This document shows, one piece after another, positions 1 through 64,000 of a stretch of 64,000 nt of DNA. Origin of the DNA: Rhizobiaceae bacterium (lineage in GTDB: Bacteria > Pseudomonadota > Alphaproteobacteria > Rhizobiales > Rhizobiaceae). The notes beneath the pieces were generated by a model. The model did not search any database, was not told the origin of the DNA, and was given only the letters and a program-made list of their open reading frames with translations. The stretch covers positions 23,586 through 87,585 of the forward strand of contig JABABQ010000045.1 of the NCBI GenBank assembly GCA_014238155.1, in the 5' to 3' direction. The stretch's first letter is position 1. Each line of letters opens with the position of its first letter. A program made the translations under genes and the position numbers.

Positions 1-1260
1 GTTCTCGCCACCGGATTTGATCATGTATTTGACCCGATCGACATAATCCAGCGTGCCGTCGGCATTTCGGCGCATCACATCGCCCATATGAAACCAGCCA
101 TTGCGAAAGTCATGCTGATTGGTCGCATCTGCCCGCCAATAACCGCTGAACAGGGTTGGGCCCCGCAATGCAACCTCCCCCGGTTGTCCCACCGCCACGT
201 CCCGGTCTTGCGGGTCGACCAGCCGCAATTCGGTAAAGGCGCTTTGTCTTTTTGGGAGCCGGTCAGGCACCTGACCGATGGCAATGGTGCTGGCGGTGGC
301 CGGTGGCAGGCCAGTTTCGGTGGCTCCAAAGGAATTCAAATAGGGTGTCGAAAGCGCCTTTGTGGCAGCGGCAATTTCTTCCCGCGGCACCAGATCGGCC
401 ATCGCGCCGCAAACCGTGATGCCTTTGGGTGTCACCCCTTTTTCGCTGCAAAACGCAGCGAACTCACCGACCATTCCTGGCATCAGCACAAACCAGCCAA
501 CCCGGTTGGACGCGATAATATCCACCAGCTCCTGCGGTTGATAACCATCAACGACAAAGACCGTGCCGCCACGCAGTAAAGTCGCCAGACTGTGATCGGT
601 GGAGGCCATATGAAACAGTGGCGCCCATGCGACGAAATTGGATCGGGTTTGCAGATTGAGGTCACTGACAAAAACAGCAGCCCGGGCGATCATTGCCCGA
701 TGACTGACCAATGCCCCCTTTGGCATGCCAGTTGTGCCGCTGGTGTAGAGGATGACCAGGCCAGCCTCGCTGTCCAGTGTCATGGGAGCCAGCGGTGTCT
801 GACCGGCCAATTGCTGCAGCAATTCCGTGCCGAACTCCAGCGTCGGGATATAGTCAAAATCCAGGTTGTGCAGTACTTCCCGGTACTCCCCTTGAAGAAC
901 AAGCATTTTGGGACTGACCAGTTCGATGCAATAACTCAGTTCACGGTCGCTCAAACGCCAGTTCAACGCCGCGACAATCACCCCGCATTTCGCTGCCGCA
1001 AGTTCCAGCAACAGATATTCAGTGCAATTGCGGGCCAGTACCCCGACCCTGTCGCCGCTGTTTAACCCTTTCGCCAGCAACAGGGAAGCGAGCCTGCCGG
1101 ACAGATCATCGACTTCCTGATAGGTGAAATGTCGCCCGGCATCGACAATGGCAACGGCGCCGGCATGGGCGCGGGCTGTTGAAGCAAACAAGCCGCCAAT
1201 TGTCGACTGGCCCGAGTTGACGACGTCCGGGGCTGGCACATATTTGTTTGATTCAGGCAT
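1..1260 (-). CDS. Acyl-CoA synthetase, AMP-forming (partial, C-terminus off the window)
   Basis: Reading the minus strand from an ATG at 1260 gives 420 uninterrupted codons that run off the left edge. The protein activates a carboxylic acid with ATP to an acyl-adenylate and then a CoA thioester in the cytoplasm. The ANL-family phosphate loop YTSGTTGMPKG lies near residue 172. A GATET motif follows (SFGATETGLPP), then GYWRADAT and GWFHMGDV. The hinge and A8 region DRVKYMIKSGGEN is at the window edge, so about 100 C-terminal residues are missing. The N-terminus is complete and a GGGAGG-like purine tract (complement of 1261-1268) sits just upstream. The substrate cannot be told from sequence; medium- or long-chain fatty acids and aromatic acids are all possible. 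Nothing next to it fixes a pathway. Confidence 0.93.
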   Translation of the reverse strand, partial: MPESNKYVPAPDVVNSGQSTIGGLFASTARAHAGAVAIVDAGRHFTYQEVDDLSGRLASLLLAKGLNSGDRVGVLARNCTEYLLLELAAAKCGVIVAALNWRLSDRELSYCIELVSPKMLVLQGEYREVLHNLDFDYIPTLEFGTELLQQLAGQTPLAPMTLDSEAGLVILYTSGTTGMPKGALVSHRAMIARAAVFVSDLNLQTRSNFVAWAPLFHMASTDHSLATLLRGGTVFVVDGYQPQELVDIIASNRVGWFVLMPGMVGEFAAFCSEKGVTPKGITVCGAMADLVPREEIAAATKALSTPYLNSFGATETGLPPATASTIAIGQVPDRLPKRQSAFTELRLVDPQDRDVAVGQPGEVALRGPTLFSGYWRADATNQHDFRNGWFHMGDVMRRNADGTLDYVDRVKYMIKSGGEN

Positions 1261-1501
1261 TCTCCCTCCCATTCCGTCCAGCATATTTAATATCGTTCTT
1301 TTTCAATATGTTAGAACTTCCACAGATCCGGGCGTCCGGGCATTAACCATCTTGCGCCTTTGGGACTCGTCAGATTAACCAAGTCTGTTATCCTGTTAAC
1401 CAATTGGTAACTTAGCCTGACAAGCACCCATGGCAAGCGGTGATACTGCGAATAAATGCCAATCAGTGCGCCTGGGCGGAATGATATCTGGAGCGGAAAA
1501 A

Positions 1502-2437
1502 ATGAAACGGGTTTTGGGGTCGGCGGCCATCGTCAGCATAGCAATGATTGGTTCATCCATGGCTCAGCAACTGCCCCCGGCGGATGCCAAGGCGGGCGAA
1601 TGTTACGCCAAAGTTCTCATTCCCGCCAAATACCGAACTTCTGCTGAAGAAGTGGTGGTTCAACCGGCCAGCACCACGTTTAAGAAAACCCCGGCAATTT
1701 ATCGCGAGATCGAAAAATCGATCCTTGTCGAAGAGGAAAGTTACGAACTTGTGCCGGTGCCACCGGTTTACGAGCTGGTCAGCGAAAAAGTCCTCATTCA
1801 AGCCGAGCAGACCGTCAAATCTGTCATTCCGGCGACCTATCGTGACGCTATCAAAAAGGTTCTGGTCTCCCCTGCCCGCGTCGAATGGAAAGTTGGACGG
1901 GGTGCCTATGAGAAGATCGACGCAGCAACCGGTGAAATCATGTGCCGGGTGGAAGTTGCGGCCGTATTTAAGGAAATTTCGCAAAAAGTGATCGATCAAC
2001 CGGCCCGGACCAATGAGGATGTCGTTCCAGCTCGTTTTGAAACCATCCAGCGGCGTGTCATGAAAACTCCGCCAACAACGCGCAAAAAAATAATTCCGGC
2101 AAAATATCGCACGCTGAAGATCAAGGAACTCATCGAAGCTGAGAAGTTTGAAGTAATCGAGACCCCGGCCCGCTATGCGTCGGTGCAAAAACGCGCTCTG
2201 ACGTCTTCGGAAACCGTGCAATGGCGGCAGATTCTATGCGAAACCAACACAACGCCCGGTATTGTGCTGCGATTGCAAAACGCCCTGATCGCCGCCGGCT
2301 ATAAGCTTGGTTTCACCCCCGATGGTGAACTTGGCCCCGGCACTCTGGCCGTTATCAGCCGATACCAGCAGGACAACAAGCTGCCAACAGGCGGCCTGAC
2401 CCTGAGCACCATCCAAAAACTCGGCGTTGAACTGTAG
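1502..2437 (+). CDS. Exported repeat protein with C-terminal peptidoglycan-binding domain
   Basis: 311 residues if the ATG at 1502 is used. This start is preferred over the in-frame 1430 start because it is followed at once by a signal peptide (MKRVLGSAAIVSIAMIGSSMAQ) and has GGA upstream. Residues about 25-240 hold some eight degenerate repeats built on a P-A/P-x-Y/F core (PAKYRT, PAIYRE, PPVYEL, PATYRD, PARFET, PAKYRT, PARYAS), spaced roughly 20-35 residues apart. Residues about 250-311 form a PG_binding_1-type module (VLRLQNALIAAGY, DGELGPGT, YQQDNKLPTGGL). It is therefore likely periplasmic and bound to the cell wall. I recognise the binding module but not the repeat region, so the function is unknown. 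It stands alone, transcribed away from the acyl-CoA synthetase. Confidence 0.85.
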   Translation: MKRVLGSAAIVSIAMIGSSMAQQLPPADAKAGECYAKVLIPAKYRTSAEEVVVQPASTTFKKTPAIYREIEKSILVEEESYELVPVPPVYELVSEKVLIQAEQTVKSVIPATYRDAIKKVLVSPARVEWKVGRGAYEKIDAATGEIMCRVEVAAVFKEISQKVIDQPARTNEDVVPARFETIQRRVMKTPPTTRKKIIPAKYRTLKIKELIEAEKFEVIETPARYASVQKRALTSSETVQWRQILCETNTTPGIVLRLQNALIAAGYKLGFTPDGELGPGTLAVISRYQQDNKLPTGGLTLSTIQKLGVEL

Positions 2438-2462
2438 AAGTAAAGCCGGGTCACTCTACCAG

Positions 2463-2523
2463 CGGCGAGCGACGAGCGGGCGGCGAGCGACGAGCGGGCG
2501 GCGAGCGGGCGGCGAGCGGCGGG
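2463..2523. repeat. GC-rich tandem repeat downstream of the repeat protein
   Basis: Two complete 18-bp units (GGCGAGCGACGAGCGGGC) are followed by two shortened units of 11 and 10 bp. The array lies 25 bp after the stop codon of the preceding gene and outside any convincing reading frame. No hairpin with a T-run is evident. Confidence 0.85.
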
Positions 2524-2632
2524 CAACCGCAGTACACTCGCAATTTCGCGCGTAGTTTTTTTCCAACCTAACCGGTGAAACGTTCAGCGACACCACCAGA
2601 TAACAGTGTGGGCGGTGCCTCAAACACCAATG

Positions 2633-2684
2633 TCGTCTGCCATCTTCACATGATATCGTCGTCTGCCATCTTCGCCTGCTATCG
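2633..2684. repeat. 26-bp direct repeat, two copies
   Basis: Two adjacent 26-bp units (2633-2658 and 2659-2684) agree at 23 of 26 positions and begin TCGTCTGCCATCTTC. Function unknown. The rest of 2524-2850 holds no gene I can support. Confidence 0.8.
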
Positions 2685-2856
2685 CCGCTATGATCTCAAA
2701 ACTTTTCAATGGTTATGTGGCATTCCACTGGACATCGTCGCAGAACCTTGAAAACCAACAGTCCACACGCTTGACTTGTAACTGGGTTAATTGCCAGCCA
2801 ATCATGCCGACTGATTGGCCGTATCGTTTTCGCCCAATGCCGAATTTAGACAACAA

Positions 2857-2884
2857 AAAGCCCGACTGTTGCCAGCCGGGCTTT
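2857..2884 (-). terminator. Rho-independent terminator of the minus-strand porin
   Basis: Arms AAAGCCCG and CGGGCTTT close a loop of about 12 bases, 25 bp beyond the porin stop. On the minus strand the stem is followed by a short T-run. Confidence 0.8.
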
Positions 2885-2908
2885 CAGTATTCTTATCAAA
2901 TCAACTGA

Positions 2909-3937
2909 TTAGAAGTTGCTCTGGATACGGATACGGTAGTCAGTGACATCTCTGTCAAGTCCACCGACTATATCCTGCTCTTCGTGGTTGTAGTCGACAC
3001 GTACAACCAGGTTAGGCTCAACGTTCCAATTGACACCCAGGGTGTAACCATCAACTTCCAAAAGCTCAGAATCCCAGTTATAGAAACCACCAACGATCTG
3101 GACGTTATCCATGACTTTGTAGCTGGCACCAACACCCCAAGCTTGGGTGTCTCCGCCGGCACCGCCATACTGGGTGCTGTCTTCCTGGCTGTTGAAGTAA
3201 GCCTGGATCAAAAGACCGTCGAGCGGTGCAACGTTACCGTATACGCCCCAAGCGCCTTCTTCAGCACTTGTGTCGTGTGAGTAAACAGCACCAATGTTGA
3301 ACATGGAACCGGAATAGTCTGCACGGATGTAACCGTCGACTGATTCATCAGAAACGGTCAGTGTTGGGATAGCACCGTTGTCCAATGAAATACCACCAAC
3401 TACGGACAGGCCGTTAGCTGCATAGGTGTAATCAAAGTACATTACACGACCACCGCCGAAATAACGACCATCATGCATTGCACCTGGAAGACCGGTCAGC
3501 TCATGACGGCTGGTACGGTAACCAGTGGAAAGACCACCGAGTTCGATATACGCATCAAGCGCACCCCAGTTGTCACGTGCATCGTCGTCATTGTCGCCGT
3601 CGCCTTCAAGACGAATGTAAGTACGCAGTGTACCCCAATCGGTTTCTTCACGAGCGTCGAGGTTGACACGAGCGTGCCAGTAACCGTCGCCTTCTGTGCG
3701 GTCGTTGGCAGCCAGATCATAGTCGAAATCTTGGTATTCGTACTGTACGCGAATTTCACCGCTGATTTTCAGGCATCTTTCGGTGCCTGGGATGTAGAAA
3801 AAGCCAGCGCCATACATGTCGCAAACTTTAACGTAATCAACGGGCTCTGGCTCAGCAACAACAGCATCAGCGGCGCGTGCGCCGGATACTGCGATCAGTG
3901 CAGCAGCAGAACCCAAAAGAAGAGTTTTGAGTTTCAT
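2909..3937 (-). CDS. Alphaproteobacterial porin (Porin_2 family), copy 1
   Basis: 342 residues. The signal peptide is MKLKTLLLGSAAALIAVSGARA, followed by the hallmark mature start of rhizobial porins (ADAVVAEPEPVDYVKVCDMYG, then FFYIPGTERCLKISGE, where two cysteines may pair). The remainder alternates short polar loops with beta-strand-like segments and ends in Phe (IRIQSNF), as expected for an outer-membrane barrel recognised by the BAM machinery. It forms a general diffusion pore in the outer membrane. The ribosome-binding site is CTGGAG upstream of the ATG. It is divergent from a paralogue at 4889-5917 across a 950-bp AT-rich gap. Residues from the early mature region are identical in the two proteins and their DNA forms a perfect inverted repeat. 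Confidence 0.95.
   Translation of the reverse strand: MKLKTLLLGSAAALIAVSGARAADAVVAEPEPVDYVKVCDMYGAGFFYIPGTERCLKISGEIRVQYEYQDFDYDLAANDRTEGDGYWHARVNLDAREETDWGTLRTYIRLEGDGDNDDDARDNWGALDAYIELGGLSTGYRTSRHELTGLPGAMHDGRYFGGGRVMYFDYTYAANGLSVVGGISLDNGAIPTLTVSDESVDGYIRADYSGSMFNIGAVYSHDTSAEEGAWGVYGNVAPLDGLLIQAYFNSQEDSTQYGGAGGDTQAWGVGASYKVMDNVQIVGGFYNWDSELLEVDGYTLGVNWNVEPNLVVRVDYNHEEQDIVGGLDRDVTDYRIRIQSNF
3759..3850. repeat. 92-bp perfect inverted repeat, left copy (inside porin 1)
   Basis: Positions 3759-3850 are the exact reverse complement of 4976-5067. Identity stops abruptly on both sides (3851 pairs as a mismatch with 4975, and 5068 differs). The flanking coding sequence is clearly less conserved. 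The two copies point toward each other across the shared promoter region. Confidence 0.93.
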
Positions 3938-4888
3938 GATTTATAATCTCCAGTAGACAATCATTTGAGAAGGGCTAGGCCCCGTAAATGGGACAGATAC
4001 TTTCGCACCCTTTCCCTGAGCCCAACCTACCCAAGCGGATTGGGAACGCAATCCTCAATGCATGTTTATGCCTTCGATCTGGTTGTTTCAAAGCTGGCTG
4101 TTGCACAAATAACACGCAATTGGGGTCTGACCGGTATCAGAACTCTTAACAGGGCCTTAAAATCCGGGAATTTGCTGGGCGGCTCACCAGAATTTAACAG
4201 CATTTCGGCGATCCATGCCATTAAAACGCAGAGAAACAAAGAGGTTTGACCAATCGGATTGATTCTTTGCTTTTCCGGCCCAGGCACGGGGGCAAATTAA
4301 CAAATGCAAATGCACGATACCCTCAACTGGCCAGGCCTGCTCGATCAATCGCGCTGTGTGGCATTTCTCATTCCCAAAACCATACACGTTTATCAAACTC
4401 AAACAGGAACATTTATTGAGCTTTTTTCCAGGTAGCGACAAGCATACTTCCGCCCTACGTGTTGGAAGTATAAATAACTACATTCTATTGTTTTGAATTT
4501 TGGACGCGTATTTAGACTTGATAATACAAATTCAACCGCTTCTCTGCAATATTGAACTGAATTATGGAATACTTATAAAAATTATCTCAATTATTTTTTT
4601 GTCTATATATTTTATATTGTAGTTTATTTATATTAATAATTTTGTGAATACTAATTATATTAAATTATTTTACTTTAAGCATAATTCTGCAGTGGACAAA
4701 AGGCTGCATAATGTGTCAATTTTACAACTGATACTTTCTAATATGCCTACATTTATTGACGTATCGTTTTTCTTATTGCCAGATAATATTTACCATGTAT
4801 TTAGCAATCAGGGAAAGTTCTTCGGGTCTGGCCCACAATCAGAGGATGTCGCCGCGTCCTCATCAAAAATATCTACTGGAGATAAAAA
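3938..4888. promoter_or_regulatory. Divergent porin promoter region, AT-rich core
   Basis: 951 bp without a gene I can support. From about 4480 to 4800 the sequence is strongly AT-rich, far more than the surroundings, and contains several candidate -10 elements, too many to choose one. Both porins share the leader stretch TCTACTGGAGAT immediately before their start codons. Short open frames here lack a ribosome-binding site or family resemblance and are not annotated. Confidence 0.6.
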
Positions 4889-5917
4889 ATGAAATTGAAA
4901 TCCCTTCTTATGGGCTCGGCTGCGGCGCTGATCACCGTATCGGTCGCTCAGGCGGCAGATGCTGTTGTGGCTGAACCAGAGCCCGTTGATTACGTTAAAG
5001 TTTGCGACATGTATGGCGCTGGCTTTTTCTACATCCCAGGCACCGAAAGATGCCTGAAAATCAGCGGCGAGTTCCGCATTCAATATGAAGCCACCACCAC
5101 AGATGATGGTGTCGACGAAACTTCTTCCGCATCGCCCTACTGGCACGCCCGCGTAAATTTCGACGCCCGTGAAGAAACCGACTGGGGTACACTGCGCACT
5201 TACATCCGTATGGAAAACCAGCATCAAGACTCCACTTCCGCAATCGATTCTGATAATGAAAACGCCGAATTCGATGTGGGGGTTCTCGACGCTTATATCG
5301 AACTGGGTGGATTCTCGATAGGACGCCGAACCAGCCGTGTGGAACTCACCGGTCTTCCCGGCTTGATGCACGATGGTTCCTATTTTGGCGGTGGTCGCAC
5401 AATGTATATGGATTATACATTTGCTGCCAACGGTCTGTCTGTCATGGGCGGTGTATCCATTGATAATGACAATATTCCCAGCAGCGATGAAGAAGAATCC
5501 ATTGACGGCTACATCCGTGCTGACTACGCCGGATCGATGTTTAACATTGGTGCTTCTTATGGTCATGACACAAGCGCAGAAGAAGGTGCCTGGGGCATTT
5601 ACGCCAACGTCACCCCTGTAGATGGCCTGTTGGTCCAAGGCTACTATAACAGCCAGGCAGACAGCACCCAGTTTGGCGGCGGCGGCGGCGATACTCAAAA
5701 ATATGGTCTTGGTGCCAGCTTTAATGTTACCGATGAGGTGTTGATCGCAGCCGGTTATTTCCACAACGACGTCGATGGTGCCGAACTTGACGGTTATTCG
5801 CTCGGTCTCAACTGGAATCTTGCTTCCAACCTGATCGTGCGTCTCGGCTACAACTTTGAAGAATCTGATGCAAGTGAAGTCTCAGACTATCGTCTTCGTA
5901 TCCAGAGCAACTTCTAG
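4889..5917 (+). CDS. Alphaproteobacterial porin (Porin_2 family), copy 2
   Basis: 342 residues, the same length as porin 1. The signal peptide is MKLKSLLMGSAAALITVSVAQA; the mature start is identical to that of porin 1 through the CLKISGE segment. Later shared blocks include YWHARVN, DAREETDWGTLRTYIR, ELTGLPG, and a Phe-terminated last strand (LRIQSNF). Loops differ, for example an acidic TTTDDGVDETSS loop near residue 70. Its predicted role is an outer-membrane diffusion pore. The start is fixed by GGAG seven bases upstream. The gene is monocistronic, with a strong terminator after it. Confidence 0.95.
   Translation: MKLKSLLMGSAAALITVSVAQAADAVVAEPEPVDYVKVCDMYGAGFFYIPGTERCLKISGEFRIQYEATTTDDGVDETSSASPYWHARVNFDAREETDWGTLRTYIRMENQHQDSTSAIDSDNENAEFDVGVLDAYIELGGFSIGRRTSRVELTGLPGLMHDGSYFGGGRTMYMDYTFAANGLSVMGGVSIDNDNIPSSDEEESIDGYIRADYAGSMFNIGASYGHDTSAEEGAWGIYANVTPVDGLLVQGYYNSQADSTQFGGGGGDTQKYGLGASFNVTDEVLIAAGYFHNDVDGAELDGYSLGLNWNLASNLIVRLGYNFEESDASEVSDYRLRIQSNF
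4976..5067. repeat. 92-bp perfect inverted repeat, right copy (inside porin 2)
   Basis: Exact reverse complement of 3759-3850; see that entry. It encodes the stretch from EPVDYVKVC to KISG. Confidence 0.93.
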
Positions 5918-5940
5918 GTTTCTCTACCAAATCTGAATTG

Positions 5941-5975
5941 AGAGCCCGGATGGAAACAGCCGGGCTCTTTTTTTT
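5941..5975 (+). terminator. Rho-independent terminator of porin 2
   Basis: Stem arms AGAGCCCGG and CCGGGCTCT close a 10-base loop and are followed by an uninterrupted T-run to 5975, 24 bp after the stop codon. Confidence 0.92.
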
Positions 5976-6130
5976 GCGCTTGAATGCCGCTGCCAACCAT
6001 TAGCTCCGCTGAACGCCCCTCCGCCTCAATAAGCTGTATGATCCGACATCCTGTTTGACCCCAACGTTTCGTGGTCGTAGCCTTTCTTCAGATCACAAGC
6101 AAAGCCAGAATCTGGCACATGGAGGCCTGC

Positions 6131-7873
6131 ATGACCCGTATCAAATATCTATTCTCATCAACCATTTTGGTGACAGCGCTGGCGACCGGCACGCTGGGAA
6201 CCGCCGGTGCAAACGATCTGGTACGCATTGCCACCATGCCAGCGGGAGCCGAAGTTACCGGATTGAGCACCAATGCCGCCGGTGAACTGTTTCTCAACGC
6301 CCAGCATCCGGGTGGCAAGAACGTTCTGAAAGGCGACGCGCCTGCAGCACTTGTCGGCTATGTTCATGGTTTTGATGCTGGTTCCGTCACCGGTTCCGGC
6401 ATGAAGCTGCCCGATGAAGCCAAACACCATCAGATGAATGTCACAGGTGGATCCTATGTCACGCTTGCAAAGGCAGGCCAAAAAATGGGCAGCGGCGAGG
6501 CATTTGGCGGGGTCTATAATACAGCAGGCGAACTGATGTTTGTGTCCAACACGCCGGATTTCAACGGCTTCGTCCCGATAAATGAGAACCAGGCCTATCT
6601 TTATACGGCCTGGGAAGGTGGTGGCCGTGAGGGCGCGAGTGCAGTCAGTCGCCTCTCCCTCAAACGGGAAAATCCTTCCGACAAATGGTCTGCTGATCTT
6701 GCAACGTCAAAAAATGTAAACCTTGAATCGGTTGCTGGCGGTGCTGTGCTCTGTTCGGGCATTGTTACTCCCTGGGGTACGCCGCTGTTGGCTGAAGAGT
6801 ATTTTTTCTACAATACCGCCACATGGAATCATCCTGACAACCATGATGAAGACGAAAAAGCCGGGTTTCGCGGCGGCAACGACATCAATTATATCAAGCC
6901 CAAAAGCATGAACCGCTACATGGGCAAAATGACCAATCCCTATCGCTATGGCTATATGATTGAGATTACCAATCCAACCAGCGCTGATGGCGAAAAGCCG
7001 GTCAAGCATTTTGCGACGGGTCGATTGAGCCATGAAACTGCCGCTGTCATGCCGGACAACAAGACACTCTATATGACCGACGACGATTCCGCCGTTTACA
7101 GCGACAAGAAATACAATACCGCGTCGGGTGGCGTGTTCTTCAAATTCGTCGCCGATACTGCGGGCGACCTCAGCGCCGGCACATTATTTGCCGCCAAACT
7201 TGTCCAGGACGCCAGTCCCAAACCAGACGAGGCCGGGTTCGATGTGTCCTGGATCGAACTGGGGCACGGCAATAATGCCGAGATTGGAGGCTGGATTGCC
7301 GAATATGATGGCGTCACGATTGCCGACTATAAAGAAGGCGGCACCAACTACATATCTGACGATGAAATCAGCGCCTGGGCTGAGACCAAATCCGGCAAAG
7401 ACCTCAACGGGGATGGTGCAATTGCCAAGGCAAAAGACAGCCGCGCCCCGTTTCTGGAATCCCGCCGGACTGCTGCTGCAATGGGCGCCACCAATGAATG
7501 GGACAAGCTGGAAGGTGTGACTTCGCACGCAAACACTGTCTACATTTCCGCATCAGCGCTGGCCTTCACCATGGACAAAAGCTGGGGTCACAAACATTGG
7601 TCAACGGGTGTAATTGACAAGGACAAGAAGGGCGACATCGCCTTGAACGCCGAAGGATGTGGTGGCACTTATGTGGCGAAAACGGGAGACGATTTCAACA
7701 TCACCCGCATAGAGCCCCATGTGATGGGCAAGACCACGGCCGATGGACGCTGCGACGATAATCTGCCAGCCAATCCCGACAATATTCTGGTCCTCAATGA
7801 CGGAACCCTGCTGATCGGTGAAGATGCCGGTCCAAAACGTCACGTGCTGGATATGCTCTGGATGGTTCGCTGA
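6131..7873 (+). CDS. PhoX/DUF839-family exported protein (putative phosphatase)
   Basis: 580 residues from the ATG at 6131, chosen over an upstream in-frame start because GGAGG sits at 6121-6125 and a signal peptide follows (MTRIKYLFSSTILVTALATG...AGAND). PhoX-like features include WGTPLLAEEY, a WNHPDNHDEDE acidic segment, the YGYMIEI-NP block, the GRLSHETAAVMPD motif and TLYMTDDDS, the metal-coordinating face of the five-bladed PhoX propeller in known members. Late residues include NPDNILVLNDGTLLIGED. PhoX proteins are calcium/iron phosphomonoesterases, usually exported. A twin-arginine signal is typical for PhoX but none is seen here, and substrate and activity are inferred only from family. 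The next gene, a RidA, starts 104 bp downstream. Confidence 0.85.
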   Translation: MTRIKYLFSSTILVTALATGTLGTAGANDLVRIATMPAGAEVTGLSTNAAGELFLNAQHPGGKNVLKGDAPAALVGYVHGFDAGSVTGSGMKLPDEAKHHQMNVTGGSYVTLAKAGQKMGSGEAFGGVYNTAGELMFVSNTPDFNGFVPINENQAYLYTAWEGGGREGASAVSRLSLKRENPSDKWSADLATSKNVNLESVAGGAVLCSGIVTPWGTPLLAEEYFFYNTATWNHPDNHDEDEKAGFRGGNDINYIKPKSMNRYMGKMTNPYRYGYMIEITNPTSADGEKPVKHFATGRLSHETAAVMPDNKTLYMTDDDSAVYSDKKYNTASGGVFFKFVADTAGDLSAGTLFAAKLVQDASPKPDEAGFDVSWIELGHGNNAEIGGWIAEYDGVTIADYKEGGTNYISDDEISAWAETKSGKDLNGDGAIAKAKDSRAPFLESRRTAAAMGATNEWDKLEGVTSHANTVYISASALAFTMDKSWGHKHWSTGVIDKDKKGDIALNAEGCGGTYVAKTGDDFNITRIEPHVMGKTTADGRCDDNLPANPDNILVLNDGTLLIGEDAGPKRHVLDMLWMVR

Positions 7874-7977
7874 GCGGCTCAGCCCATAAAATGAGCGATG
7901 TGAACCCCTGGTTTCCATCGCTCGACAGACCATAGAACCGGTTTAGACACTCTGCCTCAGCCACACAGGAGAAATTC

Positions 7978-8373
7978 ATGACGCTTCCAACATTTCATAT
8001 GGTTGACGCGGCGCCCCAGCCGGTTGCGACGTTTTCACATGCGGCAGAGGTCGATGGCTGGATATTCTTAACCGGCCAGATGCCGACATGGCCGGGTGAT
8101 CCCGACAGGCCGCTGCCGCAGGGCGTCGAGGCGCAAACCCGGCGGGTAATGGACAATTTGATAATCGTCCTGGAAGGCTTGGGAATGGGTTTGCAGCACG
8201 CGGCTCAAATAAGGATCTACCTGACCGAGTTCGAACGGGACTATGCGGCAATGAATCAGACTTATCAGGCCTATTTCGAACCCGGCAAACTGCCTGCCCG
8301 AACATGTATCGGCGTGACAGCACTTGCCGTTGGTGCACTGGTGGAAATTGACCTCGTGGCAAAACGTTCGTGA
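7978..8373 (+). CDS. RidA/YjgF-family protein (enamine/imine deaminase type)
   Basis: 131 residues. The fold signature is clear: FSHAAEVDGWIFLTGQMP near the start, QTRRVMDNLIIVLEGLGMGLQHAAQIRIYLTEF in the middle, and PARTCIGVTAL...VEIDLVA at the end. The Arg of the PARTC motif, which holds the carboxylate of the 2-aminoacrylate-type substrate in active RidA proteins, is present. It would hydrolyse reactive enamines/imines released by PLP enzymes, or act on a pathway-specific imine. AGGAGA lies at 7968-7973 before the ATG. It is followed by a strong terminator and is probably a single gene or the end of the PhoX transcript. Confidence 0.9.
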   Translation: MTLPTFHMVDAAPQPVATFSHAAEVDGWIFLTGQMPTWPGDPDRPLPQGVEAQTRRVMDNLIIVLEGLGMGLQHAAQIRIYLTEFERDYAAMNQTYQAYFEPGKLPARTCIGVTALAVGALVEIDLVAKRS

Positions 8374-8410
8374 TTCGGAACCGCTCCAATAAATGGTCCA
8401 GTTGCGACAG

Positions 8411-8446
8411 AAAACGGCGCTAAATGGGTCAATAGCGCCGTTTTTA
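8411..8446 (+). terminator. Rho-independent terminator after the RidA gene
   Basis: Arms AAAACGGCGCTA (8411-8422) and TAGCGCCGTTTT (8433-8444) pair perfectly over 12 bp with a T-run at the 3' side. The A-run on the other side means it could also stop minus-strand transcripts. Confidence 0.9.
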
Positions 8447-8609
8447 CCGACATTTCCTGTGGTTGGTTGGAATCTAAACGATTTGAAAACGCTCAAATGA
8501 TGATACCATATTTCATGCATAGGGTCGGTGGGTCGATTCAAGCAGCTATACTGAATGCGATTTCCGAATAATCGGGGGTCCGTTCGAGCGTTGGGGTCGG
8601 GGGCTGGCG

Positions 8610-9353
8610 TTGAATAACAAGGGCAACATTGTATTTTTGCATGCGGGCGAGATTGATTTCGCGCAATTAATTGCGGATGCCAAGACGGAATTCGAATTAT
8701 TTGGTGTGTGTGACCGGATCTGCACCGTCTTCGGACTGCCGTTTTTCAACATCTTGAAAGTTCCCAGCGAAAACGACCAGAAGCTTGCCTCTTTGGGGCT
8801 GGTGTCCAACTGGCCGGCATTTTTGATTTCCGAATATGACGAAAACAACCTGCTCGAACATTCCCCTGCCATGGCTCATCTGCGCAGATCAACTGAGCCG
8901 ATAATAATGACCATGGAACGGATCAACAAAGCGCGCCGCGACGGCAAGGAGAAAATTGTCGCTGATCTGTTTGCAAAATACGGAATTCGCACAAGCGCAT
9001 TGTTCAGCGTTCATCTGCCCAACGGAGAGATCGGTGGGGTCACATTTGCCGGTGAGGGACCAGAACCTGACCAAACCAAAATGGTGGAACTTCACTATTT
9101 GTCGAACTTGCTGTTTTCGAAAATTCATGCCCTGCGTGACGAATCCGACGTTAAAGACTTTGGTCTGAAACCCCGCGAAATCGACTGCCTGCAATGGACG
9201 TCTCAGGGCAAAACGAGTGACGCAATCGCAACCATCCTGGGTCTGTCCCAGCACACCGTAAATCACTATCTGACAAATGCGGCACGCAAGCTCGACACCA
9301 GCAACCGAACCCATGCCGTCAGCAAAGCCTTGCGATTAAGAATTATCTCCTAA
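8610..9353 (+). CDS. LuxR-family transcriptional regulator with autoinducer-binding-like domain
   Basis: 247 residues from a TTG at 8610 preceded by a GGGG-rich stretch; no nearby in-frame ATG fits. Residues about 15-170 resemble the autoinducer-binding fold (NWPAFLISEYDENNLLEHSPAMAHLRRS followed by a P-I motif). Residues about 185-247 are a typical GerE/LuxR helix-turn-helix (LKPREIDCLQWTSQGKTSDAIATILGLSQHTVNHYL, then RKLDTSNRTHAVSKAL). It is therefore a DNA-binding regulator that probably senses a small molecule. No luxI-like synthase is visible in the window, so it may be an orphan receptor. A PAS-domain gene follows 27 bp downstream and may be co-transcribed. Confidence 0.88.
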   Translation: MNNKGNIVFLHAGEIDFAQLIADAKTEFELFGVCDRICTVFGLPFFNILKVPSENDQKLASLGLVSNWPAFLISEYDENNLLEHSPAMAHLRRSTEPIIMTMERINKARRDGKEKIVADLFAKYGIRTSALFSVHLPNGEIGGVTFAGEGPEPDQTKMVELHYLSNLLFSKIHALRDESDVKDFGLKPREIDCLQWTSQGKTSDAIATILGLSQHTVNHYLTNAARKLDTSNRTHAVSKALRLRIIS

Positions 9354-9380
9354 CCCTCATACTCCGCACGAGTTTTCGAA

Positions 9381-9830
9381 ATGCATCTTCAATTTGATAC
9401 CAATCCCAGAGAACACAGCCCGCTCGACCCTGATTCAATGGAACTCTCGTCAGCTGAAGTGCTCGATGCGATCTCACGTTTCGATGCGATCGGTCTTTGG
9501 CGTGCAAACCTGACCACCGGATTGGTCTACTGGTCTGATGTTGTCTACGAAATTTATGGCCTGGAACCCCAAAACGGGGCAGTGAACGTATCCGCCGCAA
9601 TTGAAGCCTATCATCCCGACGACCGGGAGGTTGTTTCACGCTGCATGGAAGAAACGGCAAACCACAAGAAGGGATACAGATTCGTTCTGCGGTTGAAGCA
9701 ACCGGACGGAAAATATGCCTGGGTCAAATCCGTCGGTCTGTATCGCAAACTTGACGACGGAACCGAAGAGATATTTGGATATATCGAGAAGTTTTCAGCT
9801 GTCGCCCGCTCGGTAACGGTCCTGATATAG
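9381..9830 (+). CDS. Stand-alone PAS-domain protein
   Basis: 149 residues forming one PAS_3-type fold from about residue 28 to 135. Motifs include GLWRANLTTGLVYWSDVVYEIYGLEP, the PDDREVV turn, and RLKQPDGKYAWVKSVGLYRKL...EIFGYIEKF. No kinase, cyclase or DNA-binding domain follows; the protein ends shortly after the fold. Such single-PAS proteins serve as sensors or as partners of histidine kinases and LuxR regulators; the LuxR gene immediately upstream suggests a linked role (inference). The ATG at 9381 lies 27 bp after the LuxR stop. Confidence 0.8.
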   Translation: MHLQFDTNPREHSPLDPDSMELSSAEVLDAISRFDAIGLWRANLTTGLVYWSDVVYEIYGLEPQNGAVNVSAAIEAYHPDDREVVSRCMEETANHKKGYRFVLRLKQPDGKYAWVKSVGLYRKLDDGTEEIFGYIEKFSAVARSVTVLI

Positions 9831-9840
9831 GAGACGCTGC

Positions 9841-10212
9841 TCAGGCCAATTGCAACAGCTTGTCGCAGACGGTGCGGCGCAATTCGGTGCTGCTGTCTTC
9901 GCGCAACACGAACCGGTCGACCAGGAAACGTAAAAGCGGCGCGCGCTGTTGAGACGCATTGGTGTCATATTCCAGCATTGCCTTGACCAGGTGATCAACC
10001 TGATCACCGCAGGCTGCAATGTCGTGTTCACAGTCCTGTTCGATGGCCAGTCTCAGGCGCATGTCAGCGACTTTGAAAGCGGTGATAAGTTCCTGCGCCG
10101 ACGCCAATGTCACATTAATAACATCAAACTCATTTTCGACTGATCTGCTGACTATCTTCATCATGGTGGTCAATTCGCGAATCACGGTTATCAACACGTC
10201 GATAATCCACAA
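9841..10212 (-). CDS. Hypothetical helical protein
   Basis: Up to 123 residues, convergent with the PAS gene (10 bp apart). I do not recognise it. The composition is helix-prone throughout (AQELITAFKVADMRLRLAIEQ, then VDHLVKAMLEYDTN, then RRTVCDKLLQLA) with no membrane segment or signal peptide. A downstream methionine pair at about residue 17-18 could be the true start, because the first 15 residues look unlike the rest and no clear ribosome-binding site precedes the first codon. It could be a small regulatory or signalling helper, but nothing shows this. Confidence 0.5.
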   Translation of the reverse strand: MWIIDVLITVIRELTTMMKIVSRSVENEFDVINVTLASAQELITAFKVADMRLRLAIEQDCEHDIAACGDQVDHLVKAMLEYDTNASQQRAPLLRFLVDRFVLREDSSTELRRTVCDKLLQLA

Positions 10213-10451
10213 TTATTGACAATTTCATACCTTGCTGACGCAGCCTTTTTATTTCATCGCGATGGCCAGGGAAGATTTCCGGGTACGTCAACGGCATCAA
10301 GTTTTTAACATTAAATCAGAAACTTGCCGAGCATGTCTTCAAATTTGATTTTGGGGGTCTATATCTGGTGAAACCCTAACTGGCTGTTTTTGGGACTTTT
10401 ATTCTCGAATATCCAGAGTTGCCAGACTGAATTTGAATTCTCCCGTCCCTC

Positions 10452-12026
10452 CTATGCAAACCTGTTTGCCCTGGGGCTTTCATCCATCTGAGCGACCAAA
10501 TGGTCCACCAATCGCTCCATCAGACCGGATTTCACGTTTTCGTGATCTTCGCTGAACCATAGGTTTTTAACCTGTTTCGGGTCGCTCCGAAGGTCATACA
10601 GCTCACCCCAATCCTCACCCTTGTAGACCGTCAGACGCCAATTCTTCGTTTTTAAACTGCGAACCCGCGCAGGACGTGAGAGCCCCATTCGAGGGCCGCT
10701 GTCATTGTGTTCGACCAACAAGTCTTCACGAACCGCCAGTCCCTCCTCCATCGTTGGCAACAAACTATGGCCCTGCATCCCGAAAAAGGGGGCCAGGTCC
10801 GCGCGGTCCAGAATGGTCGGAGCAATGTCCACCGTCGAAGCGAGCGCGTCGCTGCGCCCATGCTTCCTTGTTGCGGGATCGGACCAGATAAACGGAACTT
10901 TGACGATGGATTCGCGTTGCCAGGCGCCCTTCAGCAAAAGGTCACTGTCGCCCAGATAATCACCGTGGTCGCTATTAAAGCAAATAACGGTGTTGTCGTA
11001 ATGACCGCTCTGTTTGAGACTATCTATTATCGTGCCGATTGCATCATCCACCATTGTGATCATGCCCGCTGTCAGCGCCATGGTTTCCCGGATTGCCTGT
11101 TCGGTGTCCATGAAACCAACCTGTTTCACCTGCGGCAATTCTCCACGCTGGAACATCTCATGCTGATGCTGCAGTGGCGGTGGGGGATCGAGGTGGTCGG
11201 TATAGCGGATATCCAGATCAAACTGGTCCGGTTGATACATATCCCAATATTTTCCCGGTGGGTTAAACGGATGATGGGGATCCGGAAATGAGACAAAGGT
11301 AAAAAATGGTTGCTCTGATCCGGTCCGCGACGCCAGATAATCCACAGCCCGGTCGCGGATAAATGTGGTTGGATACAGATCTTCGGGAACCGGAGTGCGA
11401 TAGGCCTGTTCTGCTGAATAATTGTGTTTCAACTCATTCGACGGGTCGTGATACCAGCTCCGGTCCTTTCCGGTTCGAATGGCATTTTTGCGAAACCATT
11501 GTTGATAGTGACCGCCGGCCTGATCTCCATGTGAGGTGACCATGTCGACATGCTGATAGCCGTAATAGTCGTCCCCAAATTCCGCCCGCTCTTCCTGCTC
11601 GTAGCGATCCGGCTCCTCCATGCCATAATCCTGGTTGTCTGATTTCCAGGCTTCCTTGATCGCCCCGGCCTTAAAGGATTCCTGCTGGACAGGCGCCAGG
11701 CCGGTGAATGGTTGCAAATGGCTTTTGCCGATTGCCGCCGTCGCGTACCCCCCTGCCCGCAAAACATCGACAAAGGTGTTGGCCCGACGGGGAAACACAC
11801 AGCCATTATAACGCAATCCATGCACAGATGGGTACCGCCCGGTCAGCAGACTTGCGCGGTTGGGCATGCAAACCGGCATTGCGACATTGAAGTCAGAAAA
11901 CCGAACCCCCTGGGCAGCGATTGAATCAATGTTGGGTGTTTTGACCACCGGGTGGCCTGCACATCCCAGCCAGTCTGCCCGCTGCTGATCTGTGATGATA
12001 AACAAAAAACTGGGTGACTTTTCCAT
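10452..12026 (-). CDS. Sulfatase (type I, formylglycine-dependent), copy 1
   Basis: 524 residues from the ATG at 12026 (an ATG five codons earlier is possible). The start fits the family N-terminus SFLFIITDQQRADWLGCAGH, where the acidic residues bind the metal. The formylglycine signature is at C53 (CMPNRASLLTGRYP); the Cys would be oxidised by a sulfatase-maturing enzyme. Later motifs include the GKSHLQP lysine/histidine region, FVSFPDPHHPFNPP and NSDHGDYLGD for metal and sulfate binding. The full alkaline-phosphatase-like fold is present. It hydrolyses a sulfate ester (or, in related enzymes, a phosphonate monoester); the substrate is unknown. No signal peptide is seen, suggesting cytoplasmic action. 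It stands alone, divergent from an SDR gene. Confidence 0.92.
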   Translation of the reverse strand: MEKSPSFLFIITDQQRADWLGCAGHPVVKTPNIDSIAAQGVRFSDFNVAMPVCMPNRASLLTGRYPSVHGLRYNGCVFPRRANTFVDVLRAGGYATAAIGKSHLQPFTGLAPVQQESFKAGAIKEAWKSDNQDYGMEEPDRYEQEERAEFGDDYYGYQHVDMVTSHGDQAGGHYQQWFRKNAIRTGKDRSWYHDPSNELKHNYSAEQAYRTPVPEDLYPTTFIRDRAVDYLASRTGSEQPFFTFVSFPDPHHPFNPPGKYWDMYQPDQFDLDIRYTDHLDPPPPLQHQHEMFQRGELPQVKQVGFMDTEQAIRETMALTAGMITMVDDAIGTIIDSLKQSGHYDNTVICFNSDHGDYLGDSDLLLKGAWQRESIVKVPFIWSDPATRKHGRSDALASTVDIAPTILDRADLAPFFGMQGHSLLPTMEEGLAVREDLLVEHNDSGPRMGLSRPARVRSLKTKNWRLTVYKGEDWGELYDLRSDPKQVKNLWFSEDHENVKSGLMERLVDHLVAQMDESPRANRFA

Positions 12027-12251
12027 GGCCGTGCTCTGCATTCTTGAACCGGTGCAAGTTGCCGGTCTATCTTGAACAAAGCAATATGTTTTAGGGTCAG
12101 AATTCACCAGATTAATGAGTCCTGACCCCAATGCCTGACGTCGCTGAAACGGCAAGACTTGCTGGCGGCAACTGCTAAAACGGCCATTTTAATCTAGGAA
12201 TCACAAACCCCGATTGTCGTTGTGGCAATGATCACCAACAAGGAGCATTTA

Positions 12252-13034
12252 ATGCGCATTGCACTTACCGGAGCCGCTTCAGGAATTGGCGCCGCCTGCG
12301 CCACCATCTTGAAAGACAATGGCGCTGAAGTCATTGGATTTGATATTGCTGAGCCCCCAAAAAATGTTGATCGCTGGATACCGGTGGACATGGCCGATCC
12401 CACATCCATTTCACAGGCGGCAAGCCAGGTCGAAGGAAAATTCGACGCATTGCTCAACATTGCCGGTCTGCCCCCAAAAGAAGGGCTCACACATCGAATA
12501 TTGAAGGTGAATTATTTCGGCCTCGTCGCCTTCACGGAAGCAATTCTGGGGCAAATCAATTCCGGTGGAGCCATCGTCAACCTGGCGTCGCGCGCCGGAT
12601 CGCAGTGGCAGGAAAATATCGATCAAGTTAAAGCTCTCATGGCTCTCGACGGTTGGAGTGACCAACAATTGGGTGGATTTATTGACAGCCAGTCAGTTGA
12701 TTCGACCCGGGCATACCATCTGTCAAAGGAGGCAGTCATCGTTTGGACAATCAGCCAGACCGAGCAGTTGATCGCACGCAACCTGCGGATGAACAGCGTC
12801 AGCCCGTCGGCCGTTGCAACCGGAATTCTCGACGATTTCATCAAGGCATTCGGCGACAGGGCCACACAGTCAATCGCCCGTGCAGGCCGACCCGGAACGG
12901 CTGAAGAAGTTGCCGCTCTGGTGACTTTCCTGGCGCATCCCGACAGCAATTGGCTCAAAGGCAACGACATCCTGATCGATGGCGGCATGAGTTCAATGGT
13001 GCTGGCAGACTCGCTTGAGCTCAATCGAAAGTGA
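12252..13034 (+). CDS. Short-chain dehydrogenase/reductase (SDR)
   Basis: 260 residues from the ATG at 12252, chosen because AGGAG (12241-12245) is correctly spaced and the Rossmann strand starts directly (MRIALTGAASGIGAACA). The cofactor motif TGAASGIG is at residues 6-13, an Asp at the end of beta-2 (IGFDIAEPP) favours NAD over NADP, and the catalytic pair is Y155/K159 (YHLSK). The SDR C-terminal block GRPGTAEEVAALVTFLAHPDSNWLKGNDILIDGG is intact. It oxidises or reduces an alcohol/carbonyl on an unknown substrate. Divergent from a sulfatase; a link through desulfated alcohols is possible but not demonstrated. Confidence 0.92.
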   Translation: MRIALTGAASGIGAACATILKDNGAEVIGFDIAEPPKNVDRWIPVDMADPTSISQAASQVEGKFDALLNIAGLPPKEGLTHRILKVNYFGLVAFTEAILGQINSGGAIVNLASRAGSQWQENIDQVKALMALDGWSDQQLGGFIDSQSVDSTRAYHLSKEAVIVWTISQTEQLIARNLRMNSVSPSAVATGILDDFIKAFGDRATQSIARAGRPGTAEEVAALVTFLAHPDSNWLKGNDILIDGGMSSMVLADSLELNRK

Positions 13035-13075
13035 ATTTCTTGGCACTATGATGGCTGACCGCGATGACGCCACGT

Positions 13076-13720
13076 CTACCATCGCCAAATCACCGCCTGC
13101 GTGCTGGAGAGCTCCACCCCCTCCTCGCGCATCGACCTGACAAGGTGTTCCCGTCGGGAACCGCCCAGCGCCCGTGTCGCGTCGCACATGATGATGACCT
13201 CAAAACCCTCCTTGCGCCCGTCCAGAGCCGAAAAAGCGACGCTATAATCGAATGCCAAACCTGTCAGAAACAAACGTTTGATGCCCTTTTCACGAAGAAA
13301 ACCACTCAGGCCCGTTGACGTGTACCTGTCGTTTTCGAAAAATGCTGAATGGGAACCGATTTGTGGATGAAGCCCCTTGCGGATAATCAGATCAGCCTGA
13401 TCCATGCAAAGACCTGGGTGAAACTCCGCCCCGAGAGTTCCCTGAACGCAATGTTCAGGCCAGAGCACCTGATCTCCATAGGGCATGTCGACATATTCGA
13501 AAGGTGTCCGGTTTTTGTGGAGGGTCGCAAATGACTGATGATTTTGGGGATACCAGTTTTGACTGCACACGACGGTAGAGAAAATATGCATCAGCGAATT
13601 AGTTGGTGCCACAACCTGGTCGGCGCCCGGCACTTCCAACGCGCCGCCTGAACAAAAATCATTTTGAACATCTATGACAACAAGCGCATCGGTTTTCTTG
13701 TCGAGCAGTATTTCCGGCAT
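13076..13720 (-). CDS. Nicotinamidase/isochorismatase-family protein lacking catalytic residues
   Basis: 214 residues from the ATG at 13720 (GGAG upstream). Overall it resembles PncA nicotinamidases: LVVIDVQNDFCSGGALEVPGAD at the start, WPEHCVQGT, RKGLHP, SAFFEND, and the late GLAFDYSVAFSALDGRKEGF helix. D17 and K115 of the catalytic triad are present, but the nucleophilic Cys is Ser (S160, codon AGC). The metal motif normally reading D-W-H is N-W-Y (N55, Y57), while H61 and H90 remain. These three changes should abolish normal nicotinamidase chemistry. The frame is intact and uninterrupted, so it is not an obvious pseudogene. It might be a non-catalytic protein or have a changed reaction. 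Convergent with the SDR gene. Confidence 0.85.
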   Translation of the reverse strand: MPEILLDKKTDALVVIDVQNDFCSGGALEVPGADQVVAPTNSLMHIFSTVVCSQNWYPQNHQSFATLHKNRTPFEYVDMPYGDQVLWPEHCVQGTLGAEFHPGLCMDQADLIIRKGLHPQIGSHSAFFENDRYTSTGLSGFLREKGIKRLFLTGLAFDYSVAFSALDGRKEGFEVIIMCDATRALGGSRREHLVRSMREEGVELSSTQAVIWRW

Positions 13721-14122
13721 ATTCGGGCTCCAATTTCGTGCAGCAGCACATAAATTGCCCGTTTCCACCTGAACCCAAACAGAACCGTATTTCGCGGTTC
13801 TGAACGCTGTATATTGTATTTGAAGCGGAATGATAAGTGGTGTCTGAAATCTCGAACTGAACAACTGAACCTGCCGACTGAGGGATGCAGTTGGTCCTTT
13901 TGAGCATTGATTGGCATCATCTCAGAGTGACCGGCCCGGTAAGTTTTTGGCAATCAATGAAATAGCAACCCAACTTCGACGCTATAAATGCAGAGTAATA
14001 CTAGGGAGTGTAATAGATATTGCTATTGAAAAATCGATGGAGATCTATAATAATTTACATCTGTGGCGGATAATCTATGCTAGCGTTATTTATAAAGAAA
14101 TTTTGGAAGGGTATTGACCCAC
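13721..14122. other. Intergenic region without a supported gene
   Basis: About 400 bp between the divergent nicotinamidase-like gene and the secreted-protein gene. It becomes AT-rich after 13980. Promoters for both genes are expected here but none stands out; no repeat or RNA gene seen. Confidence 0.4.
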
Positions 14123-14608
14123 ATGGGCAATTTTAAGTTAAGCGCAGTGCTACTGAGCATCGGGTATTGCGGTATAATATTTGCCAACATTGCTCTGGCG
14201 GATACAATTGATTTTTGTGATAAGTGCACCCAGGATTGCACTCGAGGATATGTGTCCAATGATTCCGGTGCTGTTGTTACAAAAATACGTGTTACACAGA
14301 ATGACGCATTTGGTTGCTCAAGGGTGGAGCATACGCGAACCAAGAACATGTCATCTGGTAATGGTCAAGGATATCTGCTGATCAATGGGTGCAGCTATAA
14401 CATTAAGTTATTCACAACGGCTGGATGCATCGGGAAAAAGAAAAAAGGCGTGATCACGAATACGAACAATACTGCAGCTGAAAGGAAAACGCTTATTTCT
14501 TTTGACGGCGCGTGTGGATCATCGATAAATACGAAAACAAAAACATACAAACACGGAGACTGGAACGTGGTTGGCGACAAGGGTCGTGCGGAATCCTGTC
14601 AAAATTAA
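14123..14608 (+). CDS. Cys-rich secreted protein of unknown function
   Basis: 161 residues from the ATG at 14123; GGAAGG at 14105-14110 is the likely ribosome-binding site. A signal peptide covers about residues 1-27 (hydrophobic stretch LSAVLLSIGYCGIIFANIALA). The mature part has eight cysteines, three of them clustered at the start (CDKCTQDC) and the rest spread through the chain, so four disulfides are plausible. It is rich in Thr, Asn and Lys with a KKKK run. I do not recognise a family. Codon use is AT-rich compared with neighbours, and it lies beside an IS remnant, both hints of acquisition by transfer. Confidence 0.6.
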   Translation: MGNFKLSAVLLSIGYCGIIFANIALADTIDFCDKCTQDCTRGYVSNDSGAVVTKIRVTQNDAFGCSRVEHTRTKNMSSGNGQGYLLINGCSYNIKLFTTAGCIGKKKKGVITNTNNTAAERKTLISFDGACGSSINTKTKTYKHGDWNVVGDKGRAESCQN

Positions 14609-14773
14609 CTGGAGTTGCCTGGTGTCAGGCAGAAGGCCAAAATCTCGTCCTGGTGATTGATTGCCACCTGCTGCTTGATGCCAATAAATTTATCCCGCTG
14701 AGGACTTGCCACAGAGGTGGCCCTGGTTTTTCGACCATATTGCAGCCTTGTTAAGATGGATCAGGGTTTCATA

Positions 14774-14960
14774 TCAGGCTGCTAATTTCATTGGTTCTGT
14801 TTTGCTGGCATCGGCTTCGTTGGGGATCAAGATTCCATGGGTCGAGTGCGGGCGTTCCGTGTTATAGTAGGCCAGCCATTTTCCAATACCAGCGTTCGCC
14901 TCTGAGCCTCTTTCGAAGGCATGCAGATATACGCATTCGTATTTCAGGAATCCCCAGTTG
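14774..14960 (-). pseudogene. C-terminal remnant of an IS3-type (OrfB/integrase-core) transposase
   Basis: Translating the minus strand to the TGA at 14774-14776 gives an uninterrupted tail of about 58 residues typical of IS3-family rve transposases: LKYECVYLHAFERGSEA, then WLAYYNTERPHSTHG, then a Pro-rich end. The YYN-ERPHS block is the region around the last part of the integrase core. Sequence upstream (toward 15000) does not continue the family, so only the end of the gene survives. No terminal inverted repeats could be identified. Confidence 0.8.
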
Positions 14961-15317
14961 CCACATTAATTTTGGTCTCTGTGCGGTAGAACACATAAGT
15001 CTGGTTGCCGAGTGGGCATAGTGGTGAAGTCGGAGCAAATATTTACTCCCTTTTGCTACCGGCTTTCCTGGCGCTAATGCCAAGTGCATTTTATTGGGGG
15101 CGCGAGGGAGCCGCCCTGCCTGGTTGTCACCGCCCCGTGCGACCAGGTAGGGCAATATTTCCTTCCACATCTCCAATTTTTTCCATTATTTTCAGTATTT
15201 TGTACGGCTCATGAGAGGCTGTTACTTGTCTTGCTTCGCCCTCCAAATTGCCTGGCTGACGGCCTCTAAGATGATCCTCCACGACAATGCGGGCACGTGA
15301 CCAAACCAATTCTCAGA
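14961..15317. other. Intergenic region, probable decayed mobile DNA
   Basis: About 360 bp between the transposase remnant and the TetR promoter. Only short open frames without family resemblance; no repeat or RNA gene recognised. Confidence 0.35.
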
Positions 15318-15345
15318 TTGACACATCGAATAATTCACCTATCTA
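15318..15345 (+). promoter_or_regulatory. Sigma-70-like promoter of the tetR-oxidoreductase operon
   Basis: A perfect -35 TTGACA (15318-15323) and a -10-like TATCTA (15340-15345) are separated by 16 bp. The -10 element lies inside the palindromic operator. Confidence 0.7.
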
Positions 15346-15356
15346 CTGATAGATAG
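15339..15356. promoter_or_regulatory. Probable TetR operator
   Basis: Perfect palindrome CTATCTA-CTGA-TAGATAG located 18 bp before the tetR start and covering the -10 element. This predicts autorepression by the regulator encoded downstream. Confidence 0.75.
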
Positions 15357-15373
15357 AATACAAGGATATGTTG

Positions 15374-15940
15374 ATGGACACGCAGGAACGATTGCTCGAC
15401 GTGGCGGAATTCCAAATTCGCCAAAAGGGATATAACGCAGTGAGCTTTCGCGAATTGGCTGATGAGTTGGGAATCAAGAGTGCCAGTGTCCACTATCACT
15501 TCCCCACAAAGCAGCAACTTGGCGTCGCTGTTGTGCACCGATATCGCGATCGTTTTCTGGAAAATCTCAATATTCTGGCGGCAAAATCTAGCCCACAGGA
15601 TGGTCGGGTTCGAACCCTGTGCACGGCCTATCGCATGGCTTTGGAAAAATCCAATGCGCATTGTTTGTGCGGCATGCTTGGGGCGGAAACCCGCGGTCTG
15701 CCAGAAGCTGTTTCGCAGCAGGTCGCCCGATTCTTTCAGGCCAATATTGATTGGCTGGCGACTGGTTTTCCAACTGACTGGTCACCCGCCAAAAGGCAGA
15801 TGCGCGCAGCACAAGTCGTTGCCGCTCTGCAGGGTGGCATCCTGCTGTCGATCAGCCTGGATGACTCGGCCCATCTGGTGGCAGCCATCCAACTTGTCGA
15901 GATGCAATCAGGTATCGAATTCCTGGAGACCAGCAGATGA
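15374..15940 (+). CDS. TetR-family transcriptional repressor
   Basis: 188 residues from the ATG at 15374, preferred over the ATG at 15368 because AAGGA at 15362-15366 is properly spaced from it. The N-terminal helix-turn-helix is typical (RLLDVAEFQIRQKGYNAVSFRELADELGIKSASVHYHFPTKQQLGVAVV). The C-terminal ligand domain carries CGMLGAETRGLPEAVSQQV and a late helix SISLDDSAHLVAAIQL, like the YcdC/AcnR-type TetRs. It most likely represses its own operon through the palindrome at 15339-15356 and responds to a substrate of the downstream oxidoreductase. Its stop overlaps the next start (ATGA). Confidence 0.9.
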   Translation: MDTQERLLDVAEFQIRQKGYNAVSFRELADELGIKSASVHYHFPTKQQLGVAVVHRYRDRFLENLNILAAKSSPQDGRVRTLCTAYRMALEKSNAHCLCGMLGAETRGLPEAVSQQVARFFQANIDWLATGFPTDWSPAKRQMRAAQVVAALQGGILLSISLDDSAHLVAAIQLVEMQSGIEFLETSR

Positions 15941-17082
15941 GTTCCAGCAACACCTGTGACGTCGCCATTATAGGTGGTGGTCTGGCTGGATTGACGGCGG
16001 GCCATCTGCTCAATCTGGCGGGCATTGACGTTCAACTGTTTGAAGCCGGATCAAAACTTGGCGGGCGCATTCAAAGCCTAGGCCACGCGCCCGCTGGCGC
16101 CGCAATTGCCGATCACGGCGATCTCGGACCAACATGGGTCTGGCCACCCTATCAGCAGGCAGTCTCCAAATGGATCCGCAAACTGGATCTTTCCCTGTTT
16201 GAACAATATGAGACGGGCAATGCGGTGCTGGATATGCAAATGGATGGTCCGCCCGGCTATCAACCGCTGCCCGGCCAGCACGGCATGGCCCGCATTGTCG
16301 GCGGTCCGCAGGCATTTGTTAATGCAATGGCGGCTGGAATAAATGACGACAAGATACATCTCGGTCACGAGTTGAGCCAGGTATCGGAAAATGGCGATGG
16401 GTTTGTTTTGGAGTTCGCCAACCCGCCCAACCCACCCAACCCACCCAACCCGCCCAACCTGCCCGACTGGTCGGCCAATCGGATTATTTATGCCGCTCCT
16501 CTGCGGGTTTTGGCTGAACGGGTGAATTGGAACGGCGTTCTGGACGACACTGTTTTGCGCCTGATGCGGGCCACCCCGACCTGGATGGCGGCCCAGGCCA
16601 AGGTGGTGATGCTTTATGAACATGCGTTTTGGCGCGAAGCAGGCCTGTCCGGTCGCGTTGCCAGCCAGGTAGGACCGCTGGTGGAAATTCACGACCACAC
16701 CAATTTTGACGGCACCCAGGCGGCGCTGTTTGGATTTGTTGGCTGGCCAGCCGAACACCGTCAGAAGGAAAAACTTGAACCTGCCATACGCGCTCAACTG
16801 GTTCGTTGTTTTGGCGCCGAAGCCGCCAACATAAACGAGATTCACATTCAGGACTGGGCGACAAAAACCAATATCTGTTCACCACTGGACCTGGCAGGTC
16901 CGGCGGAGCATCCCCAAGCCTTGCCTGAATTGATGGCGGGAGCATTCAGCAAAAACCGTATTGCTTTTGCAGTGGCGGAAACGGCAAGCCAGCATCCCGG
17001 TCTGATTGACGGTGCACTGGAGGCAGGTGAGCGGGCTGCTTTGTTAATGTCCAACCAGCGGGCCGCCACAGTGGCGACGTGA
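15937..17082 (+). CDS. FAD-dependent amine-oxidase-like oxidoreductase
   Basis: 381 residues, translationally coupled to tetR by a 4-bp overlap. The FAD-binding Rossmann motif is at residues 11-40 (AIIGGGLAGLTAGHLLNLAG, then E36-type acidic residue and GGRIQS), and a DLGPTWVWP segment matches the flavin-contact motif of monoamine-oxidase-like enzymes. It should oxidise an amine or similar substrate with FAD. Residues 162-176 are five NPP/NLP triplets encoded by a 9-bp tandem repeat, absent from normal family members. The C-terminus lacks a strong second FAD motif but keeps the GALEAGERAALLM helix. Substrate unknown. Confidence 0.85.
   Translation: MSSSNTCDVAIIGGGLAGLTAGHLLNLAGIDVQLFEAGSKLGGRIQSLGHAPAGAAIADHGDLGPTWVWPPYQQAVSKWIRKLDLSLFEQYETGNAVLDMQMDGPPGYQPLPGQHGMARIVGGPQAFVNAMAAGINDDKIHLGHELSQVSENGDGFVLEFANPPNPPNPPNPPNLPDWSANRIIYAAPLRVLAERVNWNGVLDDTVLRLMRATPTWMAAQAKVVMLYEHAFWREAGLSGRVASQVGPLVEIHDHTNFDGTQAALFGFVGWPAEHRQKEKLEPAIRAQLVRCFGAEAANINEIHIQDWATKTNICSPLDLAGPAEHPQALPELMAGAFSKNRIAFAVAETASQHPGLIDGALEAGERAALLMSNQRAATVAT
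16420..16464. repeat. In-frame 9-bp tandem repeat (five units)
   Basis: Five consecutive units of the form AACCC(G/A)CCC (last one AACCTGCCC) encode Asn-Pro-Pro repeats inside the FAD oxidoreductase. Unit length is a multiple of three, so gain or loss keeps the frame. Confidence 0.9.
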
Positions 17083-17102
17083 ATTCGTCCCGTTCAGAAA
17101 CG

Positions 17103-18296
17103 TCAGGATTCTAGAAAAACCTGTAGGCTTTCAAACACTTCCGACCAGCACTGATCATGAGGAAGCGGATGATGATTGCGGCTTTCCAGCACTTTCAACT
17201 GTGCATTTGCGATACCTTTGGCCAGTTTTTGTCCCTCCGACAGGGGGTGAATCGCGTCTTCGGCTGAATGCATGACAAGGGTGGGAGCGTCGACCAGCGG
17301 CAACAAGTCTGCGACCGAGTGATTGTTATAGAAATTACGCCCCTGGATTTCATTTTCAATCGAGCAGCTTTTTTGCAGGTTCTCACCGATCAGCTGCAAC
17401 TGCTCAGGTGTGGCTGTCGGCAGGTACACCGACAAATATCCGGAAATAAAGGCGCTGCCCGGTGTTTCCCAGCCGGCCTCTGCCATTTTCAAGATCACGT
17501 CGCCATCTGCTGAATTTGCAGTCTTGCCGCGCATCGACCGGCCATCAACATATCCGCCCAACAGGATCAAATGGGACAGCCGTTGCGGGTAGTGCGCCGC
17601 AAAGTCAACGGCGACCATTCCGCCGCTGGACGTGCCGAACAAGACAAATTTCTCCAGTCCCAATTCATCGACAACGGCCAAAATGTCAGCTGAACTACGC
17701 CTGGTGCTGAAATCATCGACGTCCCAGTCTGATAATCCACAGCCCCGCTGATCAAGCCGGATCAGGGTGAAATCCCTCGCCAACTCATCAATAAACGCCC
17801 TTTCCGTTGGCTCGTCCCAATCAAGGTCCAAATGGGTTGGGTGATGCGAAGTGCGGACCATCGGCGGACCACTTCCGGTCACCGTGTAAGCAATTTTTAC
17901 CCCGTCATCTGCAGTCGCATAACGAACATTGGGACGTGAGGCATTGGTGGCAGATGGTGGCGACGGCGGCGACGAGGGCGCCTCTCCTTCTAACGATACT
18001 GCTGCCACAAACTGAAACCCCCGCCGTGGTACGGTTCGGATTATGGCCTGCTTCTTGCCGTCATCTCCGACTGCCCGCCGCGCCGCTGAAATACATGCAC
18101 TGACCGCAGAATCAGAGACGATCCGCCCATCCCACACTTCTGCAATCAGCCGATCCTTATCGACAAGAACGTCGACGTTCCGCGCTAGAAAACGGATCAG
18201 ATCAAAGACTTGTGGCTCAAGCGGCTGCACGTCTCCTGCCCTTGTCAGGGTGAAGCTCTGATCGTCCAAAATACACTCGGCAAATCGGTATTGCAT
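17103..18296 (-). CDS. Winged-helix (OmpR/CadC-type) DNA-binding domain fused to alpha/beta-hydrolase
   Basis: 397 residues from the ATG at 18296. Residues about 1-95 are a Trans_reg_C winged helix (FAECILDD, LTRAGDVQPLEPQVFDLIRFLARN, LIAEVWDGRIVSDSAVSACISAARRAVGDDG, TVPRRGFQFVA). A Pro/Ser linker (SSPPSPPSATN) follows. Residues about 120-397 are an alpha/beta hydrolase with LIRLDQRGCGLSDW, the nucleophile elbow GTSSGG, an Asp (HSAEDAIHP) and a His (RNHHPLPHDQ). The linked architecture is known in adenylate-cyclase-like and CadC-like regulators; the hydrolase part may sense or hydrolyse a ligand. It could regulate the convergent FAD operon or an unseen target. Confidence 0.88.
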   Translation of the reverse strand: MQYRFAECILDDQSFTLTRAGDVQPLEPQVFDLIRFLARNVDVLVDKDRLIAEVWDGRIVSDSAVSACISAARRAVGDDGKKQAIIRTVPRRGFQFVAAVSLEGEAPSSPPSPPSATNASRPNVRYATADDGVKIAYTVTGSGPPMVRTSHHPTHLDLDWDEPTERAFIDELARDFTLIRLDQRGCGLSDWDVDDFSTRRSSADILAVVDELGLEKFVLFGTSSGGMVAVDFAAHYPQRLSHLILLGGYVDGRSMRGKTANSADGDVILKMAEAGWETPGSAFISGYLSVYLPTATPEQLQLIGENLQKSCSIENEIQGRNFYNNHSVADLLPLVDAPTLVMHSAEDAIHPLSEGQKLAKGIANAQLKVLESRNHHPLPHDQCWSEVFESLQVFLES

Positions 18297-18413
18297 GGAC
18301 CGAACTAAACAGCGCGGAAGCAAAGTTCACAAGACTTTCGTCACAAATCCGGGCTTTCCCAAGCAAAAGACAGGAATATCACAAGATCTTCCTCAAGCAA
18401 CGGCACGCCAACC

Positions 18414-18671
18414 ATGAGAAAACCGGGCATCAATCAGCCAAGGACAAAACCAATGATGCCGCCAATGGACCTCAATTTGCTATCACACACACCAGCGCGC
18501 GATCAGATCCTCAACGACCATTTCGTCGCGGATGATAGATTTCGTCTTTCGACGGCCAGCAAATATCGGACGCGCGTTCGATCAATCGTCTCACGCCTGC
18601 GGGCAGTCCGCGCGGCGTTGAAGGCGGCAGGCGTCCAACAGGGTTTTGAAACCAAAACCGCATCGCGTTAA
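18414..18671 (+). CDS. Small hypothetical protein (weakly supported)
   Basis: 85 codons if the first ATG is used; a shorter form starting at the MMPPMDL segment has AGGA before it. It is basic at the C-terminus (SKYRTRVRSIVSRLRAVRAALKAAG, an amphipathic helix) with no recognised domain. It sits alone in a 400-bp gap between two minus-strand genes, so it could equally be a chance frame. Confidence 0.3.
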   Translation: MRKPGINQPRTKPMMPPMDLNLLSHTPARDQILNDHFVADDRFRLSTASKYRTRVRSIVSRLRAVRAALKAAGVQQGFETKTASR

Positions 18672-18698
18672 TCTCCGCCACCGCTGTCGCCGCCAGAC

Positions 18699-19139
18699 TT
18701 ATTGCTCCTGCGAATGCACCTGTTCTGCAATCAACGTTGCAACTGAGGGTCCCGGACCGACCAGTTCCAGAACGTTTCGATCCGGGTCGCGAATGAAGAT
18801 GGTTTCCGTTCCACGAAAGGAGCGTTCGCCAGTAATCTTGATACCGTGTTCCTCGACAAATGTTCTTGTATCCTGTGCTGATTTCATTTTCACAGCAATA
18901 TGGGTGATGCCGGGATATTTGGGCTTTTCATCCATCAATATATTTTCCCCGGCCTTGGCCGTTGCGGGGCCCAACAAGTTGATGTTGATACCGCAGGGAT
19001 GCAGCATCACCAGAGGGTGACCGGCATCGTAACCACCATCAGCAATCATCTCAAATCCCAGCAATTCATAAAATGCCACTGACTTGTTCCGGTCGCTGAT
19101 GCGAATTCCAACATGATCGATATTGCTCATTTCCAGCAT
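18699..19139 (-). CDS. VOC-family (glyoxalase/dioxygenase fold) protein
   Basis: 146 residues; AAGGA precedes the ATG at 19139. The beta-alpha-beta-beta-beta modules are clear: DHVGIRISDRNKSVAFYELLGFEMIADGGYD and later GITHIAVKMKSAQDTRTFVEEHGIKITG...FIRDPDRNVLELVG. Metal ligands His (IDHVGI), His in the second module (ITHIAV) and the terminal Glu (NVLELVG) are all present, so it probably binds a divalent metal. It may be a lactoylglutathione-lyase-like enzyme, an epimerase or a small ring-cleavage dioxygenase. It is divergent from a LysR regulator, which may control it. Confidence 0.88.
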   Translation of the reverse strand: MLEMSNIDHVGIRISDRNKSVAFYELLGFEMIADGGYDAGHPLVMLHPCGININLLGPATAKAGENILMDEKPKYPGITHIAVKMKSAQDTRTFVEEHGIKITGERSFRGTETIFIRDPDRNVLELVGPGPSVATLIAEQVHSQEQ

Positions 19140-19262
19140 GGGTTTGTCCTTTTCAAATCCACCAATTCCACAAAGACGCAGCAGTTTGCTTTGTCACTGC
19201 ATTCCATATAACTATTATCTAATTGAAAGATTATAGGTTATTCTAACAAATATATTTTCCAA

Positions 19263-20162
19263 ATGAATGATAATCAATTTGACGGAATGGTGATTTTCTG
19301 CGCGGTGGTGGACCAGGGCGGATTTACGGCTGCGGCGAAAGCTCTCAACCACACAACGTCCCATGTCAGTAAAGTTGTCGCACGCCTGGAGGCTCGTCTG
19401 GGGAGCCGGTTGATGAACCGAACCACCCGCACGTTCAGCCTGACTGAATCCGGTGAAGTGTTCTACGAAAACAGCAGCAGGATCATCAAGGACGCAGAAC
19501 ACACCGTGTCTTTGATCTCGCACAATGAGGAACGGGTTTTTGGCCATCTCAAGGTGAGTGTTCCGGTGATGTTTGCAAATGCCTGTTTGAACGGTTGGCT
19601 GCCGGAATTCGCCAACGCATTTCCAGACATTACATTGGATATAGAAACCAGTGACCGGTTTGTTGACATTGTCGGAGAAGGTTTCGACGTGGTGGTTCGG
19701 GCTGCCGATCTTGATGACAGTCTTCTGATTGCCAAAAAAATCATGTCGACGCGTCGACTGACGGTCGCTTCTCCGGACTATCTAGCTCAACATGGCACGC
19801 CCGGTTCACCCGCCGATCTGGAAACTCATACGTTGATTGATTTCAGCTACCGGGGCATCGCAAACCTGTGGAACTATCGTGGCAAGGACGGCAACAGCTT
19901 CTCCGTCAAAGTTACTCCAAAAGTCCGCTGCAACCTTGCCAGCATGGAACTTGCGCTCGCCAGTTCAGGTTTCGGTATCACTCGCCTGCCTCTGCTGGTC
20001 GCAGAGAACCAACTAAAGTCGGGAGCACTTGTCGCCATTTTGACCGACTATGAAAACCCACCACTGGAACTCCACGCCATCTATCCCTCCCGCCAGCATC
20101 TGGCACCAAAGGTGCGGGAGTTCGTCGACTTTCTGGCCCGCAAATGCCGGGAACAAGCCTGA
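19263..20162 (+). CDS. LysR-family transcriptional regulator
   Basis: 299 residues. The N-terminal winged helix-turn-helix is standard (FDGMVIFCAVVDQGGFTAAAKALNHTTSHVSKVVARLEARLGSRLMNRTTRTFSLTESG), followed by a LysR substrate-binding domain (LKVSVPVMFANACLNGWLPEFANAFPDI, then ASSGFGITRLP). This subgroup resembles CrgA/DmlR-like regulators. It is divergent from the VOC gene and convergent with the flavin monooxygenase (15 bp apart). An AT-rich 120-bp gap upstream probably holds its binding site; no clear T-N11-A element could be singled out. Confidence 0.92.
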   Translation: MNDNQFDGMVIFCAVVDQGGFTAAAKALNHTTSHVSKVVARLEARLGSRLMNRTTRTFSLTESGEVFYENSSRIIKDAEHTVSLISHNEERVFGHLKVSVPVMFANACLNGWLPEFANAFPDITLDIETSDRFVDIVGEGFDVVVRAADLDDSLLIAKKIMSTRRLTVASPDYLAQHGTPGSPADLETHTLIDFSYRGIANLWNYRGKDGNSFSVKVTPKVRCNLASMELALASSGFGITRLPLLVAENQLKSGALVAILTDYENPPLELHAIYPSRQHLAPKVREFVDFLARKCREQA

Positions 20163-20177
20163 CCGCCAAGCTGTGGA

Positions 20178-21773
20178 TTATTGCCCAATTGCCTGAGACA
20201 GAATGTCTTGGGGACTGTTCGGTCCAACATCCCCTGTCCAGGCAATAAAATGGTCAGGCCGCACAAGAATGTAGCGTGAATTATATTCCATACGTCCCTC
20301 TTTTCGGTCGTCTTCAACCGTTGATAGCGGAATCCCAAGTTGTTCTGCTGCAGCAATAAACTGCGAGACAACTTTGGCCTCTCCATCCAGCGAGATCAGA
20401 CAAAACCCATGCCCCAGTTCCTCAAACAGGTTCCGGTTGCCAGACAGGCTGATCGGCGCCAAATGATGGCCCCGACGCGCATCGATCTTATGCACACCAC
20501 GGGCTCCGGGCTTTCCCTGGCTGCCCGGCACAATGGGCGAGCCTTCATAATGGGGAAGAAACTGGGTGACGTCAGCATTGCCGCCTTCTGCCCGGGACTG
20601 CCAGGCTTTTTCGAATGCCTGTATGTCCTTTGCTGGAGAATAGGCCTCGATGAATACACGGTCGTCTTCGATCATCCGGGCGATGAAATCTTTGGATGTA
20701 GAGCCAAAAACGGGTCGGCGTTCAGCGTCATAGGAAGCCAGCAGGTGCTCACCACCCCAGCCCTGTAACATTGCGGTCAGTTTCCAACTCAGGTTACGAA
20801 CATCCTCAAAACCGGTGTTAATTCCATACCCCCCATAAGGCGGGTGGGAATGGGCTGCATCTCCGGCAATGAATATCCGATCATTCTGATAGGTTTTCGC
20901 GTGCGAAATGCGCAAATCCCAAAATCCTATATGGCGGAATTCGATCTCAAACTCCGCCCCGATTGCCCGATGCAGATAGGCGGCATAATCAAAATTATCC
21001 AACGTCGTATCGAGCGGCACCGGGGCGTGATAAAACCATGTACCTTCCAGATCAACGCGCCCCAAAAACTGCCAATACCCATCGAGATCGGGATTGAGAA
21101 TGTTGTAAATGGACTTGCCGGGAAAGCGCTCCAGCAGATCATGCAATTGCTTCGAGTTAAAAACCAGCAGGGCCATCTTGCGGTGGTGAGGGTCAACATT
21201 TTGGTCAATAGCCGCCGCCTTGCGCATTGCTGAACGACTGCCATCACAGCCAACCGCATAGGGTGCAGTTAACGAGCCATCCTTCTCGTCCTCCTCATTT
21301 CTGTAGAAGATTTCTACACCGTCGGCATGTTGCTCTGCGGCGATGGCGTTGCAGCCGTAATGCACCGTGACGCCCGGAAGCTCCGCCACGCGTTTCCGCA
21401 AAACTCTTTCCGCTTCATATTGGGGAAGCCTTTGATTGCGGGCGAAATAAAAGGCCTCCACCGCTCCGCGCTTGAACCAGTCATAGTGATAGTCGCCCAA
21501 CAATGTGCCATAGGCCACCATGCCGGCATTGCCAAACTCCCTTGGGATTGGAGAGGCCGCTTCGATTTCATCCAGCACCTTCCAGTTGCGAAAATGCTCA
21601 CCGCTGCGCTGGGTCAGATTTTGGCCTTTGGGAATATCATGTAGCTGCGTTGATCGCTCGATGATTTGAACCGAATTTCCGCGTTGGGCGAGATCAATTG
21701 CCAGGCCAAGTCCGACCGGCCCGCCCCCAATCACAATCACGTCGCAATCGAAATCATATCGCTGTTCAATCAT
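20178..21773 (-). CDS. FAD-binding aromatic-ring monooxygenase (class A flavoprotein)
   Basis: 531 residues from the ATG at 21773, with GGAG well placed upstream. The FAD Rossmann motif DVIVIGGGPVGLGLAIDLAQRG is at the start, the DG motif (YAVGCDGSRSAMRKAA) near residue 170 and the GD motif (IFIAGDAAHSHPPYGGYGIN) near residue 295. A C-terminal thioredoxin-like extension (LFEELGHGFCLISLDG, then YILVRPDHFIAWTGDVGP) is typical of phenol-hydroxylase/PHBH-like enzymes such as MhpA, TfdB and PgaE. It hydroxylates an aromatic ring using NAD(P)H and O2. It lies downstream of hutF on the same strand, 141 bp apart, but has no evident role in histidine breakdown. Confidence 0.92.
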   Translation of the reverse strand: MIEQRYDFDCDVIVIGGGPVGLGLAIDLAQRGNSVQIIERSTQLHDIPKGQNLTQRSGEHFRNWKVLDEIEAASPIPREFGNAGMVAYGTLLGDYHYDWFKRGAVEAFYFARNQRLPQYEAERVLRKRVAELPGVTVHYGCNAIAAEQHADGVEIFYRNEEDEKDGSLTAPYAVGCDGSRSAMRKAAAIDQNVDPHHRKMALLVFNSKQLHDLLERFPGKSIYNILNPDLDGYWQFLGRVDLEGTWFYHAPVPLDTTLDNFDYAAYLHRAIGAEFEIEFRHIGFWDLRISHAKTYQNDRIFIAGDAAHSHPPYGGYGINTGFEDVRNLSWKLTAMLQGWGGEHLLASYDAERRPVFGSTSKDFIARMIEDDRVFIEAYSPAKDIQAFEKAWQSRAEGGNADVTQFLPHYEGSPIVPGSQGKPGARGVHKIDARRGHHLAPISLSGNRNLFEELGHGFCLISLDGEAKVVSQFIAAAEQLGIPLSTVEDDRKEGRMEYNSRYILVRPDHFIAWTGDVGPNSPQDILSQAIGQ

Positions 21774-21914
21774 CGCCACTCCGGGTTATTTCACGCTCGC
21801 AATTTTACGAATTTAAGCGCCCGCCATTTTCTGCCTAAAACCTCCACGCCAATGTCAACCAGCGGCAGGTTCAGTGCAACATCTTTCCAGACTTATCGCG
21901 GCCCATGCCACGGG

Positions 21915-23273
21915 TTAGATCGAAGCTACAAGTCCGGCCATCGCTTTGCGATAGTTTGCGACTATTTGATCGCGGGCAATGTGGCGCCCTTCTCTCACTG
22001 TATGGCGTCCTGCCGACCATAAATCGGTGACCACATTATCTTTGGCGGCAAAAACCAGCCCGTCGAGCAGTTGATCGATGCGCAACGCACACAGGGCTGG
22101 ATCATTGCTGTTGATGGCCACAAGGTCGGCCAATTCCCCTTCGGCAATTTCTCCCGCGCCGCGCGCCAACGCCTGCGCTCCACCTTTGGCCGCGCCACGA
22201 TACAGCGTTTCTCCAACTGACCCTTCGCCAACAACCATCACATTGCGGGCGAGGTCGCGCAGGCGTTGTGAATATTCCAGCGTTCGCAATTCTTCGGTCA
22301 GGGAAATCAGAACGTTGGAATCCGAACCGACGCCAAATGCCCCCGCCGCGGCGATGAATTCAGGTCCATTAAACGGACCATCTCCCAGATTGGCCTCCGT
22401 CACCGGACACAGGCCCGCCACCGCACCGGAACTCGCCATCGCAATGGTTTCATCGCGGGTCATGTGGGTTGCATGGATCAGACACCAACGCGACGTGACG
22501 TCGACATTATCAAGCAGCCATTCTACCGGACGAGCCCCCAGCCAGGCCTTGATATCTTCAACTTCCCTGGGTTGTTCGGCGATATGAATATGGATGGGAC
22601 CCTGGTTGCGGATCGCCAGCGCTGAATTCAAATCATCAGGAGAAGTTGCCCGCAAGGAATGCGGGGCAATGCCAACCAGACAATCATCGGGAAGGTTGCC
22701 CACTCCCTGCTCTGCCCGCTCTACCAGTTGGAAAAATCGATCTACATCATTTCCGAATCTCGACTGACCAGACTGCAACCCAACCTGCCCCGCTCCGCCA
22801 TAGGTATAAAGAACGGGCAGATGAGTAAGCCCAATTCCGGTGGTTGCCGCAGCAGCACAGATACGGTGGGACAATTCACCAATATCCCCATATGGCTTTC
22901 CGTCCGGTTGGTGATGGATGTAATGAAATTCACCGACAGCGGCGTATCCGGCTTCCTGCATTTCCAAAAACACCAGCGCTGCAATGGCTTCGATTTGTTC
23001 AGGGGTCAGGCTCTGCGTGAAGCGGTACATCAGATCACGCCAGGTCCAAAAACTGTCTTTCCCAGCAGCGCGATACTCGGTCATGCCCGCCATCGCCCGT
23101 TGAAACGTGTGACTGTGCAGGTTCGCCAGAGCAGGCAGTATCGTATCAACACTAATGTCGTCTGTATGGGGTTTATCGGACGTAATCACCCGGCTGATCC
23201 GGCCATCAGTTATTTCCAGACGTACATTTTCCGCCCAGCCCGTCGACAGGAGCGCCCGTTTAGCAAATATCAC
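21915..23273 (-). CDS. hutF: Formimidoylglutamate deiminase
   Basis: 452 residues from a GTG at 23273 with GAGG seven bases upstream. It is a metal-dependent amidohydrolase: the [13 protein letters not shown] metal motif is near residue 55, with [26 protein letters not shown] and [12 protein letters not shown] downstream. It deiminates N-formimino-L-glutamate to N-formyl-L-glutamate and ammonia, the branch of histidine breakdown that needs hutG as the last step. Both are present here. It is divergent from hutI across 87 bp with a probable operator, so both arms can be regulated together. Confidence 0.95.
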
Positions 23274-23293
23274 AACTTCACCTCATTAGATTT

Positions 23294-23307
23294 TATGTAT
23301 AGACATA
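23294..23307. promoter_or_regulatory. Probable hut operator (HutC-type palindrome)
   Basis: Palindrome TATGT-ATAG-ACATA midway between the divergent hutF and hutI starts. GntR-family HutC repressors bind similar AT-rich TGTA-type palindromes. No hutC gene is present in the window. Confidence 0.6.
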
Positions 23308-23360
23308 TAGGCTATTTATTTGTACCAGAAAAGCCTAATTTGACTCCAATTGAGGCTTCA

Positions 23361-24572
23361 ATGTCGACGAATAATCAAGTCCTGTGCGACGTCAAAATCG
23401 CGTCAATGACCCAAAACGGCAATCCTTACGGGATGTTGGACGATGCAGCGATTGCGATTGTTGACGGCAGCATTGCCTGGCTCGGCAAGCAAAGCGATTT
23501 GCCCGACAGTTACAAAGAAATTGATAAAAATCAGCTGGCGGGCCGCCTGGTGACGCCCGGGCTGATCGACTGCCACACCCATATCGTTCACGGCGGCAAT
23601 CGGGCGGTGGAGTTTGAAATGCGTCTCAACGGCGCCAGTTATGAAGAAGTGGCGCGCGCTGGCGGTGGCATTGTGTCTACAGTCACTGCCACCAGAGTGG
23701 CCAGCGAAGCCGAGCTGATCGAAAGCGCTCTGCCCCGCATCGACGCATTGCTGGCGGAAGGTACAACATTGTTGGAGATCAAATCCGGCTATGGTCTGCA
23801 TGTCGATACCGAACTACGCATGTTGAGGGCGGCGCGGGCGCTGCCGAACCATCGCGCGGTACGGGTGGTCACCAGTTTTCTCGGTGCTCATGCGGTTCCT
23901 GCCGAATACAAGGGGCGCGACGACGCCTATATTGATGAAGTCTGTATTCCTGCTCTGCGACAGGCCCATCAAGAGGGTCTCGTGGATGCAGTGGACGGTT
24001 TTTGCGAGGGCATAGCCTTTAATCCGGTCCAGATCGCGCGGGTATTCGATGAAGCCAGGCAACTCGGCATCCCGGTCAAATTGCATGCTGAGCAGCTATC
24101 CAATCTTGGCGGTGCCAAAATGGCCGCGAGCTATGGGGCGATGTCGGCTGATCATATTGAACATCTTGATGAAGACGGCGTCGCTGCCATGGCGGCGGCA
24201 GGAACTGTAGCGGTCGTATTGCCCGGCGCATTTTACACGCTTCGCGAAACCCAGCAGCCACCGATTGAGGCCCTGCGCCATCACAATGTGCCAATTGCTC
24301 TGGCCAGCGACTGCAATCCCGGCTCTTCACCAATGACGTCGCTGTTGCTGACGCTCAACATGGCCTGCACGCTGTTTCGCCTGACACCACAGGAAGCATT
24401 GGCTGGTGTGACAGTGAACGCGGCCCAGGCACTGGGACTGAAAGATTGCGGAACAATTGCACCCGGTCAGCGCGCCGATCTGGCGGTCTGGAATGTAGAC
24501 CACCCGGCTGAACTTTCTTATCGCATCGGGTTCAATCCGCTACATGCACGAATATTTGGAGGCGTTTCGTGA
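23361..24572 (+). CDS. hutI: Imidazolonepropionase
   Basis: 403 residues from the ATG at 23361 with GAGG at 23352-23355. The frame is open much further upstream, but that part overlaps hutF and is a shadow. The metal motif is [12 protein letters not shown], with [42 protein letters not shown] and [12 protein letters not shown] following in the family order. It hydrolyses 4-imidazolone-5-propionate to N-formimino-L-glutamate. The stop overlaps the hutH start (GTGA), marking a tight hutI-H-G-U operon. Confidence 0.96.
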
Positions 24573-26107
24573 CAACTCTCACGCTGACACCGGGTTCGGT
24601 TAAACTATCTGATCTGGCGCGAATTTTTTGGGACGAAGCGACGGTTCGCCTCGATCCATCCTGCCGCCCGGCGATTGAGCGGGCGCACCAGCGCATCGAA
24701 GTCGCCGTTGCCGGCAGCGATGCGGTCTATGGTGTCAATACGGGTTTCGGCAAACTCGCCAGCGTCAAGATAGCGGCGAAAGATACTGCCACACTGCAAC
24801 GCAATCTGATCCTTTCCCATTGCTGTGGCGTGGGTCCGGCAATCTCTACGCGCCATGCCCGGTTGATGATGGCGCTCAAATTGCTCAGCCTGGGACGTGG
24901 CGCCTCCGGCGTGCGGCTGGAGTTGATTGACCTGCTGGAAGCAATGCTGGCTAAAGGCGTCACGCCAGTAATTCCAGCACAAGGGTCGGTTGGCGCTTCC
25001 GGCGACCTGGCCCCGCTGGCGCATATGGCAGCGGTGATGATGGGCGCGGGTGAGGCCAACTATAATGGTGAAACCTTGCCGGGCGACAAGGCACTTGCGG
25101 CAGCTGGATTGTCGCCCGTGGAACTGGGACCCAAAGAAGGTCTGGCGCTGATCAACGGCACGCAGTTTTCCACTGCGTTTGCGCTTTCCGGCCTGTTTCG
25201 CGCATGGCAGGCAGCGCAGTCGGCACTTGTCACATCAGCTCTTTCTACCGACGCAATCATGGGCTCAACAGCCCCTTTGCAACCAGAAATACATGAATTG
25301 CGCGGCCACAAGGGTCAGATTGAAGCAGCTGCCGCGATGCGCGTTCTGCTCGCCGGTTCGGTCATCCGCGAAAGCCACCGTGAAGATGATACGAGGGTTC
25401 AGGATCCCTATTGCATTCGCTGTCAACCGCAGGTCATAGGTGCCGCGATAGACGTGATGCGCATGGCGGCAAATACCCTAGAAATTGAAGCCAATGCGGC
25501 AACCGACAATCCGCTTGTGCTGACGGGTGCTGATCTGATCGTATCGGGCGGGAATTTCCATGCCGAGCCCGTCGGCTTTGCAGCTGATATGATCGCACTG
25601 GCCATTGCTGAAATTGGTGCCATCGCTCAACGGCGTATCGCGCTGATCGTTGATCCGGTTCTCAGCCATGACCTGCCGCCATTTCTGACACCTGATCCGG
25701 GGCTCAACAGCGGCTATATGATTGCTGAGGTTACGACGGCTGCGCTGATGAGCGAGAACAAGCATCTCGCCAATCCCTGCGTCACAGATTCCACCCCGAC
25801 CAGTGCCAACCAGGAGGATCACGTCAGCATGGCCGCCCACGGCGCCCGCCGGCTTGGTCAGATGGTTGATAATCTGGAGCGCATTTTGGGGGTCGAATTA
25901 CTCTGCGCCTCGCAAGGGGTTGAATTCAGAGCCCCATTGGTCACCAGCAACGCCCTCGCCCGTGTGGTGAAGAGACTTCGCAAAGACGTGGAAACATTGA
26001 AAGAAGATCGCTACCTCGCACCCGATCTTGAAAAGGCAGCCTTGCTGATAGCCAGCGGTGACGTCGCCCGGACTAGCCAGGTCATCATGCCGGATGTCGC
26101 CTCATGA
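24569..26107 (+). CDS. hutH: Histidine ammonia-lyase
   Basis: 512 residues starting at GTG 24569 inside the hutI stop. The Ala-Ser-Gly triplet that cyclises to the MIO electrophile is present ([15 protein letters not shown], near residue 143). Other family blocks are [30 protein letters not shown] and NQEDHVSMA. It removes ammonia from L-histidine to give urocanate, the entry step of the pathway. It overlaps hutG by 4 bp. Confidence 0.97.
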
Positions 26108-26904
26108 ACGCGGTAGAGATCCATCGTGGCGACAGCCCAATTGTTCTTGGTTTGCCGCATACCGGCACCCATGTACCAGCCGACATTTTTCAACGGCTAA
26201 ACCAGCGCGGACAGGGGCTGGACGACACCGACTGGCACATCCACACATTATATGACGGTCTTCTCAATGGTGCCACAACCGTCCGTGCGACCTTCCACCG
26301 ATATGTGATCGATGCAAATCGCGATCCCTCAGGTGCATCGCTTTATCCGGGACAGAATACGACAGGGCTTGTTCCGCTGACCGACTTCGATGGCAATGAT
26401 ATATGGACCAGTCCGCCAGATTCTGAAGAGATCGAACAACGCCGCCAGCAATTCCACACTCCCTATCACACAGCGCTGCAAGCCGAGCTGGAACGGATTC
26501 ACATGCTCCACGGTGTGGCCATTCTTTACGACTGTCATTCAATTCGCTCCGACATTCCATTTTTATTTGAGGGTATTTTACCGGATTTCAATATCGGCAC
26601 GAATTCGGGTATTACCTGCGCTTCAGACATTGAATCAACGACGGTTGATATCTGCACCCAAGCAACGGCTTACCGGTCTATCCTAAATGGTAGATTCAAG
26701 GGCGGGTGGACAACCCGTCACTATGGTCAGCCGGCCAACAACATCCACGCCATCCAGATGGAACTGGCGCAATCAACCTATCTGAAAAGCCAGACAGCAC
26801 CGTGGGAGTACGATGAAAATCGTGCCCAACAATTGCGGCCTCATCTGGCAAAAATTCTCACCGAGTTGGCCAGTCTGGCCCCGAAATTAGGAGCATCCCG
26901 ATGA
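26104..26904 (+). CDS. hutG: N-formylglutamate deformylase
   Basis: 266 residues, overlapping hutH by 4 bp. Family features are [11 protein letters not shown] near the start, [35 protein letters not shown] and the [11 protein letters not shown] block. These match the FGase family (N-formylglutamate amidohydrolase). It converts N-formyl-L-glutamate to glutamate and formate, completing the HutF route. This is the hutG of the Pseudomonas type, not the arginase-like formimidoylglutamase. Confidence 0.94.
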
Positions 26905-28577
26905 GCGATCCCCGCAAGAACACCCGTGACGTCTATCCGCCAACGGGAAATGAAATAACGGCCAAAAGCTGGCTGACCGAAGCTCCCATGCGCATGCTGA
27001 TGAACAATCTGCACCCTGAGGTCGCCGAAAACCCACACGAACTGGTGGTCTATGGCGGCATAGGACGGGCGGCGAGAACCTGGAACGACTTCGACCAGAT
27101 TGTTGCGACGTTGAAAACTCTGGAGGAAGACCAGACTTTGCTTGTGCAATCCGGCAAACCGGTGGGCGTTTTCCAGACCCATAAGGACGCGCCACGGGTG
27201 CTGATTGCAAACTCAAACCTGGTACCCCATTGGGCCAATTGGGATCATTTCAACGAGCTCGATAAAAAGGGCCTCGCCATGTATGGCCAGATGACTGCAG
27301 GATCCTGGATCTACATTGGCAGTCAGGGCATTGTTCAGGGAACTTATGAAACATTTGTCGAAGCTGGCCGCCAGCACTACGGTGGTGACCTGACAGGTAA
27401 ATGGATTCTCACCGGCGGCCTTGGCGGCATGGGCGGTGCGCAACCGTTGGCTGCCGTAATGGCTGGCGCCTGTTGCCTGGCGGTTGAGTGCAACCCCGAA
27501 AGCATCGATTTCCGCCTGCGCACCCGCTATGTCGATGAACGCGCCGACACGCTGGACGAAGCGCTGGCAATGATCGACGCCTGGACCAACGCTGGTGAAG
27601 CCAAGTCGGTCGGCCTGCTGGGCAATGCTGCCGATATTTTTGCCGAAATGGTCAAACGCGGCGTTCGACCTGACATTGTCACCGATCAGACCAGTGCCCA
27701 CGATCCGATCAATGGCTACCTGCCGCAAAACTGGACCATGGCCCAATGGCGTGAGAAGCGTGAAAGCGATCCAAAAGCTGTTGAAAAAGCTGCCCGTGCG
27801 AGCATGAAGGTGCATGTGGCTGCAATGGTTGATTTCTGGAATGCCGGAGTTCCCACGCTCGACTATGGCAACAATATTCGTCAGGTCGCGCTGGAAGAAG
27901 GACTGGAAAATGCCTTTGCTTTCCCGGGTTTTGTTCCCGCCTATATCCGCCCCCTGTTCTGCCGAGGCATCGGGCCGTTTCGCTGGGCCGCCCTGTCGGG
28001 TGATCCAGAAGACATCTACAAGACCGACCTGAAAGTAAAAGAGCTGCTGCCGGACGATTCCCACCTGCATAACTGGCTCGACATGGCCCGTGACCGCATT
28101 GCTTTTCAGGGATTGCCGGCCAGAATCTGTTGGGTTGGGCTTGGGGTCCGCCACAAATTGGGACTGGCGTTTAATGAAATGGTTCGCAGTGGTGAATTGT
28201 CTGCGCCGATTGTCATTGGACGCGATCACCTGGATTCCGGATCCGTCGCATCCCCCAACCGTGAAACAGAAGCCATGAAAGATGGCTCGGATGCGGTATC
28301 TGACTGGCCGTTGCTCAACGCATTGCTGAATACCGCGTCGGGCGCCACCTGGGTGTCGCTGCATCATGGTGGTGGTGTTGGCATGGGGTTTAGCCAGCAT
28401 TCCGGTATGGTCATCTGCTGCGACGGCACAGAAGACGCGGACCGGCGCATCGCCCGCGTGCTGTGGAATGATCCCGCCACCGGAGTGATGCGTCATGCGG
28501 ATGCCGGTTATGATGAGGCTCAACAATGCGCCGTTGAAAACGGCTTGAACCTGCCCGGCATTTTGGGGGCACGGTAG
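26901..28577 (+). CDS. hutU: Urocanate hydratase
   Basis: 558 residues, the usual length, overlapping hutG by 4 bp. The start carries [26 protein letters not shown]. The NAD-binding region is [20 protein letters not shown] near residue 172, and the late family block is [24 protein letters not shown]. It hydrates urocanate to 4-imidazolone-5-propionate with tightly bound NAD. Being last in the operon (I-H-G-U) is a rearranged but complete order. All five steps from histidine to glutamate are encoded between 21.9 and 28.6 kb. Confidence 0.97.
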
Positions 28578-28794
28578 TTCAGAAGGTCAGGCCGATAAAC
28601 GCGAATTTAACACTATCGCGATAGGCTGACAGCCACGCATCCCGAGAGTTCAATACCAGGATGCAGGGCGCAGAACGGGAAGCGGATAAGAATCGATGGC
28701 AACGATCTATCAATTTGTTTTTATTGACTTTTACCGGCGGGCTACCCCACCGGCATTGATGCGTCATGTTCAATCTTAGTGTGAGGACCGTCAA

Positions 28795-29031
28795 ATGTTG
28801 AAATATCTGGCAATCATCGCAAATGTCTCCGTTTTAGCGCTTATCACTGGAATTGTTGTGAATACCGGCATCCCTGGTGACGAACAATTAAGACTGTTTG
28901 CAACAATTGGCGCCGCCACTTTGTTGAGCCTCATCGTACTGTTTCGATACAAGGGACCGGATGCCCAGTATCAAAAATGGCTGGATGATGAGTCTGAAAG
29001 ATTGCGCCGCGAATTGTCGACCGGCGAGTAG
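28795..29031 (+). CDS. Small inner-membrane protein
   Basis: 78 residues with GAGG seven bases before the ATG. Two hydrophobic segments (YLAIIANVSVLALITGIVV and LFATIGAATLLSLIVLF) are followed by a charged tail (DDESERLRRELSTGE), so a two-pass inner-membrane protein with a cytoplasmic tail is likely. I do not recognise a family. It lies between hutU and the convergent enolase-superfamily gene, 217 bp after hutU. Confidence 0.65.
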   Translation: MLKYLAIIANVSVLALITGIVVNTGIPGDEQLRLFATIGAATLLSLIVLFRYKGPDAQYQKWLDDESERLRRELSTGE

Positions 29032-29068
29032 GTACGAGGGCACATTTTTGAGTGGCTGGCACTGCCGG

Positions 29069-30163
29069 TTATTTAGGATCGTTTTCAGCTTCCAGTTTGC
29101 CCCAGTTGAATGTTACGCCGGTCCCTGGCACGTCAGGCGCCACGGCCATTGCGTTTTCAACCACCAACGGGCGCTGCGTATAGTGTTCAATCGGGAATGA
29201 ATGGACTTCCAGCCACCCGGCATTGGTCTGCGCCGACAATAGGCTGACATGCAATTCCTGCATTCCGTGACTGCATACCGGGATGTTGTATTTGCGGGAA
29301 AGTTCCGCCACCTGCAAAAATCCCGTAATGCCCCCGCAATTGGATGCATCGGGTTGAATGAAACTCAACTTTGCCTGTTCAAAGGCATATTCGAATTCAT
29401 GTATCGTGTGCAGGTTTTCGCCCATTGCAAGCGGCATACCCGTCGCGTCAGCAATTTCAGCAAATCCGACATAATCATCAGGGATGGTAGGCTCTTCAAA
29501 CCACGCCAGATCGAATTCTTTAAACGCGTTGGCAGCTTCGATTGCCTGCGCTACCGACATCGAAAAATTGGCATCGACCATAAACATCACATCCGGCCCG
29601 ACGAGTTTCCGCACAGCCGCAATGCGTTCGATGTCATCTTTCAGATCAACCTGTCCGATCTTGATTTTGACACCGTTGAATCCGCGCTCCAGATAAGACC
29701 GCACACTGTCGAGAAGTTTTTCCAGCGGAAAATTGAGATCTATGCCGCCGCAGTAGGCCCGGCACGTCTGGCCCGCCCCACCGGCCATTTTCCACAGCGC
29801 CTGACCGGTGCGTTTGCCGCGCAAATCCCATAGCGCAATATCGATTGCCGATATGGCAAACGAGGCAATGCCACCCCGCGCGACATAGTGCACATGCCAT
29901 TGCATGGCTTCATAAAGCTGCTCGACATGGTGACCGTCCTGACCAATCAAAAAGGGGGTCAGGTCATTTTCGATCATCGCCACAATGGCCCGTCCGCCAA
30001 CACCGCCTGTATAGCTATAGCCGGTCCCTTGGGAGCCGTCTTTCAACCGCACTGTCGCGGTGATCAATTCAAAATGGGTATGACTGCCATGTTTGGCATC
30101 GACCAACACCTCGGCCAGCGGGATCCTGAACAATTGGGTTTTGATAGAGTCAATTTTGGACAT
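29069..30163 (-). CDS. Enolase-superfamily (mandelate racemase type) sugar-acid dehydratase
   Basis: 364 residues from the ATG at 30163 (an ATG eight codons upstream is possible). Catalytic features are those of the mandelate-racemase subgroup: the KIK base motif near residues 166-168, metal ligands D (FMVDANFS, near 196), E ([10 protein letters not shown]) and E (AMGENLHT), and the His-Asp dyad (D of QPDASNCGG near 270, H of PVCSHGMQE near 298). Such enzymes dehydrate aldonic or aldaric acids, or racemise 2-hydroxy acids. Substrate not determinable. It is divergent from the aldolase/kinase series and could feed it. Confidence 0.9.
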
Positions 30164-30478
30164 CACTTGCGCCTGTCGCACCTTCATTCATTGCAGTGTC
30201 TGAAACAGTCGAATTGGCCGATAGACTTAACCAATGTCAAGTCGAGCGCCATTCCGAAATTTTGGTGATCGGGCCATACCGTCCAGAACTGAGTGGCCGG
30301 AAGGGTCAATGTTCGCTGGTGGTTTGTCCGATCACAATCATGTGCGGAGCATTACGACAAGGCGCCTGTGATTCCTGTGCCACCTCGACATTAAGCCTGT
30401 TGGATCGATTACTTATTGGCTAATCTTCGATAGATCCGCATCAACAGTTTATCGCCATCGGCGAGTTAGGTTACATCC
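30164..30478. other. Divergent intergenic region
   Basis: 315 bp between the enolase-superfamily gene and the aldolase-like gene. Promoters for both are expected; I see no clear palindrome, RNA gene or reading frame. Confidence 0.4.
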
Positions 30479-31492
30479 ATGAGCCCCAATATCAGCAATC
30501 GATTGAGCGCCAAACTGGCCCATATCAGGGAGGGCAATTACAAGCCGCGCGACTTCATCATTGCTGATGCGAAGGATGCAGATATGGGCGGTGGTATAAA
30601 TGGCGTCGGCTTTAACGAAGACGGCGGCGGCGGCGGCGCCCCCAAGGCCAAAACTGCCGCCGATTACCTGTCGTCCATGCAACAGATGATTGCGTCGGGG
30701 CTTCCCGACATCATGCTCACGTCAATGGCGTCGGCTGAACACCTGATTTCCGGGAACGCTTTTGAAGGCACCGATATCTGCCCGGCAATCCGTCTCAATG
30801 ACACGACCGACATCTGGGGATTTCGAGGTGCTGTCTATCGCGACACGCCCGCACTGCCATTTCGTACCGCGCGGCTGAAGCAGGCCAGAAGACTTTGCGC
30901 ATTGGGCCTCTATGCCGTCACTTTTTACAATGACCGGGACCAGGACGTAGCAACATTAAATGCCTATCGGGATTTCCGCGAACAGGCCGATGAAGTTGGC
31001 ATGTCGCATTTTCTGGAAGTCTTCAACCCGGCATTCGACATCAATACGCCGGACGCCGATCTGGGAAGTTTTATCAACGACGCGATCGTTCGCTGTCTTG
31101 CGGGCGTTGCCGCATCCGAGTGCCCGCTTTTTCTCAAAATGCAATATAACGGCGCCCGCGCGATGGCAGAACTGGCATCATTTGACCCTGGCAAACTGAT
31201 TGTCGGTGTCCTCGGGGGCATGGCCGGCACCACCCGTGATACGTTTGAACTGATCTCCCAAACTGAACGGTTCGGTGGCAGGGTGGCGCTGTTTGGCCGC
31301 AAGATTTATTGCGCTGAAGATTCAGTTGAGCTTGTCAGATTGATGCGTGCCGTCATTGAAGATGACCTCGCAACAACAGAGGCAGTTGATGTGTACCATG
31401 ATAGTCTGGTCAAGAAGGGACTTGCCCCGTTGCGCCCTCTCAAAGAGGACCGTCAGGTGACGGACCCTGTATTGAAGCCTGAGGCAACATGA
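30479..31492 (+). CDS. Putative aldolase-like TIM-barrel protein
   Basis: 337 residues. I do not recognise a named enzyme, but the chain reads as a (beta/alpha)8 barrel of the class-I aldolase kind: IIADAKDADMGGG, DIMLTSMASAEHLI, ICPAIRLND, ALGLYAVTFYNDRD, HFLEVFNPAF, FLKMQYNG (Lys on a strand, candidate Schiff-base residue), LIVGVLGGMAGTTRDTFELI and RVALFGRKIYCAEDS. It is coupled by a 4-bp overlap (ATGA) to a PfkB sugar kinase, the usual pairing for phosphorylate-then-cleave pathways. Five consecutive Gly codons (30623-30637) form an inserted loop near residue 49. It is the first gene of a plus-strand series reaching 38.7 kb. Confidence 0.65.
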   Translation: MSPNISNRLSAKLAHIREGNYKPRDFIIADAKDADMGGGINGVGFNEDGGGGGAPKAKTAADYLSSMQQMIASGLPDIMLTSMASAEHLISGNAFEGTDICPAIRLNDTTDIWGFRGAVYRDTPALPFRTARLKQARRLCALGLYAVTFYNDRDQDVATLNAYRDFREQADEVGMSHFLEVFNPAFDINTPDADLGSFINDAIVRCLAGVAASECPLFLKMQYNGARAMAELASFDPGKLIVGVLGGMAGTTRDTFELISQTERFGGRVALFGRKIYCAEDSVELVRLMRAVIEDDLATTEAVDVYHDSLVKKGLAPLRPLKEDRQVTDPVLKPEAT

Positions 31493-32520
31493 ACCGTAAA
31501 GTGCAACAAACCGGCATCATTACGGGTGGTTCCTGGTGTGCGGACCACAACAGACTGGTGGAAAGATGGCCGCAAGAGGAAAGTCTGGTCAGGATTATCT
31601 CTGAGGAAATTCGTGGTGGAGGTTCCGCCTGCAATCTTGCGATTGATATCAAACGTCTTGATCCCGACCTGCCGGTATCGACCATTGGTCTGCTCGGCGA
31701 TGATGCTGACGGTGTGGCTCTCCTGCAACAGGCACAAGCTGAGGGATTGGAATGTTCCCGACTGACCACCCTTGCAGGCCAGCAAACAACTTTTACCGAT
31801 TGCTATACATCCAGTGAATCCAATCGCCGCACCCATCTTTTCCATGCCGGGACCAGCGAATACCTGACCCCGGACCACTTCGATTTCGAGCATGTTGACG
31901 CCAAGATCCTGCATCTCGGTCTGCCCGGACTGCACGGTAAACTGGACAATCAATGGAACGGCGATGAAAACGGCTGGGTCACGATATTAAAGAATGCCCG
32001 GTCCAACGGTCTCAAAACCAATCTTGAGCTTTGTTCGCTGCCGTCCGAACAGCTGCAAGCGCTTGTAACTCCATGTCTGCGGCACCTCAATTATCTGATC
32101 ATCAATGATTTTGAAATTGCCGCTATTGCCGGCCAACCCATCGGGCATGACGAGGATGCCGACATCGAGACCTGTCTCATCAATGCGCGGCAAATAATTT
32201 CCAACTTCCCGCTCGAACTGGTGATTGTGCATTTTCCCGGTGGGGCGGTGGCGGTAACCACTCAGGGTGATGAAGTCCAACATGCGTCTGTGAACATGCC
32301 CGCAGATCAGATTGTCGGAACAAATGGTGCAGGAGATGCCTTTGCCGCCGGTGCCCTGTACGGGTTGCACGAAGACTGGCCGCTGCAGCAAACTTTAAAA
32401 CTGGCTCACGCATCAGCAGCCGCCTCCATCAGACATATCGGCACCACTGATGCGGTTGTCGGCTGGGCCGACTGCCTGGAACTGGCATCGCAATTTGGCT
32501 GGCGCAGCCCGCTGAATTGA
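31489..32520 (+). CDS. PfkB-family carbohydrate kinase
   Basis: 343 residues, overlapping the upstream aldolase-like gene by 4 bp. Ribokinase-fold motifs are GGGSACNLAIDIKRL (first PfkB signature region), LGDDADG, LNYLIINDFEIAAIAG, and the second signature VGTNGAGDAFAAGALYGL with the catalytic Asp of GAGD. It phosphorylates a sugar, sugar acid or nucleoside with ATP. The pairing with an aldolase suggests the product is cleaved. A 134-bp gap separates it from glxB-like, so the following genes may have their own promoter. Confidence 0.9.
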   Translation: MNRKVQQTGIITGGSWCADHNRLVERWPQEESLVRIISEEIRGGGSACNLAIDIKRLDPDLPVSTIGLLGDDADGVALLQQAQAEGLECSRLTTLAGQQTTFTDCYTSSESNRRTHLFHAGTSEYLTPDHFDFEHVDAKILHLGLPGLHGKLDNQWNGDENGWVTILKNARSNGLKTNLELCSLPSEQLQALVTPCLRHLNYLIINDFEIAAIAGQPIGHDEDADIETCLINARQIISNFPLELVIVHFPGGAVAVTTQGDEVQHASVNMPADQIVGTNGAGDAFAAGALYGLHEDWPLQQTLKLAHASAAASIRHIGTTDAVVGWADCLELASQFGWRSPLN

Positions 32521-32654
32521 CGCAGCGGCGTTTGCGGTGGGCAAATTGTCTCGCCAAATCATAAAACGGGAATATTTCTGCAGTATTGCGAAACTTTTCT
32601 TGTAATGATGCCGTTTTGATTTAGCTTCCCTGCTGTTGAACGGGAGACAACGCA

Positions 32655-33530
32655 ATGTGCGGCATTGTTGGCTTATTCTTGAAGGACAAGGCGCTTGAGC
32701 CCGAACTCGGCGGCCTGCTGACCGATATGCTGGTCACCATGTCGGACCGTGGGCCCGACAGCGCCGGAATTGCGGTCTATCGCGGCGCTGATGATGGCAA
32801 GGTAAAAATTACCTTGCAATCTTCCAATCCTGAGCAGGACTTCGAAAATCTTGAAGCAGACCTGAACACCGAGGTCGTGCGCATTGATAGCCATGCCATT
32901 GTCTCCTGCCCTGCAGATCACGCGGACACCATATTGGAGCAGCTCTCGGCCATGCCGCATCTGCGGGTCATGTCGACGGGCGATGCCATTGAAATCTACA
33001 AGGAAGTGGGCCTGCCAAAATCGGTTGCGGAACGGTTTAACATTCACCAATTGCAGGGCAGTCACGGCATTGGTCACACGCGCATGGCCACAGAAAGCGC
33101 AGTTACGACGCTGGGCGCCCATCCCTTCTCCACAGGTCCCGACCAGTGTCTGGTACACAATGGATCGCTCTCCAATCACAATTCATTGCGTCGACGTTTG
33201 GCCCGACAAGGGGTGAATGTAATAACTCAAAATGATACCGAAGTGGCTGCGGCCTATCTGACCTGGAAGATGCAGAATGGCTGTGACCTTGGAGAAGCAC
33301 TGGAAGCCGGAATATCCGACCTCGATGGATTTTACACATTCGTTGTTGGAACCCGCAACGGGTTTGGCGTATTGCGCGACCCGATTGCCTGCAAGCCAGC
33401 GGTACTGGCGGAAACAGAACAATATGTCGCATTCGGCTCAGAATACCGCGCCCTGGTGAATTTGCCTGGAATTGAACAGGCAAATGTGTGGGAACCCGAA
33501 CCTGCCACCGTTTATTTCTGGGAGCATTAG
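32655..33530 (+). CDS. Class-II glutamine amidotransferase (GlxB/MgsA type)
   Basis: 291 residues. The N-terminal Cys (MCGIVGLFLKD) is the amide nucleophile after Met removal. Further motifs are MSDRGPDSAGIAVY, GIGHTRMATES, FSTGPDQCLVHNGSLSNH and NDTEVAAAYL. It matches the stand-alone GATase subunit of the three-part glutamate-synthase-like enzyme known as GlxB in Sinorhizobium and MgsA in methylamine users. It releases ammonia from an amide (glutamine or gamma-glutamylmethylamide) for the GlxC/GlxD partners encoded next. ACGGGAGA precedes the ATG. Spacing to glxC-like is 2 bp. Confidence 0.9.
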   Translation: MCGIVGLFLKDKALEPELGGLLTDMLVTMSDRGPDSAGIAVYRGADDGKVKITLQSSNPEQDFENLEADLNTEVVRIDSHAIVSCPADHADTILEQLSAMPHLRVMSTGDAIEIYKEVGLPKSVAERFNIHQLQGSHGIGHTRMATESAVTTLGAHPFSTGPDQCLVHNGSLSNHNSLRRRLARQGVNVITQNDTEVAAAYLTWKMQNGCDLGEALEAGISDLDGFYTFVVGTRNGFGVLRDPIACKPAVLAETEQYVAFGSEYRALVNLPGIEQANVWEPEPATVYFWEH

Positions 33531-33532
33531 TC

Positions 33533-34236
<704 letters not shown>

Positions 34237-34237
<1 letters not shown>

Positions 34238-35577
34238 TGGATAAGACGCCCGGAACCCATCCTGTGAAACCCTGGACTTTCGACGATTATACAAACTCCT
34301 ATATTCGCCGGGCTGCAGCCACCGGGATTTATGACATTCGCGGCGGCGGTGCCAAGCGCCGGGTGCCGCATTTTGATGATCTGTTGTTTCTCGGCGCGTC
34401 GATGTCGCGCTATCCGTTGGAAGGTTATCGCGAGAAATGTGAAACCAAGGTGGCGCTGGGTACAAGGTTCGCCAAAAACCCCATCATGCTCGATATCCCG
34501 ATCACAATTGCCGGAATGAGCTTTGGGGCTTTGTCCGGCCAGGCCAAGGAAGCGCTGGGGCGCGGGGCAAATGCTGCAGGCACGTCGACGACAACCGGTG
34601 ACGGCGGCATGACCATTGAGGAACGCAGTCACTCCAACAAGCTGGTCTATCAGTACCTTCCTTCCCGATACGGCATGAATCCTGATGATCTGCGCAAAGC
34701 TGACGCCATTGAAATCGTTGTTGGACAGGGAGCAAAACCCGGTGGTGGTGGCATGCTTCTGGGACAGAAAATTTCAGATCGCGTTGCCGAAATGCGCACC
34801 TTGCCAAAAGGCATCGATCAGCGATCCGCCTGTCGCCATCCTGACTGGACCGGCCCTGATGATCTGGAAATAAAAATACTGGAGCTGCGTGAAATTACCG
34901 GATGGCGCGTACCAATTTACGTCAAGATCGGTGGTGCCAGACCGTATTTTGACACCACTTTGGCCATAAAGGCAGGTGCAGACGTAGTTGTGCTGGACGG
35001 CATGCAGGGTGGCACGGCGGCCACTCAGGATGTCTTCATCGAACATGTCGGCCAACCAACCCTTGCCTGCATCCGCCCTGCCGTCCAGGCGCTGCAGGAT
35101 CTTGATGTTCATCGTGAAGTGCAACTGGTTCTCTCAGGCGGCATCAGAACCGGTGCCGATGTGGCCAAAGCTCTGGCACTGGGTGCCGATGCGGTCAGCA
35201 TCGGAACGGCTGCTCTGATCGCGCTGGGAGATAATGATCCCGCACTTGAGGGGGAATATCAAAAACTCGGCACCACAGCTGGAGCGTATGATGACTGGCA
35301 TGAAGGCCAGGACCCGGCTGGTATCACCACCCAGGATCCCAAACTGGCGGCCCGGCTCGACCCGGTGGCAGCGGGAAGACGCCTGGCAAATTATCTGAAA
35401 GTGATGACACTGGAAGCACAAACAATCGCCCGCGCTTGCGGCAAAAATCATGTTCTCAATCTGGAGCCTGAAGACCTTTGCGCGCTGACGATTGAAGCAT
35501 CTGCCATGGCGGGCGTACCGCTTGCCGGCACGAACTGGATACCCGGTCAGACACCGGAATCCGGTAAACACGACTAA
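34237..35577 (+). CDS. FMN-dependent glutamate-synthase-like subunit (GlxD/MgsC type)
   Basis: 446 residues. The barrel of the glutamate synthase central region is recognisable: PITIAGMSFGALSGQAKEALGRGA, TTTGDGGMTIEERSHS, VGQGAKPGGGGMLLGQKIS, VYVKIGGARPYFDTTLAIKAGADVVVLDGMQGGTAATQ and LVLSGGIRTGADVAKALALGADAVSIGTAALIALG. A late AQTIARACGKNHVLNLEPEDLCALT region ends it. It transfers the amino group to a 2-oxo acid or forms N-methylglutamate in characterised Mgs systems. With GlxB and GlxC it makes a three-subunit enzyme. A 14-bp gap leads to the glutamine-synthetase-like gene. Confidence 0.92.
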
Positions 35578-35591
35578 ACAGGGAGCAGACT

Positions 35592-36899
35592 ATGGCCAAG
35601 GATCTTGCCAAATTTGCCGCCGACAATGGCGTCAGGTTTTTCCTCTTCAACTTTACCGACCTGTTCGGCGTCCAGCGTGCCAAGCTGGTGCCGGCTGAAG
35701 CGGTCGGCGGCATGCAAAAATCGGGCGCCGGTTTTGCCGGATTTGCCAGTTGGCTCGATATGACCCCGGCACATCCAGACATGTTCGTCATGCCGGATCC
35801 CGACAGTGTCATCCAACTGCCCTGGAAACCACAAATTGCCTGGGTTGCCGGTGATCCGTGGATGGATGGTGAACCGGTGGCGCAGGCGCCGAGAAACGTT
35901 CTGAAAACGCTGAATGCCAGAGCCGCTGAGCTGAATTTTAAAATGATGTCAGGGGTCGAACCGGAATTTCACCTGATCAATGTCGACGGATCGGGCATCT
36001 CCGATGATCGGGATACACAGGAAAAGCCCTGCTATGATCAAAGCGCTCTGATGCGCCGGTTCGATGTCATATCTGAAATCTGCACCACCATGATCACACT
36101 TGGATGGGGCCCCTATCAAAACGACCATGAAGACGCCAATGGTCAGTTCGAAATCAACTGGGATTTTGGAGATTGTCTGCAAACCGCTGACCAGCACGCA
36201 TTTTTCAAATTCATGGTAAAAGCCATTGCTGAAAATCACGGCCTGCGGGCAACATTTATGCCGAAGCCCTTTTCCAATCTCACGGGAAATGGCTGTCACG
36301 TTCATCACTCGGTCTGGACACCGGATGGCAGCAAATGCCTGTTTGCCGACAATGCAGGTGAATTGGGCCTGTCGGATATGGCCTACAATTTTCTTGGTGG
36401 GCTGATGTCGCATGGCGCTGCGATGTGTGCAATTACCAATCCCACGGTCAACAGCTATAAACGCATCAACGCACCCGCCACATTGTCAGGTGCGACGTGG
36501 TCCCCGTCCTCGGTAACCTATGGCGGAAATAACCGGACCCATATGGTGCGCATTCCTGATGCTGGCAGGCTGGAATTCCGGTTGGCGGACGGTGCGGCCA
36601 ACCCATATTTGCTTCAGGCAGTATTGTTGGCGGCCGGGATAGACGGGATTGAACGCAAACTTGATCCGGGCAAACGTCTGGACATCGACATGTATACCGA
36701 AGGCCACAAGGCACGCGGCGCCCAAAAACTGCCACTCAACATGCTCGACGCCATTCGTGAATTCCAAAAGGACAAATATTTGCGCGACGCAATGGGCTCC
36801 GAATTCTCTCAGGCTTATGTCAAACTGCGGGATCGGGAATGGAACCAATATAGCCACCATCTGAGCCAGTGGGAACGCGATCAAACTCTGGATTGTTAG
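35592..36899 (+). CDS. Glutamine-synthetase-family ligase (GlnT or gamma-glutamylmethylamide synthetase type)
   Basis: 435 residues with GGGAG upstream. Catalytic glutamine-synthetase motifs are present: EPEFHLI, EDANGQFEINWDF, NGCHVHHSVW, NSYKRINAPATLSGATW, NNRTHMVRIPDAGRLEFRLADGAANPYL. It joins glutamate to ammonia or a small amine with ATP. In GlnT/GmaS clusters the gene sits directly beside glxBCD/mgsABC, as here. Without the N-methylglutamate dehydrogenase genes (mgdABCD), which are absent from the window, methylamine use cannot be asserted. The active-site residues do not let me choose between ammonia, methylamine or another amine. Confidence 0.9.
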   Translation: MAKDLAKFAADNGVRFFLFNFTDLFGVQRAKLVPAEAVGGMQKSGAGFAGFASWLDMTPAHPDMFVMPDPDSVIQLPWKPQIAWVAGDPWMDGEPVAQAPRNVLKTLNARAAELNFKMMSGVEPEFHLINVDGSGISDDRDTQEKPCYDQSALMRRFDVISEICTTMITLGWGPYQNDHEDANGQFEINWDFGDCLQTADQHAFFKFMVKAIAENHGLRATFMPKPFSNLTGNGCHVHHSVWTPDGSKCLFADNAGELGLSDMAYNFLGGLMSHGAAMCAITNPTVNSYKRINAPATLSGATWSPSSVTYGGNNRTHMVRIPDAGRLEFRLADGAANPYLLQAVLLAAGIDGIERKLDPGKRLDIDMYTEGHKARGAQKLPLNMLDAIREFQKDKYLRDAMGSEFSQAYVKLRDREWNQYSHHLSQWERDQTLDC

Positions 36900-37127
36900 G
36901 GCCCGGGTCTCAGTCGGGAAATTCTGCCGGATAACTTTGAACATGCAGGTTGCTTGCAGCGAAGACGTGCACACTGTGGATGCGAGTGACTTTGAATTGC
37001 AGATGGGTAAGAACCAGCATAATTCCTGTGGTAATGACAAGTATGGACCGTCCTCTCTCATGGTCATTTTGATCGCGATTACTGCGCGCTCAAAAACCGG
37101 CCACCTATCAGGGAAACCCGCACAATT

Positions 37128-37796
37128 ATGAACCCACTTGAAAAATTGAACGGGAGGTTGGTGGTTTCCTGCCAACCGGTGGACGATGGCCCAATGGATC
37201 GTCCCGAGATTACCGCTGCAATGGCGCTCGCCGCCGCCGCAGGCGGTGCTGCCGGGTTGCGCATCGAAGGACTTGATAATCTGGCTGCAATCCGCCCGCT
37301 GACCGACCTTCCCATTATCGGCATCGTCAAACGCGACCTTGAGGAATCCGAGGTGCGCATTTCACCTTTCAGTCAAGACATCATCGATCTGGCAAAACTG
37401 GGGGCAGACATTATCGCCTATGATGCCACCCAGCGTCACAGGCCGGAGCCGACTGCACAACTGGTCGATCAGATCAAGAATTGCGGAAAATTCGCCATGG
37501 CTGATTGTGCCAACCTTTCAGATGCCAAACAGGCTTTGGAGGAAGGCGCCGACATTATCGGAACAACGCTTTCAGGCTATGCCTACGATATCGCCCCCCC
37601 AGGCACACCACCAGACACCGCACTCGTCAGCGAAATTGCCAAACTGGCTGCCTTCGTCATGGCTGAAGGACGTTACAACAGCCCTGCCCTTGCTGCACAA
37701 GCCATGGCCGCTGGCGCCAATAGCGTCACGGTTGGCAGTGCCGTCACCCGTGTTGAACACATCACCGACTGGTTCGTTCAGGCGCTGGCACGATGA
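37128..37796 (+). CDS. nanE: N-acylmannosamine-6-phosphate 2-epimerase
   Basis: 222 residues. The whole chain follows the NanE pattern: LVVSCQPVDDGPMDRPEITAAMALAAA, AGLRIEGLDNLAAIRP, PIIGIVKRDLEESEVRISPF, LGADIIAYDATQRHRPEP, FAMADCANLSD, DIIGTTLSGYA, VMAEGRYNSPALAAQAMAAGANSVTVGSAVTRVEHI. It converts ManNAc-6-phosphate (or a glycolyl analogue) to GlcNAc-6-phosphate, the third step of sialic-acid breakdown. The stop overlaps the ROK kinase start (ATGA). It lies 228 bp after the glutamine-synthetase-like gene and 12 kb from nanA. Confidence 0.95.
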   Translation: MNPLEKLNGRLVVSCQPVDDGPMDRPEITAAMALAAAAGGAAGLRIEGLDNLAAIRPLTDLPIIGIVKRDLEESEVRISPFSQDIIDLAKLGADIIAYDATQRHRPEPTAQLVDQIKNCGKFAMADCANLSDAKQALEEGADIIGTTLSGYAYDIAPPGTPPDTALVSEIAKLAAFVMAEGRYNSPALAAQAMAAGANSVTVGSAVTRVEHITDWFVQALAR

Positions 37797-38737
37797 GCGG
37801 CGATCATCTCCCAAGTGGCATTGCCGTTGATCTTGGTGGCACCAAAATTTCCGCTGCACGCGTGACCAACGGCGATGTTGGAGACATTATCAAGGCTGAA
37901 ACCGACCCCAATGCGTCGATCGACAATCAGATCGCTGCAATTTGTCACCTGGTGCACCAAATCGACCTGACCGGCGGCGGCGGCGGCGGTGACGGCGGCG
38001 GCGGTGGCGGTGGCGGTGGCGGTGGCGGTGGCGATAGCAAAATCATTGGGGTCGCGGTGGCTGGGCGGGTCAGTTCTGACGGTGAATGGTACGCGGTCAA
38101 TTCCGATATATTGACTCAAATCGACAAAGTGCCACTGCGCCAGATATTGACCCAACAATTGGGGCAGCATGTGACAGTTGAAAACGACGCCACAGCCGCA
38201 GCACTTGGAGAACTCACCTGCGGAGCCGGTAAGAACAGCAATTCATTTGCCTATATCACCGTATCCACCGGCGTTGGCGGTGGCATCATACTGGATGGCA
38301 GACCTGTCGTATCTGCTTCAGGACTGGCAGGCCATATAGGTTTTACGACATCCCGAATGCAGGGAGAACTCTGTGGAAGCGGTCGCACCAATACGGTGGA
38401 AAGCATCGCCTCGGGCCGGGCCCTTTCTGCCGCCGCGGCCAAAATTGGCCATGCGGGACTGAATGGCAAGCAAGTCTACGATGCGCATCTGTCGGGCCAG
38501 TCATGGGCGACACAGCTGGTTTCCAATTCAGCAGCAGCGATTGCCGAATTGAGCAGCAATCTGAAAGCCGTTCTGGACATCGATGCCGTGGTAATCGGTG
38601 GTGGTGTCGGTCTGGCGGAAGGTTATGCGGAATTGGTTGAGGCCCATTTGCAAGATGAACCCGAGCTGTTTCGCCCAAAAGTGCATCGCGCTGCACTGAA
38701 AGAGAATTCTGCCCTTGTTGGCGTTCTGGTGCGCTAG
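37793..38737 (+). CDS. ROK-family sugar kinase (N-acylmannosamine kinase candidate)
   Basis: 314 residues, overlapping nanE by 4 bp. Motifs are the ATP phosphate loop VDLGGTKISAARV, VENDATAAALGE (catalytic Asp), ITVSTGVGGGIILDG, LAGHIGF and DIDAVVIGGGVGLAEGY. The ROK zinc cluster, normally C-x-C-G-x-x-G-C-x-E, reads CGSGRTNTVE here, so two of three cysteines are lost (Ser, Thr). Residues 61-80 are a run of 19 Gly and one Asp from a GGC/GGT repeat, placed in the loop before the IIGVAVAGRV strand. Gene order makes NanK (ManNAc to ManNAc-6-phosphate) the best guess. Confidence 0.88.
   Translation: MSGDHLPSGIAVDLGGTKISAARVTNGDVGDIIKAETDPNASIDNQIAAICHLVHQIDLTGGGGGGDGGGGGGGGGGGGGDSKIIGVAVAGRVSSDGEWYAVNSDILTQIDKVPLRQILTQQLGQHVTVENDATAAALGELTCGAGKNSNSFAYITVSTGVGGGIILDGRPVVSASGLAGHIGFTTSRMQGELCGSGRTNTVESIASGRALSAAAAKIGHAGLNGKQVYDAHLSGQSWATQLVSNSAAAIAELSSNLKAVLDIDAVVIGGGVGLAEGYAELVEAHLQDEPELFRPKVHRAALKENSALVGVLVR
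37973..38032. repeat. In-frame GGC/GGT microsatellite inside the ROK kinase
   Basis: Twenty codons: GGC or GGT at all but one (GAC at 37991-37993). The second half is an alternating GGC-GGT hexamer repeat, expected to be prone to slippage in 6-bp steps that keep the frame. Confidence 0.95.
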
Positions 38738-38744
38738 AGCCCCC

Positions 38745-38925
38745 GGGTCTCTCGTCTTATCGAACATGGCGTCAATCTTAGGACAGGCCCGACAGATTTT
38801 TTCGTCATGTGACAACCATAGTCGGGCGGAGCCGGGCGCCAGCGTAAGCCGTTGCGAATGACATGGATGATACCACTAAGAACTCGGCGGTCGTCCAAGC
38901 GCCCGATAGCTGTGTCACACAATGG
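38745..38925 (-). pseudogene. Remnant of an IS5-type (IS427-group) transposase
   Basis: Minus-strand translation from about 38925 gives the N-terminal block typical of this group (LDDRRVLSGIIHVIRNGLRWRPAPPDYG). A frame change follows, after which a fragment reading KIDAMFDKT, matching the next conserved part, appears closer to 38760. The catalytic DDE region is absent. No target duplication or inverted ends recognised. Confidence 0.75.
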
Positions 38926-38928
38926 GTG

Positions 38929-39411
38929 TTATGAGCCGACCACCATTGCTGCACTAGTTAGGTTTCGTGGATCCAGCGTTGCAAATGGGTTTAGTTTGGT
39001 TTGGGCCTGCGCCAAAACCATTTGTTTTATTTTCGTGGAAGACGTTCGGGGATTGTAGCTAACTTGAACAATCTCTTTTCCCATTTCTAGTAAATAGGCA
39101 TCAACATCCAGGTTATGAGGCTGTCGTCCCCAGTCTTCGCCAACCACAAAAATATCCACGTCCACCGCTTTGCAACCTGAAACATATTCAAGTTCATGAT
39201 ATGGGCGCACGATGTCGACACAACTCAACGCTTGCAACATCTCCACGCGCTGTTCCAAAGGAACAATCGGGACATTGGGTTTGTACAGGTTTACAACCTC
39301 ATCTGAAGCAACGCCAACCGCCAGAACGTCCCCCAGTGTTTTGCAGTGTTTCAACAAAGCAAGATGGCCGACATGAAGTAAATCAAAAGTGCCCACGGTG
39401 TAGACGATCAT
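38929..39411 (-). CDS. Cytidylyltransferase-like nucleotidyltransferase (TagD/GCT type)
   Basis: 160 residues from the ATG at 39411, where the nucleotide-binding strand begins (MIVYTVGTFDLLHVGHLALLKHCKTLGD). The HxGH motif is HVGH at residues 14-17. The second signature appears as NPRTSSTKIKQM, close to the RTxGISTT motif with a one-residue gap relative to the consensus. FVVGEDWGRQP matches the family's GDDW block. It should transfer CMP from CTP to a phosphorylated alcohol such as glycerol-3-phosphate or phosphoethanolamine. A CDP-alcohol phosphotransferase gene starts divergently 250 bp away, suggesting joint work on a phospholipid or polar headgroup. The last 25 residues look unrelated to the family. 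Confidence 0.85.
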   Translation of the reverse strand: MIVYTVGTFDLLHVGHLALLKHCKTLGDVLAVGVASDEVVNLYKPNVPIVPLEQRVEMLQALSCVDIVRPYHELEYVSGCKAVDVDIFVVGEDWGRQPHNLDVDAYLLEMGKEIVQVSYNPRTSSTKIKQMVLAQAQTKLNPFATLDPRNLTSAAMVVGS

Positions 39412-39663
39412 TTTCCAGTTTATCCTTTTACTAGTGTACAAACGGTGTTAGCTAACGGGATCGGGATTAAAATCCACGATCACGCGACGATTATTCAATA
39501 ATTTCATATAGATAGATAATATGATATAGCTCCAGACCTTTAAAAGTCTAGAGAGTGTTTGTGTCTTGAAAACTACTGGTTTCAAATGCACGCAGAATAG
39601 GAAGCAGAGTTTGCCAGTCTAATATCGACTTGGCCTGCGTTTCTTTAACCCAAAGGACCTGCC

Positions 39664-40320
39664 ATGACAACTGATAACACAGCATCAGAAGAACTGCCGA
39701 ATAGATCCATCCTGTCGTATATCAAAGACCTTCCCAATATATGCTCCCTTGCAGGGCTCGGATGCACTCTGATTGCGATCTATTTTCTGATTACTGGTGT
39801 CTATGCAGCCGCCATGATTGGCATGATCTGGGCGGTCGCATTTGATTGGGCTGATGGGCTAATTGCGCGCAGGATGTCAGGACGAACTGGCGCTGATCGA
39901 CAATTCGGCGGTCAACTTGATCTGCTCATCGATATCGTGAGTTACGGTGTCACGCCCGCAATTTTGATATTGAGCTATGCAAGCTTTAATCCCGCATTTT
40001 TGCCGATTGCATTTGTAATGCTGGTCTTTGGGGCGATCCGGTTGAGCTATTTCAGCACATTTGGGCTATCGGGTGATGCGAAATATACCGGATTAGCCAT
40101 TGATAATAATAGTATAATTCTAGTATTCTTGTTTATGTTCGCTGGATATTTTGACCGTACGTTGTTTTCTGTATTTCTCGGTGCAAGCGGCCTCTGCCTT
40201 GCAGCGCTGAATGTCTCACAGATAAAGACACCAAAGCTCTCCGGAAATCCCGTAAACGTTGCCCTTCTTGCAATCTATACGTTAGCTGTGACCATCACAT
40301 ATGGTTGGACCTTACTATAG
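39664..40320 (+). CDS. CDP-alcohol phosphatidyltransferase-family membrane enzyme
   Basis: 218 residues, mostly hydrophobic with about six membrane segments. The defining motif D-x2-D-G-x2-A-R...G-x3-D-x3-D is present: DWADGLIARR at residues 61-70 and GGQLDLLID about 15 residues later. It transfers a phosphoalcohol from a CDP-activated donor to an alcohol acceptor in the inner membrane, as in phosphatidylserine, phosphatidylglycerolphosphate or phosphatidylinositol synthases. Which one is unclear; a short N-terminal cytoplasmic stretch and the neighbouring cytidylyltransferase suggest a specialised headgroup. Confidence 0.9.
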   Translation: MTTDNTASEELPNRSILSYIKDLPNICSLAGLGCTLIAIYFLITGVYAAAMIGMIWAVAFDWADGLIARRMSGRTGADRQFGGQLDLLIDIVSYGVTPAILILSYASFNPAFLPIAFVMLVFGAIRLSYFSTFGLSGDAKYTGLAIDNNSIILVFLFMFAGYFDRTLFSVFLGASGLCLAALNVSQIKTPKLSGNPVNVALLAIYTLAVTITYGWTLL

Positions 40321-40532
40321 AGCATAGATCACTGCGGCAAAAACCTATCTAACAACCCCGGCTGCAACGGCGGTTGGTCGGCACAAATCGGCCCTAAAGC
40401 AGACCTGCGACACATTGACGTTAAGATCTGCAAAGTCCGCACTCCGATCAGTAGCCAATTCTTGGCCAATGTCCGCCATAGCAAGAAATGGTCGTCGTTA
40501 TCCCTGCCTTTTTCAGGGTCCAAAACCCAGTA

Positions 40533-41918
40533 TCAGATGGCGTTGAAATCGGCGCGCCAGCTGGCGAGCAGCGGATCGCTGGTTTGCTCAAGGAATTCAT
40601 TCAATTCATTTCGCATCGCCGTTAGACGCGACTGATGTTCGTCCCGTTCGATCAGATTGCGAATTTCTGCAGGATCATTTTCAAGATCAAACAATTCGCC
40701 ACCCTGGTCGCGATACCACACATATTTGAACCGCTGCAGTTCGATCATCCTCCAGTCCGTCACATTCATCCAGTCGCCGATGGGCCGCTGCATGGCAAAG
40801 GACGCCGGATTGTCAGGGTCCGACCAATCACCGCCCATCAAATCTCGTCCGGGCCATGCATCGTGATTCTCAAGATCGCACAGGGCCGCGAGCGTCGGGG
40901 CAACGTCGATCAGGCTGGCCGGCATATCGGTGCTCGATTGGCCCTCTATTGCCGGTGGATAGCGCATGATCAATGGCACACGGATGGACTCATCATAGGG
41001 CACCATTTTTTGCCACAGGCCGTGAGACCCAAGATTTTCCCCATGATCCGACGTGTAAACGACGATCGTATTGTCCAACAGGCCCTGCTCTTCCATCACA
41101 TCGATCACCCGCCCGACCATATCGTCGATCATTGTTACAAATCCCCAATAGACCGCATAGCTCGCCCGCCAGGCGTCGAAGTCTTCACCATGGTCAAGGA
41201 ATAACTGGCGATAATAGCTTGTCTTGTTGACATTGTGCTCACCGGTCTGGGGTCCAAAGTTACCGGGAAGCGGAACATCTTTCGGGTCATACATGGAAAA
41301 ATACGGCTCGGGGATCATGAAAGGCGGATGCGGTCCATTGTATGAGACAACCTGAAAAATTGGTTTTTCAGGGTCACGATCGCGGATCATCTGCAAGGCA
41401 AAATCCGTGACATAGGCTTCGTTGGTTTTGTTGACCGGCAGGTCCTGGCAATGAACTTTTGGTATCGACATGGAAGGGGTGCGTGTGGTGCGCGTCGCCG
41501 GATCGTTGAACATCCAGCCATCAATCAGCCCCTGATCCCTGCACCACTGGCTGTAGATCGGGGTGCTGTCGCCGGCATGATTGTCGGTAAAATCGCCAAT
41601 GTTCCCCTCCCCCATATGCCATTTTCCGGCATAGTTGATCTGATATCCGGCACCGCGAAAATGATCCAGCATTTCACAGGATGTCAGGTAACCATCCTGA
41701 TTGGACATCATGTCATTTTGCGTTGGATAAAGGCCGGTAAACAGCGACGCCCGTGACGGCAGACACAGCGGACACGGCGTTATTGCCCGGTCAAAACTGA
41801 CACCCTCATTTGCCAGACGATCTATGTTGGGAGTGCGACAGGGGGTCTGACCGCGGAACCCAAGCGTATCGGGACGTTGCTGATCGGTCATGATGAGCAG
41901 AACATTGGGTTTGGTCAT
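40533..41918 (-). CDS. Sulfatase (type I, formylglycine-dependent), copy 2
   Basis: 461 residues from the ATG at 41918, chosen because the sulfatase fold begins there (KPNVLLIMTDQQRPDTLGF). The formylglycine Cys is C52 in CLPSRASLFTGLYPT. Later motifs: NYAGKWHMGEG, FQVVSYNGPHPPFMIPEPY, YTSDHGENLGSHGLWQK and PASLIDVAPTLAAL. No signal peptide, so likely cytoplasmic, acting after import. It is the last gene of the GntR-ABC-sulfatase operon, 7 bp after the preceding sulfatase. It removes sulfate from an unknown ester. Confidence 0.93.
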   Translation of the reverse strand: MTKPNVLLIMTDQQRPDTLGFRGQTPCRTPNIDRLANEGVSFDRAITPCPLCLPSRASLFTGLYPTQNDMMSNQDGYLTSCEMLDHFRGAGYQINYAGKWHMGEGNIGDFTDNHAGDSTPIYSQWCRDQGLIDGWMFNDPATRTTRTPSMSIPKVHCQDLPVNKTNEAYVTDFALQMIRDRDPEKPIFQVVSYNGPHPPFMIPEPYFSMYDPKDVPLPGNFGPQTGEHNVNKTSYYRQLFLDHGEDFDAWRASYAVYWGFVTMIDDMVGRVIDVMEEQGLLDNTIVVYTSDHGENLGSHGLWQKMVPYDESIRVPLIMRYPPAIEGQSSTDMPASLIDVAPTLAALCDLENHDAWPGRDLMGGDWSDPDNPASFAMQRPIGDWMNVTDWRMIELQRFKYVWYRDQGGELFDLENDPAEIRNLIERDEHQSRLTAMRNELNEFLEQTSDPLLASWRADFNAI

Positions 41919-41925
41919 GTCTTGA

Positions 41926-43395
41926 TCAGTCTTTGCTGTTTGGTGTGAGATAGGCGCTGGTGGCGTCAAACTGCCCGGACTGAGTGCGCCACTGGCCGTT
42001 GAATTTTGCCACACAGTCGCGCAATGGATCATCAAAAAGCGCGGTTTCCTGTATCATCGCCTGGCGCATTGTGTGCATCACAAGTGCTGAGGATTCGTCC
42101 TTCGCCAGATTGCGCATTTCATGGGGGTCGTTGTTTAAGTCATACAGTTCGTCGCGATCTCCGGGGCTGAATATCAGCTTCCATCCATCATCGGAGACGA
42201 TCATGCGCTGCGAATACAGATAACGCAGTCCGTGAAATTCAGCCAACAGATAGTCCCGGCCAGCCGCCGATTGATCCAAAACCTGTTGCGAAAGGTCATT
42301 GGCCTGTCGCTGAAAATCGCCAAGCCCCAACAGACCGAGCGCCGTTGGCAATATGTCCATGTTCAATGCAAGGCCTGCCCGTTTTCCATGCGGCAGACCG
42401 GGATGTGCAAAGACCAGTGGTACCCGCATCGCCTCTTCATAAAGCAGACCCTTGTCGATCAACCCGCCATGAGCGCCGGTCATATCGCCATGGTCTGACG
42501 TGAAAACGATCAGTGTTTCCTCCATCAATCCGCTCTTTTCCAGATAATCCAGCAACCGTCCGATCTGGTGATCGAGCATGGCAACATGGTCACAATATAA
42601 GCCAATATATTCAATCGCTTCGGCGTCAGTCCGCGGATGCAGGCGGTAGAAGTCATCACGCTCCCGGATCACCTTTTCCGGCTTGTCCTGCAGATCATCG
42701 CGAAAATTGGCCCAGGGTCGTATTTTTTTCCGATCGGTGAATTGATGGAATTCATCGCAAATCAGATGAGGCCCGTGCGGGTCCCAATATTGCAGGCTGA
42801 CAAAAAACGGTTGATCGCCGCTGCGCATGTCTTCAACCATATCGATGGCCTGATTGGTCTGAAAATGCGCCGGTGTTGACTCAACCGGCCCGTGCCAGCG
42901 CCCCGCTGCCATTGTCTGCTTATCGGGATTGAAGAACAGCGTCGGCGTGACCGAATAGTCCAGTTGATTGGACTTCAGATAGCCCTTGAAAGCGTCTGTC
43001 GTCGTCAGATTTCCATAGCCCGGCAGCACCTCGCCTTCAAAGCCGTAATCTGCCGGTGATTTTTCAACCCCCACATGCCACTTGCCAACAAAGCCACAGC
43101 GATAGTCAGCCGCCAACAATTGCTTGTGCAGCAACCTGTCCGGATCGGCCAGCTCCTTGCCCAGCGCGTGATACATATCGCAATTGGTGCCCATGCCGTG
43201 GGTAAAGGCATAGTCGCCTGTAAACATTGAAGCGCGTGACGGGGTGCAAAGCGGGCACGTTGCATAGGCGCGTTCAAAGGTTACGCCGGAACTGATCAGG
43301 CGATCTATATTCGGGGTTTCAACTTCAACCGATTTATTCGGTCCAACAACGTCCCAGCGCAACTGGTCAACTCCGATGAACAGCAGATTTTTCAC
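41926..43395 (-). CDS. Sulfatase (type I, formylglycine-dependent), copy 3
   Basis: 489 residues from a GTG at 43395 whose GTGA overlaps the stop of the upstream ATPase gene. The family start follows at once ([18 protein letters not shown]). The formylglycine Cys is C50 in CTPSRASMFTGDYAF; other motifs are GFVGKWHVGVE, FFVSLQYWDPHGPH and FTSDHGDMTGAHGGLIDKG. No signal peptide. The translational coupling to an ABC transporter ATPase is strong evidence that its substrate is what the transporter imports. It is divergent in sequence from the sulfatase encoded downstream, so the two probably attack different positions or compounds. Confidence 0.93.
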   Translation of the reverse strand: MKNLLFIGVDQLRWDVVGPNKSVEVETPNIDRLISSGVTFERAYATCPLCTPSRASMFTGDYAFTHGMGTNCDMYHALGKELADPDRLLHKQLLAADYRCGFVGKWHVGVEKSPADYGFEGEVLPGYGNLTTTDAFKGYLKSNQLDYSVTPTLFFNPDKQTMAAGRWHGPVESTPAHFQTNQAIDMVEDMRSGDQPFFVSLQYWDPHGPHLICDEFHQFTDRKKIRPWANFRDDLQDKPEKVIRERDDFYRLHPRTDAEAIEYIGLYCDHVAMLDHQIGRLLDYLEKSGLMEETLIVFTSDHGDMTGAHGGLIDKGLLYEEAMRVPLVFAHPGLPHGKRAGLALNMDILPTALGLLGLGDFQRQANDLSQQVLDQSAAGRDYLLAEFHGLRYLYSQRMIVSDDGWKLIFSPGDRDELYDLNNDPHEMRNLAKDESSALVMHTMRQAMIQETALFDDPLRDCVAKFNGQWRTQSGQFDATSAYLTPNSKD

Positions 43396-44405
43396 TGGGT
43401 TGGCGTGTCTTCGATCAGATGACAGGCAGCAAAATGCTGTTTCCCATCGCGCATATGTGCCTTCAGCTCCGGCACCTCGGTCTTGCAGCGCGCGATTGCC
43501 TTTCCACAACGAGGGTGAAAAGGACACCCGGCAGGCGGATTTATCGGACTTGGCACATCGCCTTTCAGGACGATACGTTTGGTTTTGCGGTCCAGATCGG
43601 CAACCGGAATGGCCGACAACAGCGCTTCGGTATAGGGGTGCAAAGTATCGGCATAAATGTCTTCGGTCTGCGCCAATTCGACCACCCGCCCCAGATACAT
43701 AACGGCGATCCGGTCGCAGATATATTCCGTCACCGACAGGTCATGGGTGATGAAAATATAAGTCAGGTTGCGCTCGTTCTTCAGGTCCAGCAGCAATTGC
43801 AGAACCTGGGCCTGGATGGAAACATCCAATGCACTGACCGCCTCGTCGCAAACAATCAGCTCCGGATCGATGCACAGCGCTCTTGCAATGCCGATACGCT
43901 GACGTTGACCACCGGAAAATTCGTGGGGATAGCGGTCCATATACTCACGGCGCAGATTAACCGCCTCAAGCAGATCACCGATGATTTCGCGGCGCCGTTT
44001 TTTTGACTTCACGCCATACAATTTCAACGGATCTTCAAGCGAACCAAAGATCGTAAAGGCCGGATTGAGCGACGAATGGGGGTCCTGAAATACGATCTGT
44101 AATTTGTTGCGGTGGCCAACCATTTCGGCATCGCTCAACCCACGAAGTTCCACCGGTCCGTCGGCTGAATTGTAGGTGATTTCACCCGCTGTCGCACGCA
44201 CAAGCTGCAGGATTGATTTGCCGAGCGTGGTCTTGCCGCAACCACTTTCGCCGACCAGACCCAATACCTCGCCGCGTCGCACGTCGAGATCCACGCCATC
44301 CACCGCCTTCACATGGCCGACGACCGAATTGAAAACGCCCTTTCGAACCGGAAAGTAGGTTTCCAGTCCACGCAATTCCAGAATGTGATCTTCTGTTTCA
44401 GGCAT
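43392..44405 (-). CDS. Peptide/nickel-type ABC transporter ATP-binding protein (DppF/OppF type)
   Basis: 337 residues from the ATG at 44405, preceded by GAGGAG. Walker A is [13 protein letters not shown], signature LSGGQ is in [16 protein letters not shown] and Walker B is [13 protein letters not shown]. The C-terminal oligopeptide/dipeptide domain is present with the [13 protein letters not shown] motif. It energises transport from the inner side of the cytoplasmic membrane together with the ATPase encoded just upstream, overlapping it by 8 bp. The second ATPase makes this a heterodimeric system of the Dpp/Opp/Sat kind. Confidence 0.95.
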
Positions 44406-45402
44406 TTTCCAACAACTCCTCATGCTGCCAGCACATCACCCGATGGGTGTCGGATAAATGCTCTTCTGCTGGCATCTGATTGCAAGCAGCAGTTGCAAAA
44501 TCGCAGCGCGGGGCAAACTGACAGCCTTTGGGACGGTCATAGGCGTCGGGCGTCGCACCGCGAATGGACTTGATATCCTGCGATCTGCCGCGTCCCAGCA
44601 CGGGAATGCTTTCCAGCAACGCCTTGGTGTAGGGATGCCGTGGTCGGCGCAGCACGTCATCGACCGTTCCAGCTTCAACGATATTGCCCATATACATAAC
44701 CGCAACATCATCGGCCAATTCAGCAACCACACCCATATCGTGAGTGATCAGCATAATCGCGGTGTCGTTTTCAGTTTTCAGTTTTTCCATCAACTCGAAT
44801 ATCTGCGCCTGAATTGTCACGTCCAGCGCGGTCGTCGGTTCATCGGCAATCAGAATTTTGGGGTTGCAGGACATGGCCATGGCGATCATTGCCCGCTGCC
44901 GCATACCGCCGGAATAATGGTGCGGATATTCATCGACCCGCTGTTCCGGCGACGGGATGCCCATATCTGCCAGCAATTGAATGGTCCGCTCTCGAATCTC
45001 GGATTTCGACAAGTCCGTGTGATATTGCAGGCTTTCAGCGATTTGAAACCCAATCGTGTAAACCGGATTAAGCGCGGTCATCGGGTCCTGAAAAATCATT
45101 GCTATTTCAGAACCGCGAATGCGCTTCATTTCCGCGCCGTCGCGTTCGAGTTCGTGAATTGCGATTTCACCCGCATCGGAATGATAGGTTATGGACCCTT
45201 CTTCGATGCGCGACAGGCGTGGCAGCAATTGCATGATGGTTGATGCAGTGACAGATTTACCGCAGCCGCTTTCCCCAACAACACAAAGAGTGGATCCCTT
45301 TTTGATGTCGAACGACACACCGTTGACGGCCTTGTTGCATCTCTTATTGGTGTAGAAATACGTCTTTAAATCTTTGACACTGAGGGCGGTTTGCTGGCTC
45401 AT
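44398..45402 (-). CDS. Peptide/nickel-type ABC transporter ATP-binding protein (DppD/OppD type)
   Basis: 334 residues from the ATG at 45402, 4 bp after the permease gene. Walker A is GESGCGKSVTASTI, the signature is YSGGMRQRAMIAMAM, and Walker B is ILIADEPTTALDVTIQ. The D-loop and His switch (LITHDMG) follow. The C-terminal cap has GCQFAPRCDFA. It pairs with the downstream ATPase. In the genome the order SBP-permease-permease-ATPase-ATPase is the normal one for this transporter class. Confidence 0.95.
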   Translation of the reverse strand: MSQQTALSVKDLKTYFYTNKRCNKAVNGVSFDIKKGSTLCVVGESGCGKSVTASTIMQLLPRLSRIEEGSITYHSDAGEIAIHELERDGAEMKRIRGSEIAMIFQDPMTALNPVYTIGFQIAESLQYHTDLSKSEIRERTIQLLADMGIPSPEQRVDEYPHHYSGGMRQRAMIAMAMSCNPKILIADEPTTALDVTIQAQIFELMEKLKTENDTAIMLITHDMGVVAELADDVAVMYMGNIVEAGTVDDVLRRPRHPYTKALLESIPVLGRGRSQDIKSIRGATPDAYDRPKGCQFAPRCDFATAACNQMPAEEHLSDTHRVMCWQHEELLENA

Positions 45403-45406
45403 CTCA

Positions 45407-46321
45407 TCACCCCTGCAATGTCGGGTCGGTGGAATCACGCAATCCGTCACCAATGAAATTGACACTCAAAACGAATAGCGAGATCACCGCGCCAACCGGC
45501 AACCACATCCACCAATTGTTTTGCAACACGCGCAAATCCTGAGCGACGTTCAATATATTGCCCCAGGTTGGAATGCTGAGCGGGACGCCGAGGCCCAAAA
45601 AGCTCAACCCGGCTTCCGCCAGAATAAACATCGCCGTGGTCAGCGTCACATTGACCATGATGGGGCCCAGCGCATTGGGAAGTATGTGCTTGTAGCAAAT
45701 CTTGAAGGTCGACACGCCAAAGCTCTGCAGTGCCTGAACATATTCTTCCTCACGCAGCGACAACATGCGCGCCCGCGACAACCGATACATCGCTCCCCAG
45801 CCGGATATGACAAATATAACGATCAGATTGAACAGGCTTTGGCCGACGATTGAAACCAGCAGCAAAACCAAAATTATCTGCGGGAACGCCATGAAAATTT
45901 CGGATGTGCGCAAGGCGATGGTATCAATCCAACCGCCACGATATCCCGAATAACAGCCAATTGCGACGCCAAAGGAAGCGGAAACCAGCGCACTGCCGAG
46001 ACCCACAAGAATGGATACTCTGCCGCCATAAAGAATACGGGCGAATACGTCACGCCCGGTGCGGTCGGTACCGAAAATATGTTCCCAAGACGGGGATTGA
46101 AGCATCGAACGCAGATCAATTTTTTGCGGATCATGAGAGGTAAACAGTGGCGCAAATATTGCCGACAGCAGGATCACCAGGAAAATAGCGATGCCGACTA
46201 CTGCCAGGCGATTGCTCAACAATTTGCGCAATGCCCGACTGCCGGTACTGGATTTCAGTTTCCCGGCCTCTTCGAGGTCGCGAATGCGGTCGAATTTTTT
46301 ATCAAGGGATGTTTTAGCCAT
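45407..46321 (-). CDS. Peptide-type ABC transporter permease (DppC/OppC type)
   Basis: 304 residues. A cytoplasmic N-terminal tail of about 40 residues precedes a first membrane helix (LAVVGIAIFLVILLSAIFAPLF). The extracellular HIFGTDRTGRDVFARILYGGR block, typical of DppC, follows. The coupling loop reads EEYVQALQSFGVSTFKICYKHILPNALGPI. About six membrane segments in total. It forms the translocation path with the DppB-type protein, whose gene lies 7 bp upstream. Confidence 0.95.
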   Translation of the reverse strand: MAKTSLDKKFDRIRDLEEAGKLKSSTGSRALRKLLSNRLAVVGIAIFLVILLSAIFAPLFTSHDPQKIDLRSMLQSPSWEHIFGTDRTGRDVFARILYGGRVSILVGLGSALVSASFGVAIGCYSGYRGGWIDTIALRTSEIFMAFPQIILVLLLVSIVGQSLFNLIVIFVISGWGAMYRLSRARMLSLREEEYVQALQSFGVSTFKICYKHILPNALGPIMVNVTLTTAMFILAEAGLSFLGLGVPLSIPTWGNILNVAQDLRVLQNNWWMWLPVGAVISLFVLSVNFIGDGLRDSTDPTLQG

Positions 46322-46328
46322 GATCGCC

Positions 46329-47288
46329 TCACCCCAACCTGACGCGTGGGTCGATCAGCGCGGTCAACACGTCGACAATCAGGCTGGCCATCAACACGGC
46401 AAAAACCGACATCAGCGCGATGGACATGACCAGCGGATAATCTGAGCCGCGTACCGCTTCAATAAATTCACTGCCGACACCCGGCCATTGGAAGACTTCT
46501 TCGATGATCACCGAGCCACCGATAAGCGTTGGCAGGCGAAAACCGATCAGCACGACGACCGGGGTCAAGGCCACACGAAATCCGTGAACCAGATTTATGC
46601 GCCATTCAGGTAGGCCCTTGGACCGTGCCGTGCGAATGAATTCCCGCGACAGGGAATCCAGCATTGCAGAGCGGGAATAGCGCATCACACCTGCCGTCAT
46701 CATCAAGGACAGCACGATGCCCGGCAGGATAATATTTGGAAGATGGTCGATAAAACTCTCATCTCCCGGCATCAACCGACCACCGACCGGCAGCCAGTTC
46801 AAATGCAGTGCGAAGATCAGTATCGCAACCAGTCCAAAGAAGAATTCGGGGATGGAAACACCCAGCATGCCGACAACCGTCAGCGTGCTGTCGGTAGCTG
46901 AACCGCGACGCAGAGCGCTGATGGTGCCGAGAACGCAGCCGATAAGCGTCGAAAATAACAGAGCGAATACAGATAGTTCAAGCGTCGCCGGCAACCGGTC
47001 GAGAACAATGGCGCTGATTGATACACCGCCTGAAAGTGAATGGCCGAAATTGCCCTGAACAACATTGACCAGCCAGATACCGAAGCGTTCGAGGAAAGAT
47101 TTATCCAGTCCATAAGCGGCGCGCAATTGCGCCAGCTGTTCGGGGGTTACCTGATTGGCCACTTCCGGATCGATCATGTGCGAGACCGCGTCGCCGGGCG
47201 TTAGCTCAAGCCCGAGATAAACCAGAAAACTGATTACCAGCATCATCGGGAGCGTGATGAGCAGGCGACGGACAATAAATGTCAGCAT
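46329..47288 (-). CDS. Peptide-type ABC transporter permease (DppB/OppB type)
   Basis: 319 residues. The family start FIVRRLLITLPMMLVISFLVYLGLELTPGD is followed by the periplasmic segment with QLRAAYGLDKSFLERFGIWL. The coupling loop is SREFIRTARSKGLPEWRIN. Six membrane segments. It is separated from the solute-binding protein gene by a 98-bp gap that carries a strong hairpin, so its expression may be lower than that of the binding protein. Confidence 0.95.
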   Translation of the reverse strand: MLTFIVRRLLITLPMMLVISFLVYLGLELTPGDAVSHMIDPEVANQVTPEQLAQLRAAYGLDKSFLERFGIWLVNVVQGNFGHSLSGGVSISAIVLDRLPATLELSVFALLFSTLIGCVLGTISALRRGSATDSTLTVVGMLGVSIPEFFFGLVAILIFALHLNWLPVGGRLMPGDESFIDHLPNIILPGIVLSLMMTAGVMRYSRSAMLDSLSREFIRTARSKGLPEWRINLVHGFRVALTPVVVLIGFRLPTLIGGSVIIEEVFQWPGVGSEFIEAVRGSDYPLVMSIALMSVFAVLMASLIVDVLTALIDPRVRLG

Positions 47289-47333
47289 GATCTGATCCCC
47301 TGATTGCGTGGATTGTTGGGTAGGAAAGAAAAG

Positions 47334-47368
47334 TCACGGCCCCGGCGATCGGATCTATGGGGCCGTGA
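47334..47368 (-). terminator. Hairpin between binding-protein and permease genes (attenuator or mRNA stabiliser)
   Basis: Arms TCACGGCCCC and GGGGCCGTGA pair perfectly over 10 bp around a 15-base loop, 19 bp after the binding-protein stop. On the minus strand a pyrimidine-rich run follows. Such hairpins commonly keep the binding protein more abundant than the permeases. Confidence 0.8.
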
Positions 47369-47386
47369 TAGTTTGCGGGAGAAATA

Positions 47387-48958
47387 TTATTCAGAAATAT
47401 TGGCAAACTTGTTGACGCGCAAAGAGCGGGTATAGGGAATGTCTGCAGGAATGACCCGCATGTGTTCCATCTCTTCAAGCGACTTCACATCGGCGACAGA
47501 CTTGGTGAAACCAAAGTCCAGGCGTCCTGCGGAAGCGTTTTTGATAACGTTGCCGTCGTTTTCACCACTTGGGAAAGCCACGATTTCATCAACCTTGGCC
47601 ACACCGCCGTGATAGTTTTCAAATGGCACGAAGCGGACGAAATCGTTCATCTGAACTTCTGCAACCTTGAATGGGCCGGAACCGACAGGGTTCTGCCAGA
47701 ACGGGTGCTGCTGGAATTCTGCAGGGTTGAGGCCCTCAAGCAGATGTTTGGGCAGTGGTGCAAACTGGCTGAAGGTCAACAGCATGTTTGGATCAAGTAT
47801 TGAGAAATTGATCGTCAGCTTGTCACCGTCAACCGACATGTCCTTGATTGAGTCGAACGTGTTGGCAAATACTCCATTAATGCCCGGCACAGTCTTGGCC
47901 GTTTCGATTGACCAGGTGACGTCGGCAACAGTCAGCGGTTTGCCGTCATGCCAAGTCAATCCGTCTCGAAGATCAAAGGTTACGCTCATGCCGTCGTCTG
48001 ACACGCTATAGCTTTCCGCCAACTGACCACCGGCTGGTGCCAGTGATCCATCTGCAGTCAGCAGATGATCAAGACCAATTTTTGAAAATGGATAAATGCC
48101 GGGATTCAGCCAAGGATGCTGAAAAAACTGACTCGGTGCGGTATTCGTGTAGAGCACTTTTTTGCCATTGGCGTCGGGCTCGGCAGTCCAGTTGACGATG
48201 TTCCAGTCATAGGTGAACTGATCGTTTCCGTACTGGCCACCGTTGCGGCTCATCCGTTTGCTCTCATAGATAAACAGCTGCTGGTAATAGAGCGGGATAT
48301 CGGAAAGGATTTTGTTTTCAAAACGCTCAAAATCCTTAAACGCTTCTTTTTGCTTGGCCACGTCTACGGTACCATTGATGCGGGCAACCAATTCATCGCG
48401 GACTGCATCACCGGGAGTATAAGAACTCTTGCCGGACAAATATCCATTATAGTATTCCTGCAATGCCAGTGCGGCCTTCGCCCCATACGCAATGTCCCAT
48501 TTTACCGCGCTGGTATCGGATCCGGATTCGGGAAGCGCGTTCAGCTGTCCGCCAACATCACCTTCCAGCTTGCGATAGGTCATCTTGATGCCGACATCGC
48601 CAAGATAGGCTTGCAGAGCAACCATCAGATCAGCGGTGAGCTGATCGCCATAGTAATACACAACATCCAATACCTGGCCGTCGTTCCAACCGGCTTCCTT
48701 CAACAAAGCCCGCGCCTTTTCAGGATCGTAGCCATAACGTTCCAGACCTTCTGCCTTATAACCACCGTTGGGGATCATCGAGTCGGCCACAATGGCCTTG
48801 CCCTCAAACAGGGTTTCGACAATGGTATCCATATCGATTGCGTAGGCAATTGCCTGACGAACTCTCTCGTCCGACAATTGGTTGGCTCTGTCAGCCCAGG
48901 CATAGGTCGACGAGAGTGACACGGCGGTTGCCAATGCCATTGCTAGAAATTTTTTCAT
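47387..48958 (-). CDS. Family-5 extracellular solute-binding protein with circularly permuted lobes
   Basis: 523 residues, with TGGAGG before the ATG and a signal peptide (MKKFLAMALATAVSLSSTYAWA). All SBP_bac_5 parts are present but in swapped order. Residues about 23-260 match the half normally at the C-terminus: LSDERVRQAIAYAIDMDTIV at 28-47, then YDPEKARALLKEAGW and the late EFENK-like and QQLFIYESKRMS part. Residues about 262-523 match the normal mature N-terminal half: KKVLYTNTAPSQFF, HPWLNPGIYPFSKIG, ESYSVSDDGMSVTFDLRDGL, WHDGKPLTVADVTWSIE, NPVGSGPFK. The chain ends at LRVNKFANISE, which normally runs straight into the LSDERVRQAI segment. It binds the imported ligand in the periplasm. 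The gene lies in the correct place of its operon, 15 bp after the GntR gene. Confidence 0.92.
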   Translation of the reverse strand: MKKFLAMALATAVSLSSTYAWADRANQLSDERVRQAIAYAIDMDTIVETLFEGKAIVADSMIPNGGYKAEGLERYGYDPEKARALLKEAGWNDGQVLDVVYYYGDQLTADLMVALQAYLGDVGIKMTYRKLEGDVGGQLNALPESGSDTSAVKWDIAYGAKAALALQEYYNGYLSGKSSYTPGDAVRDELVARINGTVDVAKQKEAFKDFERFENKILSDIPLYYQQLFIYESKRMSRNGGQYGNDQFTYDWNIVNWTAEPDANGKKVLYTNTAPSQFFQHPWLNPGIYPFSKIGLDHLLTADGSLAPAGGQLAESYSVSDDGMSVTFDLRDGLTWHDGKPLTVADVTWSIETAKTVPGINGVFANTFDSIKDMSVDGDKLTINFSILDPNMLLTFSQFAPLPKHLLEGLNPAEFQQHPFWQNPVGSGPFKVAEVQMNDFVRFVPFENYHGGVAKVDEIVAFPSGENDGNVIKNASAGRLDFGFTKSVADVKSLEEMEHMRVIPADIPYTRSLRVNKFANISE

Positions 48959-48973
48959 TGTAGTCCTCCAGTT

Positions 48974-49699
48974 TTATCCATTGAGTTTTGCCCCGGCTTC
49001 CGAGTTGTGTTCGAAAGAAAGCCGGAAATAGGTTCCGAAATTTCGGGTGAGATGGGTGGTCAATACCGCCACCGCCTTGTCGGCATCTTTGTCAAGAATT
49101 GCCGATACGATCAGCCGGTGTTCGTCATTGCTGGCCCGGTTTCTGGATTTGAAGTCGGGCAGAATGGCCCGGTTTTTCATCAACCGCCCGACAAATGTAT
49201 CCTGCAGGGCGCCAAAGATCGGGTTGCCGGGAACGTCCGCCAATACGGCGTGGAACCTCACATCAGCTTCGCGAAACCCTTCGACATTATCGAGATTTGC
49301 TTCACAAATTTCGATAGCTTCAACCAGTTTGGCGATCTGCGCATTGGTTGCGTGCACAACCGCATAGCGCAGAACACTGGTTTCCAAAAACAAACGAGCC
49401 TGTTCCAGATGGGCCAGGCCCTCAGCCCCTGAAAAGAAATATTGGGCAGCCTCCCCGACGCCTTCCATGATCTTACCGAGCGTTGGCGCCACGGCGCGGG
49501 GCCGCTTTCCCTTGGAAAGATCGGCAAGACCCATGCTTTGCAGAATGGTCATCGCCTCGCGAATGGCATTGCGTCCGACGCCGAACTCCTCACAAATTTC
49601 CCGCTCCGGTGGAAACATCTGATCCGGGCGGTACTTTCCAGAATGCACATCAGCGGCCAATTTCTTGGCAATATCTGAAGCTGATAGGCGCGTCGCCAT
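48974..49699 (-). CDS. FCD-domain GntR-family regulator (NanR-like role)
   Basis: 241 residues from the ATG at 49699, which has GGGAG upstream; an upstream in-frame extension lacks family resemblance. The winged helix is residues 5-70 (FPPEREICEEFGVGRNAIREAMTILQSMGLADL). An all-helical FCD ligand domain fills the rest: RLFLETSVLRYAVVHA, FREADVRFHAVLADVPGNP and the metal-binding His in NDEHRLIVSAI, then LTTHLTRNF. It is first in the operon with the transporter and sulfatases and divergent from nanA, so it most likely controls both through the palindrome at 49765-49780, in response to a nonulosonate or amino sugar. Confidence 0.92.
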   Translation of the reverse strand: MATRLSASDIAKKLAADVHSGKYRPDQMFPPEREICEEFGVGRNAIREAMTILQSMGLADLSKGKRPRAVAPTLGKIMEGVGEAAQYFFSGAEGLAHLEQARLFLETSVLRYAVVHATNAQIAKLVEAIEICEANLDNVEGFREADVRFHAVLADVPGNPIFGALQDTFVGRLMKNRAILPDFKSRNRASNDEHRLIVSAILDKDADKAVAVLTTHLTRNFGTYFRLSFEHNSEAGAKLNG

Positions 49700-49764
49700 C
49701 TGCAGAATCTCCCGTTTCTGCCATTTACGAAAGCACATAAAATTTTTGGTGTCTACTTTTTTAT

Positions 49765-49780
49765 TTTTGGTTGACCAAAA
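49765..49780. promoter_or_regulatory. Probable GntR operator between gntR and nanA
   Basis: Perfect palindrome TTTTGGT-TG-ACCAAAA, the TGGT-N-ACCA form bound by FadR-subfamily GntR proteins, placed in the 188-bp divergent promoter region. A further half-site (TTTTGGTGTC) lies at 49744-49753 and a looser ACCAA occurs near 49795. Confidence 0.75.
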
Positions 49781-49887
49781 TGTGGATTTCGAATACCAAA
49801 TTGGAAAACAAGTTGGCGACAACGATCAACGGGCTGTTTATTTCTTGACCATTCAGCGATCGCCAAACATCAGGTAAGGACAGGCAA

Positions 49888-50769
49888 ATGAAGGTATCCG
49901 GCTCTATTTTTGCAGCCATGCTAACGCCATTTAACGCAGACGGATCACTGTCCACAGCAGGCGTGGCGCCACTTGTGGATTATGTGCTCTCAAAGGGTGT
50001 TGACGGCCTTTATGCCAGCGGAAGCACCGGTGAAAGCGTTCTGCAAAGTCGCGATGAACGTGCTGCTTTACTGTCTGAGCTGGGCGATTATGCGCGCGAC
50101 AAATGCACGCTCATCGCCCATGTCGGATCAGCCTCAACCGACGAAGCCGTCAGCCTGGCAAAACTTGCCGGTAAGAAGGGCTTTCATGCCCTGTCTGCCG
50201 TGCCACCCTTTTATTACAAGCACAGCTATTCTGACATCGCCGACTATTATAAAGCGATTGTTGACGCTGCTGAATTGCCGCTGATCATCTATAACATCCC
50301 AGTCCTCAGCGGCGTCGATATCCCCACTGAAAAACTGCTGGAACTGCTTGGTGATCACCGCATTGCAGGGGTAAAATTTACAGCACAGGACCTGTTCCAG
50401 TTTGCTGAATTGCGAAAAGCAGCACCTGACAAATCATTCTATTTTGGAACTGATGAAATGTTTCTCGGTGCAGCCGCAGTTGGCACTGACGGGGGCATTG
50501 GCAGCACCTATAATCTGATTGGCGACGTTTATGTCGGCATTCAAAATGCAGTGGCCGCTGCAGACATGGATGAAGCCCGTCGGTTGCAGCGAAAGGCCAA
50601 TGACCTGATTGCGATCCTGTTCAAGACAGGCGTTTTGCCGGGTTTGAAACACGCTCTGAACCGATTGGGAGTCCCCGTTGGTCCCTGCCGCAAACCATTC
50701 AGCGCGCCATCTGCTGAATCCATCAAATTGCTGGAAGGCTGGATGGATGAGCACAATCTCCATCGCTGA
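49888..50769 (+). CDS. nanA: N-acetylneuraminate lyase
   Basis: 293 residues of the DHDPS/NAL aldolase family, and specifically NAL-like. GSTGES lies near residues 45-50, the Tyr that assists catalysis is Y135 in IIYNIPVLSGVDIP, and the Schiff-base Lys is K163 in GVKFTAQDLFQ. The C-terminal part GGIGSTYNLIGDVYVGI...KTGVLPGLKHALNRLGVPVGPCRKPF closely follows NanA enzymes. It cleaves sialic acid to an N-acylmannosamine and pyruvate in the cytoplasm. It is divergent from the GntR-transporter operon and followed 50 bp later by a sulfatase. Confidence 0.92.
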   Translation: MKVSGSIFAAMLTPFNADGSLSTAGVAPLVDYVLSKGVDGLYASGSTGESVLQSRDERAALLSELGDYARDKCTLIAHVGSASTDEAVSLAKLAGKKGFHALSAVPPFYYKHSYSDIADYYKAIVDAAELPLIIYNIPVLSGVDIPTEKLLELLGDHRIAGVKFTAQDLFQFAELRKAAPDKSFYFGTDEMFLGAAAVGTDGGIGSTYNLIGDVYVGIQNAVAAADMDEARRLQRKANDLIAILFKTGVLPGLKHALNRLGVPVGPCRKPFSAPSAESIKLLEGWMDEHNLHR

Positions 50770-50819
50770 GCCCGGCCTGCGGCGCAATTGATCTGACTAT
50801 CCAGTCTGGGGAGAAAAAA

Positions 50820-52238
50820 TTGACGGCACCCAACATCGTCTATCTGATGTTTGATCAGGCAAAAACTGCCGCGATGAGCTTTATGGGCAATCAGGACATT
50901 TCCCTGCCGTTTTGCGATTCGTTGGCTGAACAGGGCTGGGTGTTTGATGAGGCCTATGCCGCTGCGCCGATCTGCACCCCGTCGCGTACCTCGGTTCACA
51001 CCGGGATGTTTCCGCAGGTTCATCAAGTGACCTGCCACCAGAACAGAGCGCCGCACAATCTTCCTCAACTGGCCGAATTGTTGCAAGCCGAGGGATATTA
51101 TACAGCAGCAGCCGGACATTATGAGCCGGAGCGCAATCTGCATCGCGGCTGGCATGAACAATCGCCAATGCATGAACGCGGCCCGCTGTTCAACAGCTGG
51201 ATGGAGCATATTCGATCTGGTCGCAAGGACGTTGCCTGGTCATCGGGAGCCATTGATGTGGATGCCAGTGAGGGAAATTCCGCGCTACTCACTGACCGCA
51301 TGCTGCGTATGATGGAACAGGCCGATGGCAGCGGCAAACCGTTTTTCCTGCACATGTGTTATGACGATCCGCACCCGCCCTATTTCGTGCCAAGGCCCTA
51401 TGACACGATGTACGATCCCGACGATCTGGAATTGCCGGATATTGGCGATTTGGACGATTTACCGGACTGGCACAGGCGCGCCCGTCAGCAGGTTGGAACC
51501 GACAAGGCTACTGATGCAGACTACCGCAAGGTTCTGGCGATCTATTACGGCATGTGCCGCTATATCGATGATGAAATGGCGCGCATCTACAAAGCCCTGG
51601 AGGCGTCGGGGAAACTGGAAAATACGTGGATCATTCTGGGGTCGGATCACGGCGATTACACCGGCGACAAGGGGCTCTTCAACAAATCTGAATCGCTCTA
51701 TAAATGTCTGCTGCATGTGCCGTTGATCATTGTACCGCCCAAGGGTTCAGATGAGCCCGGTCCACAGCGCTTTGCCGATATTGTCAGCACGGTGGATCTG
51801 TTTCCAACCATTTTGTCCATCGCCGGGGCAACGCCACCAACCAATCAGGGAATTGACCTGTTGGACTGGGTGAGAAACGGCCATCAACAGCCGTTGCGGA
51901 AGGAAGTGTTTGCTCAAATCGGTGACTACCATGGCTTTATCAAAACCAGCTGGCCTTCAGGCATGCCCGAAGCCGGGCGCCATGCGAGTCTGACCCACTG
52001 CATACGCACAAGTTCAAAAGCCTATATAGAAGATCCCGACAATGGTGATGAAGCCTATGATCTGGCGACCGATCCCAACGAACTTGTCTGCCTGACCAAA
52101 TCAGGCAATCCACCGCTGGATGAGGAATTTCTGCAGCTGAAATCCCGCCTGAAACAGTTTCGCGATGAATGCGACACCTTGCGCCTGCAGCTTGGCATTA
52201 TTCCCGGAGACCGCGGCTTTGTCGAAGGCTGGGAATAA
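50820..52238 (+). CDS. Sulfatase (type I, formylglycine-dependent), copy 4
   Basis: 472 residues from a TTG at 50820 with GGGGAG upstream. The family start is APNIVYLMFDQAKTAAMSF. The formylglycine Cys is C52 in CTPSRTSVHTGMFPQ. Later motifs: FFLHMCYDDPHPPYFVPRPYD, LGSDHGDYTGDKGLFNKS and STVDLFPTILSIAG. No signal peptide. It is in the same transcript as nanA, 50 bp behind it, which links it to sialic-acid-like compounds. A sulfated sialic acid or a sulfated sugar attached to it is a plausible substrate, by inference. Confidence 0.93.
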   Translation: MTAPNIVYLMFDQAKTAAMSFMGNQDISLPFCDSLAEQGWVFDEAYAAAPICTPSRTSVHTGMFPQVHQVTCHQNRAPHNLPQLAELLQAEGYYTAAAGHYEPERNLHRGWHEQSPMHERGPLFNSWMEHIRSGRKDVAWSSGAIDVDASEGNSALLTDRMLRMMEQADGSGKPFFLHMCYDDPHPPYFVPRPYDTMYDPDDLELPDIGDLDDLPDWHRRARQQVGTDKATDADYRKVLAIYYGMCRYIDDEMARIYKALEASGKLENTWIILGSDHGDYTGDKGLFNKSESLYKCLLHVPLIIVPPKGSDEPGPQRFADIVSTVDLFPTILSIAGATPPTNQGIDLLDWVRNGHQQPLRKEVFAQIGDYHGFIKTSWPSGMPEAGRHASLTHCIRTSSKAYIEDPDNGDEAYDLATDPNELVCLTKSGNPPLDEEFLQLKSRLKQFRDECDTLRLQLGIIPGDRGFVEGWE

Positions 52239-52287
52239 CTGCTGAAGCGGGAATTCAGCATACGGAATTGAGATGAGACCTCAAAGA

Positions 52288-53073
52288 TCAGGCAAATCTT
52301 TTGCACCACGCGCGGTAGGCTGCCGGGGTACGCCCGCGCGTTGTAGAAAAGGCATGGGAAAAACTTTCCGGTTGGGCATAACCGACGGTCTTGGAGATGC
52401 TTGCAACTGTATCACCGGTGGTTGCCAGAAGGCGCTCCGCCCGAGACAATCGCAATTCGCGAAGATGCTGCCCCGCCGAACCGCCAAATTGCTTTTTGTG
52501 CAAAGCCCGAAATGTGCTTTCCGTCAAACCGATTGCAGCAGCAACATCGGTCAAACTCCGGATAAGGTTCAAATTGTCACCAGCCTGTCGCCATGCCCGG
52601 TCAAGTCGCGTTGCTGGAGCAACAGAAGTCGGACTTGCAGCAAAACAATCGAGTATTGCCAGCAGAAGTCTCCCCCGGATATCTGCAACCACGTCCCGCT
52701 CAGCGTAACTCAGCGAGAGATTGATCAGGTTTTGCAAATGAAATACATCGTGTTCATTGGGCAGAATAAAACCTGAACCGGATTTTGCTGGGTGATGCCC
52801 GTCGGCCTCAAAATGGCAAATCGATGCAGACGCGCTGGGGGTGACCGTGCGGCCAGAAAATGGGGCGTCCGGCAGCATCAGTATTCCGGCTGGTGCGGCG
52901 AGCAACACTTTTTGACGACTTTCACCAACGTCAAGTTGAACTTCACCCTCGTGGATCCACAACAAATCGAAATGCTGCCAGCGCGCTGGCCCGATCGCCA
53001 ACCGTTGATCAAATCTCCCGGCTTCCTGTCGCAAGATCCTGATTGCCAACCTATCATCGTTATAAACAGGCAT
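52288..53073 (-). CDS. AraC-family transcriptional regulator
   Basis: 261 residues from the ATG at 53073. An N-terminal cupin-like sensor (WQHFDLLWIHEGEVQLDVGESRQKVLLAAPAGILMLPD) is followed by a two-helix-turn-helix domain at about 160-261: LTDVAAAIGLTESTFRALHKKQFGGSAGQHLRELRLSRAERLLATTGDTVASISKTVGYAQPESFSHAFSTTRGRTPAAYR. It is convergent with the nanA-sulfatase operon and divergent from a PhyH dioxygenase gene 124 bp away, which it may activate. Confidence 0.9.
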   Translation of the reverse strand: MPVYNDDRLAIRILRQEAGRFDQRLAIGPARWQHFDLLWIHEGEVQLDVGESRQKVLLAAPAGILMLPDAPFSGRTVTPSASASICHFEADGHHPAKSGSGFILPNEHDVFHLQNLINLSLSYAERDVVADIRGRLLLAILDCFAASPTSVAPATRLDRAWRQAGDNLNLIRSLTDVAAAIGLTESTFRALHKKQFGGSAGQHLRELRLSRAERLLATTGDTVASISKTVGYAQPESFSHAFSTTRGRTPAAYRAWCKRFA

Positions 53074-53197
53074 ATTCCAACATTCCAATTTATATCATCG
53101 GTATTCCTAGTTTTCTGTCATTTTGCGCAATATGGCAATCCACCGAAACAGGTTATCCAAATGGCCTCAGATCGGCTCATTGGAAATGGAAATTACG

Positions 53198-53977
53198 ATG
53201 CAAGAACCTGCCACAAACCCGCAAAGTCAAAACCGCTTGGAAGAGTTTCAGCGGGACGGATATGTCGTCGCAGATCCCTTGTTCAACAGTTCTGAAATGA
53301 CCGATTTGAACGGTCAGATCTCACGATTCATTCGCGACGTGGTGCCCAAAATGGCCGATACCGAAGTTTATTATGAGGACAAGTCAGACAAGACCAGTCT
53401 CAAACAACTGCAACGCATGTTTGAATATGACGGCTATTTCAAAGACCTGATTTTCAACAGTGTTGTGCGGGAAATTGCTGAAGAGGTCCTACAGGACGAA
53501 GTCGTTCCGGTTAACATGCAATACTTCAACAAACCGGCTGGAATCGGCCAGGCCACTCCTCCCCATCAGGACGGCTACTATTTTCATCTGACACCGTGTG
53601 AAGCGGTCACTGGCTGGCTGGCACTAGAGGATGTCGACCATGAAAACGGGTGCATCCACTATGTGCGCGGTTCTCACAGATACGAAGATTTTCGCCCCCA
53701 TGGTCAAACCGGAGTTCTGGGGTTTTCCCAAGGCATGACGGACTTTGGCACTGCAGACGACCAGAAAAATACCGTGTCGTTTCCCGGAAAGGCCGGAACG
53801 TTTTTGATGCACCATGCCCGGACCATTCACTGGGCTGGTGCCAACCGTTCCCCTTCCCGTTCACGTCGCGCTCTGGGCTTTATCTATTACGCAAAAAGAG
53901 CCCGGCTTGATCAAACAAAGCGTGACGCATATCAGCGCAGACTGGACGAACAGCTGCTCAATTCAGCAAAAATCTAG
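53198..53977 (+). CDS. Phytanoyl-CoA dioxygenase (PhyH) family Fe(II)/2-oxoglutarate oxygenase, copy 1
   Basis: 259 residues; ATGs exist at 53186 and 53198 and the latter is preferred because GGA is well spaced. The double-stranded beta-helix has the iron ligands H-x-D in TPPHQDGYYFHL (residues about 126-128) and the distal His in HARTIHWAGANRS, with an Arg nearby for 2-oxoglutarate. A typical GCIHYVRGSHRYEDF block lies between. It hydroxylates an unknown substrate with O2 and 2-oxoglutarate. A second family member occurs at 61885-62679, flanking the AKR-Liv cluster on the other side. Confidence 0.9.
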   Translation: MQEPATNPQSQNRLEEFQRDGYVVADPLFNSSEMTDLNGQISRFIRDVVPKMADTEVYYEDKSDKTSLKQLQRMFEYDGYFKDLIFNSVVREIAEEVLQDEVVPVNMQYFNKPAGIGQATPPHQDGYYFHLTPCEAVTGWLALEDVDHENGCIHYVRGSHRYEDFRPHGQTGVLGFSQGMTDFGTADDQKNTVSFPGKAGTFLMHHARTIHWAGANRSPSRSRRALGFIYYAKRARLDQTKRDAYQRRLDEQLLNSAKI

Positions 53978-54028
53978 GTTTTCATCCCGGACCCAAAAGA
54001 GAATATGCGATTGTCGCAACGTCGCGCC

Positions 54029-55492
54029 TCACTTACCCGATTGCATGATGGCTTCAGCTTCGATTTCCACCCGATAATCACCAATCAGGCTGGATATTTC
54101 AAACAGTGTATTGGCCGGCTTAATGTCGGAAAAAACACGCCCGTGAGCCTGGGAAACGGCGAGAACATCATCGGCATCAGATAAATAGATGCGCGTGCGT
54201 ACCACGTCGGACATACTGGCCCCCAGTGCCATCAAAGCCGCGGAAATTTTATCAAGGATGAAAGTCGTCTGGGCGGCAGCGTCATTGGGCGCCACAGCCC
54301 GGCTGGTGCCTGCAGTTGCAGTGGTGCCCGACACCAGAATTCGGTCACCGATCTTTTGGGCACGACAATAGCCCGCGACATCTTCCCAGTGGCTGCCCGA
54401 AAGAACCCGCATGGCACCCGCACGATGTGGCACAGGTTCGACTTCCACAGCCAGAGGCATTTCGCTCAGATGATGTGTCAAATCACCCGAAGCTGTCAGG
54501 AACGGAGGCTTGCGATACTCGTCACCACAATCGCCTGGCAATTGATCGGTTGCCTGAAAGGCCTCTGCGAGCCGTGCCTGATCTTCTTCATCCAGGGCAA
54601 ATCCGAACAGTTTGGCATTGTCTGCCGAGTGTTGGGCCTCGCCCAGTCGCGCGCCGATAATGACACCGGCAACGGCGGCATTTTCCAGCACCCACCGGGT
54701 GGCAATATTGGCAATCGACACGCCATGTTTTTGAGCGATCATATTGGCGGCATTCAGCACCTGCTGACAGGCGTACCATCCGCCAGCCGTATCGATGAAG
54801 CGTTTATACTTCATCTTGCTCCAGTCGGTGATCGATTGCGGCTCCGGCTTTCCCAACCAGCGTTCAGAAAGGAAACCGCCCGCCAGCGTTCCATAGGCCA
54901 GCAATTTAACCCCGGTGCGGGCCGAGAGTTCGGATAAGGGCCCCGCCGCGCGGCGATCAATCAGCGAAAATGGTACCTGGTTTGTGATCAGCGGAATTCC
55001 ATCTGAAAGCGCCAGTTGCAAATGGGCTGCGTCGAAATTGGTCACGCCAATCTCGCCAATCAGGCCTTCTTTGCGCAACTTGTTCATTTCATGCAGCGCA
55101 TCCAGCCACGCTGGATGTTCAAAACTCCACCAGTGAAACTGCAACAGATCAACACGCTGGGTCCCTAGCCGATCCAGTCTTTCCTGCACTCCGGCGCGCA
55201 CAATAACTGCAGTCATGGGACCGGGCGAAGGACACCATTTTGTACAAACAACTGCGGTTTTTTCCAACCGGCGGCGCAATAATTCGCCAGCGATCAACTC
55301 GGCACTGCCATAATGGTCGGCCATGTCAAATGTGCCGAAACCGGCATTCACATAGGCAGCAAGATTATCTGCGCCAATCCTGGCATCGATTATCTCACCG
55401 TCTTTTTCTATGTCGGCGACTTGCCACAGGCCAACCAGAATACGATCAATCGTCAGTCTGTCGGAAAGGATCAGTTGCTTGGAAGAACTCAT
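54029..55492 (-). CDS. Aldo/keto reductase fused to a C-terminal RidA-like domain
   Basis: 487 residues from the ATG at 55492. Residues about 1-320 are an aldo/keto reductase: TFDMADHYGSAELIAGE (catalytic Asp/Tyr), VVCTKWCPSPGP (Lys), LLQFHWWSFEHP (His), IGEIGVTNFDA and GVIIGARL. After a linker of about 40 residues, residues about 355-487 fold as RidA: CRAQKIGDRILVSGTT, TTFILDKISAALMALGASMSDVVRTRIYLSD, PANTLFEISSLIGDYRVEIEAEA. The Arg of the canonical PAR motif is Asn, so it is probably not a standard RidA deaminase. The fusion suggests reduction and imine or enamine hydrolysis of one substrate, coupled in one chain. Divergent from the TIGR04076-AKR-Liv operon. Confidence 0.92.
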   Translation of the reverse strand: MSSSKQLILSDRLTIDRILVGLWQVADIEKDGEIIDARIGADNLAAYVNAGFGTFDMADHYGSAELIAGELLRRRLEKTAVVCTKWCPSPGPMTAVIVRAGVQERLDRLGTQRVDLLQFHWWSFEHPAWLDALHEMNKLRKEGLIGEIGVTNFDAAHLQLALSDGIPLITNQVPFSLIDRRAAGPLSELSARTGVKLLAYGTLAGGFLSERWLGKPEPQSITDWSKMKYKRFIDTAGGWYACQQVLNAANMIAQKHGVSIANIATRWVLENAAVAGVIIGARLGEAQHSADNAKLFGFALDEEDQARLAEAFQATDQLPGDCGDEYRKPPFLTASGDLTHHLSEMPLAVEVEPVPHRAGAMRVLSGSHWEDVAGYCRAQKIGDRILVSGTTATAGTSRAVAPNDAAAQTTFILDKISAALMALGASMSDVVRTRIYLSDADDVLAVSQAHGRVFSDIKPANTLFEISSLIGDYRVEIEAEAIMQSGK

Positions 55493-55679
55493 GCGGATGC
55501 CAATGGCTGAGAGGGAACCTGACAAATGTGTAGGCGCAGGTGCGGTTGCTTGTAAATCTCAATTGAGTACATCTTGCCGAAGCACCAATTGACAGACTAG
55601 AAATAACCCATCAATTTTGCTGTTCGAGCCGAAACGTCAGCGGCTTTATTGGGTCAGATCGGATAACAAAGAGAACATT

Positions 55680-56063
55680 ATGCAGGATGATCCAGCTACT
55701 GATGGCTTTTGGCTTTACGACCTGCGGGTCGACACGATTGTTGCCGGAGGTTCAGCGGTCTGTCGCCATGTCGAGGGGGAAAGTTTTCGGGTCGAAGGCG
55801 AATTGCTGATATTCGATGAGGGCCAGAAAGTCTCGATGTATGCGCTTGCCGCGCTGTTACCGATATTACCGGTCAAGCAACGCGACACGTCTCCCAATGA
55901 CTGGATTTCAACGGACGCCGAAATTGCCTGTCCGGACCCAAATTGCGGCGGCAGGTTTCGTGTCACCCGCACCGACAAGCGATGGTTTAGCCATGCCGAA
56001 ACAACCGGACTGCCGGAATCGCGCAAAACCCCCTATTGGCAAAACCCGGAGGACCAGACTTGA
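55680..56063 (+). CDS. TIGR04076-like small protein
   Basis: 127 residues from the ATG at 55680. The pattern SFRVEGELLIFDEGQKVSMYALAALLPILPVKQR, then SPNDWISTDAEIACPDPNCGGRFRV resembles the TIGR04076 family of small proteins of unknown function. Two cysteines in CPDPNC could bind metal. It is the first gene of a tightly packed operon; its TGA overlaps the TTG start of the following aldo/keto reductase. Function unknown. Confidence 0.7.
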   Translation: MQDDPATDGFWLYDLRVDTIVAGGSAVCRHVEGESFRVEGELLIFDEGQKVSMYALAALLPILPVKQRDTSPNDWISTDAEIACPDPNCGGRFRVTRTDKRWFSHAETTGLPESRKTPYWQNPEDQT

Positions 56064-57139
56064 CCGTTGAAACCACAGACCTGCGCGCCGGTCACACGAT
56101 CTCGCGGGTGATCAAGGGTGGATGGCAATTGGCCGGAGACCATGGCGCAGTCGACAGGTCAACCGCCATAGGAGACATGGAACAGTTTCTCGATGCCGGG
56201 ATTACCACATTTGATTGCGCTGATATTTATGTTGGCGTTGAAGAAATGATCGGCGCGTTCATTGCCGACATCCGCAAACGTCGCGGCGCCTCTGTTGCTG
56301 ATCAGGTTTGCGTTCACACCAAGCTGGTGCCCGACCTGACATTGCTGGAGAACATTCAGCCATCCGATGTGGAAGCGATAATTGACCGTTCTCTAAAACG
56401 TCTGCAGGTGGAGCGCCTCGATCTGGTGCAATTCTACTGGTGGGATTTTTCACTGGGAAACCCGATGCAGGGACTGAGCATTCTCAAAGATCTTCAGGCC
56501 AAAGGGAAAATTCGCAATCTGGGCATAAATAACTGGGACCGCCATCAGATTGCCCCGTTTGTTGAAGCCGGTTTTGATATTGCTGCAGCTCAGGTTCAGT
56601 ACTCGGTGCTCGACCGGCGCCCGGCAAATGGCCTGACCGACTGGGCAGCGGATAACGACATTCAACTGGTCTGTTATGGCACTCTGGCCGGTGGGTTTTT
56701 GACCGAGGCATGGCTGGGTCAACCGGACCCGGGCTTTCAGTTTGAAAACAGAAGCCTGATCAAATATCGACTGATCATTGACGAATTCGGGCCATGGTCG
56801 CGGTTTCAGGAATTATTGCAGGCTTTGAAAAAAGTCGGGGACCGTCACGCAGTTTCGTTGAGTTCTGTTGCCACACGCTGGGTGCTTGATCAGCCTGGAG
56901 TGGCCGCCGGAATTGTTGGCGCACGCTATGCCCGGCACTTGCCCAAAACTCTAGAGGTCTTCAGATTTTCCCTCGATCAGCAAGACCGTGCGACACTGCA
57001 AGCCGTGCTTTCAAATGCTGATGGCCCAGCCGGTGACGTATTTGCTCTGGAAGGCGACCGTAACAGCCGCCATGGCAGCATCATGAAATATAATCTGAAC
57101 TCCAATCCAGATGACAAGGTGCACGGCGCCAATGGCTGA
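56060..57139 (+). CDS. Aldo/keto reductase
   Basis: 359 residues from a TTG at 56060, with GGAGGA six bases upstream; this overlaps the previous stop by 4 bp. AKR features: FDCADIYVGVEEM (Asp and Tyr), QVCVHTKLVPD (Lys), GKIRNLGINNWDR, ALKKVGDRHAVSLSSVATRWVLDQPGVAAGIVGAR. The catalytic His position reads Tyr (LVQFYWWDF) where the fused AKR encoded on the other strand keeps His, so it may act on a different type of carbonyl. It is followed by an overlapping Liv-type ABC operon, which suggests it reduces an imported compound. Confidence 0.9.
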   Translation: MTVETTDLRAGHTISRVIKGGWQLAGDHGAVDRSTAIGDMEQFLDAGITTFDCADIYVGVEEMIGAFIADIRKRRGASVADQVCVHTKLVPDLTLLENIQPSDVEAIIDRSLKRLQVERLDLVQFYWWDFSLGNPMQGLSILKDLQAKGKIRNLGINNWDRHQIAPFVEAGFDIAAAQVQYSVLDRRPANGLTDWAADNDIQLVCYGTLAGGFLTEAWLGQPDPGFQFENRSLIKYRLIIDEFGPWSRFQELLQALKKVGDRHAVSLSSVATRWVLDQPGVAAGIVGARYARHLPKTLEVFRFSLDQQDRATLQAVLSNADGPAGDVFALEGDRNSRHGSIMKYNLNSNPDDKVHGANG

Positions 57140-57905
57140 GGCGATACTTGGCCTGCAAGGCGTGACGCGTGATTTCGGACCGTTTCGCGCCGTGGATTCT
57201 GTCTCCTTTGACATCAACCGGGGTTCAATAACCGGGCTGATCGGCCCCAATGGCGCTGGCAAAACCACGTTGTTTAACGTTCTGACCGGCATGCTGCCAC
57301 CCACCGCTGGCAAAGTGCATCTGGATGGACGGGATGTGACGCGCCTCTCCGCCAACCGGTTGTTTGGACAGGGGCTGGGCAGAACATTTCAGATTCCCCG
57401 CCCCTTTTCAAAGATGAGTGTTTTGGAAAACGTCATGCTCGCGCCGATGGCGCAACTGGGTGAACGGTGGTTTGGGCCATTCCTCCACGCTGACAAAGTG
57501 CAACAGCAGGAAGGGGTGATCCGGGACAAGGCGATTGAGGTGCTGAAATTCGTCACCCTCGACCAACTCGCCGACCATGCAGCCGGTCAGATATCCGGCG
57601 GGCAGATGAAACTGCTGGAACTGGCGCGCGTCCTGATGGGTGACCCGCAGCTCATTTTACTGGATGAACCAGCCGCCGGGGTAAATCCAGCACTGACGGG
57701 GATTTTGATTGAAAAAATCGAAGAACTGAACCGCCAGGGCAAAACGTTTGTGATCATCGAACACGACATGGATTTTGTCATGCAACACTGCGACCCGGTG
57801 ATTGCGCTGGCGGAAGGTAAGGTCGTTTTCGAAGGCACACCGCAAGAAGCTCAGGCCAATCCGATTTTGCTTGATGCCTATCTGGGGTCACAATTCGATG
57901 ACTGA
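57132..57905 (+). CDS. Branched-chain-amino-acid-type ABC transporter ATP-binding protein (LivG type)
   Basis: 257 residues from the ATG at 57132, which overlaps the AKR stop; an ATG at 57111 adds seven unlikely residues. Walker A GPNGAGKTTLFNVLTG, signature ISGGQMKLLELARVL, Walker B LILLDEPAAGVNP. The LivG-type insert after LGRTFQIPRPF is present. It powers uptake with the LivF-type partner encoded next. The locus order is G-F-H-M-K. Confidence 0.93.
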   Translation: MAEAILGLQGVTRDFGPFRAVDSVSFDINRGSITGLIGPNGAGKTTLFNVLTGMLPPTAGKVHLDGRDVTRLSANRLFGQGLGRTFQIPRPFSKMSVLENVMLAPMAQLGERWFGPFLHADKVQQQEGVIRDKAIEVLKFVTLDQLADHAAGQISGGQMKLLELARVLMGDPQLILLDEPAAGVNPALTGILIEKIEELNRQGKTFVIIEHDMDFVMQHCDPVIALAEGKVVFEGTPQEAQANPILLDAYLGSQFDD

Positions 57906-58629
57906 GGTGGCTCTGCAAACACGCGATATTGTTGCCGGATATGTCCCGGAACTGCCGGTCTTGAAAGGCGTTTCGGTTGCTGCCCAAGCGGCCAAGATTA
58001 CAGTGATTATTGGTCCCAACGGCGCGGGCAAATCAACCCTGATCAAAGCCATTGCCGGTCTGGTGCGGGTGACAAGTGGACAGGTCCACCTGATGGGCAA
58101 GGACATCACAAATCCGCGGCCAGATCAGATGGGCGCACACGGTGTCGCCTATGTTCCCCAGTCTGATAATATTTTCCGCAGCCTGACGATCCGTCAAAAT
58201 CTTGAACTTCTGTTGCGCAATGCCGGTGCCGAACGTGCGGCGCGCTTAGATGCTCTGTTTGAACAGTTTCCACCCCTGGCACAAAAGCAAAACCAAAAGG
58301 CTGGCGCACTTTCCGGCGGGCAACGCCAGTTTCTTGCCGTCGCCATGGCTCTGGCTCTCAACCCATCTGTCATACTGATGGACGAACCGTCGGCAGGATT
58401 ATCTCCCAAGGCTGCTCAGGAAGTGCTGGAACACGTCAGAAAGCTGACCGAACGGGGCGTCACCATCATCCTCGTTGAACAGAACGTCAAACAGGCGCTT
58501 CGACTGGCAGACCACTGCTATATTCTTGCCGATGGACGCAACCAGTTGGATGGCCCGGCTGCAGACCTGCTCAGCGATCCTGTCGTGGGGCAAATCTATC
58601 TGGGCGGCAAACGGGTGGCAGCGACATGA
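57898..58629 (+). CDS. Branched-chain-amino-acid-type ABC transporter ATP-binding protein (LivF type)
   Basis: 243 residues from the ATG at 57898, overlapping livG-like by 8 bp. Walker A GPNGAGKSTLIKAIAG, signature ALSGGQRQFLAVAMALAL, Walker B ILMDEPSAGLSP. It pairs with the LivG-type ATPase. Its stop overlaps the permease start (ATGA). Confidence 0.94.
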   Translation: MTEVALQTRDIVAGYVPELPVLKGVSVAAQAAKITVIIGPNGAGKSTLIKAIAGLVRVTSGQVHLMGKDITNPRPDQMGAHGVAYVPQSDNIFRSLTIRQNLELLLRNAGAERAARLDALFEQFPPLAQKQNQKAGALSGGQRQFLAVAMALALNPSVILMDEPSAGLSPKAAQEVLEHVRKLTERGVTIILVEQNVKQALRLADHCYILADGRNQLDGPAADLLSDPVVGQIYLGGKRVAAT

Positions 58630-59540
58630 TCCAGCATCTGGTAGACGGCATACTTGTTGGCTCGATCTTGTCGCTTGGTGCAATCGGTCTGACCATGGCC
58701 ATGCACATGCTGCGATTCGCCAATTTTTCCCATGCCGAATTGTTGTCGATCGGCGCCTATTGCGCCCTGGTATTTGATGGTGTGTTCACCGCTGTCTATG
58801 CTCCGCTTGGCAATGTTATCGGGCCGCTGAGCCTGACCTGGGCCCTGTCGCTGGCAATTCTCGTATCCATGGCAATCACCGGCGGATCGGCCATCCTGAT
58901 TGATCGGTTGGTATTTTCCCGTGTCCGGGCCAAGGGGGGAGAACTGTCGATGGTATTTGCCTCGTTTGGTGTTGCAATGATCATCCGCAACGCATTGGGT
59001 CTTATTTTTGGCTTACAGGTTCAGCTCTATTCCAAGGACATCGTGTTCGCGACGGTTTTGAGCCGCGACCCGCTGCTTCTGGTGAAACCTGATCAGATAT
59101 TCTCCCTCGCTGCTGCCCTGTTCATCATGGTGATTTTTCATCTGATGCTGTCGCGCACAACATTTGGGTATTCCTTGCGGGCCGTTGCAGAAAATCCGGA
59201 TCTTGCGCAGGTCAGCGGGATCAACCTGAACCAGATGATTACCCTGATCTGGATCATTGGAGGGGGTCTGGCGGCAGCCGCGGGGGTGTTTTACGGGCTG
59301 ACCAATCAGGTTAATCCGGTATTGGGCCGTGATTTATTACTGCCGATATTTGCCGCAACGATTGTCGGCGGCATTGGCAGTATCTATGGCGCCGCATTGG
59401 GGGGATTTCTGGTTGGCATCGCCTCCAATATGGCCCTGCTGATATTGCCATCTGGCTATAGTCCGGCAATGCCCTTCCTGATCATCCTTGTGGTCCTGGT
59501 CATTCGGCCAACCGGCCTTTTCGGGGAGGAAAGGGCTTGA
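58626..59540 (+). CDS. Branched-chain-amino-acid-type ABC transporter permease (LivH type)
   Basis: 304 residues, overlapping livF-like by 4 bp. About eight hydrophobic segments. LivH-type blocks are GLTMAMHMLRFANFSHAELLSIGAY near the start and TTFGYSLRAVAENPDLAQVSGIN (the ATPase coupling region), with LLLPIFAATIVGGIGSIYGAALGGFLVG late in the chain. It forms the translocation channel with the LivM-type permease. Confidence 0.94.
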   Translation: MIQHLVDGILVGSILSLGAIGLTMAMHMLRFANFSHAELLSIGAYCALVFDGVFTAVYAPLGNVIGPLSLTWALSLAILVSMAITGGSAILIDRLVFSRVRAKGGELSMVFASFGVAMIIRNALGLIFGLQVQLYSKDIVFATVLSRDPLLLVKPDQIFSLAAALFIMVIFHLMLSRTTFGYSLRAVAENPDLAQVSGINLNQMITLIWIIGGGLAAAAGVFYGLTNQVNPVLGRDLLLPIFAATIVGGIGSIYGAALGGFLVGIASNMALLILPSGYSPAMPFLIILVVLVIRPTGLFGEERA

Positions 59541-60505
59541 TCGGCATAATTTCCTATTTGATTTTTTTCACCACGGTGGCGGCAATTTTGTCGATTGCCG
59601 TACTGGGTCTGAACCTGCAATGGGGCAATTCGGGGTTGTTTAACGGCGGTGTCGTGGCGTTTTTCGGAGCCGGAGCTTATGGCACGCTGATATTGGGCGG
59701 CACATCGCAGACGGCCCATTTGGGTGGATTTGAGATATTTTACCCGCTTGCCCTGATCGGAGGCATGGTAACTGCGGGATTGATGGCATGGATCGTCGGT
59801 ATTTTGACCCTGCGGCTGCGTCACGACTATCTGGCCATAGCGACGTTCGGTGTGGCGGTGGCATTTGAAAACCTGTTGCGCAATGCAGAGGGACTGGCGG
59901 GTGGTGCCCAGGGCCTGCGTGGTTTTGAGCGCCCGCTGCACGCCTGGCTTGGCGACGGCTTCACTTATAATGTGTTTTTTCTGATATTTGTGCTGGTGCT
60001 ACTTGGTGCCACATACAGATTTCTTGAAGTGCTGATCCGCTCGCCCTTTGGGCGTTTGTTGCGGGCGATGCGCGAAGATGAAACCGCGGCGCTGTCATTG
60101 GGCAAGGATCCGGCAAAAATTCGGCTGACGTCGCTGATCATCGGATCTGTAATTATTGGCTTGTCAGGTGGACTCTATGCCACTTTTTACGCTTTTATCT
60201 CTCCGCAGGACGTGTTGCCGATACTCACATTTCAAATATGGGCGATGCTCATTGTGGGTGGAGCAGGCAATAACAAGGGTGCCGTAGCCGGTGCCTTCGT
60301 AATTTGGGCGGCCTGGACGGCCAGTGGTTGGGGGTTATCGCGCTTTGCACCATTGGAAATACAGCTTTACACGGGCTCGATTCAGTTCATCCTGATCGGT
60401 CTGGTCATTGTCGGAATGTTGTTGTGGAGACCACAGGGACTGTTTCCGGAAAAACTGGTTATTTCCCAATCGGGACGAACCAATCGAAGTGAAAACAGGG
60501 AGTAA
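59537..60505 (+). CDS. Branched-chain-amino-acid-type ABC transporter permease (LivM type)
   Basis: 322 residues from a TTG at 59537 (GGAGGA at 59525-59530), overlapping livH-like by 4 bp. LivM blocks: ILSIAVLGLNLQWGNSGLFNGGVVAFFGAGAY, LRLRHDYLAIATFGVAVAFENL, SPFGRLLRAMREDETAALSLGKDP, and LIVGGAGNNKGAVAGAFVIW. Nine or so membrane segments. Confidence 0.94.
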   Translation: MIGIISYLIFFTTVAAILSIAVLGLNLQWGNSGLFNGGVVAFFGAGAYGTLILGGTSQTAHLGGFEIFYPLALIGGMVTAGLMAWIVGILTLRLRHDYLAIATFGVAVAFENLLRNAEGLAGGAQGLRGFERPLHAWLGDGFTYNVFFLIFVLVLLGATYRFLEVLIRSPFGRLLRAMREDETAALSLGKDPAKIRLTSLIIGSVIIGLSGGLYATFYAFISPQDVLPILTFQIWAMLIVGGAGNNKGAVAGAFVIWAAWTASGWGLSRFAPLEIQLYTGSIQFILIGLVIVGMLLWRPQGLFPEKLVISQSGRTNRSENRE

Positions 60506-60509
60506 ATGC

Positions 60510-61775
60510 ATGAACAGACAAGCAAAACATACAGCACTGGCTTTGGGGCTGGTGGCAGGGATGGTCGGCTATGGCACATCCGCCATGGCGCAGGATTGCA
60601 CCAACAAAATAGGCGCAGTTTTGCCAACATCGGTGGATTGGGGAAAACCGATCGCTGCAACGGCTCAATATGTGGTTGATCTGATCAATGAAGCTGGCGG
60701 TGTTGCCGGTTGTAAGGTTGAATTGGTGCTCCGCGACAGTCAGGTCGACCCCAAAGTAGGTGTCGATGCTGCCAAGGCTCTGGTCGATCTGGATGGCGTT
60801 CAAATTCTGCTCGGTGCGGTTTCAAGTGGTGTATCCATGCCGATCCTGACGTCGGTGACCGCACCAGCCGGTGTCATGCAGATGTCGTGCTGTTCTTCTT
60901 CAACCGCTTTCACCGGACTTGCCAAGGAGGGCAAGACCAAAGGTTTGTGGTTCCGAACATTTGCAACAAGTGGTGTTCAGGCCGCCGTCGGTGCCATGGT
61001 TGCACGCGACAAGGCCTATAAGTCAGTTGCCATCATGTATAAAAACGATGACTGGGGTCAGGACATCGGCAAGCTCATTGCAGGCGATTTTGAAGCATTG
61101 GGTATCAAGGTGACCGGCTCTGTTGCCCTCAATGATGGTCAGGCGTCCTATCGTGCCGAAGTGACAGAAGCGCTGAAAGGTCAGCCGGAAGCGCTTTATA
61201 TGGCACTCTATCCAAAGGAAGGCACTGCCGCTGTTCGCGAATGGCTGTCACTGGGTGGCACGCAGAACATGATCGTTGCAAATTCGCTGAAGTCAGAGGA
61301 ATTTCGCGACAATGTCGGCCTGAAATATCTAGGCAATCTGGTGGGCACCGATACGGCGTCGCCGCGCAGTCAATCGGCATCCGCCTTTGTTGACCAGTAC
61401 ACGGCCAAATTCGGCAAGGCCCCAAGCGGCCCTGGCCTGTCCAACAGCTATGACGCGACCATGATCGCCCTGCTGGCAATGGAGGCGGCGGGCAAAGGTG
61501 CTGACGGCACCAAGATTGCCAGCATGGTCTCCAAGGTGACCGATTCCAGCGGCACGCCGGTAACAGCCGACGCCGCCGGGTTCAAAAAGGCCAAAGATGT
61601 GCTCGCCGGTGGTGGCTCAGTATTCTATCAGGGTGCAACGGGTAACGTGCGGTTTGACGCAAATGGTGATGTTTCAGCACCAGCAGTGACCTGGGGTTTC
61701 TCTGATGAAGGCACCAAGGAACTGACTTTTATCTCATTGACCGATGTGGATTCATTCATCGCTTCAATGAAATAA
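60510..61775 (+). CDS. Liv-type ABC transporter substrate-binding protein (Peripla_BP_6)
   Basis: 421 residues from the ATG at 60510 with AGGGAG upstream. The signal peptide is MNRQAKHTALALGLVAGMVG...AMA. Family features: KIGAVLPTSVDWGKP, AAQYVVDLINEAGGVAGCKVELVLRDSQVDPKVGVDAAKALV, MYKNDDWGQDIGKLI, GPGLSNSYDATMIALLAMEAAGKG. It binds the transported compound in the periplasm. Peripla_BP_6 ligands include branched-chain amino acids, amides, urea and aromatic acids, so the ligand is open. Last gene of the five-gene transporter. Confidence 0.94.
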   Translation: MNRQAKHTALALGLVAGMVGYGTSAMAQDCTNKIGAVLPTSVDWGKPIAATAQYVVDLINEAGGVAGCKVELVLRDSQVDPKVGVDAAKALVDLDGVQILLGAVSSGVSMPILTSVTAPAGVMQMSCCSSSTAFTGLAKEGKTKGLWFRTFATSGVQAAVGAMVARDKAYKSVAIMYKNDDWGQDIGKLIAGDFEALGIKVTGSVALNDGQASYRAEVTEALKGQPEALYMALYPKEGTAAVREWLSLGGTQNMIVANSLKSEEFRDNVGLKYLGNLVGTDTASPRSQSASAFVDQYTAKFGKAPSGPGLSNSYDATMIALLAMEAAGKGADGTKIASMVSKVTDSSGTPVTADAAGFKKAKDVLAGGGSVFYQGATGNVRFDANGDVSAPAVTWGFSDEGTKELTFISLTDVDSFIASMK

Positions 61776-61793
61776 CTGAGCTGATTACAATCA

Positions 61794-61821
61794 GCGTGAT
61801 CGCCTGTTCAGGCGGTCACGC
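61794..61821 (+). terminator. Stable hairpin after the Liv operon
   Basis: Near-perfect 13-bp stem (GCGTGATCGCCTG with CAGGCGGTCACGC, one G-T mispair) and a 2-base loop, 19 bp after the stop. No T-run follows, so termination may need Rho or the stem may only protect the mRNA end. Confidence 0.6.
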
Positions 61822-61884
61822 GCTCATCGTTCCAGTCTCTCCGGGAATTTGGCACAAAGTACTTCCCCAAGGGATTATCGCAAC

Positions 61885-62679
61885 TCAACGCTGGTAAATC
61901 ACTGGAAACCAGTCTTCGCGCAACACCTGACCAACCTTCATGTCATGGCCGGGAAATGGCGGAGAAGTTGGCCCAGGACGCTCAATATAGCGGGCATCAT
62001 CCCCGACGAGCCGCAGCGAAAACGCCCGGCGTCGCGTTTCGGTCGTATTGCCCCGCGCACCATGCAATGTGGCATAATTGAATGCGACGGCGTCGCCGGG
62101 CTGCATTTCCCATTCGCGTATGTCCATAGCTTCTGAATCGGGATCGGGCACCGGCATATATTCATCCGCGTCCGCGTAAAAAGTTGTATCCGCCAGCCAC
62201 CGCTTTGGCAGCACCGGTTTCTCCCATCCATGACTGCCCGCAACGCAGCGCAGACTTGCCTCCCTGACCGGGTCCATCGGCGACCAAAAGCTGACATTCT
62301 GCATGCCGTCGATAAAATAATACGGGCCATCCTGGTGCCAGGGGGTGGGCTTCGACGTTCCCGGTTCCTTGACCAATATGTGATCATGAAACATCTGCAC
62401 CCGATTTGACTTCATCAAATCAGCCGCGACTTCGGCTGCAGGTGAGGTGCGGATGACTTGCTCGAACTCGGGAATCCTGGTCCAGTTGCAATAATCGTCA
62501 AAAAATCGTCCACCTTCACCCGCTTTCAGGTTCTCCGACGCGTAAGGCCCTGGGTCCGCCATGTTACGTTCAATGCCGGCACGGATCGTTTGAATATGGT
62601 CGGCAAAAAGTCCTTTGATTAACACCACCCCATCACGGTGGAAGTGGTCAATTTGCTGTTGAGTGAGAAGCATGTGCAT
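61885..62679 (-). CDS. Phytanoyl-CoA dioxygenase (PhyH) family Fe(II)/2-oxoglutarate oxygenase, copy 2
   Basis: 264 residues with GGAGG nine bases before the ATG at 62679. Iron ligands: H-x-D in TPWHQDGPYYFIDG and the distal His in YATLHGARGNTTETRRRAFSLRLVGDDARY, where the Arg cluster should bind 2-oxoglutarate. DAVAFNYATLHGARGN is a typical PhyH block. It is convergent with the Liv operon and divergent from the LysR gene, which likely regulates it. It differs clearly from copy 1. Confidence 0.92.
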   Translation of the reverse strand: MHMLLTQQQIDHFHRDGVVLIKGLFADHIQTIRAGIERNMADPGPYASENLKAGEGGRFFDDYCNWTRIPEFEQVIRTSPAAEVAADLMKSNRVQMFHDHILVKEPGTSKPTPWHQDGPYYFIDGMQNVSFWSPMDPVREASLRCVAGSHGWEKPVLPKRWLADTTFYADADEYMPVPDPDSEAMDIREWEMQPGDAVAFNYATLHGARGNTTETRRRAFSLRLVGDDARYIERPGPTSPPFPGHDMKVGQVLREDWFPVIYQR

Positions 62680-62767
62680 TACAGATATCCTCCATGATTA
62701 TGCTGCCAAGACGCGATCAAGACGCGATGCAGGCTCGGGCCTGACTAACGGATTCTAAATCTAGTTT

Positions 62768-62796
62768 CTAATAATATATATTCATGATATTATTAG
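62768..62796. promoter_or_regulatory. Palindrome between phyH copy 2 and lysR (probable LysR site)
   Basis: Perfect 10-bp arms CTAATAATAT (62768-62777) and ATATTATTAG (62787-62796) with a 9-base spacer, 5 bp before the lysR ATG and in the AT-rich divergent promoter. The position fits an autoregulatory LysR binding site. Confidence 0.65.
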
Positions 62797-62800
62797 TTTC

Positions 62801-63676
62801 ATGCTATATAATACACTGCGCCAATACGAATATGTCGTTGCCGTTGCCGAGCAAGGCAGCCTGACAAAAGCCGCCACGTTGCTGCATGTATCGCAACCAT
62901 CCCTGTCTGTGGCGATCACACGGGTTGAACAGAAACTGGGGCAGTCGATCTTCGTCCGTCGCAAGGGGGCAGCGATCGAGATAACGCCATATGGTCATCG
63001 GTTTATTCAACAGGCCCGCCGCCTGCTGCAAATGGCAAACGAGATTGAACACGGGGCGGACGCCCAAAATCCTTTCGTGTTGGGGTGTTTTGAAGACATC
63101 GCGCCGTGGTATCTTGCCCCTGCCCTGAAGAGCTTGCGGAGCAACTTTCCAGCGCAGGCATTTGAAGGGCTGGAGGGTCGTTTCGCCGCTTTGGCAACTG
63201 ACCTGAAGGAGGGGAAGGTCGATCTGGCAATCTCCTACGACATCGGATTTGAGGATCAATTCGAGTGCCTTAAAATCAAAGAGATCTCACCGGTTGCATT
63301 TATCTCAACCGAGCATCCCCTTTCAACGGCACCATCTGTGGATCTTCAACAACTCGTTGAACATCCACTTATCCTGTCTGCCGAAGACCTGTCGGAGGGA
63401 TATGTGTCGAAATTGTTTGAGCAGATGGGTCGGCGCCCGATTGTCGCTGCACGGACTGCATCGCTGGAAATGATGCGTTCACTTGCCGCACATGGGACAG
63501 GTATTGGCCTCAGCTACTCCCATCCCCCGACCTCAACGAGCTATGACGGACATCCTCTGGTGACGCGCCCGATTTCGTCACCGGAAGCTATCGCCGACAT
63601 TGTTCTGGTGTGGTCACGACTGCGGCAGGCCGACCGCCAATTCGATGACATATTGAACGTTATTAGATCAATATAA
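62801..63676 (+). CDS. LysR-family transcriptional regulator
   Basis: 291 residues. The winged helix is LRQYEYVVAVAEQGSLTKAATLLHVSQPSLSVAITRVEQKLGQSIFVRRKGAAIEITPYGHRF. The ligand-binding part starts with PFVLGCFEDIAPWYLAPALKSLRSNFP and has AAHGTGIGLSYSHP late. This subtype resembles LysR regulators that lack the classical effector-pocket spacing. It is divergent from phyH copy 2, with the palindrome immediately upstream of its start. Confidence 0.92.
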   Translation: MLYNTLRQYEYVVAVAEQGSLTKAATLLHVSQPSLSVAITRVEQKLGQSIFVRRKGAAIEITPYGHRFIQQARRLLQMANEIEHGADAQNPFVLGCFEDIAPWYLAPALKSLRSNFPAQAFEGLEGRFAALATDLKEGKVDLAISYDIGFEDQFECLKIKEISPVAFISTEHPLSTAPSVDLQQLVEHPLILSAEDLSEGYVSKLFEQMGRRPIVAARTASLEMMRSLAAHGTGIGLSYSHPPTSTSYDGHPLVTRPISSPEAIADIVLVWSRLRQADRQFDDILNVIRSI

Positions 63677-64000
63677 ACGACCGGCAAGTCGCAATGGCAG
63701 CGGTAAACTGTCTGCGCCAGGCACCAATTCGACAATCGGTTGAGCTTGAATGGTGGAGTTTACTATGCCGTCGATGAAACGGTCTAACCTGTACCACCTG
63801 TTATTCAATGGACTATTGGAATAGCTGAGATCTGGCCGAGGTAGAATGGCGGAGAGGAAGTCCGTATAACAGGTGTGCGCTTGAGTTCCAATTTGTTCGC
63901 TGATGCGCTAATATACTGTATGAACACAAAGTCCTACGTTCCGATCAGGTTGCTCTATACCGTGTGCGTTCGCTACCAACCGCTGCCAAGTGTGGGAACA
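63677..64000. other. Terminal region without a supported gene
   Basis: 324 bp after lysR. No convincing reading frame, repeat or RNA gene seen; anything beginning beyond 64000 is not visible. Confidence 0.4.

What the first reader, a model, noticed from the sequence alone, without database searches (positions are those of the whole stretch)
47387..48958. Circularly permuted family-5 ABC solute-binding protein
After a normal signal peptide the protein opens with the segment LSDERVRQAIAYAID, which in DppA/OppA-type proteins occurs mid-chain, and continues to the usual C-terminus near residue 260. The usual mature N-terminus (KKVLYTNTAPSQFF...LNPGIYPFSK...WHDGKPLTVADV) then begins, and the chain ends at LRVNKFANISE, exactly where a normal protein would enter LSDERVRQA. 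The gene has an intact frame, a good ribosome-binding site, and the proper position before both permeases, so it looks functional. Tandem duplication followed by loss of outer halves would explain it. I know of no described natural permutation in this family, but my memory is not a search. It may be the most notable object in the window.
Basis: partly seen in the sequence, partly recalled or inferred. Interest (0 to 1): 0.88.

Follow-up and report, generated by a model that had tools for sequence, protein, structure and literature searches.

The report
Naturally circularly permuted nutrient-binding protein
The two halves of this bacterial nutrient-binding protein are swapped along the chain relative to its normal relatives, the swapped version is conserved across distant bacterial groups, and it is predicted to fold normally and likely feeds sialic acid to the importer encoded beside it.

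Summary
The 523-aa protein at 47387-48958 (-) carries the family-5 profile (PF00496) in reversed order: residues 23-260 match profile 212-328, residues 262-523 match profile 4-205. It is no artefact: the 120 listed nearest homologues all have the swapped order, as do 59 of 69 genome loci from several phyla. dN/dS to the nearest locus is about 0.03. AlphaFold2 gives pLDDT 90.8 and pTM 0.85; each half matches the opposite half of solved family-5 proteins. Clostridia hold normal-order orthologues (120 of 120 listed) in the same kind of operon, which maps the cut to the loop of one hinge crossing. NanA-related aldolases accompany both orders, and NanE some of each, so the ligand is probably sialic acid. 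Six literature searches found no permuted family-5 protein; the nearest precedent, T. pallidum MglB-2, has another fold class. One permutation event suffices (AU tests do not reject it), but outgroup-rooted trees nest the normal order inside the permuted one, so a reversion is not excluded.

The parts
47387..48958 (-). Circularly permuted family-5 solute-binding protein, 523 aa
48893..48958 (-). Signal-peptide-like start, residues 1-22 (ends AWA; read by eye; AF2 pLDDT under 50 for residues 1-20)
   Evidence: sequence
48176..48892 (-). Residues 23-261: the half that is C-terminal in normal relatives (PF00496 profile 212-328)
48158..48187 (-). Linker, about residues 258-267, joining the former C-terminus to the former N-terminus
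47390..48175 (-). Residues 262-523: the half that is N-terminal in normal relatives (PF00496 profile 4-205); ends in the hinge loop
48965..48969 (-). Ribosome-binding site GGAGG, 6 nt before the ATG
46329..47288 (-). ABC permease B (Opp/Dpp type)
45407..46321 (-). ABC permease C (Opp4C 333.6 bits, cutoff 350)
44398..45465 (-). ABC ATPase D
43392..44423 (-). ABC ATPase F
48974..49822 (-). GntR regulator of NanR type (202.5 bits, cutoff 260), directly upstream
49888..50769 (+). N-acetylneuraminate lyase, NanA (316.5 bits, cutoff 281)
37128..37796 (+). ManNAc-6-phosphate epimerase, NanE (283.2 bits, cutoff 189)
37793..38737 (+). ROK kinase of NanK type (215 bits, cutoff 283)
41926..43527 (-). Sulfatase with CTPSR motif
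40533..42035 (-). Sulfatase with CLPSR motif
50820..52238 (+). Sulfatase with CTPSR motif; no signal-peptide-like start seen by eye

Best explanation
This is a naturally circularly permuted family-5 solute-binding protein, conserved in several bacterial phyla, that is predicted to fold into the usual two-lobe trap and likely hands sialic acid to the ABC importer encoded beside it. Shown: the two halves are in reversed order, the order is conserved, the gene is under purifying selection, and orthologues of normal order exist. The cut lies in the loop that, in normal-order relatives, joins the two halves; by homology this is the first chain crossing between the lobes. The old C-terminus and old N-terminus are joined by a short linker. 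Inferred: after export and signal-peptide removal the chain folds into the canonical two lobes, with only one of the two hinge strands covalently continuous and the new ends at the other. Inferred: it binds a sialic acid (nonulosonate), closes, docks on permeases B/C, and the two ATPases drive import; NanA, NanE and NanK then degrade the sugar, and in the window's close kin sulfatases may first strip sulfate groups. Inferred: one ancient tandem duplication or fusion with loss of the outer halves made the permutation, followed by spread between phyla.
Against: No ligand was tested. The closest solved matches by sequence or fold are titled nickel-, peptide-, opine- or chitin-oligosaccharide-binding proteins; sialic-acid-binding SatA is only one of many and is not among the 21 matches of the normal-order profile at E <= 1e-20. 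Most Devosia/Roseicyclus loci carry an aldolase related to NanA but no NanE relative within the fetched flank, so the ligand may differ there. Coordinates were not at hand, so the relative placing of the halves rests on pTM. No tandem-duplicate intermediate was found.
Confidence: 0.82

Rival explanations
1. The swapped order is an assembly or annotation artefact: two gene halves joined wrongly.
For: The window lies on one of 77 contigs of a draft genome.
Against: 120 of 120 listed homologues and 59 of 69 loci from other assemblies have the same order, two of the intact ones on chromosome records.
Confidence: 0.01
2. Real permutation, but the ligand is not a sialic acid; it is a peptide, an opine or another nonulosonate-like acid.
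For: Family-5 proteins bind many ligands; a Sulfitobacter locus of the Devosia/Roseobacter type (L027) carries SDR, Gfo/Idh, HpaI-type aldolase and aminotransferase-like genes and no NanE relative in the flank.
Against: NanA, NanE, NanK-type and NanR-type genes lie around the window's gene; NanA-related and NanE genes accompany both orders.
Confidence: 0.3
3. The permuted form is ancestral for this importer family, and the Clostridial normal order is a secondary return to it.
For: Outgroup-rooted trees of the binding protein and of the four importer subunits place the normal-order clade inside the permuted ones, needing two changes.
Against: Outgroups are very distant (end branches 1.4-7.2; the four named outgroup rows did not even form one side of a branch); AU tests do not reject all permuted rows as one clade: p 0.456, 0.169, 0.417.
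Confidence: 0.3
4. The gene is a decaying duplicate without function.
For: None found for the window's gene; one relative, L064, has the gene split over three ORFs.
Against: Intact frame, RBS, dN/dS about 0.03, conserved across phyla.
Confidence: 0.01

Closest known systems
Family-5 (PF00496, cluster C) solute-binding proteins such as DppA, NikZ, AppA
   Same: Profile, fold of each half, importer operon with two permeases and two ATPases
   Different: Halves in reversed chain order; new ends in one hinge crossing; old ends joined by a linker
Normal-order Clostridial orthologues (e.g. L074, Proteiniclasticum ruminis; P0176, named Hungatella hathewayi by a source)
   Same: Same importer family (PermB 59-60%, PermC 66-67%, ATPases 66-67% identical to the window's in L072 and L074); NanA-related and NanE neighbours in L072, L074 and L077
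   Different: Canonical order, with an 11-residue loop where the permuted proteins have their ends
Treponema pallidum Tp0684 (MglB-2), 'Type Ic / Cluster Bc'
   Same: A natural circular permutation of an ABC binding protein, conserved in relatives (PMC4990184, passages read)
   Different: Type I / cluster B fold, glucose binder, other cut site with a fourth crossing added
Haemophilus ducreyi SatA (SatABCD)
   Same: Peptide-type binding protein of an ABC importer, sialic acid import (PMC10017367 section 20; PMC11364026 passages)
   Different: Normal order; not among the nearest sequence matches

Membership tests
SBP_bac_5 (PF00496) solute-binding proteins | Profile match above the gathering score | tested here: met
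   211.8 bits, cutoff 32.4
SBP_bac_5 (PF00496) solute-binding proteins | Profile matched in the canonical linear order | tested here: not met
   Profile 212-328 precedes 4-205; hence filed as a permuted variant, not as an ordinary member
SBP_bac_5 (PF00496) solute-binding proteins | Two-lobe fold of the family | tested here: met
SBP_bac_5 (PF00496) solute-binding proteins | Beside Opp/Dpp-type permeases and ATPases | tested here: met
Type Ic / Cluster Bc (TpMglB-2) | Type I / cluster B fold | tested here: inconclusive
   The 50 listed fold matches are, by title, peptide-, nickel-, opine- and similar binding proteins of the DppA/OppA kind; absence from the list is no exclusion
SatABCD sialic acid importer | Binds Neu5Ac | not testable with these tools
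   needs a binding assay
SatABCD sialic acid importer | Sequence closer to SatA than to other family-5 proteins | tested here: not met
   SatA chains 5yyb/5z99/5za4 at E 2e-14, behind many others; not among 21 matches at E <= 1e-20
Sialic acid catabolic cluster (nan) | NanA and NanE above curated cutoffs nearby | tested here: met

The most novel reading that the evidence does not exclude
A whole cross-phylum class of ABC importers, likely for sialic acids, works with circularly permuted binding proteins whose two lobes are tied by one hinge strand only, and in Clostridia the permutation was undone, so that binding-protein topology has switched in both directions within one importer family.
Probability: 0.22. 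Interest if true: 0.85.

Novelty: new variant of a known kind. Interest (0 to 1): 0.7.

Why it matters
To my knowledge the order of a binding protein is normally fixed within its family. Here orthologues of both orders, about 44-50% identical over each half and serving homologous importers, exist side by side in nature (sources name Enterocloster bolteae for a permuted one and [Clostridium] citroniae for a normal one). That is a natural experiment on what hinge connectivity does to closing, affinity and docking. It also suggests a further family of sialic acid importers in marine and gut bacteria, beside the three listed in PMC10017367.

Tried and rejected
Assembly artefact and pseudogene: rejected. 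Search for a tandem-duplicate intermediate with a doubled query: 593 hits, the 120 listed all 563-597 aa single copies; candidates were limited to the 7992 sharing most words. Search of the loci for a second family copy: only remote binding proteins seen. Rooting the trees: undecided; PermC falls from 67% or more identity inside the family to 41% or less outside in eight genomes, so no close outgroup was found. A model of a normal-order relative for comparison could not be made. The regex count (108 of 120) was replaced by the half-by-half BLAST; the 12 exceptions were variants of the motifs or three N-terminally short proteins. Rows left out of trees: near-copies, L064 (gene split over three ORFs), L070 (contig end), L081; the trees were thinned sets, and the subunit tree used 4 of the 6 normal-order loci and 32 permuted ones. 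The literature searches on permuted binding proteins were made; those on sialic acid transport and sulfated sialic acid were.

Full report
What is there. The gene at 47387-48958 (-) is an intact 523-aa frame with GGAGG six bases before its ATG. It ends 98 bases before permease B and is followed by permease C and two ATPases of the Opp/Dpp kind. PF00496 matches in two stretches. Residues 23-260 alone hit profile 212-328; residues 262-523 alone hit profile 4-205. A profile of 42 normal-order relatives scores the protein as two reversed pieces, 286 and 296 bits, and its rotated form as one colinear hit of 602 bits.

It is conserved. The nearest 120 homologues listed, 60-93% identical, all have the swapped order; three of them lack the start of the N-terminal half. 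A scan of species genomes gave 69 loci: 59 permuted (one of them, L064, with the gene split over three ORFs), one cut by a contig end after its first half (L070), six with the normal order and 43-52% identity over the two halves (L072-L077), and three remote ones (L080-L082). The record titles of the permuted loci name Alphaproteobacteria, Oceanospirillaceae, Chromatiales, Spirochaetes, Deltaproteobacteria, Acidobacteria, KSB3, Neomarinimicrobiota and Firmicutes; many are metagenome bins, whose names are less sure. Two intact ones lie on records titled chromosome (L030, L053). Within the window's own family the gene is patchy: 2 of 151 genomes, the window's own included (the second, L084, is cut by a contig end). 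A third search listed 94 further proteins, 80 permuted and 14 normal, among them one named Enterocloster bolteae (permuted, cluster on 709 contigs). Against L014 dN is 0.023 and dS 0.745.

Normal-order orthologues fix the cut. A search with the Proteiniclasticum ruminis protein listed 120 proteins, all of normal order, on average 50% and 44% identical to the two halves of the window protein. Aligned after rotation, the two orders match over nearly the whole length; six normal and five permuted sequences were aligned. In normal-order proteins an 11-residue loop joins the strand motif YTRxxxxN to the helix beginning LADxxVR (84 of 84 matched by my pattern, of 120 given). In permuted proteins the chain ends 2-7 residues after that motif and up to two further residues, in 137 of the 138 that matched, of 139 given, and the linker between old C- and N-terminal motifs is 14 residues in 92 of the 96 that matched (43 of 139 did not match the pattern).

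What it probably carries. The window also encodes NanA (316.5 bits, cutoff 281), a NanR-type regulator (202.5, cutoff 260), NanE (283.2, cutoff 189), a NanK-type kinase (215, cutoff 283) and three sulfatases. At other loci a gene of the same aldolase cluster lies near the importer in 41 of 69; of 27 such proteins scanned (the window's and 26 of the 41), 23 match the NanA model PRK04147 at E <= 1e-60 and no DapA model reached that threshold; whether each passes the curated cutoff was not shown, and two that I looked at singly (L074, 267.7; L052, 275.3; cutoff 281) do not. NanE relatives lie within the fetched flanks of 16 of 69 loci, 13 permuted and 3 normal; many contigs are short. The normal-order P. 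ruminis locus has NanE at 311 bits. So both orders sit in sialic-acid-type clusters. Devosia- and Roseobacter-type loci have other neighbours (SDR, Gfo/Idh, HpaI-type aldolase, aminotransferase-like; functions read at L027, and found by clustering at others) and may use another nonulosonate. The window's sulfatases have close relatives only at the nearest loci (69% or more at L014-L017 for two of them, 73% or more at L014-L019 for the third), which hints at sulfated sialic acids there; this is speculation, and a paper search for it listed nothing on sulfated sialic acid.

History. The two orders split the binding-protein tree on one branch with SH-aLRT 100 and the importer-subunit tree on one branch with 98. 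With distant outgroups the normal-order clade falls inside the permuted part in these three trees, which would mean permutation first and return later. AU tests do not reject one permuted clade (p 0.456, 0.169, 0.417). I therefore hold one permutation as the simplest account and leave the direction open. No tandem-duplicate intermediate was found.

Known and new. I found no described permuted family-5 binding protein in the open-access library (titles and abstracts of the listings, apart from the papers named here). The nearest precedent is TpMglB-2 of Treponema pallidum, a permuted type I glucose-binding protein (PMC4990184, passages read). PMC10017367 (passages; section 20) lists three families of ABC sialic acid importers, SatABCD, SatXYZ and SatEFG. 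This family is closest in plan to SatABCD, but SatA is not among its nearest sequence matches. Most subscription papers are not in the library, so an earlier description cannot be excluded.

Noticed in passing
window 32655-36899 (+): Glutamine amidotransferase, GXGXG, glutamate-synthase-like and glutamine-synthetase-like genes in a row; by recall this looks like a split N-methylglutamate synthase cluster for methylamine use.
   Followed up: no
window 37793-38737 (+): The NanK-type kinase has a glycine-rich run (GGGGGGDGGG) near residue 60.
   Followed up: no
L064:9965-11622: In Devosia algicola the permuted gene is split over three overlapping ORFs.
   Followed up: no
P0301 and L076: A protein named Enterocloster bolteae is permuted and the [Clostridium] citroniae one is of normal order.
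   Followed up: partly
P0242: An 80% identical homologue loses similarity after residue 367 and looks frame-shifted.
   Followed up: no
L027, L042, L056: Devosia/Roseobacter-type loci pair the permuted importer with SDRs, Gfo/Idh, an HpaI-type aldolase and an aminotransferase-like gene (identified at L027; same clusters at L042 and L056 in part), perhaps for a different nonulosonate.
   Followed up: partly
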